Assembly: GCA_025361185.1 (NCBI GenBank)
Contig: JANYAR010000175.1
Span: 1-64,000, forward strand
From: Alphaproteobacteria bacterium
GTDB taxonomy: Bacteria; Pseudomonadota; Alphaproteobacteria; Micropepsales; Micropepsaceae
DNA length: 64,000 nt
Direction of reading: 5' to 3'
Shown: positions 1 through 64,000 of the stretch, one piece after another
Position numbering within the stretch: position 1 is the stretch's first letter
Layout: each line of letters starts with the position of its first letter
Notes under the pieces: generated by a model
Databases searched by the model: none
What the model was told of the DNA's origin: nothing
What the model saw: only the letters and a program-made list of their open reading frames with translations
Program-made: the position numbers and the translations under genes

Positions 1-391
1 CCAGATCCTTGACCACCGGCATATGCGGCAAGGGATAGACGCTGACCGCGCCGGAACAGTCGTTGATCGCCTTGGTGCAGGCCAGGGTATTGCCGCCCGC
101 GATGTTCATGGCGCAGGAACCGCACACGCCCTCGCGGCAGGAGCGGCGGAAGGACAGGGTCGGATCGATCTCGTTCTTGATCTTGATCAGCGCGTCCAGG
201 ACCATGGGGCCGCAACTGTCCAGGTCCACGGTGTAGGTGTCCATACAAGGATTTTCGCCCGCGTCGGGATTGTAGCGATAGACCTTGAATTCCTTGGTGC
301 GCTTGGGCTTCTTGCCGTTGGCGCTCCTGTCGGTGGGCCAGACCTTGCCCTTTTTCACCCGGCTGTTCTTGGGCAGCATGATCTCGACCAT
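1..391 (-). CDS. sdhB: Succinate dehydrogenase iron-sulfur subunit (3' part lies outside the window)
   Basis: Reverse-strand translation [19 protein letters not shown]...[71 protein letters not shown]; typical SdhB 2Fe-2S region. Confidence 0.95.
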
Positions 392-460
392 AAAAGCTCC
401 TGAAGGCGGGGTGATTTGCGCCGTAGAGTGCCAGCGCGGGCGGCCCGGAACAACCCCAGC

Positions 461-2164
461 CTATGCCACGATTTGTTCGAACACCCATGCGATTTCCGCA
501 GTGGAATCGTTGAGGGTGCCGTTGACGACCAGCTGTTCGGACCGGCGTACCTGGGAACCGCCCAGATAAACACTCTCCTCCACCTCCAGCGCGCCGCCGC
601 CGGACCGGAAACGCCAGCCCTCCCCGCCCGGCAATTTGAGAAGGATGCCGCCGCCATCCAGTTGCGACACCCGCGCGTCGGGATGGATGTGAAACCGCAC
701 CGTGAAGCCCAGCGCAGGTCCTTTTTGCGCAACGCGCAGCAGCCGGTCGCGGCCCGTTACCATCAATCCCTGCGGCGACAGGGTGATCTGACGCTCGTGG
801 CGAACCCCGAACAGCGGCACATAGGCGTCATGCAATACCTCCACCGTCCAGCCCTGAGCGGTCTCCAGCCGCCGCGACGAAACCTCGTCCGGTCCCCCCA
901 GCAGGCGCGGGCCCAAGAGGTCGCGGACGATGCCGGGCCCAAGAATTTGGGCGCTGGACGTATCGGCCAAGGTCAAGGTGGAGTGGGCAGCCGTCGCCCG
1001 AAGGACCTCATTCCAGGCCGGGTTTGCCTCACCGCCGGTGCCGCAATTGACCACGATGCGGTCAGGACCGGATGACAGTTCAAACGCGCCCGCGCCGGCA
1101 TGGGCATCCAGCGCGAAGGCCCCTTGTGGTGTCTTGCCGCAATCCAGCAGGCACAAGCTGCGTCCCGCCGTCAGCCGCTGATAGCCACTGTGCCGGGCAT
1201 GGTGAAAGGGCTGGCCGCGCACTTCGTCGCGCGCCAGAAGACTCGCGACCATGCGCGCATCGCTTTGCGAGCCGCCGTTGAACAGCGCCATCGCGCCGTC
1301 GCCGTGGCGGAAGAAACGCAGCATGGGCGCCATCCGGTCATGCGCATTGCGCAGGACATGCGGCGGCTCTTCGCCCACCGCGCTCAAGCCTTCCATCACG
1401 GCGAGAACAAGACGATAGGCGGCAAGCAGGGTTTCCGGCGAGCGGCTGACATGACCGCCATCGGGCAGGATCTGCCGCTCGATCTCTTCTTCCAGGCGCG
1501 CAAGGCCGGTCTGGCGGCGCCCCCGACTATCGTCCAGGCACAGCGCCGACAGCGCCAGCACGGCGGCGGATTCCAATCGGGGCGATCCATCAGGCGCCTC
1601 GCCGCAAATGCGTTCCAACATCTTGCATTGTTCGCGCAAGGACACGAACAGGCGCGAGCGCCACATCATGTCGGAATTGGCGATCACCAGCCTTCCATGG
1701 ACGAAAATGGCGCAAAGCCGCTGCGCCATGACATGCGGCGACCACACCGGTTCGCTATAGGCGCCATGGCGCTTGATCCACTGGCTGATCAGATTTGTCG
1801 CCAATGTCCGGGCATTGTCGCCGCCGGCGCTGGACAAGGGCGCCAGCCAGGCAAAGCCGTGCAACGCCGCATGCCAGGCCTGTGTGGGCGGCGGCAGGTC
1901 AAAGACCGAGACGCCATCGGGCACATCCAGGTGCACGCCATGAAAGCGAAACCGGCCCCTGAGCAGGGCGTCGGCGTCTTCCAGGCGGCGCGGCGCCGCA
2001 TCCCAGGAATGAAACACGATATGGTCGGCCAGGGGGCCGCGCAGCAAACGGCGATAGAACCAGTTGGACCGCCACCAGACCCGCAGCGGCGCGGCCATGC
2101 GGCGCAAACCTGCCCGAAACAGTTCCGGCAGGAGCGGCAACATCTCGCTCCCCCGCACCGTCAA
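461..2164 (-). CDS. Heparinase II/III family protein
   Basis: 567-aa ORF; C-terminal region FELSSGPDRIVVNCGTGG...ATAAHSTLTLADTSSAQI resembles bacterial heparinase II/III-like proteins; overlaps rpe stop by 4 nt. Confidence 0.8.
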   Translation of the reverse strand: MTVRGSEMLPLLPELFRAGLRRMAAPLRVWWRSNWFYRRLLRGPLADHIVFHSWDAAPRRLEDADALLRGRFRFHGVHLDVPDGVSVFDLPPPTQAWHAALHGFAWLAPLSSAGGDNARTLATNLISQWIKRHGAYSEPVWSPHVMAQRLCAIFVHGRLVIANSDMMWRSRLFVSLREQCKMLERICGEAPDGSPRLESAAVLALSALCLDDSRGRRQTGLARLEEEIERQILPDGGHVSRSPETLLAAYRLVLAVMEGLSAVGEEPPHVLRNAHDRMAPMLRFFRHGDGAMALFNGGSQSDARMVASLLARDEVRGQPFHHARHSGYQRLTAGRSLCLLDCGKTPQGAFALDAHAGAGAFELSSGPDRIVVNCGTGGEANPAWNEVLRATAAHSTLTLADTSSAQILGPGIVRDLLGPRLLGGPDEVSSRRLETAQGWTVEVLHDAYVPLFGVRHERQITLSPQGLMVTGRDRLLRVAQKGPALGFTVRFHIHPDARVSQLDGGGILLKLPGGEGWRFRSGGGALEVEESVYLGGSQVRRSEQLVVNGTLNDSTAEIAWVFEQIVA

Positions 2165-2820
2165 CCCCTCAAGGCGGCAATATTGGCGGCATACTGGGAC
2201 GGCCCGCCCTGGAACACCGCGGTGCCCGCCACCAATACAGTGGCGCCGGCGGCGATGGCGCGCCTGGCGGTCGCCGGCGTGATGCCGCCATCCACTTCCA
2301 GCGCGATATCACGTCCTGTTGCGTCGATGCGTTTGCGCGCGGCCTCGATCTTTGCAAGCTGACTTTCGATGAAGCTTTGCCCGCCGAAACCGGGATTGAC
2401 GCTCATGATCAAAATCAGGTCCACCAGATCCATCAGATTGTCCAACGCATCGATCGGCGTTGCGGGATTGAGGACAACGCCAGCTTTCTTGCCCAGCTTG
2501 CGGATCAACTGAAGCGTGCGGTGGACATGCGGTCCGCTTTCGGGATGCACCGTCAAGCCGTCGGCGCCGGCTTGCGCAAAGGCTTCGATATATGGGTCCA
2601 CCGGCGAGATCATCAGATGGACGTCGAAGGGCTTTTGGGCGTGGCCGCGCAACGCCTTCACCACCTGTGGCCCGATGGTGATGTTGGGCACGAAATGGCC
2701 GTCCATCACATCGACATGGATCCAGTCCGCGCCCGCCGCCTCGACCGCCGCGATTTCCGCGCCCAACTTCGAGAAATCGGCGGAGAGAATCGAGGGCGCG
2801 ATCAGGACAGGCTTGGCCAT
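2161..2820 (-). CDS. rpe: Ribulose-phosphate 3-epimerase
   Basis: MAKPVLIAPSILSADFSKLGAEIAAVEAAGADWIHVDVMDGHFVPNITIGP; start at 2820 inside the longer ORF 2161..3084. Confidence 0.95.
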   Translation of the reverse strand: MAKPVLIAPSILSADFSKLGAEIAAVEAAGADWIHVDVMDGHFVPNITIGPQVVKALRGHAQKPFDVHLMISPVDPYIEAFAQAGADGLTVHPESGPHVHRTLQLIRKLGKKAGVVLNPATPIDALDNLMDLVDLILIMSVNPGFGGQSFIESQLAKIEAARKRIDATGRDIALEVDGGITPATARRAIAAGATVLVAGTAVFQGGPSQYAANIAALRG

Positions 2821-2824
2821 GAGG

Positions 2825-4237
2825 TTAAGTGCCGGATTCGGACAAAGGCTGCAAGGCGCGGCGATCGCGGGCCACAGCCAGAAGCAGGACCAGGCTGGGC
2901 AGCCACACGATCCGCGACTGGTAGCGGTCATGGGGGTTGGAAAACGTGCCGCAGATGATGGCATTGCCGACCAGGCCCAGCAGCACCAGGGCCGGCAGTA
3001 GGCCCTCGCCCCAGCTCCGGCGCGCCACCGCATGCTGGAGCAACACCGCCAGTCCCAAGATCGACATCGCCCCCACCGGGACATGGATCAGGTTGAGGGG
3101 CTTGAAGCGGAACCGGGCGCGTTGCTGGCGCGCCGCCAGATAGGCCGGCAACTGAGCGGGAATCAGATGCTTGAACTGGGGTTCCAGAATCCGCAACTGC
3201 GGTTCGACGCCGTCACCGGTCTTGAACTGAAAAAATTGCAGCACCGATTCACGAACCGCCTTGCGCACATGCATGACCGGATAGCGCTTGAGGCTTTCCA
3301 TCACCATGCGGCGGCCTTCGTCCTGTTGCGCCTGGCTATTGAATCCGCCCAGGGCGCGAAAGCTGCTGCTTTGGCCCCACAACCAAGCCTCGGCCGATTG
3401 CGGCACACTGTTCTTATAGGCACAGAGCCGCCAATTCATGGTGCCATTCGGCGGGCACGTGTCGCTCATCAACCTCTGCACGATGCCGTCCTGCATCAAG
3501 CGGGCCAGAACGAAAATCGAGCCGGACTTGCTGACAAAGATTTTTCCGGTCAGCGCGAAATTGCTCGCCACGACAAGGCTTAGCGCGGCCATCAATGCAA
3601 TAAGGCCGTGCTTGAGGTCTATTTTTGCCCATAGCGGGACGGCCTGCATGTTCTGAATTAATTTGAAAAACGCGGCTGCGATCAAAAGCCCGCCCAGCAA
3701 CCCCAGATGCGAGGGGTGAGAAGCCACTGCCAGGCCGGTCAGTCCCGTCACCACAAGCCGTCCCGCTCTGCCGAGCCGATCGCCGCGGAACAACAGCAGA
3801 TAGGCGCCTAGGATCACAACGGGCGTGAAAATGTCAGGTTCGACCTGCCCCGCATACCAGCCAATGCCGGTGAAGAGGCTAAGGACTGCCCCGATGGCCG
3901 TGAGGCCCCCCAACGTCAGCCTTGGCGCCTCGGCGCGGGCCACTTGCAGGATCATGTAGCTGATCATCAAGGCTTGCAGGATCACCAAGGGCCAAAGGCT
4001 GAAACGAGCGCCCGCCAGGAACAACAGTTCGGCATAGACCGGCGCGCGTTCGACCAGAAAGGTATGGGCCAGCCCTTCCAGCAAATAGCCGCCCGTGTCG
4101 TAGAACATCAGGGGGAAGCCGTTCCATATCGCCACCGACAGGAACATCAGGCTCAAACCCGCCATGGCCAGCACGCAGTTGGCAGCGCCCCGTAGCGGGG
4201 GATTCCAAGCTCTCCAGTTGATCGGTGATTCGCCCAT
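2825..4237 (-). CDS. Multi-pass membrane protein of unknown function
   Basis: 470-aa ORF with many hydrophobic segments; directly upstream of rpe. Confidence 0.7.
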   Translation of the reverse strand: MGESPINWRAWNPPLRGAANCVLAMAGLSLMFLSVAIWNGFPLMFYDTGGYLLEGLAHTFLVERAPVYAELLFLAGARFSLWPLVILQALMISYMILQVARAEAPRLTLGGLTAIGAVLSLFTGIGWYAGQVEPDIFTPVVILGAYLLLFRGDRLGRAGRLVVTGLTGLAVASHPSHLGLLGGLLIAAAFFKLIQNMQAVPLWAKIDLKHGLIALMAALSLVVASNFALTGKIFVSKSGSIFVLARLMQDGIVQRLMSDTCPPNGTMNWRLCAYKNSVPQSAEAWLWGQSSSFRALGGFNSQAQQDEGRRMVMESLKRYPVMHVRKAVRESVLQFFQFKTGDGVEPQLRILEPQFKHLIPAQLPAYLAARQQRARFRFKPLNLIHVPVGAMSILGLAVLLQHAVARRSWGEGLLPALVLLGLVGNAIICGTFSNPHDRYQSRIVWLPSLVLLLAVARDRRALQPLSESGT

Positions 4238-4386
4238 CGCCCCCCGCGCACGAGAATTTGCCGCAAGCCGCGCTCCAATGCGATAGCGGACGGGACGAAT
4301 GTGCGGTTGACTGCGGGCAGCGCGCCCCTAAACTCCGCCCCGGCCAAGATAACTGAACCGATAACCTTCCGTTCAAAGGGACTTTT

Positions 4387-4809
4387 ATGGCGGACCACCC
4401 GCAAAAATCTGGGACGAACGCGCGTCCGCTTTCTCCCCATCTCACCATCTATCGCTGGCCGGTCACCATGATGACCTCCATCGCCCACCGCGCCACCGGT
4501 ATGGGCCTGTCGGTCGGGGTTGTGGTCCTGGCCTGGTGGCTGGTGTGCATCTCCAATGGGCCGGAAGGCTGGCAGAGCTTTCATGCCATCTGGGATACGC
4601 CGCTCGGCCTGCTGGCGCTGTTCGGGCTGACCTGGTCGCTGATCTTTCACTTCCTCAACGGCGTGCGGCACCTGGCCTGGGATCTGGGTTACGGCTTTGC
4701 CAAACAGCTCGCCGAGCGCAACAGCGTGATCATCTTCGCACTTTCCATCATCGGCGCGCTTGCGGTCTTCGCAGCCGTCTGGACCGGCCATGGAGGATAT
4801 CTGCAATGA
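4387..4809 (+). CDS. sdhC: Succinate dehydrogenase cytochrome b556 subunit
   Basis: [29 protein letters not shown], SdhC signature; next to sdhD/sdhA. Confidence 0.95.
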
Positions 4810-5186
4810 GCTCGGCGCAAACGCCGCTGCACAAAGTGCGCGGCATGGGCTCGTCCCATTCCGGCACCGGCCATTTCTGGCACGAGCGCGTCACCGCCGT
4901 GGCGCTGATCCCGCTGTCGCTGTGGTTTCTCTATGTGATGCTGGGCCTGGCCGGCACCAGCGAAGTCACCGCGCTGCAGTTCCTGGCGCATCCTTGGAAC
5001 GCACTGATGATGGGCGCCTTTGTCTGTTTTTCGCTCTGGCATGCCTATCTCGGCCTTCAGGTGGTGGTGGACGATTATGTCCACACCGCCGGAGCCAAGA
5101 TATTCCTGCTTCTGCTGATCCGTTTTTCCGTCATCGCCACCGGCGCGACCTGCCTGTTCGCCATCGTGCGCATCGCCGCCCTATAG
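4806..5186 (+). CDS. sdhD: Succinate dehydrogenase membrane anchor subunit
   Basis: [44 protein letters not shown] overlap with sdhC. Confidence 0.93.
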
Positions 5187-5194
5187 GAACACTC

Positions 5195-6982
5195 ATGCCC
5201 GCCTACAATATCGTTGACCATACTTTCGACGTCGTGGTTGTCGGCGCCGGTGGCGCCGGTCTGCGCGCCACCCTGGAATGCGCCGCGCGCGGTCTGAAGA
5301 CCGCCTGCATCACCAAGGTGTTTCCCACCCGCAGCCACACCGTGGCGGCGCAAGGCGGCGTGGCGGCGAGCCTGGGCAATATGGGCGAGGACAATTGGCG
5401 CTGGCATATGTACGACACCGTCAAGGGTTCGGACTGGCTGGGCGATCAGGACTCCATCGAATATCTGTGCCGCAACGCGCCCGAAGCGGTCTACGAGCTG
5501 GAGCATTTCGGCATGCCCTTCAGCCGCACCGAGGAAGGCAAGATCTACCAGCGCGCCTTTGGCGGCATGACCGCCAATTACGGCCAGGGCATCGTGCAGC
5601 GCACCTGCGCAGCGGCCGACCGCACCGGCCATGCCATGCTGCACACTTTGTACGGCCAGTGCGTGAAGCATGAAGTCAATTTCTTCATCGAATTTTTCGC
5701 CCTCGACCTGATCATGGAGGATGGCGCCTGCCGCGGCGTGCTGGCGTGGAATCTTGACGACGGCAGCATCCATCGTTTCCGCACCCACAAGGTGATCATG
5801 GCCACCGGCGGCTATGGCCGCGCCTATCAGAGCTGCACCGGCGCCCATACCCAGACCGGCGACGGCAATGCCATGGTGCTGCGCGCCGGCCTGCCGCTGC
5901 AGGACATGGAATTCGTGCAGTTCCATCCCACCGGCATCTTCGGCGCCGGCGTACTGATCACCGAAGGCGTGCGCGGGGAAGGCGGCTATCTGACCAACTC
6001 TGAAGGTGAGCGCTTCATGGAGCGCTACGCGCCCAATGCCAAGGACCTGGCCTCGCGCGACGTGGTGTCCCGCGCCATGACAATCGAAATCCGCGAGGGC
6101 CGCGGCGTCGGCCCCGGCAAGGATCATATCCACCTGCATCTGTCGCATCTGGATCCCAAGGTCATCCATGAACGTCTGCCGGGCATCTCGGAATCGGCGC
6201 GCATCTTCGCGGGCGTGGACGTGACCAAGGAGCCGATCCCGGTGCTGCCCACGGTGCATTACAATATGGGCGGTATTCCTTGCGCCTATACCGGCCAGGC
6301 CTTGACGCTTTCAAACGGCAATCCCGACACACCGGTGCCCGGCCTGATGGCGGTGGGCGAAGCGGCCTGTGTCAGTGTGCATGGCGCCAACCGCCTGGGC
6401 TCCAATTCGCTGATCGACCTGGTGGTGTTCGGCAAGGCGGCGGGCATGGAAGCGGCCAAGGCGCTGGAAGGCGTCACCGGCCACCCCGAGCTCACCAAGG
6501 GCGCGGGCGACGCCGCGCTGGCCCGTTTCGACCGCTTGCGCCACGCCAAGGGTTCCACGCCCACCGCCGTGATGCGCGCCGCCATGCAAAAGGCGATGCA
6601 GGAAGATGCCGCCGTGTTCCGCACCGGAGAGACGCTGGAACAGGGCAAGCGCCGCATCGCCGCCATCTATGCCCAGCGCGGCGACCTCGGCATCCAGGAC
6701 CGTTCGCTGATCTGGAACACCGATCTGGTCGAAACCCTGGAGTTCGACAATCTGCTCCAGCAGGCGGCGGTCACGGTGGCGGGCGCGGTCAACCGGCTGG
6801 AGAGCCGCGGCGCCCATGCCCGCGAGGATCATGCAAGCCGCGACGACCAGAACTGGATGAAGCATACCCTGGCCTGGCTGGACGTGAACACAGGTGAGAC
6901 GCGCATCGATTACCGCCCGGTGCACACCTACACCTTGACCAATGACGTCGAATATATCCCGCCCAAGGCGCGGACATATTGA
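5195..6982 (+). CDS. sdhA: Succinate dehydrogenase flavoprotein subunit
   Basis: [27 protein letters not shown]...[18 protein letters not shown]; full-length SdhA. Confidence 0.98.
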
Positions 6983-7083
6983 ACAATCGGGCGCCCATCA
7001 GGGACTAGGCGCCTAGTGCCAGTCATGAACTCTTTGGCGATTCTCGCGTTATATCGACGATGGATTGCGCGTAAGAGGATCCC

Positions 7084-7497
7084 ATGTTCATCCATTCCAT
7101 ATTTGCAGTCCTTCTTGTCTTCGGCGCCGCCGCGCCCGCGTTGGCGCAGCCGGCCAAAAAAACCACCATCACCGTTTCCACCCCCACCCCCGATGACCGC
7201 GCGCGCCAATGGTTGGTGCCGGTGGACGACAAGAACTATACTCAGAGCTGGAATGAGGCGGGCAAAGCCTTCAAGGGCCGCCAGAAAGAAGATGCCTGGG
7301 CGGCCAGCGCCGACGTGCGGCGCGTGCCCTTGGGCGCGGTGGCCAGCCGCAGCCTCAAATCCATAGACCTGGACCGCAACAATATCGCCGTCATCCGCTA
7401 CGACACGGTCTTCGCCCACAAGGCGGCGGCGGTGGAAACTGTCACCCTCGCCTGGGAAAATGGCGGCTGGACGGTGACGGACTATTCCGTCGAGTAG
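7084..7497 (+). CDS. Small secreted protein of unknown function
   Basis: N-terminal signal peptide MFIHSIFAVLLVFGAAAPALAQ. Confidence 0.65.
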   Translation: MFIHSIFAVLLVFGAAAPALAQPAKKTTITVSTPTPDDRARQWLVPVDDKNYTQSWNEAGKAFKGRQKEDAWAASADVRRVPLGAVASRSLKSIDLDRNNIAVIRYDTVFAHKAAAVETVTLAWENGGWTVTDYSVE

Positions 7498-7594
7498 CCC
7501 CAATGCTGCCGCAATTCGTTCAGATATAGTTCAGGCGTGGAAAACGAACCTCTGGGCGCGGCATTGCTGCGTCGAATTTCAAAGGGAGTATTTC

Positions 7595-8269
7595 ATGACC
7601 ATGAAGAAAATTTTGCTCGCCGCCTGCGCGGCGGCAACGCTTATGTCCGGCACCGCTGTGGCCCAACCCGGATGGGTGCCGCCCGGCAACGATCCCGCCG
7701 GCTATTACAGCGATACGGACCATAGCGGCTATTATGACCGCGACGGCCGCTATCGCCGCATCCGAGATCGCGCCTGGCGTGGTGATCGTGATCGCGGCGA
7801 TCGCGACACTGATCGCGGCTACGGCCCTCCTCCACCGCCTCCCGCCTATTATCAGCAGGGCCGCTATGAAGAGAGCTGCCGCCGTGGCAATGCCACCGCC
7901 GGCACCATCTTCGGCGCCCTGGCGGGCGGGTTGATCGGTGGCGCCGCCAGCCGCGGCAATGGCGGCGCGGTCGTCGGCGGCGTCGTGCTGGGCGGCCTGC
8001 TCGGCAACGTCATCGGCCGCGACATCGATTGCGACGACCAGCCGGTGGCCTATCGTGTCTATGCCGACAGCCTGAACGGTGACATCGGACGTCCCTATGA
8101 ATGGCGCAATCGTGACAATCGCGGAACCTTCACCTCCACCCGCGAATTACGCCGTGGCGGCATGATGTGCCGCGAATTCGCCGAGACCAGCTGGCGCGGT
8201 GGCCAGAGTTTTACGCGCACCGGCACCGCGTGCCGCGACGCCGGCACCGGCCATTGGCGGTTTGATTGA
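7595..8269 (+). CDS. Glycine-zipper (2TM-type) surface protein with R/D/G-rich and polyproline linker
   Basis: Signal peptide; GTIFGALAGGLIGGAASRGNGGAVVGGVVLGGLLGNVIGRDIDCDD. Confidence 0.8.
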   Translation: MTMKKILLAACAAATLMSGTAVAQPGWVPPGNDPAGYYSDTDHSGYYDRDGRYRRIRDRAWRGDRDRGDRDTDRGYGPPPPPPAYYQQGRYEESCRRGNATAGTIFGALAGGLIGGAASRGNGGAVVGGVVLGGLLGNVIGRDIDCDDQPVAYRVYADSLNGDIGRPYEWRNRDNRGTFTSTRELRRGGMMCREFAETSWRGGQSFTRTGTACRDAGTGHWRFD

Positions 8270-8273
8270 CGCC

Positions 8274-8301
8274 CTGGCCCCGGCGTCCGCGCCGGGGCCA
8301 G
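8274..8301 (+). terminator. Strong GC hairpin, probable terminator
   Basis: CTGGCCCCGGCG-tccg-CGCCGGGGCCAG, 12-bp perfect stem immediately after the stop codon at 8269. Confidence 0.7.
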
Positions 8302-8373
8302 CCGTCTAACTTTTGCCCGTTCATTTTCGCTTTTAGGCTGTTCGATGCCGTTGCAACTTCGCGGGAGAATGGC

Positions 8374-8832
8374 ATGAGGCCAAACCTTGCCGTCGTTTCT
8401 CTGCTCATCCTGGGCGGGACAGCGCCAGCCATGGCTGACGCCTGCAGCGGACGCGATCACACCGGCGGCACCATCATGGGCGGCGTGCTGGGAGGCGTGC
8501 TCGGCGGCGTTCTCACCCACGGCAAGGTCGTGGGCATCGCCGGCGGCGCCCTGCTGGGAGGACTCGCGGGAAACGCCATCGCCCGCGACCTGGACTGCCA
8601 GGACCGGCCCTATGCGGCGCGCGCCTATGACCAGAGTTTTCATGGCGAGGTCGGCCACCGTTATGAATGGAGCCGCGGCCCCAACCACGGCTATGTCATG
8701 ACCAACCGTGAATTTGACCGGGGCCCACGCCGGTGCCGGGATTTCACCCAAGTCGTTTATCGTCACGGCCGCGAGTATGATCGCATGGGGACGGCCTGCC
8801 GCAGGCGCGATGGTGCGTGGGAGTTTCTCTAG
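8374..8832 (+). CDS. Glycine-zipper (2TM-type) surface protein, paralog of the preceding gene
   Basis: MRPNLAVVSLLILGGTAPAMADACSG...GGTIMGGVLGGVLGGVLTHGKVVGIAGGALLGGLAGNAIARDLDCQD. Confidence 0.8.
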   Translation: MRPNLAVVSLLILGGTAPAMADACSGRDHTGGTIMGGVLGGVLGGVLTHGKVVGIAGGALLGGLAGNAIARDLDCQDRPYAARAYDQSFHGEVGHRYEWSRGPNHGYVMTNREFDRGPRRCRDFTQVVYRHGREYDRMGTACRRRDGAWEFL

Positions 8833-8978
8833 AGCTAAGCGGGCCTTCCCAGTTTTGGCGGGCCGTTGTCGTGCCCGGACACCGGAAAAACCCGCGCAAA
8901 TGCTGCCTATTTTATAGGCAAACCATTGGGTAACCAATTGACACTAGGCTGAATGACGCAATTCCCTATGCGTTGGAC

Positions 8979-9560
8979 ATGGCCGTATCCTGGACCATCA
9001 GCGTCGGGGGCCATGCCTATGGCCCCTACAGCCTGGAGCAAATGCAGGCCTTCCATGCCGAGAAACGGCTGGCGGCCCATTCCCTGATTGCGCGTGAAGG
9101 CGAGGAGAAATTCCATCCCGCCAGCGAATATCCGGAATTTGCGGCGCTGCTTCAGTCAATGGCGGATGCGCCGGCCGCGTCGCAGCCCGTTCAACCAGGC
9201 CGCTTCGGCGCCCGCATCGAGCTCGACAGCGGCAATCCCGCGCCAGGACATTATGTGATCGCTACGGACATGAAAGAGCGCGCCATCGCCGCGCTGGAAG
9301 AAGAAATATACGCCTTGGGCATGGCGCACCAGATCGGGCCGCAAGTGTGGGCTCTCTCCAGCTTGGCCTCCATCAACGTGGTACGGACGGCCCTGATACA
9401 GAAGTTGGGCAAGACCGACACGCTGTTCATCGTGGATTCCGTGAACGACAAGGTCGCCTGGTTCAATTTCGGCCCCGAGGCAGACGCCCGTGTCCGCAAG
9501 ATGTGGAGCCGCCACACCGAGCCGCAGGCTGGCGAGAAGCGCGGCGTTACCAGGACCTAG
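8979..9560 (+). CDS. GYF_2-like domain protein
   Basis: WTISVGGHAYGPYSLEQMQAFHAEKRLAAHSLIAREGEEKFHPASEYPEF resembles the GYF_2 fold; rest unassigned. Confidence 0.7.
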   Translation: MAVSWTISVGGHAYGPYSLEQMQAFHAEKRLAAHSLIAREGEEKFHPASEYPEFAALLQSMADAPAASQPVQPGRFGARIELDSGNPAPGHYVIATDMKERAIAALEEEIYALGMAHQIGPQVWALSSLASINVVRTALIQKLGKTDTLFIVDSVNDKVAWFNFGPEADARVRKMWSRHTEPQAGEKRGVTRT

Positions 9561-9570
9561 GATCGCGCGC

Positions 9571-10101
9571 CTAGCGGCGCGTGCAGTCCAGCAATCCCGC
9601 CGCGTAGCGTTCCGCGTTGGCGACATAGACCGCGGCCGAATTTTCAATGCCTGAAATTTGCTCCGCCGTGAGGTCGCGCAGCGCCCTGGCGGGGGCGCCC
9701 AGGATCATCTTGCCATCGCCGAACGCCTTGTCTTCCGTCACCAGCGCGCCCGCGCCGACCAGACAATGGCGGCCGATCCGGGCGCGGTTGAGCAAGATCG
9801 CCCCCATGCCGATCAAGCTGTCATCGCCGACACTGGCGCTGTGGACGATGACGCGGTGACCGATGGTGACGCCGCGTCCGATGGTCACGGGCTGTCCCGG
9901 ATCGGCGTGAATGATGCTATGATCCTGCACATTCGAGTTCGGCCCGATTGTGATCCAGTCATTGTCGCCGCGCAGCACCGCGCCGAACCAGATGCTCGCA
10001 CCTTGCATCACGCGAACTTTCCCGATCAGCACCGCATCGGGTGCAATCCAGCAATTCCCGGCGATTTCGGGCACCGCACCATTCAGCTCGTAAACCGGCA
10101 T
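9571..10101 (-). CDS. Gamma carbonic anhydrase family protein
   Basis: MPVYELNGAVPEIAGNCWIAPDAVLIGKVRVMQGASIWFGAVLRGDNDWITIGPNSNVQDHSIIH; left-handed beta-helix hexapeptides. Confidence 0.9.
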   Translation of the reverse strand: MPVYELNGAVPEIAGNCWIAPDAVLIGKVRVMQGASIWFGAVLRGDNDWITIGPNSNVQDHSIIHADPGQPVTIGRGVTIGHRVIVHSASVGDDSLIGMGAILLNRARIGRHCLVGAGALVTEDKAFGDGKMILGAPARALRDLTAEQISGIENSAAVYVANAERYAAGLLDCTRR

Positions 10102-10314
10102 GATCTTTGTTCCGTACTATTTCCGTTGTGAGAAATTCACACACCTGCCGGCAAAAAACGATACCCTGAATTCAGGCGGTTTGATTCGCCTGATTACGGG
10201 GGAATAAGGCACTGGTGCATCTCGCACTGCGTTCGCCACAGAATCCAGGGCCGGGACAACCGGGCAGCCCCTCCCCTTCGTTCACCAGCACCGTCTCACA
10301 CATCGGGAGTATCC

Positions 10315-11082
10315 ATGGCCAAGCGCTCTATGCGTTCCAAGTCGCGTGCCTCTTCCTATGCATCCCAAGAAAATGTGCATCCGCTTTTTCCCGGACGCCC
10401 AGGCCATCAAGCCAAAGGCTGGACACCCCATGATCCCGATGACAAGTTCCGAGACCGAAAATATGTAAAAAATGTCCGGGCCATGAGCCCGGCCCAGCAG
10501 CAGTTCATGGACTCGGTGGACACCCAAAGCGTTGTTCTGGCGCTCGGGCCCGCCGGGACCGGCAAGACCTATCTCGCCATCGCCAAGGCCGTCGAAGCGC
10601 TGGAAGCAGGCAAGGTCCAGCGCATCGTGCTGTCGCGTCCCGCGGTGGAGGCCGGTGAGAGCCTGGGCTTTTTGCCTGGCGATCTGACCGAGAAGCTGGC
10701 GCCCTATTTGCGCCCGCTTTACGACGCGCTGACCGAAAGACTGGGCACTAAGCGGCTGAAACAGATGCTGGCCGACGGCATTATCGAGATCGCACCCGTG
10801 GCCTATATGCGGGGCCGCACGCTGAGCGAATGTTTTGTGGTGATCGATGAGGCGCAGAACTGCACCTATACCCAGATCAAGATGCTGCTCACGCGCCTGG
10901 GCTGGCGATCGACCATGGTCTTGACCGGCGATCCCGATCAGACCGATTTGCTGCCGGGAATTTCAGGCCTCGCCGACATCGCGGCCAGGCTGGAAGCCGT
11001 TCCGGATATTCCGGTGGTGCGGCTGGCGGAAGGCGACATTGTGCGCCATCCGCTGGTGGCCGCCATGCTGACGGTACTCTGA
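10315..11082 (+). CDS. PhoH family protein
   Basis: QQFMDSVDTQSVVLALGPAGTGKTYLAIAKAVEALEAGKVQRIVLSRPAVEAGESLGFLPGDL. Confidence 0.93.
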   Translation: MAKRSMRSKSRASSYASQENVHPLFPGRPGHQAKGWTPHDPDDKFRDRKYVKNVRAMSPAQQQFMDSVDTQSVVLALGPAGTGKTYLAIAKAVEALEAGKVQRIVLSRPAVEAGESLGFLPGDLTEKLAPYLRPLYDALTERLGTKRLKQMLADGIIEIAPVAYMRGRTLSECFVVIDEAQNCTYTQIKMLLTRLGWRSTMVLTGDPDQTDLLPGISGLADIAARLEAVPDIPVVRLAEGDIVRHPLVAAMLTVL

Positions 11083-11156
11083 AGAGCCTCATGGTGCGGA
11101 AATGCTCCCGCGCCATGCTGCTCAAATCGATACGGATGTTTCTCGGTCGAACCGGC

Positions 11157-11387
11157 TTAGGCGCGGCTGACGGGCGGTTCCGGCAGGTCCATTTCCAGGA
11201 TCGCCATGTTGAAGGCATAGGAGGTTTCGCCGTCTTCCTCGTCCTTGAACAGCACGCCGACGAATTCGCCATTGATGTGCATTTCGACGGAATCCGGCTG
11301 CTTGGGCCGCTCGACTATGGTGATGGTGTCGAGGCGGAACAGGTTGCGCAGGTATTTTTCCAGGCGCCAGATTTCGCTGCGGGTCAA
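11157..11387 (-). CDS. DUF3126-type small conserved protein (start uncertain)
   Basis: LTRSEIWRLEKYLRNLFRLDTITIVERPKQPDSVEMHINGEFVGVLFKDEEDGETSYAFNMAILEMDL; longer ORF runs to 11513 but its N-terminus overlaps a palindrome and looks noncoding. Confidence 0.75.
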   Translation of the reverse strand: MTRSEIWRLEKYLRNLFRLDTITIVERPKQPDSVEMHINGEFVGVLFKDEEDGETSYAFNMAILEMDLPEPPVSRA

Positions 11388-11566
11388 GGCCGGTTCCTCA
11401 CGGGTTGGACGGGTTGAACTCGCATGCCGTGACACAACCGTCAAGAAGCAACCCGGCCTCGCGTCGCGCTTGGCCGCGCGCCGCTGCGGCGTTCGTCGCT
11501 CAAATCGATCCACTGGATCGATTTGCCCGCGCCGCTACGCTGTCGCTAAGCGCCGCCGGTCGCTCC

Positions 11567-12388
11567 TCACCCAGTATTATCCGGCAATTCCTCGATGAAA
11601 TGGTTCATCTGCTGCGAGGGATTTTCACCGCAGTCGCAATTGACCAGCTTGGCGGGAACGCCGACGGCCGTGCAGCCGGGGGGCACCGGCTTCAAGACCA
11701 CCGAACCGGCCCCTACGCGGCTATATTCACCCACCTCGATGTTGCCGAGGATCTTGGCGCCCAGCGACAAGAGTACGCCGCGCCGAATCTTGGGATGGCG
11801 GTCGCCGCTTTCCTTGCCGGTGCCGCCCAAGGTGACATCCTGCATGATGGAAACATCGTCCTCCACCACCGCGGTCTCACCGATCACGATGCCGGTGCCA
11901 TGATCGAACATGATGCCGCGGCCGATCTTGGCGGCGGGATGGACGTCCACCGCGAAAAGCTGGGAGATACGGCTTTGCAGAAACAACCCCATCGCCTCGC
12001 GGCCCTCCCGCCAGAGCCAATGGGCGAGGCGGTAGCTCTCCAGCGCATGGAAGCCTTTGTAGAACAGAAATGCATCCACATAGGAATGGCAGGCAGGATC
12101 GCGCTCGAACACCGCGGACAGATCGGCGCGCAACGCAGCCCCGATCGTCTCATCGGCGGCGACGGCGGTATCGAACATTTCGCGGATCGCCAGCGGGCTC
12201 AAATCCTCGCTGCCCAGCTTGCGCGCCAGATGATAGGAGATCGCCTGCTCCAGCCTCTCATGCTGCAGGATGGTGGCATGCACGAACCCCGCCAAGGCGG
12301 GCTCGGCTGCGGCCATGGCCTCGGCCTGCTGGCGCAGGGTGCTCCAGATCGGGTCTACGGATGAGACTTTTTCACGCGGGGTGGCCAT
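11567..12388 (-). CDS. cysE: Serine O-acetyltransferase
   Basis: DPIWSTLRQQAEAMAAAEPALAGFVHATILQHERLEQAISYHLARKLG...HPAAKIGRGIMFDHGTGIVIGETAVVEDDVSIMQDVTLGGTGK. Confidence 0.95.
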   Translation of the reverse strand: MATPREKVSSVDPIWSTLRQQAEAMAAAEPALAGFVHATILQHERLEQAISYHLARKLGSEDLSPLAIREMFDTAVAADETIGAALRADLSAVFERDPACHSYVDAFLFYKGFHALESYRLAHWLWREGREAMGLFLQSRISQLFAVDVHPAAKIGRGIMFDHGTGIVIGETAVVEDDVSIMQDVTLGGTGKESGDRHPKIRRGVLLSLGAKILGNIEVGEYSRVGAGSVVLKPVPPGCTAVGVPAKLVNCDCGENPSQQMNHFIEELPDNTG

Positions 12389-12484
12389 GGATACTCCTGA
12401 AGGAGGTGCTTGTACCACGAAAGTTTGTACAATTTCAAAATGCCGGTATCCCGGGCCTTTTTCTCATAATTCCAGGACAGGTTT

Positions 12485-12565
12485 TTAGCCCGCAATCAGG
12501 AAACCATAGGCAAAGATCGCGGCCGCGGCGGCCGAAAACGCAATCACAAGTGGCCAGGAATCCAT
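12485..12565 (-). CDS. Candidate 26-aa hydrophobic microprotein
   Basis: Read by eye: MDSWPLVIAFSAAAAAIFAYGFLIAG*; GAGGG RBS-like sequence upstream; below the ORF-track length cutoff. Confidence 0.35.
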   Translation of the reverse strand: MDSWPLVIAFSAAAAAIFAYGFLIAG

Positions 12566-12637
12566 GGAACCCTCACGCTGAGGGCTTGAGGTGGCTATCC
12601 CACCGCATGGTTCAATATGCACAAGGCGCAGGCCTGC

Positions 12638-13285
12638 TCACCTGATCCCAATGAGCTTGTGGGTCTGCAAAGAAAGCCGCCATTGCGGATGCTCCAGGCA
12701 ATAGCGGGTGGCGGCCTCGGTGTTGGCGGTGCGGTCCTGATTGTCCATCGGCTGCAGAAAGAAGTTCCGGAAATCCTGCGCTGCATAACGCTCCGGTGGC
12801 GCGCCGCCTTGCGGAAAAATCAGCTTCAGTTCATCGCCGCGCATCAGCTTTTGTTCGGCATCGGCTTTCGGGCTGACGCAGATCCAGTCAATGCCTGGCG
12901 GCGGCAACAGGGTGCCATTGGTCTCAATGCCGATCTCCAGGCCCTTGTCATGCAGGGCGGCAACCAGCGCCTTGTTCAGCTGCAGCAGCGGCTCGCCGCC
13001 CGTGCACACGACATAGGGCTTGCCCTGATGTCCATTGGGCGCACCTTGCGGCCATTGCGCGAAAACGGCCTGCGCCAGGGAAGGCGCATTGGCAAACTTG
13101 CCGCCGCCGGGACCATTGATACCGACAAAATCCGTATCGCAGAAACGGCACACCGCTTCATGCCGATCCCTTTCCAGCCCGCTCCAAAGATTGCAGCCGG
13201 CAAAACGCAGAAACACCGCGGCGCGCCCGCTCTGGGCGCCCTCGCCTTGCAGCGTGTAATAGATTTCCTTGACCGAGTAAGTCAT
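12638..13285 (-). CDS. queE: 7-carboxy-7-deazaguanine synthase (radical SAM)
   Basis: [36 protein letters not shown]...[10 protein letters not shown]. Confidence 0.95.
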
Positions 13286-13986
13286 GCAGCCTTGTATTTG
13301 TCGTAGCCTGCGGCGCGCAGTTCGCAGGCCGGGCACTGGCCGCAACCATAGCCCCAATCATGGCGCTGGCTGCGGTCGCCTTCATAGCAGGTCACGGTTT
13401 CTTCCACGATGATATCCACCAGCGCCGCGCCGCCCAGTTCCTCCGCCAGCCGCCAGGTCGCCGCTTTGTCGATCCACATTAAGGGCGTGTGCACTTTGAC
13501 ATCGCGCGCCAGGCCCAGCGACAAGGCCTTCGCCGCCGCCTGCACCGTCTCGTCGCGGCAATCGGGATAGCCGGAAAAATCGGTCTCGCACATGCCGCCC
13601 ACCAGCTCCGATATCCCCCGCCGGTAACCCAGCGCCGCCGCTGCCGTCAGAAACATTACATTGCGTCCCGGAACAAAAGTCGTAGGCAGTCCGTTGGCGC
13701 CCATTTCGATTTTTATGGTCTCGGTGAGCGCGCTGCCGCCGATGGCTTTCAGCGTATCCAGCGGCAACAGATGGTCTTCGCCAAGCCGCGGCGCAAACCC
13801 GGGAAATATCAGGCGCAGTTTTTCGATAATCCGAGGCCGCGCCGCCAGTTCGGCATGATGGCGCTGGCCATAATCGAAGCCAACCATCTCCACCCGGTCA
13901 AACCGCGCCAGCGCCCAGGCCAGGCAAACCGTGGAATCCTGGCCGCCGGAAAACAGCACCAAGGCGGCTGACGTGTCGGTGTTCAT
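13282..13986 (-). CDS. queC: 7-cyano-7-deazaguanine synthase
   Basis: [22 protein letters not shown]...[21 protein letters not shown]...[14 protein letters not shown]; 4-nt overlap with queE. Confidence 0.96.
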
Positions 13987-14042
13987 GGTGCGGTGTTTAA
14001 CCCGCGCACCCACAAAACAAAAGATCGGTCAAAGAGAAAAAA

Positions 14043-15392
14043 TCAGGCGACTTTTGCGGACCGCGCGCCCATTCGGCTGGCGGGAAGCGCGATGGTGACG
14101 GTGGTGCCTTTGCCCAGCGCGCTTTGCACGCTCAGCGTACCGCCGTGCAATTCGGCCAGGGCCTTGGCGATCGAAAGCCCCAGACCCGTGCCTTCAAAGC
14201 GGCGCGACAGCCGGCCATCCAGTTGCCGGAACGGTTCCAGCGCCGCGGCGATGGTTTCCTCGGCCATGCCGATGCCGGTATCTTCCACCACCAAATGCAG
14301 CCCGCCGTTCGCCTGCGGCTGCGCCGCGATACGCACGGTGCCCGAGACCGGCGTGAATTTCAAAGCATTGGACAAAAGGTTGCCCAAGGCCTGGGCCAGG
14401 CGGCGTGGATCCACCAACAGAGCCGGCATATCCGCCGGAACATCGATCTCGACCTTGCGCTGATCCTGGGTGACGCCGCGCGCCAGCGCGAGTGCGGATT
14501 CCGCGACGTCCAGAATATTTTCCGGCCGCGCATCGATGGTCACCAGCCCGCCTTCAAGCTTGGACACGTCCAGAACATCGTTGATGACCGACAAAAGCCG
14601 CGTGCCGCTTTTGTGGATGTCGCCGGCATATTCGCGATAGCTCTCATGGCCGACCGGCCCCAGCACCTGATCGCGGATGATCTCCGAGAAGCCCAGCACC
14701 GCATTCAGCGGCGTCTTTAACTCATGGCTCATGGCGGCGAGGAAGGCCGCCTTCATCTTGTTGGCGATTTCCGCCTGGCGCAGGGCTGCCCGCAGGGCGC
14801 GTTCCTGCTCGAATTTCTCGGTGACGTCCTCCACCGTTCCCTCATAGCAGAGCAGCTCGCCGGACCAGTCACGCACCGCCCGTGCATTTTCCGAGATCCA
14901 GATGCGGCGCCCTGAACAGTGATGAATTTCCGACACGAAATGCATCACCACATCATTGGCCTGCATCAGCGTGCGGAATTCATCGCGGCGTCCCGCATCG
15001 ACATAAAGCTGGCCGCCGATGTCGGTGAGGCCGACGATCAACGCCTCGGGCGTGGAATAGCCATAGATATCGGCCAGTGCCTGGTTGACCGCGAGATATC
15101 GGCCATCCGGCGTGGTGCGGAAAATGCCTTCGATCGCGTGATCGAAAAACGCGCGATAGCTCGACTCCCCGGCGGTGACGCGCTTGCGCGTATTTTCCGC
15201 CACACGCTGCAACAACGACAGAACGAAGGACAGGCCCGCCAATATGATCAGGCCGGCGACAAACTGGCCGCCCAGATGCGCGACCATGCCCAGGCCCACC
15301 ACCAGCCCCGCGGCGAAGGCGGCAAGACAGGCGGAAAGATAAGGGGAGCGGCCCTGTCCAGGGTTCTCCATCGGATCCTTGAAGGGCCGCAT
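14043..15392 (-). CDS. PAS-domain sensor histidine kinase
   Basis: N-terminal TM region; PAS RAFFDHAIEGIFRTTPDGRYLAVNQALADIYGY; HisKA AAMSHELKTPLNAVLGFSEII; HATPase GTGLGLSIAKALAELHGG. Confidence 0.92.
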   Translation of the reverse strand: MRPFKDPMENPGQGRSPYLSACLAAFAAGLVVGLGMVAHLGGQFVAGLIILAGLSFVLSLLQRVAENTRKRVTAGESSYRAFFDHAIEGIFRTTPDGRYLAVNQALADIYGYSTPEALIVGLTDIGGQLYVDAGRRDEFRTLMQANDVVMHFVSEIHHCSGRRIWISENARAVRDWSGELLCYEGTVEDVTEKFEQERALRAALRQAEIANKMKAAFLAAMSHELKTPLNAVLGFSEIIRDQVLGPVGHESYREYAGDIHKSGTRLLSVINDVLDVSKLEGGLVTIDARPENILDVAESALALARGVTQDQRKVEIDVPADMPALLVDPRRLAQALGNLLSNALKFTPVSGTVRIAAQPQANGGLHLVVEDTGIGMAEETIAAALEPFRQLDGRLSRRFEGTGLGLSIAKALAELHGGTLSVQSALGKGTTVTIALPASRMGARSAKVA

Positions 15393-15696
15393 GCCGGGCA
15401 AACTCTTGTGCAGGCTTCGATACGCCGCCTTGGTAGCGCAAAAGCTTAAATGTCTTATTGAGGGTGGCGGCGGCCAAAGTGCCGCATCGCCTTTCGCCTG
15501 GTAGGATTTTGGAAACTTGGGTGGACGGCGGGTTAAAAAAGCGATCCATCGCGCGCCAAACATGCCCAAAACCGTGTCACGGCGCGTGAAGCTGCCCAGC
15601 AAGCGCGCAGAAATCCGGGGTGATTGTCCCCAGACCTGGTTTGTGTTTGATTGCGCTTTCCACAAAAATATCTGCAAAAAATACGTCACAAACACC

Positions 15697-16488
15697 ATGG
15701 CCCTGTTCGCGACCATCCACCCCCTCTTTGTCGTGTCCGGATTCGCCGTCGGCTTCCTGGTCGGAATGACGGGGGTCGGCGGCGGTTCGCTGATGACGCC
15801 GCTGCTGATCCTGCTTTTCCACGTTCATCCCGTGGCCGCGGTGGGCACCGATTTGATCTATGCCAGCGTCACCAAGACCGGCGGCAGCCTGGTGCATGGC
15901 TTCAACAAGACGATCGACTGGCGCATCGTGCGGCGGCTTGCGCTGGGCAGCCTGCCCGCCTCGCTGCTGACCCTGCTGTTGTTGTGGATGCTGAAGATCG
16001 ACCAATCCGCCTATAGCGCCCTGGTGACCAAGGTTCTGGGTGTGGCCTTGATCGCAACGGCCACGGCGCTGCTGCTGCGCCGCCGCTTGCTGGCAAGCTA
16101 TTCCAAGCGCGTCGGCGTTCTCAGCGACCAGCAGACCCGCAACTATACCGTCGTTACCGGCGTCGTGCTGGGCATACTGGTCACCGTCTCTTCGGTGGGC
16201 GCGGGCGCGCTGGGGGTCACGGCGCTGCTGCTGCTTTACCCGGAATTGCCTGCCGTGCGTATCGCGGGATCCGACATTGCCCATGCCGTGCCCCTGACCC
16301 TGGTGGCCGGCCTGGGGCATGTGATGACGGGAGGGGTCGATACCGGGGTGTTGGTCTCGCTGCTCTGCGGCTCGCTGCCCGGCATCATGCTGGCCAGCCT
16401 GTTCGCGCCCCGGCTGCCGGACCGGGCCTTGCGCATCGTGCTGGCCACAACCCTGGTCGTCGTCGCCATCCGGCTGCTCAGTGCCTGA
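15697..16488 (+). CDS. TauE/SafE family sulfite exporter-like permease
   Basis: FAVGFLVGMTGVGGGSLMTPLLILLFHVHPVAAVGTDLIYASVTKTGGSLVH. Confidence 0.92.
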   Translation: MALFATIHPLFVVSGFAVGFLVGMTGVGGGSLMTPLLILLFHVHPVAAVGTDLIYASVTKTGGSLVHGFNKTIDWRIVRRLALGSLPASLLTLLLLWMLKIDQSAYSALVTKVLGVALIATATALLLRRRLLASYSKRVGVLSDQQTRNYTVVTGVVLGILVTVSSVGAGALGVTALLLLYPELPAVRIAGSDIAHAVPLTLVAGLGHVMTGGVDTGVLVSLLCGSLPGIMLASLFAPRLPDRALRIVLATTLVVVAIRLLSA

Positions 16489-17098
16489 CCGCGTTCCTTC
16501 CGGCAAAAAGAGCCTTGCACCCCGTGCCTGGCAAAGAATGCTCAGCGGGCGGCGGCTGGATCTGCTGGAACCCAGTCCATTGGACATCGAGATCGACGAC
16601 ATCGCCCATGGCCTGGCGCGGGTGGCACGGTGGAACGGCCAGACCAAGGGCGCCCACGCCTTCAGCGTCGCCCAGCACAGTGTGTTGGTGGAAAGGCTGG
16701 TGGTGGATCTGTCGCCCCGCCTGGCCCGCGATGCCCGCCTCATGGCCCTTTTGCACGACGCTCCCGAATATGTTGTCGGAGATCTCATCAGCCCCTTCAA
16801 GGTGACCATAGGCATCAATTACAAAGCCTTGGAAGAAAGACTTCAGATAGCAGTTCATCTGCGCTTCGGGCTTGCGGCGGTCATTGCGGCGCCTCTGAAG
16901 ACCCTATTCAAGCGTGCCGATCACCTCTCGGCCTATTACGAGGCCACCCAGCTGGCCGGCTTCGACGAGAGGGAGGCACGCCGGCTGTTCGGAGCCCCCC
17001 CCAAGGGCCTGAAAACGCCCCGGCTGGCGCCTTTGAGCACAGCCGAAGCCCAGGCCCAGTTCCTGGCAAGATTTCACCGCCTTTACGACCTAAAATAA
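16481..17098 (+). CDS. HD-domain phosphohydrolase (YfbR-like)
   Basis: AFSVAQHSVLVERLV...LMALLHDAPEYVVGDLISPFK HD motif. Confidence 0.85.
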   Translation: MPDRVPSGKKSLAPRAWQRMLSGRRLDLLEPSPLDIEIDDIAHGLARVARWNGQTKGAHAFSVAQHSVLVERLVVDLSPRLARDARLMALLHDAPEYVVGDLISPFKVTIGINYKALEERLQIAVHLRFGLAAVIAAPLKTLFKRADHLSAYYEATQLAGFDEREARRLFGAPPKGLKTPRLAPLSTAEAQAQFLARFHRLYDLK

Positions 17099-17148
17099 CG
17101 AGACGCGCGGCGTTCCGGGGCGCCGGACATTGCTGCTAAAAGCTCATC

Positions 17149-17667
17149 ATGCCGCACCTTTTGGTCACCCCCCTGTCGAGCCTCGCCGGCGCCCTGGACG
17201 CGCACAACCCCTCGCATCTGGTCAGCCTGCTGTCGCCGGAACACATGATCGAGACGCCGCAGGGTTTTGCGGCAGCCATGCATCTGAGGCTGAGGGTCAA
17301 TGACATTGTCGATCCCGCCGCCGGGACCGCTCCGCCCGCCCGCAGGCACATCGACGAACTGCTGGCCTTCTCGCGCGGCTGGGACGCCCAAAGGCCCCTG
17401 CTCATTCACTGCTGGGCGGGCATCTCGCGCTCGATGGCATCAGCTTTCACCATTCTTTGCGACCGGCTGGGGCCGGGCCATGAAATCGAAATCGCGCGCG
17501 CCATGCGCCAGCGCGCCCCGCATGCCCAGCCCAACCGCCTGCTTGTGCGCTACGCCGACGACGCGCTGGAACGCGGCGGTGATATGGTCGAGGCCTTGAA
17601 CAACATGGGGCCGCCTTTGGTGGTAGAGGAAGGTGTCATCACCATCTTCCCGCTGGCCGGGCTTTGA
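17149..17667 (+). CDS. Tyrosine phosphatase-like protein
   Basis: PLLIHCWAGISRSMASAFTIL, HCxxGxxRS active-site loop. Confidence 0.85.
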   Translation: MPHLLVTPLSSLAGALDAHNPSHLVSLLSPEHMIETPQGFAAAMHLRLRVNDIVDPAAGTAPPARRHIDELLAFSRGWDAQRPLLIHCWAGISRSMASAFTILCDRLGPGHEIEIARAMRQRAPHAQPNRLLVRYADDALERGGDMVEALNNMGPPLVVEEGVITIFPLAGL

Positions 17668-17677
17668 GGCACGCGCC

Positions 17678-18664
17678 GTGAGCACGAAAGACACCGTCTC
17701 CATCGGCCTGTCGGCCGCCATCCTCTCGGTGGAAGGCGAACGCCCCTTCGTGCTGGTGGTGGCACATGAAGGCTCGCAGGATGCGCTGCCGTTCGGGCCG
17801 TTCGATCCGGCGCATCACCGCACCCTGGAATCGGGCCTGCGCAAATGGGTGGGCGAGCAAACCAAGTTCGAGCTGGGTTACACCGAGCAGCTTTACACGT
17901 TTGGCGACAAGGGCCGTCACCTGCCCTCGCCGGGTTCTCCCTCGCCGGGTTCGCCCTCTTCGGGTTCGAGAGGCCGCGTGGTTTCGGTCGGCTATCTCGC
18001 CTTGACCCGCCAGTTTTTCAATGAAAAGGCGCGCGAGGCACCCGGCACCCAATGGCGCGGCTGGTATAACTATTTCCCCTGGGAGGACTGGCGCGATCAA
18101 AAGCCTGCCATGATCGAAAGCACCATTCTTCCGGCGCTGAAGAAATTCGTGAAAGACGCCCCCGACAGCGAGACCGCGGAACTGCGGCGCGAACGCGTGA
18201 ATGTCTGCTTCGGCGAAGGCTGGGACGAGGAGCGTGTGCTGGAGCGCTATGAGCTGCTCTACGAAGCCGGACTGGTGGAGGAATTCCATCGCGACAGCGC
18301 CAAGCAGTCGAAAGGCGCGGGCCTGGGAATTCCCATGATGTACGACCACCGCCGCATTCTGGCCACGGCCATCGCCCGGCTGCGCGGCAAGTTGAAATAC
18401 CGCCCGTTGGTGTTCGAATTGATGGCGCCCGCCTTCACCCTGCTGGAATTGCAGCGGGCGGTGGAGGCGCTGGCCGGGCTTCGTCTGCACAAGCAGAATT
18501 TCCGCCGCCTAGTGGCCGAACAGGGATTGGTGGAAGGCACCGGCAAATTCTCCACCCCTGCCCGGGGCCGGCCCGCGGAGCTGTTCCGCTTCCGCCGGGA
18601 GGCGCTGCGCGAACGTCCCGCCCCGGGGGTCCGGCTCGGGGTCCGCCGTGCCAAGCCCGGCTGA
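17678..18664 (+). CDS. Nudix/winged-helix NAD biosynthesis regulator (NadQ/NrtR-like, COG4111-type)
   Basis: GTG start; SIGLSAAILSVEGERPFVLVVAHEG...LPFGPFDPAHHRTLESGLRKWVGEQTKFELGYTEQLYTFGDKGR; C-terminal YRPLVFELMAPAFTLLELQRAVEALAGLRLHKQNFRRLV; directly upstream of nadABC. Confidence 0.88.
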   Translation: MSTKDTVSIGLSAAILSVEGERPFVLVVAHEGSQDALPFGPFDPAHHRTLESGLRKWVGEQTKFELGYTEQLYTFGDKGRHLPSPGSPSPGSPSSGSRGRVVSVGYLALTRQFFNEKAREAPGTQWRGWYNYFPWEDWRDQKPAMIESTILPALKKFVKDAPDSETAELRRERVNVCFGEGWDEERVLERYELLYEAGLVEEFHRDSAKQSKGAGLGIPMMYDHRRILATAIARLRGKLKYRPLVFELMAPAFTLLELQRAVEALAGLRLHKQNFRRLVAEQGLVEGTGKFSTPARGRPAELFRFRREALRERPAPGVRLGVRRAKPG

Positions 18665-18744
18665 TCGGGCCTCCAAGAGGCTCCCAGGGCCTTAAATTGT
18701 GTCATAAGCTTGCAATATTCCCCCGATCGCCGCTTTTTCGACTC

Positions 18745-18772
18745 TTGACCCCTTAATGCTCCTGTGTAGCAT
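18745..18772 (+). promoter_or_regulatory. Candidate nadA promoter overlapped by an imperfect palindrome
   Basis: TTGACC (18745-18750), 16-bp spacer, TAGCAT (18767-18772); spacer and -10 form TTAATGCT-cctgtgt-AGCATaA. Confidence 0.45.
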
Positions 18773-18782
18773 AAAGGTTCAA

Positions 18783-18809
18783 CCGGTCCCTTGAAGGCCG
18801 GGTTTTTTG
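18783..18809 (+). terminator. Intrinsic-terminator-like hairpin in nadA leader
   Basis: CCGGTC-ccttgaa-GGCCGG followed by GTTTTTTG; alternative hairpin TTCAA-ccggtccc-TTGAA. Confidence 0.5.
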
Positions 18810-18858
18810 CACCACATATATACTCTAATTGAGCATTAATGTGGTGAGCGAGGATCAA

Positions 18859-19872
18859 ATGGGTGTCGAGCTGGCTTATACCGACGCCGTGGCGCGTGAG
18901 ACCTCCGGTCTCTATGCCAAGGTCGCCAATGTCATTCCCAAGATGGAATGGCATGCCTATGCCCCGGTGATCGCCGAGATCAACCGGCTGAAGCGCGAAA
19001 AAGGCGCCGTCATCCTGGCGCACAATTACATGACCCCGGAAATCTTCCACGGCGTGGGCGATTTCGTAGGCGACTCCCTTGCCCTCGCCCGCGAGGCGGC
19101 GCGCACGGATGCCAAGGTGATCGTGCAGGCCGGCGTGCATTTCATGGCGGAGACTTCGAAAATCCTCTCGCCGGAAAAAACGGTTTTGATCCCCAGCATG
19201 AAAGCGGGTTGCTCGCTGGCCGCTTCCATCACCGGCGCCGATGTGCGGCTGTTGCGCCAGAAATATCCCGGTCTGCCGGTGGTGAGCTATGTGAACACAT
19301 CCGCCGAAGTGAAGGCGGAAAGCGACATCTGCTGCACGAGCGGCAATGCCGTGCGCGTGGTTGAGACAATCGCGCGCGACTTTCGCACCGACACCGTGAT
19401 CATGATCCCGGACAAGTATCTGGCCCGCAATGTCGCGGCCCAGACCGGCGTGAAGGTGATCACCTGGGAAGGCGCCTGCGAAGTGCATGAGCGTTTCACC
19501 GCGCAGGAGATCCGCGACTATCGCGCCACCCATCCCGGCATCGTGGTCCTGGCCCATCCTGAATGCCCGCCGGAAGTGGTGGCGGAAGCCGATTTCGCCG
19601 GTTCGACCGCGGCGATGATCCGCTATGTCGGCAGCCACAAGCCCCAGCGGGTGGTGATGGTCACCGAATGCTCAATGAGCGACAATGTGGCGGTGGAATA
19701 CCCGCAAGTGGAATTCGTGCGGCCCTGCAATCTGTGCCCGCACATGAAGCGCATCACGCTGGACGGCATTCTGCATTCGCTGCAGACCATGACCACCGAA
19801 GTGATCGTGCCGGCGGACATTGCGGCGCGTGCACGCGCGCCGATCGACCGCATGCTGGCGGTGAAAGCGTAA
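18859..19872 (+). CDS. nadA: Quinolinate synthase
   Basis: [42 protein letters not shown]; start taken as ATG 18859 after GAGCGAGG. Confidence 0.95.
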
Positions 19873-19875
19873 ACC

Positions 19876-21447
19876 GTGACCCATATCGACAACATCGTGG
19901 AGACTGACGGTGCCCTGATTTTGGGCGCGGGCATTGCCGGGCTGTTCACGGCCCTCAAGCTTGCGCCCATGCCCAGCATCGTTCTGGCGGGAACAAGACC
20001 CGGCCTGTCGGGTTCCAGCGCCTGGGCGCAAGGCGGCATCGCCGCCGCGATGGGCGAAGATGACAGCTGGCAGAGCCACGCCCATGACACGATGGTGGCC
20101 GGTGCGGGGTTATGTGACCGGGCGGTGGTGGATCTGGTGGCGCGCGAAGCGCCTGAGCGCATCGCCGACCTGATCGGTTACGGCGTCCCCTTCGATCGCA
20201 AAAGCGACGGCTCTCTGGCGCTGGGCCGCGAGGCGGCCCATTGCGTGCCTCGCATCGTGCATGTGAAGGGCGACGGCGCGGGTGCGGCGATTTCAGCGAC
20301 GCTTGCCGCGCGCGCCGGTGAGGCCGATTGCATCACCCTGCTGGAGGGTTTTCACGCCATCGAACTGGCGATGGAGGCTGGCAGGATCACCGGCATCTTC
20401 GCGCGTTCCGGCATCGGCCCTGATGCGCGGCTGATCCTGTTCCGCGCCCGTGCCGTGATCCTAGCCACCGGCGGGCTTGGCGCGCTCTATGCCGTCACCA
20501 CCAACCCGCTGGAATCACGCGGCGAGGGTCTGGGCATGGCGGCGCGCGCCGGCGCCCTGATCGCCGATCCGGAATTCGTGCAGTTTCATCCCACCGCCAT
20601 CGCGGTGGGCCGCGACCCGGCGCCGCTGGCCACCGAGGCGCTGCGCGGCGAAGGCGCGGTGCTGATCGACGAAGCAGGCGCGCGCTTCATGAGCGCCATC
20701 CACAAGGATGGCGAACTGGCGCCGCGCGACATCGTCGCCCGCGCCATTCACCGCCAGATCGTTTCGGGACACAAAGTGTTCCTGGATTGCCGCGCCGCCA
20801 TCGGCGCGCAGTTCCCGCATCATTTCCCCACCGTGTATGCCGCCTGCATGGCGGCGGGCATCGATCCCATACTTGCGCCCATCCCGGTGGCGCCCGCGGC
20901 CCATTACCATATGGGCGGCATTGCCTCGGACACACAGGGCCGCTCGTCCCTGCCCGGCCTGTGGGCGGTGGGCGAATGCGCCTCCACGGGCTTGCATGGC
21001 GCCAATCGGCTGGCCTCCAACTCGCTGCTGGAAGGGCTGATCTTCGGCGCGCGGGTGGCCGACGACGTGCGCGGCACGCTGCAAGCGGGACGCCTGCGCG
21101 GCCTTCCGCCCGCGCCGCCGCGTTTCGCCTCGCCTGCCCCGCCGCATGTGCTGCGCGCCGCCATGAGCCGCGATGTAGCGCTGGAGCGCGACGCGCGCGG
21201 CCTTGGCGCCGCGCTGGAGGTGATCACGCGGCTGCAAAATACCAGCACCGAGCCGGCACTGCTCAACATGGCGGCGGCGGCCAAGCTGGTCACGGTGGCG
21301 GCGCTGGCGCGGCAGGAGTCGCGCGGCGGCCATTGGCGCAGTGATTTTCCGCAGACGGAAAAAGTCGGCACGCGTACCTTCATGACCTTGGCCGACGCCG
21401 ACAAAATCGCCTCCAGGCAGGCCTTGCCCCACCGCGCCAGCAAATGA
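19876..21447 (+). CDS. nadB: L-aspartate oxidase
   Basis: [19 protein letters not shown]...[35 protein letters not shown]. Confidence 0.95.
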
Positions 21448-22304
21448 GCGCAGCGCTTGGCTTTACGCGTCCGCCGCCGCGTCTGCTGATCGAGCCGCAG
21501 ATCCGCGCCGCGCTCCAAGAAGATCTGGGACGCGCCGGCGACATCACCAGCCAGCTCGCCATTGCCAAAGACGTCCAGGCCACTGCCCGGCTGGCGGCGC
21601 GAAAGCCGGGCCGCATCGCCGGACTGATCTGTGCCGAGATTGCCTTCCGGCTGGTGGACGCAAGCGTGACATTCGACATCGCACTGCCCGACGGCTCGGA
21701 CGCCGCGGCCGGCAGCGTGCTGGCGACGATATCCGGGCCTGCTGCAAGCCTTCTCACCGCCGAGCGCGTGGCCTTGAACTATCTGGGGCCCTTGTCAGGC
21801 ACCGCGACCCTGACCGCAGCCCTGGTTGCAGCCGTGGAGGGTACGCAAGCGCGCATCGTCTGCACCCGCAAAACCATTCCGGGCCTGCGCATCTTGCAGA
21901 AATATGCCGTGCGCTGCGGCGGCGGCTTCAACCACCGTTTCGGGTTGGATGACGCCGCCATGATCAAGGACAACCATATCCAGGCCGCGGGCGGCATTGC
22001 GGCGGCGCTCGCAAGGCTGCGCGCGGGCCTGGGCCATATGGTCAAGATCGAAGTGGAAGTCGACACGTTGGTCCAGCTGGAGGAAGCCCTTGCCCATGGC
22101 GCCGATACCATCCTGCTCGACAATATGACGCTGAATGACATGCGCCGCGCGGTGGCGCTGGCAAAAGGCAAGGCGGTGCTGGAAGCGTCCGGCAATGTCA
22201 CCTTGCAGACGGTGCGCGCCATCGCCGAGACCGGCGTCGACTACATAAGTTCAGGCGCCATTACACACAGCGCGCCGAACCTGGATATCGGGTTGGATTT
22301 CTGA
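21444..22304 (+). CDS. nadC: Carboxylating nicotinate-nucleotide diphosphorylase
   Basis: [18 protein letters not shown]...[42 protein letters not shown]. Confidence 0.96.
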
Positions 22305-22320
22305 TCTTCATTCCCTTGTT

Positions 22321-22401
22321 GTCATGCCCGCGAAAGCGGGCATCCAACTTCCCATCCAAAACGGTTGATCGAAGTTGGATTCCCGCGTACGCGGGAATGA
22401 C
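22321..22401. repeat. REPIN-like inverted doublet
   Basis: GTCATGCCCGCGAAAGCGGGCATCCAACTT (22321-22350), 21-nt spacer, AAGTTGGATTCCCGCGTACGCGGGAATGAC (22372-22401); each arm is itself a hairpin. Confidence 0.9.
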
Positions 22402-22408
22402 AAACCGA

Positions 22409-23020
22409 CTAAGAATCCCGCGTGTGCGAGACACCACGATAGAAGATGTGGTTGCCGATCTGGGTGGTCTTGTCCATCGTGTCGGCCCAATCGGGCGCAA
22501 CCGAAACCGCGTGATAGTTGAGCGCCCCGCCGGTGGCATTCTTGAGCGGCACCTGGCCGGTCAGGATCTGGGCCGCCAGAGCTTCGGACTGTTGCCAGGC
22601 CGACATCTCCTTGGGACGTTTGATTTCGCCGTTGCAGGTGAAGGAAAACTGGCAGCCGGGATGGTCCTTGCCTTCATAGACAACCGCGCAGATGGAGTTG
22701 CCGTAATTGCCGTGGTTCATGCGGTGGAACACCACTTCGGCGACGGCCTTCTGGCCGCCGGCGCCTTCGCCGCGGGCCTCGTAATACAGCGCTTCCGACA
22801 GGCATTTGTGCTCGGCCAGAAGCTGGGTCATCACCGCGTCGGTGGCGGGCTTGGGCGGCTGAACCACCATCATGACAGGCCTGGCGACGACATTGTCCGT
22901 ATGCGGATGATAGGTCAGCGAGGCGCCGATGGCGGCGCTGGCGGTGGCGAGAATGATCGACATCGCAATAACCAGCACGCGGTCGGAACGCGAAATCGCG
23001 TCATTGGTCTTCTTGGACAT
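22409..23020 (-). CDS. SleB-type cell wall hydrolase, membrane-anchored
   Basis: LSEALYYEARGEGAGGQKAVAEVVFHRMNHGNYGNSICAVVYEGKDHPGCQFSFTCNG. Confidence 0.9.
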   Translation of the reverse strand: MSKKTNDAISRSDRVLVIAMSIILATASAAIGASLTYHPHTDNVVARPVMMVVQPPKPATDAVMTQLLAEHKCLSEALYYEARGEGAGGQKAVAEVVFHRMNHGNYGNSICAVVYEGKDHPGCQFSFTCNGEIKRPKEMSAWQQSEALAAQILTGQVPLKNATGGALNYHAVSVAPDWADTMDKTTQIGNHIFYRGVSHTRDS

Positions 23021-23309
23021 AAGGGTAACTCGTTTCGGCTTGTAGGTATCGCTTGGTCAATAAGGCTTGGTCTATTTCGCTTTGCGTGTGCTCCGCCCGA
23101 CTTTCGGCGTTCTGTTCGCTGTTGCTATTTCAATCAGGCTGTTTCGATTGCGCGTAATCCTTAAAAGTTCCGAATGGTTCCCAGCACCATCTGAGGGGGC
23201 TTATGCCCACGCAAAAAACGAATCGTCAAATAAATTTTTTCTTCCCGGTAACAATCTGTCATGCCGGCAAAGCGAAAACGCAGGGATTCCCCGTGGGTTC
23301 CCTATGAAA

Positions 23310-25988
23310 TTAAATATCCCCATGATTTTTTTTCAGCGCCGCCTGGGCTGCCGCAAGCCGGGCAATAGGCACACGAAAGGGTGAACAGGAGACATAATCA
23401 AGCCCCGAGTCGTGGCAGAAGCGGATGGAGTCGGGATCGCCGCCATGCTCTCCGCAGATACCAAGCTTGAGTTTTTCGCGGGTCTTGCGCCCCCTTTCCG
23501 CCGCAATCTTTACCAGTTCACCAACACCATCGATGTCCAGCGTTACAAATGGATCGCGCGCGATCACGCCCTTGCTGAGATAGTCGTTCAGGAACATGCC
23601 GGCATCGTCGCGTGAAACGCCCAGCGTGGTTTGCGTCAGATCGTTGGTGCCGAAGGAAAAGAACTGCGCCGTCTCGGCGATTTCGCCGGCGCGCAACGCC
23701 GCGCGCGGCAGCTCGATCATCGTTCCGATCAGATAATCAGGCACTTTCCCGCGTTCCTGGCGGATCGACGCGGCCACCGCGGCGATGCGCGCGGCAAGCC
23801 GGTCCAGCTCGGACTTGAAGGCCACCAGCGGGATCATGATCTCCAGCTGCACGGGTGCCCCGCCCTGTTCTTGCACCGTCAGCGCCGCTTCCAGAATGGC
23901 GCGCGCCTGCATTTCATAGATTTCGGGATAGGTGATGCCCAAGCGGCAGCCACGATGGCCCAGCATGGGATTGGATTCATGCAACGCGATGGCACGGGCG
24001 CGCAACTTGCGCGCATTGGTGCCGGCGGCGAGGGCAACCTCCTCGAACTCTTCTTCCTTGTGCGGAAGAAATTCGTGCAGCGGCGGATCGAGCAGGCGGA
24101 TGGTCACCGGCAATCCCGCCATCTCCTTGAAGATGGCCACGAAATCGTCGCGCTGCATCGGCAGCAACTTGGCCAGCGCCGCCCTTCTTTCGTCTTCGGC
24201 ATCCGCCAGAATCATCTGGCGCACGGCGATGATGCGATCGGCTTCGAAGAACATATGCTCGGTGCGGCACAGCCCGATGCCTTCGGCGCCGAACTTGCGC
24301 GCGTTGGCGGCGTCGGCGGGCGTGTCGGCATTGGTGCGCACTTTCAAGGTGCGCACTTCGTCGGCCCAACCCATCAGCGTGCCGAAATCGCCGGTCATTT
24401 CCGGCTGGCGCAGGCCCACCTTGCCCTTGAACACCTGGCCCGAAGCGCCGTCGATGGTGATGATATCGCCGCGCACAATAGTGACAGCGCCCGCCACCAT
24501 CTCGCCGCGCGCCGCGTCGATTTTGAGCATGCCGGCGCCGGAAACGCATGGCCGCCCCATGCCGCGCGCCACCACGGCCGCGTGGCTGGTCATGCCGCCG
24601 CGCGCAGTCAGAATGCCCCGGGCCGCATGCATGCCGTGAATGTCTGCCGGGCTGGTTTCGGTGCGCACCAGGATCACGTCGCGGTGATCGGCGGCCAGTT
24701 TCTCGGCCTCCTCCGCCGTGAAGGCGACTTCACCAGTGGCAGCCCCCGGCGAGGCGCCCAGGCCCACCGCGATCTGCTCGCGCGGCGCATTGGGGTCCAG
24801 GGTGGGATGCAGCAGCTGGTTCAACGCTTCCGGCTCGACCCGGGTGATGGCGATCTTTTTGTCGATCAAGCCTTCGCGTTCCATGTCGACGGCGGCCTTC
24901 AGCGCGGCTTCGGCGGTGCGTTTGCCGGCGCGGGTCTGCAGCATGAAGAGCTTGCCTTCCTGCACCGTGAATTCCACGTCCTGCATATCGCGGTAATGCT
25001 GTTCCAGCCGTTCGCCGATGGCGCGCAATTCCTCGAACGCCTTGGGCATGGCTTCCTGCATCGAGGCCTTCTTGCCGCCCTGGCGCTCACGCACGACTTT
25101 GGAGATCGGCTGCGGGGTGCGGATGCCCGCCACCACGTCTTCGCCCTGGGCATTGATCAGAAATTCGCCGTACAGCAGTTTTTCGCCGGTGGCGGGATCG
25201 CGGGTGAAGGCGACGCCGGTGGCCGAGCTTTCGCCGCGATTGCCGAACACCATGGCCTGCACGGTGACCGCGGTGCCCCAGTCTTCGGGAATATTGTTCA
25301 GCCTGCGATAGGTGTTGGCGCGGGGACTGTGCCAGGAGCCGAACACCGCCCCGATGGCGCCCCACAGCTGCTCCTGCACGTCTTCGGGGAAGGGCTTGCC
25401 CAGTTCCTTTTCGACGCGCGCCTTGTAAAGAGCTGCGATGCGCTTGAGATCAGCAGCATCCAGATCGGTGTCCAGTTCGACGCCCTTGGCGTCTTTCACC
25501 TCGTCCAGGATTTCCTCGAAGATGGCATGGTCCACGCCCAGCACCACGTCGGAATACATCTGGATGAAACGGCGATAGCTGTCATAGGCAAAGCGTTCAT
25601 CGCCGGTCAGCTGGGCCAGGCCTTCGGCGGTGGCGGCGTTGAGGCCCAGATTGAGCACCGTGTCCATCATGCCGGGCATGGAGACTCTAGCGCCCGAGCG
25701 CACGCTCAGCAGCAGCGGCTTGTCAGGATCGCCGAAATTGCCCTTGGCCTGGTAGCCCACTTCGCGCAGCGCGGAGCCGACCTCATCCTTCAAGTTCGGC
25801 GGATAGTTTTCCTTGTGAGCGTAGTAATAGGTACAGACCTCGGTGGTGATGGTCAGGCCCGGCGGCACCGGCAGGCCCAGATTGCTCATCTCCGCCAGGT
25901 TGGCGCCCTTGCCGCCCAACAGGTTGCGCATGTCGGCGGCGCCTTCCGCCTTGCCGTCACCGAATGCGTAGACCCACTTACCCATCAC
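23310..25988 (-). CDS. ppdK: Pyruvate, phosphate dikinase
   Basis: MGKWVYAFGDGKAEGAADMRNLLGGKGANLAEMSNLGLPVPPGLTITTEVC; GGMTSHAAVVARGMGRPCVSG. Confidence 0.97.
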   Translation of the reverse strand: MMGKWVYAFGDGKAEGAADMRNLLGGKGANLAEMSNLGLPVPPGLTITTEVCTYYYAHKENYPPNLKDEVGSALREVGYQAKGNFGDPDKPLLLSVRSGARVSMPGMMDTVLNLGLNAATAEGLAQLTGDERFAYDSYRRFIQMYSDVVLGVDHAIFEEILDEVKDAKGVELDTDLDAADLKRIAALYKARVEKELGKPFPEDVQEQLWGAIGAVFGSWHSPRANTYRRLNNIPEDWGTAVTVQAMVFGNRGESSATGVAFTRDPATGEKLLYGEFLINAQGEDVVAGIRTPQPISKVVRERQGGKKASMQEAMPKAFEELRAIGERLEQHYRDMQDVEFTVQEGKLFMLQTRAGKRTAEAALKAAVDMEREGLIDKKIAITRVEPEALNQLLHPTLDPNAPREQIAVGLGASPGAATGEVAFTAEEAEKLAADHRDVILVRTETSPADIHGMHAARGILTARGGMTSHAAVVARGMGRPCVSGAGMLKIDAARGEMVAGAVTIVRGDIITIDGASGQVFKGKVGLRQPEMTGDFGTLMGWADEVRTLKVRTNADTPADAANARKFGAEGIGLCRTEHMFFEADRIIAVRQMILADAEDERRAALAKLLPMQRDDFVAIFKEMAGLPVTIRLLDPPLHEFLPHKEEEFEEVALAAGTNARKLRARAIALHESNPMLGHRGCRLGITYPEIYEMQARAILEAALTVQEQGGAPVQLEIMIPLVAFKSELDRLAARIAAVAASIRQERGKVPDYLIGTMIELPRAALRAGEIAETAQFFSFGTNDLTQTTLGVSRDDAGMFLNDYLSKGVIARDPFVTLDIDGVGELVKIAAERGRKTREKLKLGICGEHGGDPDSIRFCHDSGLDYVSCSPFRVPIARLAAAQAALKKNHGDI

Positions 25989-28067
25989 TCAACCTTCAAT
26001 CTTCGAAAAATCGGCAACCTGGTGCAGCGTGGCGCGCAAGGAGGCCAAAAGGTTCAACCGGTTCTCGCGCACCTGTTTGTCGTCGGTATTCACCTTCACG
26101 CCCTCGAAGAAAGCATCGACGGAAACTCGTAGGGCCGCCATCTGTCGCATGGCGGCGGCGAAGTCTTCCTTCCCGAGCGCGGTGGTGATTTCCGAGCGCG
26201 CAAGGACCAAGGCTACAGCCAATCCCTTCTCGGCCGGTTCGGACAAGTGCTCTTTGCTGAACTCGCCGGTGAAGGGCGTGCCGTCCTTCTTTTCCTCGAT
26301 CTTGAGGATGTTGATGGCACGCTTGTAGCCCGCCAGCAGATTGGCACCGTCTTCGGATTTCAGAAAGGCCTGCAACTCTCCAAGCCTAAGATAAGCCAGC
26401 CGCAAATCGCCTGCATCCAAAGCAAAAACTGCTGCAACCAAATCGAACGCCGCTCCGCGATCTCTAAGAACGACACGAAAGCGATCTTCAAAAAAAGTAG
26501 CGAGTTCAATTATTACAGAGTCGAGCTTATTTGCTTCGAGGGCAGAAGCGCCGCCAGCCCTCAGCGCCATTGGAATTAGCGTGGTCAGCGGTAACCGAAG
26601 ATCGTTCTCTAAAATAATGCGGATAACGCCCAGTGCGGCGCGGCGCAGGGCAAAGGGATCGCCAGACCCCGTGGGTTTTTCGCCCGCCGCAAAGAAGCCC
26701 GTCAGCGCATCCAGCTTGTCCGCCAGCGCCACGCAAATGGCGATCTTGTCGGTGGGCACGGTATCCGACGGCCCAACCGGCTTGTAGTGATCGCGGATGG
26801 CATCGGCGATTGCGGAATCATCCTCGTCGTGCAGGGCGTAGTAGCGGCCCATCACGCCCTGGAGTTCCGGGAATTCGCCGACCACGCCCGTTGTCAGGTC
26901 GGCTTTGGCCAGCCGCGCGGCACGCTTGGTCATTTCGACATCGGCGCCGATCTTGTGCGCAATCTCGCCCGCCAGCTTTTCGATCCGCTGGACACGCTCA
27001 TACTGGGTGCCCAGCTTGGCGTGAAAGACGATGCCCTTCAGCTTCTCGACCCGGCTTTCCAGCGTGTGTTTGCGGTCCTCGATCCAGAAGAACTTGGCGT
27101 CCGACAGCCGGGCGCGTAACACGCGTTCGTTGCCGGCGACGATTTCCTTGCCGCCGTCCTTGGCGACCATATTGCTGACCAGTGCAAAGCGGTTGGCCAG
27201 CCTGCCGTTCTTGGGGTCGCGCAAACTAAAATATTTCTGATGCGTGCGCATCGAGGTCCGCAAAATTTCGGCGGGCACATCCATGAACTCGTCCTGGATG
27301 GTGCCGACATAGACCACCGGCCATTCCGCCAAGCCCGACACTTCCGCCAAAAGCCCCTCGTCCGGGATCATTTCCAGGCCATGCACGAACGCCGCCTGCT
27401 TGACGCCTTCAAAGATGATGGCGGCGCGTTCCTCAGCCTCCAGCACCACATGGGCGGCCTTCAGCTTCTGGGCATAATCGTCGAAACGCTTGGCCTCGAT
27501 TTTTCCTTCCGACAGGAAGCGGTGCCCGCGTGTGTGCAACCCGCTGCTGACACCAGCGAAACTGAACGGCACCAGTTCGCCGTCAAACGTACACAGAATG
27601 GAATGCAGCGGGCGCACCCAGCGCACCGCCAGACCCGGCTTCCAGCGCATGGATTTGGGCCAGGGCAGCTTTGCCATCGCGTCGGGAATGATCTCAGCCA
27701 GGACCAGCGGCGTCTCGCGGCCCTTGCGCTCCACCACCGCCATATAGACATCGCCCTTGGGCGTTTTCTCGACCTTGAGCTGGTCCTTGGTCAGTCCGGT
27801 TTTCTTCAAGAACCCGTCCAGCGCCGCCTGGGGCGCGTCGGTCTTGGGGCCTTTCAATTCCTCGCGCACATCGCCCTGCTTGGCGGGCAGACCCGAAATC
27901 ACCAGGGTCAGGCGCCGCGGCCCGGCAAACGCCTTGATGCCCTCGAACAGATAGCCGCGGTCGGTCAGCGCCCCGACCATCAATCTTTCAAGATCGCGCG
28001 CCGCGCCCGCCTGCATGCGGGCGGGAATTTCCTCGGAAAACAGTTCCAGCAACAGGTCAGGCATCAC
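25989..28067 (-). CDS. glyS: Glycine--tRNA ligase beta subunit
   Basis: [27 protein letters not shown]...[38 protein letters not shown]. Confidence 0.96.
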
Positions 28068-28960
28068 CCAACCTCTTTGTCGGCAAAGCGTGGCTTGTAT
28101 TCGCCCATCGGCGTCTGCAGCCAGGCTTCGCAGCAGGCCTGGGCCAGGGCGCGCACCCGTCCGATATAGGCGGCGCGCTCGGTCACCGAAATCACCCCGC
28201 GCGCATCCAGCAAGTTAAAGGCATGGCTGGCCTTGATGCACTGGTCATAGGCGGGCAGCGGAAGCTTTTTTCCGCTCAGCAATTCGCGGCACTGTTTCTC
28301 CGCATCCTTGAAATGCTGGAACAGGATCTCGGTGTCGGCGCGCTCGAAATTATAGGCGGAGAATTCCTGCTCGGCCTGGTGGAACACTTCGCCGTAGCGG
28401 AAGGTCTCGTTGAACTTCAGGTCATAGACGAATTCGACGTTCTGGACATACATCGCCAGCCGTTCCAGGCCATAGGTGATCTCGGCGCAGACCGGATCGC
28501 ATTCGATGCCGCCCACCTGCTGGAAATAGGTGAACTGGGTGATCTCCATCCCGTCGCACCACACTTCCCAGCCCAGGCCGGCCGCGCCCAGGGTGGGGCT
28601 TTCCCAATCGTCCTCGACAAAGCGAATGTCGTGCAGCTCGGGATCAAGCCCGATGGCGCGGATGGAACCCAGATACAGCTCCTGCACATTCTCCGGCGCC
28701 GGCTTCAGGATCACCTGATACTGGTAATAGTGCTGCAGGCGGTTGGGGTTCTCGCCATAACGCCCGTCGCTGGGACGGCGGCTGGGCTGCACGAAGGCGG
28801 CGTTCCAGGGACACGGCCCCAGCGCGCGCAAGGTGGTGGCCGGGTGGAAAGTCCCTGCGCCCATCTGGTCGTCATAGGGTTGCAGGATCAGGCAGCCTTG
28901 CGCCGCCCAATAGTTCTGCAACGTCAGAATGAGGTCCTGAAATGTGCGGGCTTTGGCCAC
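28064..28960 (-). CDS. glyQ: Glycine--tRNA ligase alpha subunit
   Basis: [52 protein letters not shown] start at 28960. Confidence 0.95.
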
Positions 28961-28991
28961 CGATTCTGCGCCTTTGGGAGGTGGCCGGAAC

Positions 28992-29708
28992 CTACAGACG
29001 GGCTTGTGACAGGGCAAGCGCGCTGCCGCGCCGCAGCACGCCATCGGCCTCGTCCGTCCAGGAACCGTCAGCGCGGTGCAGAACCAGTCCCGGCAGCAGG
29101 GCAAAGGGCGCCCCCGATCCCTTGCGGGCCTGCACGATCACCCGCTTGGGCGCCTCGCCCGCTTTCGGCCACAGCGGATAAGCACAGACCCCGCGTTCGG
29201 GCAGCGCGGCCAGCGCCTCGTTCAGCCGGTCGGCGCGCAGGATGGCGGTGAAAAAGCCGCCGGAAACCGTGCGTTGCAGGCCAAGCTTCAACCAGTCACG
29301 CAACATGCCGCCATCCATCAGGGCGGTGGCGCGCGCCGCATCAGGGGATGCCTGTCCTTCGCCATGAAACGGCGGATTGGCGAAGACCTGGTCGAAATCA
29401 CGCCTTAAATCGGACGGCAGGGCGAAGATGTCGGCGGCGACGAACTTACAGTCCACGCCATTGGCGGCGGCGTTCTTGGCCGCCAGGGCGGCAAGACCCG
29501 GATCAATCTCAACGCCGGTCACCAGGACGCCCGCAACCCGCGCCACCAGACAGAGGCTGGCGGTTCCCGCGCCTGCGCCGAGTTCGAGAACCGCATGACC
29601 GGCGCTGGCAGGAACCGCGGCCGCCAGCATCACCGCATCCAGCCCGGAGCGGAAACCGGTCTCTGGTTGGGTTACGCGTACCCGGCCGTCGAGAAAGGTT
29701 TCGCTCAC
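28992..29708 (-). CDS. SAM-dependent methyltransferase (tRNA1(Val) A37 N6-methyltransferase-like)
   Basis: [44 protein letters not shown]...FANPPFH (NPPF/Y motif). Confidence 0.85.
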
Positions 29709-29917
29709 GTCGCCTCTGGCACGGCATCGCGCAGCAGCTGGCCGGCCCTGTCGTAATCCTCGTCCAGAACCATCAGCCGGCGCGGCAGAAAACCCATGCT
29801 GCCATCCACAATGCTGGCATGGGTATCGAACACCACCGACTTGATCCCCTGCTGTGACAAAAGATCGGCGGCAAAGCTCAGGATCACCGGATCGATGGTT
29901 TTCAGGACAGCCCGCAT
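29705..29917 (-). CDS. DUF2007-like small protein
   Basis: MRAVLKTIDPVILSFAADLLSQQGIKSVVFDTHASIVDGSMGFLPRRLMVLDEDYDRAGQLLRD. Confidence 0.8.
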   Translation of the reverse strand: MRAVLKTIDPVILSFAADLLSQQGIKSVVFDTHASIVDGSMGFLPRRLMVLDEDYDRAGQLLRDAVPEAT

Positions 29918-30011
29918 GGCCCGTTTATAGTCAAACCGCGCCTTTCTGTCGCCACTGGACGCACCTGTGGGCCGCTTGGCGGGCGTCATGGGGTCCGGTA
30001 TCCTGTGCGCG

Positions 30012-31034
30012 ATGGGCGGGCCAACAACACTTCAGGAACATATCCACCAGGCGGGCGTTTCGCCGGTCGAGCGGCTGCACGCCCTGATCGCCGCCGACAT
30101 GGCCACCACAGACAGACTGATCCATGCCCGCATGACGTCGGGCGTGGCGCTGATCCCCGACCTTGCCCGCCATCTCATCGATAGCGGCGGCAAGAGGCTG
30201 CGGCCTATGCTGACTCTCGCGGCGGCGCAAGCCGGCGGATATACCGGCGGCCATCATGTGCGTCTGGCCGCGGCGGTCGAGTTCATTCACACCGCCACCC
30301 TGCTGCATGACGATGTGGTGGACGAAAGCGCGCTGCGCCGGGGCAAGGTCTCGGCCAATCTGATGTGGGGCAACAAGCCGTCCGTGCTGGTGGGCGACTT
30401 CCTGTTCAGCCGCGCCTTTCAACTGATGGTGGAGACCGGCAATCTGGCGGTGCTCGACATATTGGCGGGCGCCGCAGCCGTGATCGCCGAAGGCGAAGTG
30501 ATGCAGCTCAAATCGGCCAACAATCTTGGCGTCACCGAGGAGCATTATCTGAAGGTCGTATCGTCCAAGACCGCCGCCCTGTTCGCAGCGGCGGCGGAAT
30601 CGGGCGCGCTGCTGTCGGGACGGAGCGACGAATTTGTCTGCGGCCTGCGCGCCTATGGCGAAAATCTCGGCATCGCCTTCCAGCTGGTGGACGACGCGCT
30701 GGATTATTCCGGCCGCCAGGCGCTGATGGGCAAGACCGTGGGCGATGACTTCCGCGAAGCCAAGATGACCCTGCCCTTGATCCTGGCGCACGCCCGCGCG
30801 GCTGAGGGCGATCTGCCTTTCTGGAAAAGGGTGATCGAGACCGGCAACCAGACCGAACGCGACCTAGACCGCGCCATCACCCTGATCGAGCAGACCGGGG
30901 CGATGCAGGAGACCATGGCGCGGGCGCGGGCCTATGCCGATGTCGCCAAGGCGGCCTTGAAAGTGATGCCCGACAGCGACATCAAGCGGGCGCTGGCAGA
31001 TATTGCCGATTTCTGCGTCGAACGGGCTTACTAG
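30012..31034 (+). CDS. ispB: Polyprenyl (octaprenyl) diphosphate synthase
   Basis: SGGKRLRPMLTLAAAQAGGY; FIHTATLLHDDVVDESALRRGK; LVDDALDY; start uncertain. Confidence 0.9.
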   Translation: MGGPTTLQEHIHQAGVSPVERLHALIAADMATTDRLIHARMTSGVALIPDLARHLIDSGGKRLRPMLTLAAAQAGGYTGGHHVRLAAAVEFIHTATLLHDDVVDESALRRGKVSANLMWGNKPSVLVGDFLFSRAFQLMVETGNLAVLDILAGAAAVIAEGEVMQLKSANNLGVTEEHYLKVVSSKTAALFAAAAESGALLSGRSDEFVCGLRAYGENLGIAFQLVDDALDYSGRQALMGKTVGDDFREAKMTLPLILAHARAAEGDLPFWKRVIETGNQTERDLDRAITLIEQTGAMQETMARARAYADVAKAALKVMPDSDIKRALADIADFCVERAY

Positions 31035-31939
31035 CCGCATTCCGCCGTAAAGGTCGGCGCGATCCACCAGCCCGGCGCGGCCTTGCGCAACTCCTGCGCC
31101 GCGCGCACGCAAGCCCCGCTGTCGGTGAAAACGCCAAAACAGGTGGCGCCGCTCCCTGACATCCGCACCAAAAGCGCGCCCTGCTGCGCCGCCAGCGCGC
31201 CCAGCACCTCGCCGATCACCGGCTGCAGGCCCCTGGCCGGCGCGCTCAGATCGTTGCGGGTGGCTTGCAAAAAAACAATCAGTTCGGCCATGTCGCGGAA
31301 GCCTCCGGTCGGCAACGCCATCTCCACCCCAGTGCGGCTTTGCAAGGCTGCGAAAACATCCCTAGTGGGCACGGCCACACAAGGATTGACCAGCAACATC
31401 GGGATGCGCGGCAGCGAGGGTACCGCACGTAGCACTTCGCCCCGGCCTTCCATGAAACAGGGTTTGGAAAGAACACAGGCCGGAATATCCGATCCCAGCC
31501 CCGCCGCGATGTCGCGTAAGGCGGCATCGTCTTTTTGCACATTCCACAGACGCTTGAGGCCGCGCAGAGCGGCGGCGGCGTCCGCCGAACCGCCGCCGAT
31601 GCCCGATGCCACCGGCAAATTCTTGGTCAGTGCCAGCCTTGCGCCGCCGTTGCCGCCCTGTTCGCATAAGGCGCGCGCCGCCCGTAGAACCAGATTGTCC
31701 GCCTCTGCTGCCAGCCCGCCGGCGAAAGGCCCGCCGATTGTCAAAGACAAATCGGCGGCTGCGTCCAGTGTCAGGACGTCACTCAATTGCGTGAACACCG
31801 CCAGGCTTTGCACGGGATGAAATCCGTCCGCACGCTTGTCACCGACATGCAGGAACAGATTGATTTTCGCAGGCGCGGATTCTTTTATGGTCGCACGCCC
31901 GGACGGCACAGCGCTCCGCACTTCCTCGCTATCGCTCAC
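31031..31939 (-). CDS. ispE: 4-diphosphocytidyl-2-C-methyl-D-erythritol kinase
   Basis: APAKINLFLHVGDKRADGFHPVQSLAVF; LPVASGIGGGSADAAAALRGL. Confidence 0.95.
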   Translation of the reverse strand: MSDSEEVRSAVPSGRATIKESAPAKINLFLHVGDKRADGFHPVQSLAVFTQLSDVLTLDAAADLSLTIGGPFAGGLAAEADNLVLRAARALCEQGGNGGARLALTKNLPVASGIGGGSADAAAALRGLKRLWNVQKDDAALRDIAAGLGSDIPACVLSKPCFMEGRGEVLRAVPSLPRIPMLLVNPCVAVPTRDVFAALQSRTGVEMALPTGGFRDMAELIVFLQATRNDLSAPARGLQPVIGEVLGALAAQQGALLVRMSGSGATCFGVFTDSGACVRAAQELRKAAPGWWIAPTFTAECG

Positions 31940-31982
31940 AACTGCTCCGCGCTGTTCCTGGTCGCTGCTCCGCAGTGATCAC

Positions 31983-33671
31983 TTAAGCAGGCTTTTCACT
32001 CAGGCCGGCCTTGAGTTTGCGCTCGATCTCCGACTTGTCGGTATCGCCGTCACTGAAGGCGAGCGCGTGGTTCCACTGAAAGCGCGCCTCGATACGCCGG
32101 CCCGAACGCCACAACGCATCTCCCAGATGATCGTTGATGGTGGGATCACCCGGCACCAGCAGCACCGCCGCCTCCAGCGTCTTGGCGGCGTCGTCGTAAC
32201 GGCCCAGCCGGTAATAGGCCCAGCCCACGCTGTCGACGATATAGCCGTCATAGGGCCGCAGGTTCCGCGCCTTCTCCAGCATACCCAGCGCCTCGGGAAT
32301 GTTGCGGCCGCGGTCCACCCAGCTGTATCCCAGATAATTCAACAGTTCGGGCTGATCCGGCGACAGTTTGAGAGCCGCCTGGATATCGGCTTCGGAATCG
32401 TCCAGCCGCTTGAGCTTTTCCTTGGCCATGGCGCGGGCATAGAGCATCGGCCAATCGCGTTTGGAAGGATTGGATATCGCCTTTTCCGCCCGGTCATAGG
32501 CATCCACGCTTTCGGCGAATTTGTTGGAGGCGCGGTAGGTGTCGCCCAGGGCAACCCAGCTTTCGCTGTCCATGGGCTGTGCGGTGACCAGAGACTTAAG
32601 GTTGGCTATGGCACTGTCATTGTTGCCCAACCGCTGCTGGTCCAGCGCCGCCTGCACCTGCGCCATGCGATAATAGGGCGAGGACGGGTCGATGCCGCGA
32701 TAAATCCCGATGGCGGTGTCGAACTTGCGCAGGGATTCAAAACGATCGGCCAGCAGGATCTGCGCCAATCCCAGGTCGGGGCGCAGATACAGCGCCATGC
32801 GCAGATAGAGAATGGAAACATCGGCGCTCTGGCCGTCGGTCAGGGACGCCGCGATGCCAAACAGCGCTTCGGCCGCGCCATCGGCGGGATTGCGGACCAG
32901 ACTGTCCGGCTTTTCGCCCGCCGCGATACGCGCCAGGCCTGGAATGGTGACACTGGCCAGCCCGCCATCGCCGACATGCGCGCGATAGAGCGCGGCGGCA
33001 TCCTGGGCGCGGCCACTGCGTTCCAGGAAACGGCCATAGGCTTCCAAGGCCCGCGGCGAAGGCGTGGCGGACGTCAGGGCTTTCTTGTAGCCGGTCTCGG
33101 CGGCGGCGGCGTTGCCCAGATAATCCTGCAGCAACGCGGCATGGAACACCGCCATGCTCTCGGCACCGTTCTGTTCCAGCAGGGACTGGAGGTCCTTCTG
33201 CATTCCCGCTTCGTCATGCTGGGCCGCCGCGGCCCAGGCATCGAACAAGGACAGAGTGAGAACCGTGAAAGCGCCCTTGGACGACAGCGACAATTGCTTG
33301 CGGACGTCGGCATAGTCCTTGTGCTTGAAACTGACCACCGCTAGCGCCAGCCGCGCCGAACGCTCATCGGGAGCGGCTGCGACCGTGGCCTGGGCATATT
33401 TGGCCGCGGCGTCGAAATCACCCGAGGTGATCGCATAGAAGAAAGACAAGGTCAGCAGCGACGGATTGGCGGGATCGTTGGCCAGGGCCTGGCCGTAATA
33501 GCGCGCCGCCTGCGGCAGATCATGTTCGCCGGCGGCAAACCGCGCCGACAGATAGGTGGAAAAAGCCGTCGCATCCGCATCGGACTGCGAATGAAGAGAG
33601 GCGTTCGGCTGCCCCGCGCAAGCGGTCAGCAACAGCAGGGGCAATACTATCAGAGGAACAGAGCGACGCAT
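31983..33671 (-). CDS. TPR-repeat lipoprotein
   Basis: MRRSVPLIVLPLLLLTACAGQP lipobox; many TPR units such as YLGYSWVDRGRNIPEALGMLEKA. Confidence 0.88.
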   Translation of the reverse strand: MRRSVPLIVLPLLLLTACAGQPNASLHSQSDADATAFSTYLSARFAAGEHDLPQAARYYGQALANDPANPSLLTLSFFYAITSGDFDAAAKYAQATVAAAPDERSARLALAVVSFKHKDYADVRKQLSLSSKGAFTVLTLSLFDAWAAAAQHDEAGMQKDLQSLLEQNGAESMAVFHAALLQDYLGNAAAAETGYKKALTSATPSPRALEAYGRFLERSGRAQDAAALYRAHVGDGGLASVTIPGLARIAAGEKPDSLVRNPADGAAEALFGIAASLTDGQSADVSILYLRMALYLRPDLGLAQILLADRFESLRKFDTAIGIYRGIDPSSPYYRMAQVQAALDQQRLGNNDSAIANLKSLVTAQPMDSESWVALGDTYRASNKFAESVDAYDRAEKAISNPSKRDWPMLYARAMAKEKLKRLDDSEADIQAALKLSPDQPELLNYLGYSWVDRGRNIPEALGMLEKARNLRPYDGYIVDSVGWAYYRLGRYDDAAKTLEAAVLLVPGDPTINDHLGDALWRSGRRIEARFQWNHALAFSDGDTDKSEIERKLKAGLSEKPA

Positions 33672-33678
33672 TATTCTC

Positions 33679-35334
33679 CTACATATTGGTGTAATTGGGT
33701 CCACCGCCGCCTTCGGGCGTGACCCAGGTGATGTTCTGCGACGGATCCTTGATGTCACAGGTTTTACAATGCACGCAATTCTGGGCGTTGATCTGAAAGC
33801 GCGAGCCCTCCTCGATCACTTCATAGACGCCCGCCGGACAGTAACGCTGCGCCGGCTCCGCATATTCGGGCAAATTGACCGAAATGGGAATGGCCGGATC
33901 GCGCAATACCAGATGCACCGGCTGGTCTTCCTCATGATTGGTGCCGGAAAGAAACACACTGGAGGCCCGGTCGAAGGTTAATTGCCCGTCAGGCCTGGGA
34001 TAAGGGATTTTGGGACTGTCCGCGGCCTTTCTCAGACTGGCAAAATCGGCTTTGCCATGGCCCAGGGTTCCAAACAGGGAAAAGCCCAGCAGCTGGTTGG
34101 TCCACAGATCCAGGCCGATGAAGGGCAGCGCGAGCAGGCTGCCCAACCGGGACCAGAGCGGCTTGGCATTGCGGACCAGATGGAGATCCTTGGCCACCCA
34201 GCTCTTGGCATAGGCGGCGTCATAGTCAGACAGTGTGTCATTCGCCCGTCCCGCTTTCAGCGCGCGCGCCACCGTTTCCGCCGCCAGCATCCCGGTCTTC
34301 ATCGCATTGTGGCTGCCCTTGATGCGCGGCAAATTCACAAACCCCGCCGCGCAGCCGATCAGCGCGCCGCCCGGAAAGGACAGCCTGGGCACCGATTGCG
34401 CGCCGCCCTCGGTGATGGCGCGCGCGCCATAGCCGATGCGTTTGCCCCCGGTCAGGATTTTGGCGATGGCCGGATGGGTCTTGGCGCGCTGGAATTCTCC
34501 GAACGGATCCAGCCAGGGATTTTTGTAGTTCAGATGCACGACAAACCCGACGGAACACAGATTGTCGCCCCAGTGATACATAAAAAGGCCGCCGCCGGTC
34601 TCATTGTCCAGCGGCCAGCCCATGCCATGCAGCACAAGGCCCTTTGCGTGCTGGGCTGCCGGCAGTTCCCAAAGTTCCTTGAGGCCGATGCCGAATTTTT
34701 GCGGCTCGCGCCCGTCCTGAAGCCCGAACCTGGCGATCAACTGTTTGGACAGTGAACCGCGCACGCCTTCCGCGAACAAGGTGTACTTGCCGCGCAGTTC
34801 CATGCCCGGCGTATAGCTGTCCTTGCGATGGCCGTCCCTGGCCACACCCAGATCGCCGGTGATCACACCCTGCACAACATCGTTTTCAACAATGAGATCA
34901 TGCCCGGCAAAGCCGGGATAGATTTCCACGCCCAGGCTTTCGGCCTGCTGGCCCAGCCATTTGCACAGGTTTGACAGGCTGACGATGTAATTGCCCTTGT
35001 TGCTCATCAGCGGCGGGAACAGGAAATGCGGCACTGTGATCACACCGCTTTTGGTGAATAAGCAGAAGCGGTCCTGCGTCACTTCGGTTTTGAGGGGCGC
35101 CCCCTTCTCCTTCCAGTCGGGGATCAGTTCGTTCAACGCCCGAGGATCGATCACCGCGCCCGACAGGATATGCGCCCCGATCTCGGAGCCCTTTTCCAGC
35201 ACGCAGACGCTGATTTCGGCGCTGATCTCGGAGGAAAGCTGCTTGAGCCGGATGGCAGCCGCCAGCCCAGCCGGACCGCCGCCGACAATGACGACGTCAT
35301 AGGCCATGCTTTCCCTGGTTTGCGCTTCCGCCAT
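33679..35334 (-). CDS. Electron transfer flavoprotein-ubiquinone oxidoreductase
   Basis: YDVVIVGGGPAGLAAAIRLKQL; C-terminal FQINAQNCVHCKTCDIKDPSQNITWVTPEGGGGPNY 4Fe-4S region. Confidence 0.95.
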   Translation of the reverse strand: MAEAQTRESMAYDVVIVGGGPAGLAAAIRLKQLSSEISAEISVCVLEKGSEIGAHILSGAVIDPRALNELIPDWKEKGAPLKTEVTQDRFCLFTKSGVITVPHFLFPPLMSNKGNYIVSLSNLCKWLGQQAESLGVEIYPGFAGHDLIVENDVVQGVITGDLGVARDGHRKDSYTPGMELRGKYTLFAEGVRGSLSKQLIARFGLQDGREPQKFGIGLKELWELPAAQHAKGLVLHGMGWPLDNETGGGLFMYHWGDNLCSVGFVVHLNYKNPWLDPFGEFQRAKTHPAIAKILTGGKRIGYGARAITEGGAQSVPRLSFPGGALIGCAAGFVNLPRIKGSHNAMKTGMLAAETVARALKAGRANDTLSDYDAAYAKSWVAKDLHLVRNAKPLWSRLGSLLALPFIGLDLWTNQLLGFSLFGTLGHGKADFASLRKAADSPKIPYPRPDGQLTFDRASSVFLSGTNHEEDQPVHLVLRDPAIPISVNLPEYAEPAQRYCPAGVYEVIEEGSRFQINAQNCVHCKTCDIKDPSQNITWVTPEGGGGPNYTNM

Positions 35335-35401
35335 GAATCGCCTTGTTGTTGGCTTCTTTTCTAACTGGCCTGATGCCATCCCGAAAGCCTAGGATCAGGC
35401 C

Positions 35402-36211
35402 GTGAGCGACACGCTATCTACCCTGAACTGGCTGGTGGAAGCCGGCGCCGACGAGGCGATGGCCGAGCAGCCGGTCGACCGGCTTGCGGCCAAGGCGCCA
35501 TCGCCCGCCCGTGCGCCCACGGCATTGGCTGCTTCGCCGATCAGGGCCCAGGCGCGGGCGGAAATTCCCGTCAGCGGCGACATGATCGGCAACGCCCAGG
35601 CGCTGGCCGCCGCCGCCACAAGCCTGGCGGAACTTCAGGCGGCGCTGGAAGCCTTCGACGGCTGCGCCCTGAAACGCACCGCCACCAACACGGTGTTTGC
35701 CGACGGCGTGGCGGCAGGGCGTGTCTTGTTCATCGGCGAAGCGCCGGGGCGCGATGAAGACCGCATCGGCAAGCCTTTCGTCGGCCGCGCCGGGCAATTG
35801 CTCGACAAGATGCTGGCCAGCATCGGGCTGGACCGCAAGACCAACGCCTATATCACCAATGTCATCAACTGGCGCCCGCCCGACAACCGCGATCCCACGC
35901 CCGAGGAAGCAGCCGCCTGCCTGCCCTTCCTGCGCCGCCATATTGAGTTGGCCAATCCCGCTGTGATCATTCTTCTGGGTGCGGTGGCGGCGCGCCATGT
36001 GGTGGGTGTCTCGGACGGGATCATGAAACTGCGGGGCCGCTGGCTGGAATATCGCGTGGGCGAGCATATGGTGCCCCTGATGCCGACCTTGCATCCGGCC
36101 TATCTGCTGCGCCAGCCCGCACACAAAAAACTGGCCTGGCGCGACCTGCAGGCGGTGCGTGATAAAATGCATGCAATCGGGTTGCCCGATACTACGACGC
36201 AGTCTAACTAG
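35402..36211 (+). CDS. Type 4 (Fe-S) uracil-DNA glycosylase
   Basis: FIGEAPGRDEDRIGKPFVGRAGQLLDKMLASIGLDRKTNAYITNVINWRPPDNRDPTPEE. Confidence 0.92.
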   Translation: MSDTLSTLNWLVEAGADEAMAEQPVDRLAAKAPSPARAPTALAASPIRAQARAEIPVSGDMIGNAQALAAAATSLAELQAALEAFDGCALKRTATNTVFADGVAAGRVLFIGEAPGRDEDRIGKPFVGRAGQLLDKMLASIGLDRKTNAYITNVINWRPPDNRDPTPEEAAACLPFLRRHIELANPAVIILLGAVAARHVVGVSDGIMKLRGRWLEYRVGEHMVPLMPTLHPAYLLRQPAHKKLAWRDLQAVRDKMHAIGLPDTTTQSN

Positions 36212-36250
36212 ACTCTTCTGCTTCGAAGGACCTTCATCATTCGCGCGCGC

Positions 36251-38011
36251 TTGATTTTTGCTTTCCTGTTGTTCGCCGTCACGGCGGCGCGGGCGGAGCC
36301 TGCCGTGCCCCTGCCGGAAAATTCCATTCCCGCGGCCGCTGCCGCCCCCCAGATACTCAGCGCCGATGACGCAGCGCTCTACCGGCAGATCATGGCGGCG
36401 GAGCGCAATGGTGAAATCGCCCGCGCCAAGACCCTGCTGGCCAAGCTCAGCGACAAATCCCTGGAAGGTTATGCTGACGCCCAGCGGTTCCTGTCGGCCT
36501 CGCCCAGGCACATAACCGTCGCGCCGCTGGTGGAATGGCTGCACCAGTATCGCGACCTGGCCGTCGCCGAGCGCATCTATCGCCTGGCGGTGGCACATTC
36601 GACCAAAAAAGTCCGCCGCCATCGCAAGACCGTGATCGTGGCGGTGGTGACCAATATCCCGGTTCCCAGCGGGGTGGGCCGGCGCACCGGCGGCTATGAA
36701 GACCTGGAACTGCCCGAGCCCTGGCCGTCATCGGAAAGCGCGCGCCGGGCGATGCCGGGAATCCTGGCCGCCATCAAGGCGGGCCAGCCCGACCAGGCGC
36801 TGGCGATCATGCAATCCGTGCAAGCCGGGCCCGCCGACCTTGCCGTGATGGCGCACCGCATCGCCGCATCCTATCGCGCCGAAAGCCGCGACGCCGATGC
36901 TTATAAACTTGCCATCTCCGTATCCGACCCTGATGCCTTAAGGGGCGTGCCGCAATTGATGTGGGATGTGGGCTTTGCCGCCTATCGCTTGGGCGACTGG
37001 GTCAATGCGGAAAGCTGGCTGGAGAAACTGGCCGAAACCGTATCGGCGCAGAACAGCCTGCGCGCCCAAGGCGCGTTCTGGGCGGCGCGCGCCCATATGC
37101 AGTCGGGCGATCCGCAAAAGGTTGTGACCCTGCTGAATTTCGCGGCCGGCAAGCAGCCCAGCTTTTATGGGCAGATCTCCGAACGCATGCTGGGCATAGA
37201 CACGCAGACCGGCTTTGCCGATGCCATTCTCAACCAGGGTGACTTTCACGACCTGATGGCGGCGCCTGCCGCGCACCGCGCCGTGGCGCTGTGGCAGATC
37301 GGCGAAAAGGAATTCGTCGGGCCCGAGCTCAACCGCGCCTTCGTGGACAATAGTGAAAGACTGGACCCCGCCATGTCGGCGCTGGGGCGCGCCATCGGCG
37401 TGCCCAATATCGAACTGCGCGCCGCCGAGGCCAGCGCCGCGCGCGGCATCATGCTGACCGGCCTGTTTCCGGTGCCGCCCTACAATCCCGATGGCGGCTA
37501 CAGGATAGACAATTCGCTGGTGCTGGCCTTTGCCCGCATCGAAAGCCGCTTCCAGACCCAGGCCGTCTCACCGGTCGGCGCGCGCGGGCTGATGCAGGTG
37601 ATGCCGGCCACCGCCGCCAAGCTGGGGGTGAGCAATCCTGACACTTTGTACGAACCGGGCACTTCGCTGGCGGTGGGCCAGCGCTATATCGAACAGCTGC
37701 TGAACCGGCTGGACGGCAATCTGCTGGAGCTGGGCGGCGCCTATAATGCGGGGCCGATGGCGGTGGACCGCTGGCGCATCACCAAGGCGGGCGGCAACGA
37801 TCCGCTGCTGTTCGTGGAAAGCATTCCGGTGGCGGAGACGCGCTCCTATGTGAAGCGGCTGATGCTGTATCACTGGCTCTATCGCCGCCGGTTCGGACAG
37901 GATGCCAAGAGCCTGGAGGAAACCGCCAGCGGCCAATGGCCGACCTACCGGCCCGGCGCGTCGGTGCAGTCGGCCGATGCCTATGGCCTGAAGATCAACA
38001 CCCAGAATTAG
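36251..38011 (+). CDS. Soluble lytic murein transglycosylase
   Basis: ALARIESRFQTQAVSPVGARGLMQVMPATAAKLGV...LGGAYNAGPMAVDRWR; start uncertain. Confidence 0.92.
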   Translation: MIFAFLLFAVTAARAEPAVPLPENSIPAAAAAPQILSADDAALYRQIMAAERNGEIARAKTLLAKLSDKSLEGYADAQRFLSASPRHITVAPLVEWLHQYRDLAVAERIYRLAVAHSTKKVRRHRKTVIVAVVTNIPVPSGVGRRTGGYEDLELPEPWPSSESARRAMPGILAAIKAGQPDQALAIMQSVQAGPADLAVMAHRIAASYRAESRDADAYKLAISVSDPDALRGVPQLMWDVGFAAYRLGDWVNAESWLEKLAETVSAQNSLRAQGAFWAARAHMQSGDPQKVVTLLNFAAGKQPSFYGQISERMLGIDTQTGFADAILNQGDFHDLMAAPAAHRAVALWQIGEKEFVGPELNRAFVDNSERLDPAMSALGRAIGVPNIELRAAEASAARGIMLTGLFPVPPYNPDGGYRIDNSLVLAFARIESRFQTQAVSPVGARGLMQVMPATAAKLGVSNPDTLYEPGTSLAVGQRYIEQLLNRLDGNLLELGGAYNAGPMAVDRWRITKAGGNDPLLFVESIPVAETRSYVKRLMLYHWLYRRRFGQDAKSLEETASGQWPTYRPGASVQSADAYGLKINTQN

Positions 38012-38522
38012 CGGTGACGCGGCCTGAATTTCGTTTCGTATCGAAGCGCATGATGGTTCTTGCATTGCCCAGGTAAGTGACCTCTTCAACGTCCGTCCAG
38101 CCACGTTTTCTGTAATAGTCCGGCAGAGTCCCGGAGGTGAACAGGAATAATTGGTTGTATCCCAAACCATCGACGTAAGAGATGGCGGCGTTCAGCAGCT
38201 TGGTGCCGATCCCCTTGGCGCGGTGGCTCTCGGGCACGAAGAGTTGACCCAGCCACGGCGTAAACTGCGGACGCACAGTCATTTCGTTCATCAGCAAATT
38301 CACTGAGCCGAGGACGGTCGTGTGGGTCATGGCCACCAAGACTCTCGGGAGCGTCAGACTGTGCGCGGCCTGCTCCAGGAAAGCTTCGTAGTGTGCCGGG
38401 GATTCATAGCCTGTAAGCGGTCCCCAATAGTCATACTGATCCGCCGCCATTTGCACGCGCCAAGGCGATGTGGGGTCAAGCGGGTGAATGGATAAGCAAT
38501 CATCCGCCGCGGGCTCCGTCAC
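37995..38522 (-). CDS. GNAT-family N-acetyltransferase
   Basis: LGQLFVPESHRAKGIGTKLLNAAISYVDGLGYNQLFLFT; GTG start overlaps upstream stop. Confidence 0.82.
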   Translation of the reverse strand: MTEPAADDCLSIHPLDPTSPWRVQMAADQYDYWGPLTGYESPAHYEAFLEQAAHSLTLPRVLVAMTHTTVLGSVNLLMNEMTVRPQFTPWLGQLFVPESHRAKGIGTKLLNAAISYVDGLGYNQLFLFTSGTLPDYYRKRGWTDVEEVTYLGNARTIMRFDTKRNSGRVTANSGC

Positions 38523-38875
38523 ACGCGCCCCATCGTGTGGATCGGCGCAAAGCAACCATAGATGAGGCGCTTGGCATCGAAGGGAATTTCCCCGGAAACC
38601 TCGAAGCGCGCGTCTTCGTGCATCTTTGCCTCGGCCGCATCCAGGCTCGCCTTGTCAGGCCACACTTGCCAGGTGAAGACAATCTTCTCCCCGTCCTTGG
38701 CGTTGACGGCGCGGCGGAAGTCGGTCTGTTTTCCATCGGGGACATTGTCCTCCCAGGACTCCACGATTTCCAGACAGCCATATTCCTTGAACAGCTTCGC
38801 CCCGTTCTGCGCCCATCTGCGATAGGCGTCCCTCTTTTCCGCAGGGACAGGGATTACGAAACCGGCGATGTACAC
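38519..38875 (-). CDS. DUF1428-like protein
   Basis: YIAGFVIPVPAEKRDAYRRWAQNGAKLFKEYGCLEIVESWEDNVPDGKQTDFRRAVNAKDGEKIVFTWQVWPDKA; GTG start. Confidence 0.85.
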   Translation of the reverse strand: MYIAGFVIPVPAEKRDAYRRWAQNGAKLFKEYGCLEIVESWEDNVPDGKQTDFRRAVNAKDGEKIVFTWQVWPDKASLDAAEAKMHEDARFEVSGEIPFDAKRLIYGCFAPIHTMGRV

Positions 38876-38936
38876 GGGTCTGCTCCTCGCGATTGCATGG
38901 CCGGGCTCGCAAGCCGGAACTGAGACACTGCCAAAG

Positions 38937-39596
38937 TTAGAGCCTTGCGAGCACACCGGACGGCACGCGCAACGCATGCAGCAACAGCAGCGCCAGTCCG
39001 CGCCAGGCGCTCATGGGCGGGCGGGCGATATTGACGGCGCGGGCGCGCAAGCCCACCAGCCGCCGCCGCCCGATGCGGCGCACCAGGTCGGCATCTTCCA
39101 TATCGGCCAAGGCGCGATAGCCGCCGATCTTCTGATAGAGCCGCTTGGGGATCAAAAGCCCCTGGTCGCCGTAAGGCAGCGCGAAGAGAGAGGTGCGCAA
39201 ATTGGCTTTGAGCTCGGCGCGGCGGGCCTCGCCGCCGAAATCCTCCAGCGCGAAACGGAACACCGCCGCGCGCGGCCGTTCCATCACCGCTTGGCTGATG
39301 AAGGATTCTGCTTCCACTTCCCAGCCCGGCTCCAGCGCCGTCTGCGGATGCAGGAACAACAGCCAATCGCTCTTGGCGGCGGCGGCGCCCTGGGCCAGCT
39401 GCAGACCACGGCCCTTGCGGGCATGAACGACATGGGCCCCCGCCGCATCGGCGATGGCGAGCGTGGCGTCGGTGGACCCGGCATCGCAGACGATCACGTC
39501 CCGCACCACGCCGCGTACCGCCGCCGTGATCAGGCTGTCGAAACAGCGCGGCAGCAAGCGCTCGGAATTGACCGTTGGGATGACGACCGAAATCAT
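38937..39596 (-). CDS. Family 2 glycosyltransferase
   Basis: MISVVIPTVNSERLLPRCFDSLI...VIVCDAGSTDATLAIADAAGAHVVHARKGRGLQLAQGAAAA. Confidence 0.9.
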   Translation of the reverse strand: MISVVIPTVNSERLLPRCFDSLITAAVRGVVRDVIVCDAGSTDATLAIADAAGAHVVHARKGRGLQLAQGAAAAKSDWLLFLHPQTALEPGWEVEAESFISQAVMERPRAAVFRFALEDFGGEARRAELKANLRTSLFALPYGDQGLLIPKRLYQKIGGYRALADMEDADLVRRIGRRRLVGLRARAVNIARPPMSAWRGLALLLLHALRVPSGVLARL

Positions 39597-39755
39597 GACA
39601 CCATCATGACGTGGAGCGGGCCTGGGTGCAAAAACTTTGCGGCGGGGCGGTTACCGGGCCGCACACCCCCTAGCCGCCTTGATTAAACAACAGTAACATT
39701 GTTGCTGCAAAAATAAGCGGCGAAATGGCCGCAATCCAAAAACGAGGGGAACGCC

Positions 39756-40808
39756 ATGAGGACGTCATTGAACATGCTTGCCGTGCTGTTGCTGGGATCG
39801 CTGCCGGCCTATGCCCAGGGCAGCGCCCAACAGGCTGGGCAGGCCGCAGCGGCAGGACGCGCGGCGCAACTGGCCATCGAGGCCGGATCACCCAAGCTCG
39901 CGGTGACGGAAGAAATCCTTCCCTTGCGCATTCCCGGCCACACCTTGGGCGAAACCGAAGGCGTGACAAGGAACAAGGCGGGCCATCTGTTCGTCTATTC
40001 GCGCACCGGCTGGGGCGGCTCCTCGCGCGGCGGCACGGCGGCGCGGCTGTTCGAGTTCGACCAGACCAACAAATACGTCAAGGAATGGCTGCCCGATTCC
40101 TATGGCGCGTCCTTTGCCCATGCCGTGCGCGCCGACGCACAGGGAAATATCTGGGTGGTGGATGAAGGTTCCAACACGGTGCAGAAGGTCGATCCCACCG
40201 GCATGGTGAAGATGGTCCTGGGCCGCAAGCCGGAGTCGATCGACTGGTGGGAAGAGTTTGTCGAACGCGGCGGCAAGGACACCAACATTCACCCCGACGG
40301 CAACATGGGCACCTTCAACCGCCCGACCGATGTGGCGTGGGACGCCGACGGCAACATCTTTGTCTCCGACGGCTACGTCAATTCGCGGGTGGTGAAGATC
40401 TCCAGGGATGGCGTGTGGCAGAAGTCGTTTGGCACTTACGGCACCGGCGACGGCCAGATGAAAATTCCGCATGGCATCGCGGTCCATGACGAGCGGGTCT
40501 ATGTCGCGGACCGCAACAACAGCCGCATTCAGGTGTTCGACCTCAATCTCAATTTCCAGAAATACATTACGGGCGTGGGCCAGCCCTGGAGCGTCCAGGT
40601 CACGCCGAAATACATCTATAGCGGCGACGGCACCGGCAAGATCTACCGGCTCGACCATGACGGCAAGCTGCTGGGCTGGGCCCAGACCAGCCTGGGCCAG
40701 GGCCAGACCGGCTGCCTGATCCATTCGCTGCATGCCGAAGGCGACAATGTGCTCTACAAGGGCGCCTGCTCGTTGTGGAACGTGGAGAAGATTACTTTCA
40801 AAGAGTAG
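39756..40808 (+). CDS. Secreted NHL-repeat (beta-propeller) protein
   Basis: Signal peptide; repeats such as FNRPTDVAWDADGNIFVSDGYVNSRVVKISRDG and MKIPHGIAVHDERVYVADRNNSRIQVFDLN. Confidence 0.85.
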   Translation: MRTSLNMLAVLLLGSLPAYAQGSAQQAGQAAAAGRAAQLAIEAGSPKLAVTEEILPLRIPGHTLGETEGVTRNKAGHLFVYSRTGWGGSSRGGTAARLFEFDQTNKYVKEWLPDSYGASFAHAVRADAQGNIWVVDEGSNTVQKVDPTGMVKMVLGRKPESIDWWEEFVERGGKDTNIHPDGNMGTFNRPTDVAWDADGNIFVSDGYVNSRVVKISRDGVWQKSFGTYGTGDGQMKIPHGIAVHDERVYVADRNNSRIQVFDLNLNFQKYITGVGQPWSVQVTPKYIYSGDGTGKIYRLDHDGKLLGWAQTSLGQGQTGCLIHSLHAEGDNVLYKGACSLWNVEKITFKE

Positions 40809-40833
40809 TACGTCTCTCTCAACATCTATCCGT

Positions 40834-40960
40834 GTCATCCCCGGCCGAGCGCCGCATAGCGGCGCGAGCGGAAGGGGACCCAGGTTTCGACATCTAGAGG
40901 TGGCGTTACCTGGGTTCCCTTCCCTCGCCGCGCGTGATCGCGCGGCTCGCCGGGAATGAC
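40834..40960. repeat. REPIN-like inverted doublet
   Basis: GTCATCCCCGGCCGAGC...GGGGACCCAGG (40834-40884) and CCTGGGTTCCC...GCCGGGAATGAC (40909-40960) as inverted arms. Confidence 0.85.
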
Positions 40961-41156
40961 ATGGGGGAAACGCCTTCCCGACGTCAGGGTCAACGCCAAG
41001 TACCCACCCTTTACACTGCTGAGGCCCAATTCGAGTATAACAATCGCAAGAACCCCAACTTTTCGGGGCGGCAATAGCAGGCCTCTGAAGCAGGGTTACT
41101 GGTATCCGCTTCAGCGTAATCTACGGACCAGCGATAAACGCAAGCGGGGATAAGCG

Positions 41157-42017
41157 ATGCTGAGGGGGCAACAAATCCGCGCAGCAATTGCTGCGGCCGT
41201 TTGGATTGGGCTTCTCGTGCCTTTGGCCCGACTGGAAACATCAGCGCCACCACTGCCACAGGCAGCACAAGCCAGCCATGCCAAACCCGATCCCAAAAAG
41301 TGCGAGGAGCGGGATTTCTGGGGACGTACTGTATGCGACCCAGTGGCGGGATATACGGGTATGCTCGCGCTGTTTACTGGTGTCCTGACCCTGGTCAGCA
41401 TCGTTCAAATTGGCTTTCTCATTCGCGCTGATAAAGCTGCCGCAATCAATGCTGAAACCGCCAAACGGCAAATGGCGATAGCCGGCCAGCAAACGGAAAT
41501 CTTGGAGAGGCAAAAGGAAATCCAGCGGCAAGAATTTATCGCTACCCATCGACCAAGACTACGTATGCGGTTGTTGCAAATGGAAAGGCCCGTCTTGGGA
41601 AAGCCCATCGTGGTCAAATACGAGGTCGTGAATATTGGCGAGACCAACGCCCAAATTGTCGACAATACGATCACTATCCGCGTTGACGCCGTTCCCCAGC
41701 CAGAAATACCGGGAGACAGGCCGAAAACCGTTCAACTCAATTTTACGCGGCAGTTCCATTTCGCCAACGACCTCAGGCAAGGTGAGGCGCTGCCTGCCAG
41801 CGGGGAAATAACCACTTTCGACCCGGCTTGGGGCTTCAATGGCCTTGGGGCTTGGTGGGAAAATCGTCTGTTTATAATTGGGATGATTAGATACATGGAC
41901 AATAACGGGGTTTTGCGTAGGACCAGATTCTACAGAGTGGCCACTCAAGACCCCAACCGCTTCGTTTTCCCTCAGTTCGAGACTGCTACGGCCCTCGACC
42001 ACGAATACGAAGACTGA
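41157..42017 (+). CDS. Membrane-anchored protein of unknown function
   Basis: Two hydrophobic segments, coiled-coil-like AAAINAETAKRQMAIAGQQTEILERQKEIQRQEF, soluble C-terminal domain. Confidence 0.7.
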   Translation: MLRGQQIRAAIAAAVWIGLLVPLARLETSAPPLPQAAQASHAKPDPKKCEERDFWGRTVCDPVAGYTGMLALFTGVLTLVSIVQIGFLIRADKAAAINAETAKRQMAIAGQQTEILERQKEIQRQEFIATHRPRLRMRLLQMERPVLGKPIVVKYEVVNIGETNAQIVDNTITIRVDAVPQPEIPGDRPKTVQLNFTRQFHFANDLRQGEALPASGEITTFDPAWGFNGLGAWWENRLFIIGMIRYMDNNGVLRRTRFYRVATQDPNRFVFPQFETATALDHEYED

Positions 42018-42034
42018 CGCCCTAGCTCCCCGCC

Positions 42035-42153
42035 CGGAACCAAACACCGTCTCCGTGTGTTTGCTTATGGTCAGGGGGGCTCCAACCACCCTGGCCATTC
42101 AAAGAAAAGCCTGGCGCACCCAGCCCCCCCCCAGCCCCGCGCCGGGCTTTTTT
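42035..42153 (+). ncRNA. Candidate structured RNA, copy 1 of a tandem pair
   Basis: H0 CAAACAC/GTGTTTG; H1 GGTCAGGG/CCCTGGCC; H2 AAAAGCCTGGCGC/GCGCCGGGCTTTT followed by extra T (terminator-like). Confidence 0.45.
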
Positions 42154-42177
42154 GTGTCTGAGGCCGACACCACCTGC

Positions 42178-42300
42178 ACCGGGAACGAAGGCGCGGCGCT
42201 ATTCGTTTTCCTACAGTCAGGGCGTCCTGAATCGCTCTGGCAATTCGAGGGAAAGCCTGACGTTTTTTAGCCTCTCCGCTCTGGCGTCAGGCTTTTCTGG
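42178..42300 (+). ncRNA. Candidate structured RNA, copy 2 of a tandem pair
   Basis: H0 GGGAACGAA/TTCGTTTTC; H1 GTCAGGGC/GCTCTGGC; H2 AAAGCCTGACG/CGTCAGGCTTT; linkers homologous to copy 1. Confidence 0.45.
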
Positions 42301-42341
42301 GGCCGAAGCCTCTCCCGGTACACCTCGCCTACCATAATTTT

Positions 42342-42375
42342 GTGCTTGTTTTGTTCTTATTTTTGGGTATATAGT
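42342..42375 (+). promoter_or_regulatory. Candidate promoter with LexA-box-like direct repeat
   Basis: GTGC-N7-GTTC (42342-42356); -35 TTGTTT (42347-42352), 17-bp spacer, -10 TATAGT (42370-42375); ATG at 42383. Confidence 0.4.
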
Positions 42376-42382
42376 CCCAAAT

Positions 42383-43486
42383 ATGACAACCGTCCTGAAC
42401 ACCACCATCCGGCCCGAGCTGCTGCGCGGGCGCGGGGCCGTCTCCAACGCCGTGGGACGCTATGAAAAGCAGACCCGGGTGCTGCTGGATGATGGTTGGG
42501 ACGATGGCTGGCGGGCGGACGACGATACCCCTCCCCCAATCCGCACTGAGGTGATCCACGACGCCACCCGCACGATCATCGCCCACAACAAGTCGCCCGA
42601 CCTTTCCTTCAACCAGTCGATCAATCCCTATCGGGGCTGCGAGCATGGCTGCATCTATTGTTTCGCCCGGCCCACTCACGCCTATCTGGGCATGTCGCCG
42701 GGGGTGGATTTTGAATCCCGCCTGTTCGCCAAGCCTAACGCGGCGGCGCTGCTGGCCAAGGAATTGAGCGCGCCAGGCTATGTGCCGCAGGTGATCGCCA
42801 TGGGCACCAACACCGATCCCTATCAGCCGCTGGAAAAAAAGATGCGCATCACGCGAAGCATCCTGGAAGTGCTGCGCGAGTTCCGCCATCCCGTCGCCAT
42901 CGTCACCAAATCGCCCCTGATCCTGCGCGATCTGGATATCCTGTCGGACATGGCCGCCATGGGCCTGGTCAAGGCGGCGCTGTCGATCACCACCTTGGAC
43001 CGCCGCCTGGCGCGGATGATGGAGCCGCGCGCCGGCACGCCCACGCGGCGGCTGCAGGCCATTCAAGGATTGGCCGATGCCGGCATTCCGGCGGGTGTGA
43101 TGTTCGCCCCCGCCATTCCGGCGCTGAACGACCATGAGATGGAAGCGGTGCTGAACGCCGCCGCCGGCCATGGCGCGCGCAGCGCCGGCTATGTCCTGCT
43201 GCGCCTGCCGCTGGAGATCAAGGATCTGTTCCGCGAATGGCTGGAGGTGAATGTGCCCGACCGCGCCAGACATGTGATGGCGCTGGTGCGCTCCATGCGC
43301 GGCGGCAAGGATTATGACGCCAACTGGAACAGCCGCATGACCGGAACCGGGCCATATGCCCAGGTCATGGCGCGCCGCTTCCACATGGCGGTGAAGCGGC
43401 TGGAACTGAACCGCACCCGGGAGCCGCTGGCCGTCCACAGGTTCAAGCGCCCCACCCGGCTTGGAGATCAGCTCGCGCTTTTCTAA
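42383..43486 (+). CDS. PA0069-family (SplB-like) radical SAM protein
   Basis: SINPYRGCEHGCIYCFARPTHAYLGMSPGVDFESRLFAKPNAA. Confidence 0.93.
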   Translation: MTTVLNTTIRPELLRGRGAVSNAVGRYEKQTRVLLDDGWDDGWRADDDTPPPIRTEVIHDATRTIIAHNKSPDLSFNQSINPYRGCEHGCIYCFARPTHAYLGMSPGVDFESRLFAKPNAAALLAKELSAPGYVPQVIAMGTNTDPYQPLEKKMRITRSILEVLREFRHPVAIVTKSPLILRDLDILSDMAAMGLVKAALSITTLDRRLARMMEPRAGTPTRRLQAIQGLADAGIPAGVMFAPAIPALNDHEMEAVLNAAAGHGARSAGYVLLRLPLEIKDLFREWLEVNVPDRARHVMALVRSMRGGKDYDANWNSRMTGTGPYAQVMARRFHMAVKRLELNRTREPLAVHRFKRPTRLGDQLALF

Positions 43487-43494
43487 AAGGGTGC

Positions 43495-44151
43495 ATGCCT
43501 GCCCCCGACTATGCCCATGAGTCCCGCCTGCTGAAGATCGTGACTGGCCCTATCTGCGGCGTGGACGAAGCCGGACGCGGACCCTTGGCGGGGCCGGTGG
43601 TGGCGGCGGCGGTCATTCTGGACCGCGGACACATTCCGGCCGGGCTGAACGATTCCAAAAAACTTTCGGAAGACCGCCGCGAAAAGCTGTTCCCGCTTAT
43701 TATGCAAATGGCCGTGGCGGTCGGGGTGGGTGAAGCCAGCGTCGAAGAGATCGATCTGGTGAACATCCGCCAGGCCACGCATCTGGCCATGGCCCGCGCG
43801 GTGCGGGCGCTGGCCATCCCGGCGCAATTCGCGCTGGTGGACGGCAACGATGCCCCGGCCCTGTCCTGCAAATGCGAGACCCTGATCAAGGGCGACGGGC
43901 TCAGCCTGTCCATCGCCGCCGCCTCGATCATCGCCAAGGTCACGCGCGACCGGCTGATGGCGCGGCTGCATGACGAACATCCCGGCTACAATTGGCGCAG
44001 CAACAAGGGCTATGGCACCCCCGATCATCATAACGGCCTGAAAATCCACGGGGTCACGATCCATCACCGCCGCAGCTTTGCCCCGATCTACGGCATCCTG
44101 GATGGGGAAGATTCCGGGCAGGCAGCCTTGCCCAAATCCTGCACAGATTAG
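43495..44151 (+). CDS. rnhB: Ribonuclease HII
   Basis: GPICGVDEAGRGPLAGPVVAAAVILDRGHIPAGLNDSKKLSEDRREKL. Confidence 0.96.
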   Translation: MPAPDYAHESRLLKIVTGPICGVDEAGRGPLAGPVVAAAVILDRGHIPAGLNDSKKLSEDRREKLFPLIMQMAVAVGVGEASVEEIDLVNIRQATHLAMARAVRALAIPAQFALVDGNDAPALSCKCETLIKGDGLSLSIAAASIIAKVTRDRLMARLHDEHPGYNWRSNKGYGTPDHHNGLKIHGVTIHHRRSFAPIYGILDGEDSGQAALPKSCTD

Positions 44152-44274
44152 CCATATTGGGGGCATAAATCAGGGCAAATACCCGGCCCGCGCGATCCGG
44201 CGATTAACAAATCGCAACCCACGCTTCGACAAAGACGCTATAATGCTATTTCAAGTTGAGGACGGCGACGCGCA

Positions 44275-44481
44275 ATGCCAATCGGCAGATCACCCATCCG
44301 GTCCCGCAGCAAATGCCCGGAATGCGGCAATCCGCTTTTCTATGTCAGAACGTCGTTCACGTTCCTGACGGGATTGAAGAAACGGCGCTGCCTTGCACCG
44401 GACTGCGATTTCGTCGATCCGCGCCGCTTCAGGATCACGACGCATCACTATGCGCCGCCCGCCGATCAGTTGCAGGACTGA
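44275..44481 (+). CDS. Small zinc-ribbon-like protein
   Basis: CPECGNPLFYVRTSFTFLTGLKKRRCLAPDCDFVD, two Cys pairs; TATAAT at 44239-44244 upstream. Confidence 0.6.
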   Translation: MPIGRSPIRSRSKCPECGNPLFYVRTSFTFLTGLKKRRCLAPDCDFVDPRRFRITTHHYAPPADQLQD

Positions 44482-45089
44482 AGGCGGCCTTCGGGATCGA
44501 AGCTGGCCATAGCGCGCGCGGCGCAAATCATCACCTTGCCTGCCGTATCGGTGAGTGAAACGCCCTGCGTGCCGGAATTGTCCAGGGTGCAGGATTCGAT
44601 CCGGCCGTTGGGATAGAACTGCGCCAGCGCGCCGCCGGCGCATTTGACCACCGAACTGACGCGCTGAATGCGCGACAAGGGAACGCCCGGGCCGAGCAGA
44701 CTGAAATTCTGCCCATAGCCATCGCCCGCTTGCGCCAGCTTGCAGCTGTCGCGTGTCCCGCGCAGTTGGCCATTTTCGCAAGGTGCCGCGCGCGTCGCCG
44801 GATCGGCATTGGTTGCATCGCTGCCATATCCGGCGACCTGCGGAAGATAAGTCGAGATATTGGCCGGCATCGCCGGCGTGTAAGGCTTTCCCCCCAGGCA
44901 TACCGAGCGGGCCTTCACACAGCGCTCATAGACCGGTTTCCAGTTTTTCCCTTCAGCGTGTGACAGACACGCTTCCCAGGACGATTGGCAGATGGCCTGC
45001 CGGGAATCGGTGCCCTCAGCTGCGGCGGCCAGGCTCAGCAAACATAGGGAGGCGGCTGTCATGAGGGCTTGCCGCGCGTTCCGTTTCAT
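44466..45089 (-). CDS. Cys-rich secreted protein of unknown function
   Basis: Signal peptide RQALMTAASLCLLSLAAAAEG; repeated motifs with conserved Cys. Confidence 0.65.
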   Translation of the reverse strand: MKRNARQALMTAASLCLLSLAAAAEGTDSRQAICQSSWEACLSHAEGKNWKPVYERCVKARSVCLGGKPYTPAMPANISTYLPQVAGYGSDATNADPATRAAPCENGQLRGTRDSCKLAQAGDGYGQNFSLLGPGVPLSRIQRVSSVVKCAGGALAQFYPNGRIESCTLDNSGTQGVSLTDTAGKVMICAARAMASFDPEGRLQSCN

Positions 45090-45116
45090 CTGCCCCCCGC
45101 GCGAAGATTTTTTCGA

Positions 45117-45326
45117 CTATCGGCTGCAAGCCTGCGCTGCGACCGCGATGATTCCGAAGGCGCCCCGCGAACCGATCAGCGAGATCTGGCGTGCGTGCGC
45201 CATCGCAGGCGAACATGTTTGCAGATCGTGACGCTCGACATTGCGCACAGCGCTCAGCGACGACACAGGCGTGCTGCCCATCAAGATGGAGGCGATGATC
45301 ATGCCTATAATTGCCGGTGCGCGCAT
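45117..45326 (-). CDS. Possible small secreted protein
   Basis: MRAPAIIGMIIASILMGSTPVSS signal-like N-terminus; no recognised domain. Confidence 0.3.
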   Translation of the reverse strand: MRAPAIIGMIIASILMGSTPVSSLSAVRNVERHDLQTCSPAMAHARQISLIGSRGAFGIIAVAAQACSR

Positions 45327-45536
45327 TGGGCTCCATCCGTGCACGAAGATACTGTTCGGGCGGGACTGTCGCCCAAATAGGTGAACGGATGGTTAGCGTC
45401 GCCTGGGCGCCGCACAATCAAGACTTTGTTTTGCCTCTATTTTTATTTGAATCGGATGGTGAAGAGTTCGCTGCTCTCGCGCCATTCGCCATCAAATGTC
45501 AGGCCGTCCGGCGGGCACGCTCCTGCGCGTGCAGAC

Positions 45537-45695
45537 TTACAGGATCACCCAGAACGCGACCGCGACCAAAGTCCAGAATGCCAAGGCCGCAAACACAACG
45601 ATGATGATGGCGCTGTCGACGCCATACACCGTGCTCTTTATCTCCGGCACATATGCGCTGTCCGGCACATACCCGCTGTCGGAAATTTCAACCAT
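45537..45695 (-). CDS. Candidate 52-aa single-pass microprotein
   Basis: Read by eye: MVEISDSGYVPDSAYVPEIKSTVYGVDSAIIIVVFAALAFWTLVAVAFWVIL*; GGAAGGA upstream; below ORF-track cutoff. Confidence 0.5.
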   Translation of the reverse strand: MVEISDSGYVPDSAYVPEIKSTVYGVDSAIIIVVFAALAFWTLVAVAFWVIL

Positions 45696-46042
45696 GAGAA
45701 TGATCCTTCCACGGACAATTCATTTTAAATTAACCATATTTTCAGGGCGTTTCAAAGCCGTCAGAGCAGGTGCGATGCAACAAAGTGTGCTGCAGCACAC
45801 TCTTTGGGCGGTCCGCTTTCCCTGCCCCGGGGTGAGTCGCGCAGCTGCCCGCCGGTCTGAATGTCCGGCACCATACATTGTGCTAATGATCCGGGGACGG
45901 ACGAATTGTGGGGGCGGGGCCGGCTGGCGGCGGCAGCGTTGGACCCTCGCCCGGGAGCGCAAGCCCATCGCAGGAAGCGGGGCCTGACCAGGAAGCTGGC
46001 CAGGAAACTGGGCCGTCCACACACAACATCTGGTATGGGGAT

Positions 46043-48331
<2,289 letters not shown>

Positions 48332-48340
48332 ACTTCGACC

Positions 48341-48823
48341 ATGGCCCGAACCCCCAATGAGACTCAAGACGCGCCCCGTCACAACTGGCCCACCGTGATC
48401 GGCGCCGATGCCGGCGTGACGGGCGCCGCCGCCTTTGTGCGCGCCGGGTTCAGCGATCCCACCCTGGTGCTGCGCTGGAACGAGATCGCGGGCGCCGAAG
48501 TGGCGCGGCTAGCCCAGCCCCTGAAATTCTCCGAAGGTCCTTCCGGCGGCACCTTGACCTTGCGCGCGGTGCCTGGTGCGGCACTGTTTCTGGCCCACGA
48601 GAAACGCAGCCTGTGCGAGCGCATCAATGCCTATCTGGGGCGCCCCGCCGTGGCGCAGTTGAAATTCAGCCAAGGCGCGCTGCTGCCGCGCCCGCCTGTT
48701 CGCAAAATCGAAAAAAAAGCCGGTCCCGTGCCGCCAGACGATCCCAGCCGCCGCTATCAGGGCCCCGAAGGCCTGGCCAGGGCGCTGCAGGCCCTAGCAC
48801 GCCGTCGAACGGCATCGTATTAG
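48341..48823 (+). CDS. DUF721 (DciA-like) domain protein
   Basis: VLRWNEIAGAEVARLAQPLKFSEGPSGGTLTLRAVPGAALFLAHEKRSLCERINAYLG. Confidence 0.85.
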   Translation: MARTPNETQDAPRHNWPTVIGADAGVTGAAAFVRAGFSDPTLVLRWNEIAGAEVARLAQPLKFSEGPSGGTLTLRAVPGAALFLAHEKRSLCERINAYLGRPAVAQLKFSQGALLPRPPVRKIEKKAGPVPPDDPSRRYQGPEGLARALQALARRRTASY

Positions 48824-48838
48824 AGGCGCCGCCGCAGG

Positions 48839-48864
48839 AGCGTAGGCGCGAGCCGGAGCGACCA
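48839..48864. repeat. 26-bp dispersed repeat, copy 2
   Basis: AGCGTAGGCGCGAGCCGGAGCGACCA. Confidence 0.9.
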
Positions 48865-48910
48865 GAAATAACTTCTGGCAGAAAAGCGCGGCAAAACGAA
48901 AGGGCTCGCC

Positions 48911-49579
48911 ATGTCGCGCAAGACTTGGATCATCCTGGGATTGATCGTGGCGCTGGCAGCCGGCGGCGGCGCCTATTATGTCCTGGGCGGCGACAACGAC
49001 ATGCAACCGGTCAATACCGCCGCGGGGGCGTCCGGCGTCACCTACGGGCCGCTGCCCACCGACCATACATTCGGCAATGCCAAGGCCAAGGTCGTGGTGA
49101 TCGAATATGCCTCGCCCACCTGCCCGATCTGCGCCCAATTCCTGCTCAATGAGTACCCCAAGCTGAAGAGCAGCTATATCGACACCGGCAAGATCTTCTA
49201 TGTCTATCGCACTTTCTTGCGCGGCCCCGACGATGCCTCGGCGGAAAAGCTCGCCCGCTGCATGAAGGACAAATACATGTCCTTCACCGAATCGCTGTTC
49301 CGCAACCAGGCTCGCTGGGACTATGAATTCGGTATCCCCTCGCCGGACGGCGTCCATGCCGCGCTGCTGCTGCTGGCCCAGGAAGCCGGCATGAACGCCG
49401 CCGATGCCGACAAATGTCTGGCCAGCGCCGTCGACGAAGACGCCATCAGCAAGGTGGGCGAAGACGGGGTGGCCAAATACGCCGTCGCCGCCACCCCCAC
49501 TTTCGTCATCAACGGCAAGGCGGAAGCCGGATTTGAGAACCTCACGGCCCGGATCGACGCGGCCTTGGCCGGACGTTGA
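48911..49579 (+). CDS. DsbA-family thioredoxin-fold protein, membrane anchored
   Basis: N-terminal TM; VVVIEYASPTCPICAQF CxxC; PTFVINGKAEAG cis-Pro. Confidence 0.9.
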   Translation: MSRKTWIILGLIVALAAGGGAYYVLGGDNDMQPVNTAAGASGVTYGPLPTDHTFGNAKAKVVVIEYASPTCPICAQFLLNEYPKLKSSYIDTGKIFYVYRTFLRGPDDASAEKLARCMKDKYMSFTESLFRNQARWDYEFGIPSPDGVHAALLLLAQEAGMNAADADKCLASAVDEDAISKVGEDGVAKYAVAATPTFVINGKAEAGFENLTARIDAALAGR

Positions 49580-49580
49580 C

Positions 49581-49660
49581 CCCTCCGGCCTTCGCTGGCC
49601 CGAGGGCCAGCTACGGCCACCTCCCCATGCCAGCGCGCTGACGCGCGCGCCGGGGAGGAG
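49581..49660. repeat. GC-rich palindromic intergenic repeat
   Basis: CCTCCGGCC-ttc-gctggcccgagggccagc-tac-GGCCACCTCCCC ... CGGGGAGG nested inverted repeats. Confidence 0.6.
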
Positions 49661-49746
49661 CAGTCAAATTGCCGTCCCTAAGCCATTGGACCGGGGCCTA
49701 AATCTCTGCCAAAAGACAGGCGCAAATCCGGGTACGGAGAGTCGCT

Positions 49747-50430
49747 GTGTCACGCAAATCGCTTCTTATGCTTGTGGCTGTGATCGTGCTGATCGCGGCG
49801 GCGGGAATCGGCTACTATTACACCAGCGGCTCCAGCCAGACCGCCGCCAATGGGCAGGGTTTTGAGATCGTGCCCAGCGATCGGGTATTGGGTAATGCCA
49901 AAGCCAAGGTCGTGCTGATCGAATATGCCGCGCCCAGCTGCCCGGTTTGTGCCGCCTTCAGCGCCCAGTCCTTCCCCCAGCTCAAGGCCAAATACATCGA
50001 CACGGCCAAGATCTTCTATGTCTTCCGCGTCTTCCCGCTCAGGTCTGATGACGGCCAGGCCGAGAAAATCGCCCGCTGCCTGCCTGAGGATAAGTATTTC
50101 GCCTTCATTGACCTGCTGTTCAAGAATCAAGCCAAATGGGACGTTGAATTTAGTCAGATAAATCCGGCGCTTGCGACGCCGGAAGGGGTGCATGACGGGC
50201 TGGTCCTGCTGGGGCGCATCGCGGGGATGAGCAAGGAGCAGGTCGACCAGTGCATGGTGAACAAGGCTGAGGATGACCGGATCAACAAAGTGTCGTCGGA
50301 CGGGGAATCCCGTTACAGCATCAACGCCACGCCGACCTTTATCCTGAACGGTGTCAGCATCGGCTCGGGCAATATTCCCTTCGACACAATGTCGAAGCTT
50401 TTGGATACAGAACTCGCCAAGCAGCATTAG
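49747..50430 (+). CDS. DsbA-family thioredoxin-fold protein, paralog of the preceding gene
   Basis: N-terminal TM; VVLIEYAAPSCPVCAAF CxxC; TPTFILNGVSIG. Confidence 0.9.
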   Translation: MSRKSLLMLVAVIVLIAAAGIGYYYTSGSSQTAANGQGFEIVPSDRVLGNAKAKVVLIEYAAPSCPVCAAFSAQSFPQLKAKYIDTAKIFYVFRVFPLRSDDGQAEKIARCLPEDKYFAFIDLLFKNQAKWDVEFSQINPALATPEGVHDGLVLLGRIAGMSKEQVDQCMVNKAEDDRINKVSSDGESRYSINATPTFILNGVSIGSGNIPFDTMSKLLDTELAKQH

Positions 50431-50455
50431 GCGGGACGATTAAAGGACATAGCAG

Positions 50456-53400
50456 TTGAAGTTCACACGTCTCAGGCTTTCCGGTTTCAAGTCCTTCGTC
50501 GAACCGACGGAGTTGTTCGTCGAGCCTGGCCTCACCGCCGTGATCGGCCCCAATGGCTGCGGCAAATCCAATCTGTTCGACGCCATGCGCTGGGTGATGG
50601 GCGAAACCCGCCCGTCCTCGATACGCGGCAGCGAGATGGATGATGTGATTTTTTCCGGCACCTCCGGCCGCCCCGCCCGCAATGTCGCGGAAGTGACCTT
50701 GTTCATCGACAACGCGGACCGTACCGCCGGCTCGCCCTATAACGATTGCGACACGATCGAGGTTTCGCGCCGGATCGAGCGCGAGGCGGGCAGCGTCTAT
50801 CGCATCAATGGCCGCGACGTGCGCCAGCGCGACGTGCAGATTTTCTTTGCCGACGCGTCGTCGGGCGCGGGCTCGACCGCTTTTGTGCGTCAGGGCCAGA
50901 TCGGACTTTTGATTTCGCAAAAGCCCCTGGCGCGCCGCGCGATCCTGGAAGAAGCCGCCGGCATCGGCGGGTTGCATCAGCGCCGCCATGAGGCCGAACT
51001 GCGCCTGCGCGCCGCCGAAACCAATCTGTCGCGGCTGGAAGATGTCATCCGTGAAGTCGAAGGCCAGCTCGCCAGCCTGAAGCGGCAGGCCCGCCAGGCC
51101 TCGCGCTATCGCAATCTGTCGGGCCATATCCGCAAGGCCGAGGCGCTGGCGCATTATCTGCGCTGGACCGCCGCTGAGGCCCGTTCGGCCATCACCACCG
51201 AAGAGCTTTCCGCCGCCGCCGCCGCGGTGGCCGGCGCCACGGAAAGCGCCGCGCGCGGCTCCGCCGTGCAAAGCGACGCCGCCGCCGCCCTGCCGCCGCT
51301 GCGCCAGGCCGAGGCCGAGCGCGGCGCGGCGCATCACCGGCTGATCGCCCAGCGCGAGCAACTGGACGCCGAAGAACAGCGCGCCCGTGAAGCGGCGCAG
51401 CGCATCCGCCAACTGATCGCGCAAGGCCATGCCGATGCCGAGCGCGAACGCTTGCTGGAACACGACGCCGACAGCGCCCTGGCCGACCTGGATCGGGAAA
51501 CAAGCAGCCTCAACACCGCGGCCGACAGCGCCGGCGAAGACCTGGCCGCCGCTGAAAGCTTGGCCGCCCTGATGTCGCAGACACTTTCGGACGCCGAGAA
51601 GCTGCTGGAGCGGTTGACCGCCGAACTGGCGGAATGGAACGCCAGGAAAGCCAGTTTGGAACGCGGCCGCGATCTGGCGGTCGCCCTTCTGGACAGCAGC
51701 AAGGGCCAACTCGCCGACGCCCAGGCACGCCTGAACACGGCCTTGGAACACGCCAAGGACGCGCCGGATGTTTATGCGGCCGAAGGCGAAACCGAAACTG
51801 CCCGTGCGGCGGCGGAAAAGGCCCGCGCCGCGGCGGAAGGCGCGCGTGTGAAATTCCACGGCGCGGAAAGCGCCGAAGCAACCGCGCGCGAACCGCTGGA
51901 GACGTGCGAACGCGAAGTTCAGCGCCTGTCCGCCGAAGTAAAGGCCCTGAGCGACCTGCTGCATCCGCAGGGCCAAGGCCTGTTTCCGCCGCTGGTCGAT
52001 GCGGTCTCGGTCCAATCCGGATATGAAGCCGCCCTGGCCGCCGCCCTGGGCGACGACCTGCAGGCGCCGTTGGACAATTCCTCGCCGCACCACTGGCGCG
52101 ACCTGGGTGCTTTTGACTTCGACCCCAATCTGCCGTCCGGCAGCAAGCCGCTCAGCGATTTCGTCAAGGCGCCCGGAGCGCTGGCCCGCCGCCTGGCCAT
52201 GACCGGGCTGGTGTTTCCCGATCAGGGCGCAAAGCTGCAAAGCCAGCTCAGGCCCGGCCAACGCCTGGTGTCGGCGCGCGGCGATCTTTGGCGCTGGGAC
52301 GGCTTTGTCGCCAGTGCCGACGCCCCCTCGCAAGCGGCGCAGCGTCTGTCACAGCGCAACCGCCTCACCGCCCTGGAAAGCGAAAATGAAATTGCCCGGC
52401 AGAAGCGTGCCGCCAAGTTTGCCGACTATTCCGCGGCAAAAGATGCGGCACAAGCGGCGCGCGACGCCTTGCGCACCGCCGAAACCGATGAGCGCGCTGC
52501 CGAACAGACGCTGATCGGCGCCCAGGACCGCGCCACCCGCGCGGCGCGCGCCTCCGCCGAGCGCGCCTCTCAACTGGCGTCCCTGGAAGCGGAGATCCGC
52601 CGGCTGGTTCAATCGGTCGAAGCGGCCGAGGAATCCAAATCCTCCGCGATCGCCGGTCTGGAAGAACTGGGCGACGGGGTAGAGCTCAATCAAAATGTCG
52701 CCGATGCGCGTGGGCGAACCGCCGATGCCCGCACCCAGGCAAGCGAGACCCGTGCCGCGCTGGAAGGCCTGCGCCGCGAAGGCGAGGCGCGAGCTGCGCG
52801 TCTCGCGGCAATCGGTGATGACCAGGCGCGCTGGAATGCGCGCAAGAGCGATGCCCAAAGCCATATCGGCGAACTGGCGCGCCGCCAGGAAGAACTGACC
52901 GGCGAACTGGCCGGCGCCGAACTGGTGCCAGAGCAGATTGCCCAAAAGCGCAGCGCGCTGCTTGATGCCATCGCCACCGCCGAGACTGCGCGCAATCAAG
53001 CGGCCGATGCCCGTCAGCAAGCCGAGAGCGTGCTTACGGAAGCCGACAAGCATGCCAAATCCGCCGACGCGGCACTGTCCAGCGCGCGCGAGGAACGCGC
53101 CCGCGCCCAGGCCCTGTCGGAAGCAGCCGGCCAACGGATCGAGGAACTCAAGACCCGCATCCACGATGAACTGGAGTGCGCGCCGTCCGATCTGGCCGAA
53201 CGCGCCGAGATTCAGGACGGCGAGGAACTGCCGCCGCTGGAACAGGCCGAGAAACGCGTCGAGCGCCTGAAGCAGGAACGCGAACAGCTGGGCGGCGTCA
53301 ATCTGCGCGCCGAAGAGGAAGCAGCCGAACAGGAAACCCGCCTGACCACTTTGGTGGCCGACCGCGATGACCTGACCGGCGCCATCGACCGGCTGCGGCG

Positions 53401-53911
53401 CGGCATCCAGAGCCTGAACCGTGAGGGGCGCGAACGGCTGCTGGCCTCGTTCGAAAAGGTCAACGCCAACTTTCAGCAGCTATTCACCAAACTGTTCGAT
53501 GGCGGCGAAGCCAAGCTGACTTTCACCGAATCCGAGGACCCGCTGGAAGCGGGTCTGGAAATCTTCGCCCGTCCGCCGGGCAAGCGGCTGCAATCCCTCG
53601 CCCTGCTGTCGGGCGGCGAACAGGCCCTGACCGCCATGGCGCTGATCTTCGCGGTGTTCCTTGTGAACCCTGCCCCGGTCTGCGTCCTGGACGAAGTGGA
53701 CGCCCCGCTGGACGACGCCAATGTCGAGCGCTTCTGCAACATGCTCAACCGGATGACCGAGATGTCGGGCACCCGCTTCTTGGTCATCACCCACCATGCC
53801 CTGACCATGAGCCGGATGGACCGGCTGTTCGGGGTGACCATGGCGGAGCGCGGCGTTTCCCAGCTGGTATCGGTGTCGTTGGCGGAAGCCGAGAAGATCG
53901 CGGCCGAGTAA
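50456..53911 (+). CDS. smc: Chromosome segregation protein SMC
   Basis: MKFTRLRLSGFKSFVEPTELFVEPGLTAVIGPNGCGKSNLFDAMRWVMGE; C-terminal LLSGGEQALTAMALIFAVFLVNPAPVCVLDEVDAPLDDANVERF; TTG start. Confidence 0.97.
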   Translation: MKFTRLRLSGFKSFVEPTELFVEPGLTAVIGPNGCGKSNLFDAMRWVMGETRPSSIRGSEMDDVIFSGTSGRPARNVAEVTLFIDNADRTAGSPYNDCDTIEVSRRIEREAGSVYRINGRDVRQRDVQIFFADASSGAGSTAFVRQGQIGLLISQKPLARRAILEEAAGIGGLHQRRHEAELRLRAAETNLSRLEDVIREVEGQLASLKRQARQASRYRNLSGHIRKAEALAHYLRWTAAEARSAITTEELSAAAAAVAGATESAARGSAVQSDAAAALPPLRQAEAERGAAHHRLIAQREQLDAEEQRAREAAQRIRQLIAQGHADAERERLLEHDADSALADLDRETSSLNTAADSAGEDLAAAESLAALMSQTLSDAEKLLERLTAELAEWNARKASLERGRDLAVALLDSSKGQLADAQARLNTALEHAKDAPDVYAAEGETETARAAAEKARAAAEGARVKFHGAESAEATAREPLETCEREVQRLSAEVKALSDLLHPQGQGLFPPLVDAVSVQSGYEAALAAALGDDLQAPLDNSSPHHWRDLGAFDFDPNLPSGSKPLSDFVKAPGALARRLAMTGLVFPDQGAKLQSQLRPGQRLVSARGDLWRWDGFVASADAPSQAAQRLSQRNRLTALESENEIARQKRAAKFADYSAAKDAAQAARDALRTAETDERAAEQTLIGAQDRATRAARASAERASQLASLEAEIRRLVQSVEAAEESKSSAIAGLEELGDGVELNQNVADARGRTADARTQASETRAALEGLRREGEARAARLAAIGDDQARWNARKSDAQSHIGELARRQEELTGELAGAELVPEQIAQKRSALLDAIATAETARNQAADARQQAESVLTEADKHAKSADAALSSAREERARAQALSEAAGQRIEELKTRIHDELECAPSDLAERAEIQDGEELPPLEQAEKRVERLKQEREQLGGVNLRAEEEAAEQETRLTTLVADRDDLTGAIDRLRRGIQSLNREGRERLLASFEKVNANFQQLFTKLFDGGEAKLTFTESEDPLEAGLEIFARPPGKRLQSLALLSGGEQALTAMALIFAVFLVNPAPVCVLDEVDAPLDDANVERFCNMLNRMTEMSGTRFLVITHHALTMSRMDRLFGVTMAERGVSQLVSVSLAEAEKIAAE

Positions 53912-54087
53912 GCGGCTGCCACTGGCGCGCCGGGGAGATTCGGGGCAATCACCGCCATGCCCGGGAAAATCCGCGCGACATAATGCGCGACAGGAGTTTT
54001 TGTCAGTAAAATCAGATTGTTGTGACAGTCTGTCTTTCTTGACACCCAAAAAGGGCGAACCTATGGTCCGCCCGCCTTCGACGCGCC

Positions 54088-54471
54088 GTGAAGGCCGGTT
54101 TCAGTTGGCTTTTCGGCATTTGGGAGACGGTTTTGACGGCTCCGGACCCGCAACGGCTGACCGATCTGGGCAAGCGGCTCGACGAGGCCCAAAAGCGGCA
54201 AGCGGCAGGAGTAAAACGCCCGCCGCCGTCGCAAGCGGGGATCGCAGGCCGTTTCGCAACCGAGCTGGTTGCGGCGCTGGTCGTCGGGGGCGGACTGGGA
54301 TGGGGCATCGACTGGCTGTTTGGCCATTTCGGATTTCACACAAGCCCGGTCTTTCTGATTGTGTTTTTTGTGCTGGGCGCAGCGGCGGGGATCCGCAATG
54401 TGATGCACGCAGCCGCCGAGATTAACGCCGAGATCGCGGCCAAATCCGCGAAACCCGACGAGGAGAAATAG
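54088..54471 (+). CDS. atpI: ATP synthase subunit I (AtpI)
   Basis: GIAGRFATELVAALVVGGGLGWGIDWLFGHFGFHTSPVFLIVFFVLGAAAGIRNV; start uncertain. Confidence 0.88.
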   Translation: MKAGFSWLFGIWETVLTAPDPQRLTDLGKRLDEAQKRQAAGVKRPPPSQAGIAGRFATELVAALVVGGGLGWGIDWLFGHFGFHTSPVFLIVFFVLGAAAGIRNVMHAAAEINAEIAAKSAKPDEEK

Positions 54472-54474
54472 TCC

Positions 54475-55236
54475 GTGGCCATGAACCCGATGGAGCAGTT
54501 CGCCATCAAGCCGCTCATCGCCGAGCCGGTGCTGCACATTGCCGGCCATCCGATCTATTTTACCAACCAGGCGCTCTTGATGATCATCGTCGCGCTGGCT
54601 TCGTCGCTGTTCCTGACCCTGGCGGTGAAGCCGAACCGCCTGGTACCGACGCGCAGCCAGTCCATGGCCGAGATGTCCTACGAATTCGTCGCTAACATGA
54701 TCCATTCGGCAACCGGTGAAGACGGGCTGAAATACTTCCCTTTCGTCTTCACGCTTTTCATCTTTGTTTTGTGCAGCAACTTCTTCGGCATGGTGCCGGG
54801 CAGTTTCACCGTCACCAGCCAGATCGCCGTGACCTTGGCGTTGGCCTGTCTGGTGGTGGGCATGGTGATCGTGGTCGGCTTCATGAAGCACGGCCTGGGC
54901 TTCCTCAAACTGTTCGTGCCGCACGCACCCTGGTACCTGCTGATCCTGCTGATCCCGATCGAAGTGATCTCCTTCCTCACCCGCCCGATCAGCCTTTCCG
55001 TCCGTCTTTTCGCCAACATGCTGGCGGGCCACACCATGCTCGCGGTGTTCGCCGGATTCGTCGTGTCGCTGGGCACGGCGGGCGGCATCTACATGGGTGT
55101 AGCGCTGGCCCCGCTGTTGCTGATCGTCGCGATCATGCTGCTGGAGCTGCTTGTGGCGTTCCTGCAGGCCTATGTCTTCGCCATTCTCACCTGCATCTAT
55201 CTCAACGAAGCTCTTCATCTTCACGATCACCACTAA
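54475..55236 (+). CDS. atpB: F0F1 ATP synthase subunit A
   Basis: MNPMEQFAIKPLIAEPVLHIAGHPIYFTNQALLMII; SLSVRLFANMLAGHTML. Confidence 0.96.
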   Translation: MAMNPMEQFAIKPLIAEPVLHIAGHPIYFTNQALLMIIVALASSLFLTLAVKPNRLVPTRSQSMAEMSYEFVANMIHSATGEDGLKYFPFVFTLFIFVLCSNFFGMVPGSFTVTSQIAVTLALACLVVGMVIVVGFMKHGLGFLKLFVPHAPWYLLILLIPIEVISFLTRPISLSVRLFANMLAGHTMLAVFAGFVVSLGTAGGIYMGVALAPLLLIVAIMLLELLVAFLQAYVFAILTCIYLNEALHLHDHH

Positions 55237-55255
55237 CCCTCAAGAGGACCAAAAA

Positions 55256-55480
55256 ATGGACGTCGCAGCTGCAAAAATGATTGGCGCGGGCATCGCCTGT
55301 ATCGCCCTGGTTGGCGCCGGCATCGGCATCGGCAATGTGTTCGGCAGCTATCTGTCGGGCGCGCTGCGCAATCCGGGCGCCGCCGCGAGCCAGACCACCA
55401 ACCTGCTGCTGGGATTCGCGCTGTGCGAAGCCACCGGCCTGTTCGGCCTGGTCATCGCGCTGATCATTCTGTTCACATAA
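55256..55480 (+). CDS. atpE: F0F1 ATP synthase subunit C
   Basis: MDVAAAKMIGAGIACIALVGAGIGIGNVFGSYLSGALRNPGAAASQTTNLLLGFALCEATGLFGLVIALIILFT. Confidence 0.97.
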   Translation: MDVAAAKMIGAGIACIALVGAGIGIGNVFGSYLSGALRNPGAAASQTTNLLLGFALCEATGLFGLVIALIILFT

Positions 55481-55486
55481 GCGATA

Positions 55487-56014
55487 ATGGCCGAAGAAAC
55501 CGCTACCCACGCCACGACGCAAGCGCCAAAGGAAGGCGGCTTCCCGCCGTTCGACACCACGACCTTCCCCAGCCAGTTGTTCTGGCTGGGGGTGACGTTC
55601 GCGTTCCTGTTCACGGTGCTGTGGCGGGTGGCGGGACCCAAGATCAACGCGGCCATCACCAACCGCCGTGGCGCCATCAATGGCGCCATCGCACAAGCCA
55701 ATAAGGCGCGCGCCGATGCGGAAGCCGCCCAGGCGAAGTACGAAATCGCGCTGACAAAGGCCCGCACCCGCGCCAATGCGCTGGCCGAGGAAACCCGCCA
55801 GAAGCTGAACGCGGAAATCGCCAAGGCCAAGACGGCTGCCGATGCCCAGGCGCATGACGCCATGGCCACCGCCGACGCCCGCATCGCCAGCACACGAGAG
55901 AATGCCAAGGCGGCCGTGACGGTGGCGGCACGCGACGCGGCCATCGCCATTGTCGAGCGGCTGACCGGCGACAAGGTCTCGGCGGAAGATGCCGCCAGGG
56001 CCATGGGGAACTGA
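55487..56014 (+). CDS. F0F1 ATP synthase subunit B'
   Basis: FPPFDTTTFPSQLFWLGVTFAFLFTVLWRVAGPKI; long charged helix; between atpE and atpF. Confidence 0.92.
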   Translation: MAEETATHATTQAPKEGGFPPFDTTTFPSQLFWLGVTFAFLFTVLWRVAGPKINAAITNRRGAINGAIAQANKARADAEAAQAKYEIALTKARTRANALAEETRQKLNAEIAKAKTAADAQAHDAMATADARIASTRENAKAAVTVAARDAAIAIVERLTGDKVSAEDAARAMGN

Positions 56015-56015
56015 G

Positions 56016-56513
56016 ATGCTGCACGAGATTCTCAACGAAGGCGAAACCTGGGTTGCCGTCGGCTTCGTGCTGGTCGTCGCGCTTCTGGTGTGGAAAGGCG
56101 TGCCGGGCATGATCGGCAAGATGCTGGACCAGCGCGCCGCCGTGATCTCCGCCGAGCTGGAGGAAGCCAGGCGGTTGCGGGTCGAAGCAGCCGCCCTGCT
56201 GGCCGATTATCAGAAGCGCGCCGCCGGCGCCGAGGCGGAGGCCCAGAGCATCATCGCCGCCGCGACCGCGGACGCCGCCCAGTTCCAGAAGGAATCCCGC
56301 ACCGCGCTGGAAGCCCAGATCGCGCGCCGCGCGGCGGGCGCCCAGGAAAAGATCGCCCAGGCCGAAGCCGCGGCCTTGAACGAAATTCGGGCGCTGGCGG
56401 CCGACAGCGCCGTCAATGCGGCGCAGAAACTGATCGCCGCAAGGCTGGATGAGGCGCGCGCCAAGACCTTGATCGCCGACAGCATCAAGGGGCTTGGTGA
56501 AAAATTGAACTAA
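56016..56513 (+). CDS. atpF: F0F1 ATP synthase subunit B
   Basis: MLHEILNEGETWVAVGFVLVVALLVWKGVPGMIGKMLDQRAAVISAELEEARRLRVEA. Confidence 0.93.
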   Translation: MLHEILNEGETWVAVGFVLVVALLVWKGVPGMIGKMLDQRAAVISAELEEARRLRVEAAALLADYQKRAAGAEAEAQSIIAAATADAAQFQKESRTALEAQIARRAAGAQEKIAQAEAAALNEIRALAADSAVNAAQKLIAARLDEARAKTLIADSIKGLGEKLN

Positions 56514-56541
56514 GCGAAAATCGATACTGGTGGGATAAAAC

Positions 56542-56569
56542 AAAGGGTAGCCGCGCGGCCGCCCTTTTT
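56542..56569 (+). terminator. Intrinsic terminator after the F0 operon
   Basis: AAAGGG-tagccgcgcggccg-CCCTTTTT. Confidence 0.7.
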
Positions 56570-56585
56570 CATTTCGGCCGCGTCG

Positions 56586-57569
56586 TCAGTTCCCGCCGGT
56601 TTTGGCATCGGCCTGATAGAAAAGGACCTGACCTTCCTTGCTGCGCGATATCATCGACAAGCGGATGCTTTTGCCGGTGTTGGGCCGGCTGGTGGCACGG
56701 TGCCAGCGTTCTTCAGGGACATGGATCACGTCACCCCGCTCGCCATGGACCAGCCCTATGCCGGAGATCAGCACGTCGATCTGGCCGTAAACATCGACCC
56801 AGGCTTCCGCCATATTGGCGTGGAAATGCCCCCAGTCGGTGGCAGGCGGCAGTTGCGTGATGGCAATATCCCGGCGGGGGTTGGCGGAGGTATGGCCGTC
56901 AAACAAGAAGCGCTCACCCTTGCGCTCCGATGCGCCATATTCGTCAATATCAAAGAACGGCAGGTTGAATGAGTCATAGCCGCCGGTCGAAGTGATCTTG
57001 GCCTTGGCGTAGGTGTAGCCCTTGAGCGGCGTCGGCGTTTCGCTTTGCGGATAGGACGGCGCCTGCCCCGCCGGCGTCATGCGGATAAACACGACCGGCT
57101 CGCTGCCGGTGGTTTGCATGCAATAAGACAAGCGAGGCGCCACGTTGAAGGCCCAGCCCTTGGACAAAATCCTGGGCTCCTGGCCGTCGATGGTGATCTT
57201 GACCTGGCCGCTATAGATCCAACCGAAGGCGCGGTCGTCGGCGTAAAACAAGCACTTGGTCTTCTCGCCCGGCGCCATCGAGATGTAATGGCCGTCGAAG
57301 TCGCGGTTCAGCAGCACGCGCTGGTCCCAGCTTTTGGCGCGCCCGTGCGCCTTGAGGATGTCGGCGATATGCCAGATGGGCTTGTTGGGTCCCCTGTAGG
57401 GTGTTTCGGGAGTTTTTTGCGCCGCCCAGACGATGCGGGGCGGGCCATCCTCGCGGCCGGGAGCGGACCACCAGTTCGCCTGCGGAGCCGGAGCAGGCGT
57501 TTGCGACCATGCGGGACTGACGGCCAATGTCAGTCCCACCGCAAGCAAAATTGCTGCTTTGGTCGTCAT
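56586..57569 (-). CDS. Secreted cupin-fold protein
   Basis: Signal peptide; cupin-like RAFGWIYSGQVKITIDGQEPRILSKGWAFNVAP and WGHFHANMAEAWVDVYGQIDVLISGIGLVHGERGDVIHVPEERWH. Confidence 0.75.
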   Translation of the reverse strand: MTTKAAILLAVGLTLAVSPAWSQTPAPAPQANWWSAPGREDGPPRIVWAAQKTPETPYRGPNKPIWHIADILKAHGRAKSWDQRVLLNRDFDGHYISMAPGEKTKCLFYADDRAFGWIYSGQVKITIDGQEPRILSKGWAFNVAPRLSYCMQTTGSEPVVFIRMTPAGQAPSYPQSETPTPLKGYTYAKAKITSTGGYDSFNLPFFDIDEYGASERKGERFLFDGHTSANPRRDIAITQLPPATDWGHFHANMAEAWVDVYGQIDVLISGIGLVHGERGDVIHVPEERWHRATSRPNTGKSIRLSMISRSKEGQVLFYQADAKTGGN

Positions 57570-57575
57570 CTCTCC

Positions 57576-59381
57576 CTACGCTTTTTCCGGATACACCACC
57601 CGCAGATGCAGCTCCTTGAGCTGCTTGGCATTGGCCGGGCTGGGCGCATTCATCAGCAGATCCTGGGCCTGCTGGGTCATGGGGAACATGGTGACCTCGC
57701 GCAAATTTTCCTCGCCCGCCAGCAGCATCACGATGCGGTCGATGCCCGGCGCGGTGCCGCCATGCGGCGGGGCGCCGTGGCGGAAGGCATTGAGCATGCC
57801 CTTGAATTTTTCTTCGGTCTCCTCGCGGGCGTAACCGGCGATCTCGAAGGCTTTCAGCATCACATCGGGATCGTGGTTGCGGATGGCGCCGGACGACAAT
57901 TCATAGCCGTTGCAGACGATGTCGTACTGATAGGCCTTCAGGCCCAAGATCGTGTCGTTATCGTGTCTGTCCAAAGCGAGGAACTTCTCGCGGTCGAACT
58001 GCGGCATGGAAAAGGGATTGTGGGAGAAGTCGATCTTCTTGTCTTCCTCGTTCCACTCATACATGGGGAAATCCACGATCCAGCAGAACTTGTATTCACT
58101 GTCGGGGATCAGGTTCAGCTCGCGCCGGATGCGGGTGCGCGCCAGGCCCGCCAGGTTGGCGGCACGGTCGGGTTTGGCATCGGCCGAGAAGAACAGGGCA
58201 TCGCCTGCCTTCACGCCTGCGGCCTTGGCCATGTCGGCCAGCACCTGTGCGGGAATGAACTTGGCGATGGGACCCTTGCCGGTCAGCGCGCCTCCATCCG
58301 CCTCGAACTGGATATAGCCCAGGCCCGCCGCGCCCTCGCCGCGCGCCCATTCGTTCAGCTTGTCGAAAAAGCTGCGCGGCTGGGGACCGGCGCCGGGCGC
58401 CGGAATTGCGCGCACCGTTTTGTTCTTGAAAGCCTTGAACTCGACTTCGGCGCGGCCGAAAATCTCGCTGACATCCACGATCTCGATCGGATTGCGCAGG
58501 TCCGGCTTGTCGGTGCCGTATTTCAGCATCGCCTGCGCATAGGGAATGCGGGGAAACTGGTCGGGCGGAGTCACTTTCTTGCCGTTGGCGAATTCCTCGA
58601 ACACGCCCGCAAGCACCGGGGCAACGGCGGCGAAGACATCGTCCTGGGTGACAAAGCTCATCTCAAGGTCGAGCTGGTAGAACTCGCCCGGCGAACGGTC
58701 GGCGCGGCCATCCTCGTCGCGAAAACAGGGCGCGATCTGGAAATAGCGGTCGAAGCCCGACACCATGATCAACTGCTTGAACTGCTGGGGCGCCTGCGGC
58801 AGGGCATAGAACTGGCCGGGATAGCGGCGCGACGGCACCAGGAAATCGCGCGCCCCTTCCGGCGAGGACGCGGTCAGGATCGGGGTCTGGAATTCGGTGA
58901 AACCCTGATCGATCATCCGCCTACGGATCGAAGTGATGATGTTGGCGCGCAGCATGATGTTCTTGTGCAGCCGCTCGCGCCGCAGATCCAGGAAGCGGTA
59001 GGTCAGCCTGGTCTCTTCGGGATAGGCGTGATCGCCAAATACCGGCAGCGGCAGCTCCTGCGCCTTGCTCTGGATCTGGGCCTGCTCGATGCGCAATTCG
59101 ACCTCGCCCGTGGCCAGATCGCTGTTCACCGTCTCGGCCGAGCGCGCCACCACTCTTCCCGTGAAGGTCAGCACCCATTCCGAACGCGCCGTGTCCACCA
59201 CCGCAAAGGCTGCCGCGTCGGGCTCGATCACGCACTGGGTGACGCCGTAATGGTCGCGCAGGTCCAGGAAGATCAGCCCGCCATGATCGCGCCGGCGATT
59301 GACCCAGCCCGACAGGCGCACGCTGGTGCCGACATCGGACTTGCGAAGCTGGCCGCAGGTGTGGGTGCGATAGGCGTGCAT
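57576..59381 (-). CDS. aspS: Aspartate--tRNA(Asp/Asn) ligase
   Basis: [51 protein letters not shown]. Confidence 0.97.
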
Positions 59382-59528
59382 AGCGAAAATCCCTGAGAAT
59401 GGCGGGTTTTTTGGCGGTTTAAGGGGGCAAGGTCAAGGGCGGCCCAAACCCATATGGGCCAGCGCGATTTGGGCGGTTTTTTCGGTCGCGAAGCCCGGCT
59501 AACGTGGCCCGACACCCGGAGAATCGTG

Positions 59529-61292
59529 ATGGGAATCGCCATGAAATTCGCAGCCGTCCTGTGCCTCGCCCTGCTGGCCGTCCCGGCCCAGGCCGCCCCC
59601 CCGCACAACATCATCATCTTCGTGGCCGACGGACTGCGCTATGGCAGCGTCACGCCAGACAACATGCCCAATATGTTCAAGCTAAAAGCTGCGGGCGTGG
59701 ATTTCACCAACAGCCATTCGCTGTTTCCCACCATCACCACCGTCAATGCCAGCGCCATCGCCACCGGCCATTACATCGGCGACACCGGCGATTTCGGAAA
59801 TACGCTTTATGCCGGCACACCCATGCTCAGCGGCCATGGCAGCCCCATCGCGGAGATGGAAAACAATACTGTGCTGGCGGAGATGAACCAGAAGTTCGGC
59901 GGCAACTATCTGAACGAGGAAACGCTGATGGCGCGCGCCCGCGCGCAAGGCTTCTCCACCGCGGTGATCGGCAAACTGGGGCCCACCCGCATTCAGGACT
60001 CCACCGCCGCTCCTGACGGCAGCGAGACCCTGATCCTGGATGACAATACCGGCCATGAGGGCGGTCTGGCTTTGCCCCAATGGTTCAGCGGCGAGATGAA
60101 GCAGTCCTTCCTCGCACCCGAAGCGCCGAAAAACACCGTGCCCAACATCGAGCAGGAAGTCTGGTTGATGAAGGCCGCGACGCGGATCGTGCTGCCGCAT
60201 TTCAAGGAAAGCGGCAAACCGTTTGCCCTGTTGTTCTGGTCGCGCGATCCGGACTTCAGCCAGCACAACACCAAGGACAGCCTGGGCGAAACCCAGCCCG
60301 GCATCAACGGGCCTTCCGGCAAAGCCGGCACCCGCGATGCCGACACGACATTGGGCGAATTGCTGGCGGCGTTGAAAGAGCAGGGTCTGGACAAGACCAC
60401 CGACGTCTTCGTCACCGCCGATCATGGCTTTCTCACCGTCAGCCATACCAGCGCCACCAGCCCATCGGCGAAATTCGGCGATGCGCCCGATCTTGGCAAC
60501 GGCTTTCTTGCCATCGATCTGGCCAGTGCGCTCAGGCTGCGGCTGTTCAATCCGGCGCGCAATTTCGCCGGCGTGGATTACAGCAGCGGCGCCAAGCTGG
60601 CCGGCGGCACGGGCCTGCTGGGTAATCCGGCCAACCCCGACGTGGTGGTGACGGCCAATGGCGGCGCCGACCTGATCTATCTGCCCAAAGCCAATGCCAA
60701 GGATCTGGCCGGCGACATTGTCAGCTTCCTGACTGCTCAAGATTATGTCAGCGGCCTGTTCGTGAATGACGCGCTGGGCAAATTTCCCGGCGCCCTGCCG
60801 ATGAGCGCGGTGAACCTGATCGGCAGCGCCAGGACGCCCGCGCCCTCGATCTATGTCAGCTTCCGTTCCTTTTCCGGGGACTGCCAGAACAAGCTTCAGT
60901 GCGCCGTGGGCATTCACGATTCCGTCCAGGCCATCGGCCAGGGCAGTCATGGTTCTCTGTCCCGGCCCGCGACCCGCAATTTCATGGCCGCCATCGGACC
61001 GGACTTCAAAACGGGCTATGCCGACCCTGCCCCGGTTTCAAACGCCGATATCGCCCCCACCCTGGCGGCCATTGCCGGCATCGCCCTGCCCGCCAAGGGC
61101 AAGCTCAAGGGCCGAGTGATTGGCGAGGCCCTGCTGGGCGGGCATGAGACAAAATCGTCGCGGCGAAGCATTCAGTCCGAGCCGGCCCAGAACGGTGTCC
61201 GCACCATCCTGAATTTCCAGCAGGTGGGCGAAACCCGCTATTTCGATGCGGCGGGCTTTGCCGGCAAGACGGTGGGATTGAGCCCACCCTGA
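59529..61292 (+). CDS. Alkaline phosphatase/phosphodiesterase-fold secreted enzyme
   Basis: PPHNIIIFVADGLRYGSVTPDNMPNMFKLKAAGVDFTNSHSLFPTITTVNASAIATGHYIGDTG; metal-site VTADHGFLTV. Confidence 0.88.
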   Translation: MGIAMKFAAVLCLALLAVPAQAAPPHNIIIFVADGLRYGSVTPDNMPNMFKLKAAGVDFTNSHSLFPTITTVNASAIATGHYIGDTGDFGNTLYAGTPMLSGHGSPIAEMENNTVLAEMNQKFGGNYLNEETLMARARAQGFSTAVIGKLGPTRIQDSTAAPDGSETLILDDNTGHEGGLALPQWFSGEMKQSFLAPEAPKNTVPNIEQEVWLMKAATRIVLPHFKESGKPFALLFWSRDPDFSQHNTKDSLGETQPGINGPSGKAGTRDADTTLGELLAALKEQGLDKTTDVFVTADHGFLTVSHTSATSPSAKFGDAPDLGNGFLAIDLASALRLRLFNPARNFAGVDYSSGAKLAGGTGLLGNPANPDVVVTANGGADLIYLPKANAKDLAGDIVSFLTAQDYVSGLFVNDALGKFPGALPMSAVNLIGSARTPAPSIYVSFRSFSGDCQNKLQCAVGIHDSVQAIGQGSHGSLSRPATRNFMAAIGPDFKTGYADPAPVSNADIAPTLAAIAGIALPAKGKLKGRVIGEALLGGHETKSSRRSIQSEPAQNGVRTILNFQQVGETRYFDAAGFAGKTVGLSPP

Positions 61293-61340
61293 ACAGCACA
61301 AAAGCGACCCAACGCGCCCGAATCCGGCTATCACCGTCCC

Positions 61341-62504
61341 ATGCGAATCGTTGAAACCACGGACGAACTCAGGGCCTTTGTCGCCGAGCTGGTCCACGCT
61401 CCCTATCTGGCGCTGGATACCGAATTCCTGCGCGACCAGACCTATTATCCCAAGCTTTGCCTGATCCAGGTCGCGGCGCCCGGGATTGAAGCGATCGTCG
61501 ATCCGCTCGCCCCCGGCATGGACCTGGCGCCTTTTTACGACCTGATCCGCCGCCCCAATATCGTCAAAGTTCTGCATGCGTCGCGGCAGGACATAGAAAT
61601 CTTCTATCTGCAGGGCGGCGTGCTGCCCGCGCCGCTGTTCGACACCCAGATCGCGGCGATGGTGTGCGGCTTTGGCGATGCGGCGTCCTACGAAACCCTG
61701 GCGCGCAAGATCGCCCATGTCGAAATCGACAAATCGGCGCGCTTCACCGACTGGAGCCACCGCCCCCTCAGCAAACGCCAACTGGAATACGCCCTGGCCG
61801 ATGTCACCCATCTGTGCGTCATCTATGAATGGATGAAGGCGCGGCTGGACAAGACCGGTCGGCTGTCCTGGGTTGCGGAAGAAGTGGCGGCGCTGCAGGA
61901 CCCCGGCCTGTACCAGTTGGAACCGGAGCAGGCCTGGAAGCGGCTCAAGCCGCGCACCACCAACAAGCGTTTTCTGGCGGTGCTGGCCTCCCTGGCGGCA
62001 TGGCGGGAGCGCGAGGCCCAGGCGCGCGACATTCCGCGCGGCCGGGTGCTCAAGGACGAGGCGCTGAGCGAGATCGCCGCCCATCCGCCTGAGACGCCCG
62101 AAGCGCTGGAGCGTATCCGCGCGGTGCCCAAGGGCTTTGCCAATTCCAAACTCGGCAAGGGACTGCTCGAGGCCATCGCTGTGGGCCTCACCGCCGAGCC
62201 GCCATTGGAGGCGCTGACCGAAAACAAGCAGCGCCGCCGGCGCGAGCCCTCGCCCGCGGCGGTCGACCTGCTCAAGACCCTGCTTCGGCTGCGGGCCGAA
62301 GCCGCCGACGTCGCCCCGCGCCTGATCGCCAATGCCGAGGATATTGAACGGCTGGCCGCGCAGGAGGATGATGGCGTGGCCGCCCTTTGCGGATGGCGCC
62401 ATGAGGTATTCGGCAAGGACGCCATCGCACTTCGCAACGGCAATCTGGCTATCGCCCTGGAAAAAGGCGAGGCTGTGATCGTGGAACTAGAAGGTGAGGA
62501 GTGA
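61341..62504 (+). CDS. rnd: Ribonuclease D
   Basis: ALDTEFLRDQTYYPKLCLIQVAAPGIEAIVDPL; HASRQDIEIFY; SHRPLSKRQLEYALADV. Confidence 0.95.
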   Translation: MRIVETTDELRAFVAELVHAPYLALDTEFLRDQTYYPKLCLIQVAAPGIEAIVDPLAPGMDLAPFYDLIRRPNIVKVLHASRQDIEIFYLQGGVLPAPLFDTQIAAMVCGFGDAASYETLARKIAHVEIDKSARFTDWSHRPLSKRQLEYALADVTHLCVIYEWMKARLDKTGRLSWVAEEVAALQDPGLYQLEPEQAWKRLKPRTTNKRFLAVLASLAAWREREAQARDIPRGRVLKDEALSEIAAHPPETPEALERIRAVPKGFANSKLGKGLLEAIAVGLTAEPPLEALTENKQRRRREPSPAAVDLLKTLLRLRAEAADVAPRLIANAEDIERLAAQEDDGVAALCGWRHEVFGKDAIALRNGNLAIALEKGEAVIVELEGEE

Positions 62505-62593
62505 TTTGCCGAGCGCCCGAAGCGTAAGCGAAGGGCCGAGTGACAAATGCCGCGAACGAGCGGCCAGGGAAAAATTCAAAGGGAGATAAAACA

Positions 62594-63097
62594 ATGAAAG
62601 CCTTACTGATCGCCACCGCGCTGGTGGGTTTTGCCGCGGCCGCCCAGGCGCAAACCCCGCAACCCGCGGACTGGACCATCCTCAACTTTACTGCCGACAC
62701 CAACAAGCCGGCTGACGTCACCTGGGACCGCATCGGCGGCCATGACTGGTGCGGCATCGCCAGGTTTTTGGATCTTAAGAGCTGCACCATCATGTCAGGC
62801 AAGGGCGAGCTGGGCTCGCTGCGTCTCGTCGAAGTCGGCCCCAACAAGATCGTGGAGATCGCTGTGTCGCGCACGCCGCTCTCCTACACCTATGCCCAGC
62901 CTTTCACGCCGATCTTCTATCATGGCACCATGTCGGTCGAGCCGGTGGACGCCACCCACTCCAAGATCGTCTATACCCTGATGTGGAACCAGACCGCGGT
63001 GGGCGATGCGGCGGCACAAAAGGCGGCGCATGATTCCCGCCAGACGCGTTTCCAGGCGGCCGTGGACAAGATGCAGGCAGCGGCGAACGCAAAATAG
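62594..63097 (+). CDS. Secreted SRPBCC-like protein
   Basis: Signal peptide MKALLIATALVGFAAAAQA; W-D-IGGHDWCGI...GSLRLVEVG...IVEIAVSRTPLSYTY...GTMSVEPVDATHSKIVYT. Confidence 0.7.
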   Translation: MKALLIATALVGFAAAAQAQTPQPADWTILNFTADTNKPADVTWDRIGGHDWCGIARFLDLKSCTIMSGKGELGSLRLVEVGPNKIVEIAVSRTPLSYTYAQPFTPIFYHGTMSVEPVDATHSKIVYTLMWNQTAVGDAAAQKAAHDSRQTRFQAAVDKMQAAANAK

Positions 63098-63105
63098 GGG
63101 CATTC

Positions 63106-63444
63106 ATGCGCGTCCATACATCCATGGTCCTTGCCGGAATAGTCCTGCTTTCACCTGCCGCCTGGGCCAGGCAGCCTTCGGGGGACGGCGATCCGACCGA
63201 AACCTCCTGCATGCGGGGTGAGGATGTCACCGGTTCGAAGCTCGGCACGCCGATGATCTGCAAGACCAACGCCGAATGGGCGCAGCTGAAAAAGGACGGC
63301 TTGGTTCTCAATCCCGATGGCAGTCTTTTCGTTCCGGACAATGATCCGCGCAAGGTTGCCGCGCATGGCTGCACGATGGGCAGCGGCGGCCTCAGCAACG
63401 CCGGCAATATGGGCATAACGAGCCACGGCTACGACTGTCACTAA
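63106..63444 (+). CDS. Small secreted protein of unknown function
   Basis: Signal peptide; Cys-containing C-terminal part CTMGSGGLSNAGNMGITSHGYDCH. Confidence 0.65.
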   Translation: MRVHTSMVLAGIVLLSPAAWARQPSGDGDPTETSCMRGEDVTGSKLGTPMICKTNAEWAQLKKDGLVLNPDGSLFVPDNDPRKVAAHGCTMGSGGLSNAGNMGITSHGYDCH

Positions 63445-63466
63445 GCTGGCGGTGAGTTCCTCCATT

Positions 63467-63516
63467 GTCATGGCCCGCGAGTTCGTAGCGACAGCGTACG
63501 AACGGGCCACCCAGGT
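63467..63516. repeat. REPIN-like arm (left)
   Basis: GTCATGGCCCGCGAG...CGGGCCACCCAGGT. Confidence 0.7.
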
Positions 63517-63600
63517 GCCGCACGCACCACGTCCGAAACGCAGGAACCGGGTTTCGATGAAGCCGAGAACTGGGCTAGCCTGTCCTGGCTTGGGGGGCTA

Positions 63601-63885
63601 ATGCCGAGCCTGAAATCTCTGCTGATAGCATCGAGCGTGACGGCGGTGATTGGGTTCGCCGCGTCCATTATCTCATGGCAACGAGACGACCTGCTTCCGA
63701 TGGGGGCGACGCTGGTTCTTATCGCGCCTCTATGCTTCGTGATCTGTTTGGTGATCGCTGTATTTGGGCTCAGAGCTTATGGGCGGAGAGGCCTGTGGCT
63801 GCTGCTGCCAATTCTCCCAGCGGGATGGCTGACATTGTTGACTCTGACGGCCATTACCCTTTGCGTTTTCAGATTATGCGACTAG
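63601..63885 (+). CDS. Small multi-pass membrane protein
   Basis: 94 aa, three hydrophobic segments; lies between inverted REP arms. Confidence 0.5.
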   Translation: MPSLKSLLIASSVTAVIGFAASIISWQRDDLLPMGATLVLIAPLCFVICLVIAVFGLRAYGRRGLWLLLPILPAGWLTLLTLTAITLCVFRLCD

Positions 63886-63933
63886 GTGTGCTTGCTGCAT
63901 AACGGAACTCTTTTCCACTTTGCAGCCCAGCCC

Positions 63934-63964
63934 AACTGGGTGGCCCGCAGTCGCGGGCCATGAC
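63934..63964. repeat. REPIN-like arm (right, inverted)
   Basis: AACTGGGTGGCCCGCAGTCGCGGGCCATGAC, inverted match to 63467-63516. Confidence 0.7.
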
Positions 63965-64000
63965 ACTGAGGGATGGCTAGGCCTCGTCGAGATTTACGCT

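Follow-up and report, generated by a model that had tools for sequence, protein, structure and literature searches.

In rhizobia, AbcR1 and AbcR2 are tandem sibling sRNAs. For the general stress response (GSR) of alphaproteobacteria, the only RNA arms in the open-access papers searched are GsrN and a few predicted relatives, and these were found by expression data and position. GsrN is a sigma-T/EcfG-dependent sRNA of Caulobacter (PMC5869019), which is usually encoded near the GSR locus, with C. crescentus as an exception. Another sRNA type of alphaproteobacteria is ar14/cuckoo/NfeR1 (RF02344), and ar14 members have three hairpins with CCUCCUCCC in each of them (PMC10746234). Here we analysed a whole stretch of 64,000 nucleotides (the window) from a genus of uncultured alphaproteobacteria, going by named records, and found two neighbouring units that can be compared with all of these systems. 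Our main reading, to which we give a probability of about 0.8, is that each unit would be a GSR sRNA gene making an EcfG-dependent RNA of about 85 nt, which probably acts in trans via its loops. The units are like AbcR1/AbcR2 (compared through the Rfam scan alone) in being homologous head-to-tail sRNA genes, each with its own promoter, but neither the gathering nor the lax threshold gave an Rfam match to a family of this sort.

Both units are intergenic, unit 1 at 42035-42154 and unit 2 at 42178-42300, and all features given here are on the plus strand. An upstream ORF of 286 aa (41157-42017) terminates 18 nt short of the promoter of unit 1 and had no match in a Pfam search, and a PA0069-family radical SAM gene (NF033668, 528 bits) follows downstream at 42383-43486. 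The local alignment of unit 1 with unit 2 scored 33, compared with 15.5 ± 2.3 and a maximum of 27 for dinucleotide shuffles (n = 500, none reaching 33). Folding of the plus strand gave z values of -3.8 for unit 1 and -4.4 for unit 2, and 0 of 200 shuffles folded as well; the minus-strand folds were weaker (-2.2 and -2.7). Judged by sequence, units 1 and 2 are diverged tandem paralogs. A preliminary description of this locus had already proposed two homologous units, a conserved linker and a terminator-like hairpin closing each unit, and all three were found again here, the linker as AATTC-AAAGCC. Its RNA of 100-120 nt with three hairpins (H0, H1 and H2) has to be revised: the predicted RNA is about 85 nt long and has two hairpins, a 5' stem of 7-10 bp and a terminator whose long loop is usually C-rich.

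The sequence of both units holds a promoter and an intrinsic terminator for a candidate discrete RNA. In unit 1, the predicted sigma-EcfG promoter (42036-42061) consists of the -35 box GGAAC (42036-42040), a 17-nt spacer and the -10 box TGTT (42058-42061). Predicted small RNA 1, about 85 nt, covers 42068-42153, with a start estimated from the promoter to ±4 nt, and model R2 (see below) matched it at 42064-42153 with 87.2 bits. Its 5' hairpin (42067-42098) pairs ATGGTCAGGG (42067-42076) with CCCTGGCCAT (42089-42098), as given by fold and covariation. The terminator hairpin (42106-42153) pairs AAAGCCTGGCG (42106-42116) with CGCCGGGCTTT (42140-42150) and is followed by a T run, and its loop (42117-42139) is C-rich, including a run of nine C. 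The predicted sigma-EcfG promoter of unit 2 (42182-42207) has GGAAC at 42182-42186, again a 17-nt spacer, and CGTT at 42204-42207. Predicted small RNA 2, also about 85 nt with a start estimated to ±4 nt, covers 42214-42298 (R2 match 42210-42298, 76.1 bits). Its 5' hairpin (42216-42241) has the core GTCAGGG (42216-42222) paired with CTCTGGC (42235-42241), and its terminator hairpin (42252-42298) pairs AAAGCCTGACG (42252-42262) with CGTCAGGCTTT (42285-42295) and carries GCCTCTCCGC in the loop.

BLAST with unit 1 in 100 relatives returned mainly short terminator matches and was convincing in genome G037 only. Searches with unit 1 and RF02344 gave four more copies, two from contigs C123 and C173 of this genome and two from G037, which is of the same genus. 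The block common to these first six copies begins with GTCAGGG...CTCTGGC, ends in the terminator and excludes the first hairpin. The RNA part of the six copies, without the promoter, served to build covariance model R1, which was run over 69 same-genus genomes. It found four loci outside the training set (59.1, 45.8, 42.3 and 37.8 bits), and the next matches after these ten copies were below 30 bits and mostly resembled ordinary gene terminators. In each of the four new loci the promoter stood about 27 nt before the match, with GGAAC in three and GCAAC in one. At the motif density of the window, at least three of four new loci would have the motif by chance with a probability of about 5e-12 under the assumption of independent copies. 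This assumption is generous, since G018 holds an ortholog (89% identical) of a G037 training copy. Model R2 recovered the same ten copies at 57-87 bits, with the next match at 30.6, and in a sample of 290 genomes of the class it found nothing convincing, the best non-family match having 36 bits and no EcfG promoter upstream. A covariance-model search, which the preliminary description had suggested, did find homologs with covariation.

The ten strong copies are in 5 of the 69 genus genomes, four in this genome (on contigs C182, C123 and C173) and six in four others, and among the genomes searched the tandem pair was found in this genome only. The four copies of this genome stand at unrelated places and are mostly 50-70% identical. 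Two other copies (G037:C137 and G018:C269) are about 260 nt upstream of a radical SAM ortholog, a place shared with the window. The predicted RNAs form a small, so far undescribed family that is absent from Rfam. About 13 nt past the terminator are also alike in unit 1 (42154-42168) and in the C173 and G037:C202 copies (GTGYCYRARGCC), which suggests that the duplicated segment is longer than the RNA gene.

The first block of each unit, H0, had been described as an RNA stem, but pairing in the ten copies is confined to the letters AAC and GTT, apart from 0-3 further pairs in an inconsistent register, and the block sits at the -35/-10 place. By its sequence, H0 is no RNA hairpin but a promoter for sigma-EcfG, the sigma factor of the general stress response, and reads GGAAC-N17-(T/C)GTT in both units. 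An EcfG promoter resembles a hairpin in DNA because its AAC and GTT boxes are complementary, so caution is needed wherever these boxes mimic one. All ten copies are preceded by GGAAC (8 of 10) or GCAAC (2 of 10), then 16-17 nt and nGTT; in the eight, GGAAC-N16/17-nGTT stands 27-28 nt upstream of the RNA match. The -10 variants other than CGTT are TGTT in unit 1, AGTT in the C123 and C173 copies and GGTT in G016. Upstream of weaker (decoy) model matches the motif was found in 0 of 27. The exact motif GGAAC-N16/17-CGTT has 45 matches in the 3.5-Mb genome, that of unit 2 among them, fewer than the 110 of a backwards-read control, so the evidence rests on the fixed position relative to the RNA and not on the motif itself.

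Similar promoters are described in related bacteria. The GSR promoter of Sphingopyxis is GGAAC-N16-CGTT, where GCAAC is the second commonest -35 box and TGTT an active but weaker -10 variant (PMC7083833), and the EcfG promoter of Sphingomonas is GGAAC-N17-20-GTT (PMC6599016). All seven Caulobacteraceae genomes examined as a positive control had GGAAC-N16/17-[CG]GTT at their phyR/nepR region. In the genome of the window, phyR, nepR and an ECF sigma gene, named EcfG by its place beside nepR and its domains, adjoin on contig C100, and GGAAC-N16-CGTT stands before nepR there. The promoter is the most informative part of the units, since it tells when the RNAs would be made, and it was missed in the preliminary description.

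In the ten-copy alignment, 91.9% of cells paired, while slid structures paired 28-57%. Changes on both sides were seen in 11 of 21 pairs, in an alignment that was fitted to the model; helix 1 had double changes in 6 of its 10 pairs, and helix 2 had 99.1% of cells paired. The covariation score was 0.386, compared with 0.264 ± 0.021 for shuffles, which leave the relatedness in, and 0.05-0.19 for slid structures. No shuffle reached any of the five structure measures. The common 5' stem has seven pairs and lies near the expected transcription start, and the outermost pairs of unit 1 are not generally shared. Together with the folds that beat their shuffles, these changes uphold H1 and H2 as real stems, and the idea of twin small RNAs is backed by the covarying homologs, the terminators, the conserved promoter and the intergenic place. 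For a 71-aa frame running through the units, stem-preserving substitutions and indels among the copies argue against coding.

The terminator loop is long in most family copies, and it has a CCCC run in 9 of 10, compared with 4 of 24 decoy terminators (p 1e-4). The only family loop without CCCC is that of unit 2, which has GCCUCUCCGC. Of the C/U-rich loops noted earlier, the C-rich part therefore stands, but CCUCC is in neither unit. The CCCC loops suggest that the RNAs base-pair with G-rich sites in mRNAs, as GsrN is reported to do, and this seed idea is weaker for unit 2 because its loop lacks the C run.

Could the units be highly diverged GsrN orthologs? GsrN and the EcfG-driven GsrN-like RNAs predicted in Rhizobiaceae share with them the sigma-EcfG promoter with its spacing, a length of about 85-110 nt, an exposed, unpaired C-rich segment, an intrinsic terminator and hosts with phyR-nepR-ecfG. 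For comparison we used GsrN candidates near nepR, one in Brevundimonas and two in Phenylobacterium, whose long 5' stem holds 7-8 C in a row, and a fourth, divergent one in Brevundimonas diminuta with a shorter C run. We took these for GsrN because of where they lie, their promoter and a C run like that of the GsrN paper, and an EcfG-like promoter preceded all four. Model R2 did not match any of the four, and a GsrN model (R3, from three candidates) did not match the family copies, so there was no covariance-model similarity either way. The C run is in the long 5' stem of the GsrN candidates but in the 3' terminator loop of the family. The family is also multi-copy, including the tandem pair, and stands away from the GSR locus; the 3.1-kb phyR-nepR-ecfG stretch (L094) had no R2 match. 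Orthology with GsrN is therefore very unlikely. By promoter and general layout the units would be the same kind of gene as GsrN, and on these tests they fall outside the GsrN family. Across the genus the GsrN model reached 34 bits at best, with no match in this genome, and no EcfG promoter was found upstream of the two matches inspected (G026, G048).

The preliminary description had likened the units to a known anti-Shine-Dalgarno family. Units of the ar14/cuckoo type with three hairpins would share with the family the pyrimidine-rich loops and the conserved stems of varying sequence, and at a lax threshold unit 1 does align over its full length to RF02344 (30.4 bits, E 7e-4), and the C173 copy matches it with 31.1 bits. 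However, 30.4 bits is below the gathering score of 58.8, unit 2 had no match, and at the gathering threshold the Rfam scan, likewise suggested earlier, found no family anywhere in the whole window. The units have two hairpins instead of three, the first ar14 hairpin coincides with the EcfG promoter, they lack CCUCCUCCC, and CCUCC is absent from 42035-42300. Their promoter is of the EcfG type, whereas on the ar14 side control is by LsrB/NtrC. Real CUCC-type loops do occur in RNAs of other genomes of the genus and class, which makes the two kinds look distinct. The likeness was not supported, and we regard membership in this family as highly improbable. RF02344 run in 100 relatives gave nothing above the cut-off, and several weak matches were other C-rich RNAs or plain terminators.

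Several further candidate RNAs were noted. Tandem ar14/cuckoo-type RNAs with CUCCUCCUCCC in every loop are found at G080:C1:245431-245802 (L031/L058); their 56.9 and 52.9 bits fall slightly short of the gathering score in Rfam. Four loci (L033, L034, L044 and L100, in G026, G010, G033 and G105) carry two-hairpin RNAs with C-rich loops (CCUCCC, CCCCUCUCC) directly 3' of an ORF that ends like LQTDELCPCNWNKGEE and looks like peroxiredoxin; these may be cuckoo-like sRNAs derived from a 3' UTR. L106 (G047:C1:494708-494800), L036 (G017) and L037 (G053) are likewise candidate sRNAs of the genus with C-rich loops, and they lack an EcfG promoter.

An attenuator-like cis-acting leader of the downstream radical SAM gene is still less probable. 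The units share the strand of the gene, 85 nt separate it from the end of unit 2, and in two relatives a family copy stands about 260 nt upstream of the ortholog; but the C123, C173 and G037:C202 copies do not adjoin such a gene, two full terminators lie in series between the promoters and the gene, and a conserved box of its own stands 27 nt upstream of the gene. An EcfG site is also absent upstream of the radical SAM genes of most relatives, and a place upstream of this gene was on this ground rejected as a general rule. A mobile or palindromic (REP-like) DNA repeat without RNA function is hardly credible: four copies at unrelated places of one genome would fit it, but the element is asymmetric, with a fixed succession of promoter, stem, linker and terminator, shows compensatory stem changes and has a low copy number.

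The radical SAM gene has features of its own. Upstream of the PA0069-family gene, 26 of 27 genus loci (L061-L090) have a LexA-like box GTACTTGNTTTGTTC (GTGCTTGTTTTGTTC in the window at 42342-42356, GTTCTTGATTTGTTC in some) at a distance of 38-43 nt; in the exception, L080, it precedes the match start by 209 nt. Because of this box, the gene may belong to the SOS regulon. At L062 (G037) and L065 (G107), a further GGAAC-N16-nGTT stands before a small ORF, 250-275 nt upstream of the radical SAM gene. The small ORF, which in G037 has the sequence MEKLGPFKLRLIGG..., occupies the position of unit 2 in the window and may encode an EcfG-driven small protein.

For the reading as GSR sRNA genes, the homology, the two covarying stems, the terminators, the promoter at a fixed distance and the presence of a PhyR-NepR-sigma system were computed. 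From these we infer transcription, EcfG dependence, action by base pairing, G-rich targets and a division of labour between siblings. Stress would activate PhyR, which would bind NepR and free the sigma factor EcfG, and EcfG-RNA polymerase would start at GGAAC-N17-(T/C)GTT to give an RNA of about 85 nt in which an A/G-rich linker joins a short 5' hairpin to an intrinsic terminator whose long loop is single-stranded. The RNAs would probably act in trans, with their loops (CCCCAGCCCC-like in RNA 1, GCCUCUCCGC in RNA 2) pairing with G-rich sites near the ribosome-binding sites of target mRNAs, and perhaps the linker would pair too. With two further copies elsewhere, the stress response would launch sibling RNAs with partly different seeds. 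The claim is weakened because the family is narrow (5/69 genus genomes) and the -10 variants TGTT, AGTT and GGTT replace CGTT. A more tentative idea is that the lineage may have replaced the single GsrN by multi-copy EcfG sibling RNAs, with a tandem pair of diverged loops, as a fast-evolving, branching arm whose seeds differ per copy.

The units would represent a second, structurally different RNA family with the same promoter type as GsrN, found from sequence alone. This suggests that EcfG-dependent sRNAs have evolved more than once and may be widespread yet overlooked. The units also give a simple rule for finding others, namely an EcfG promoter followed by a short stem and a terminator with a C-rich loop.
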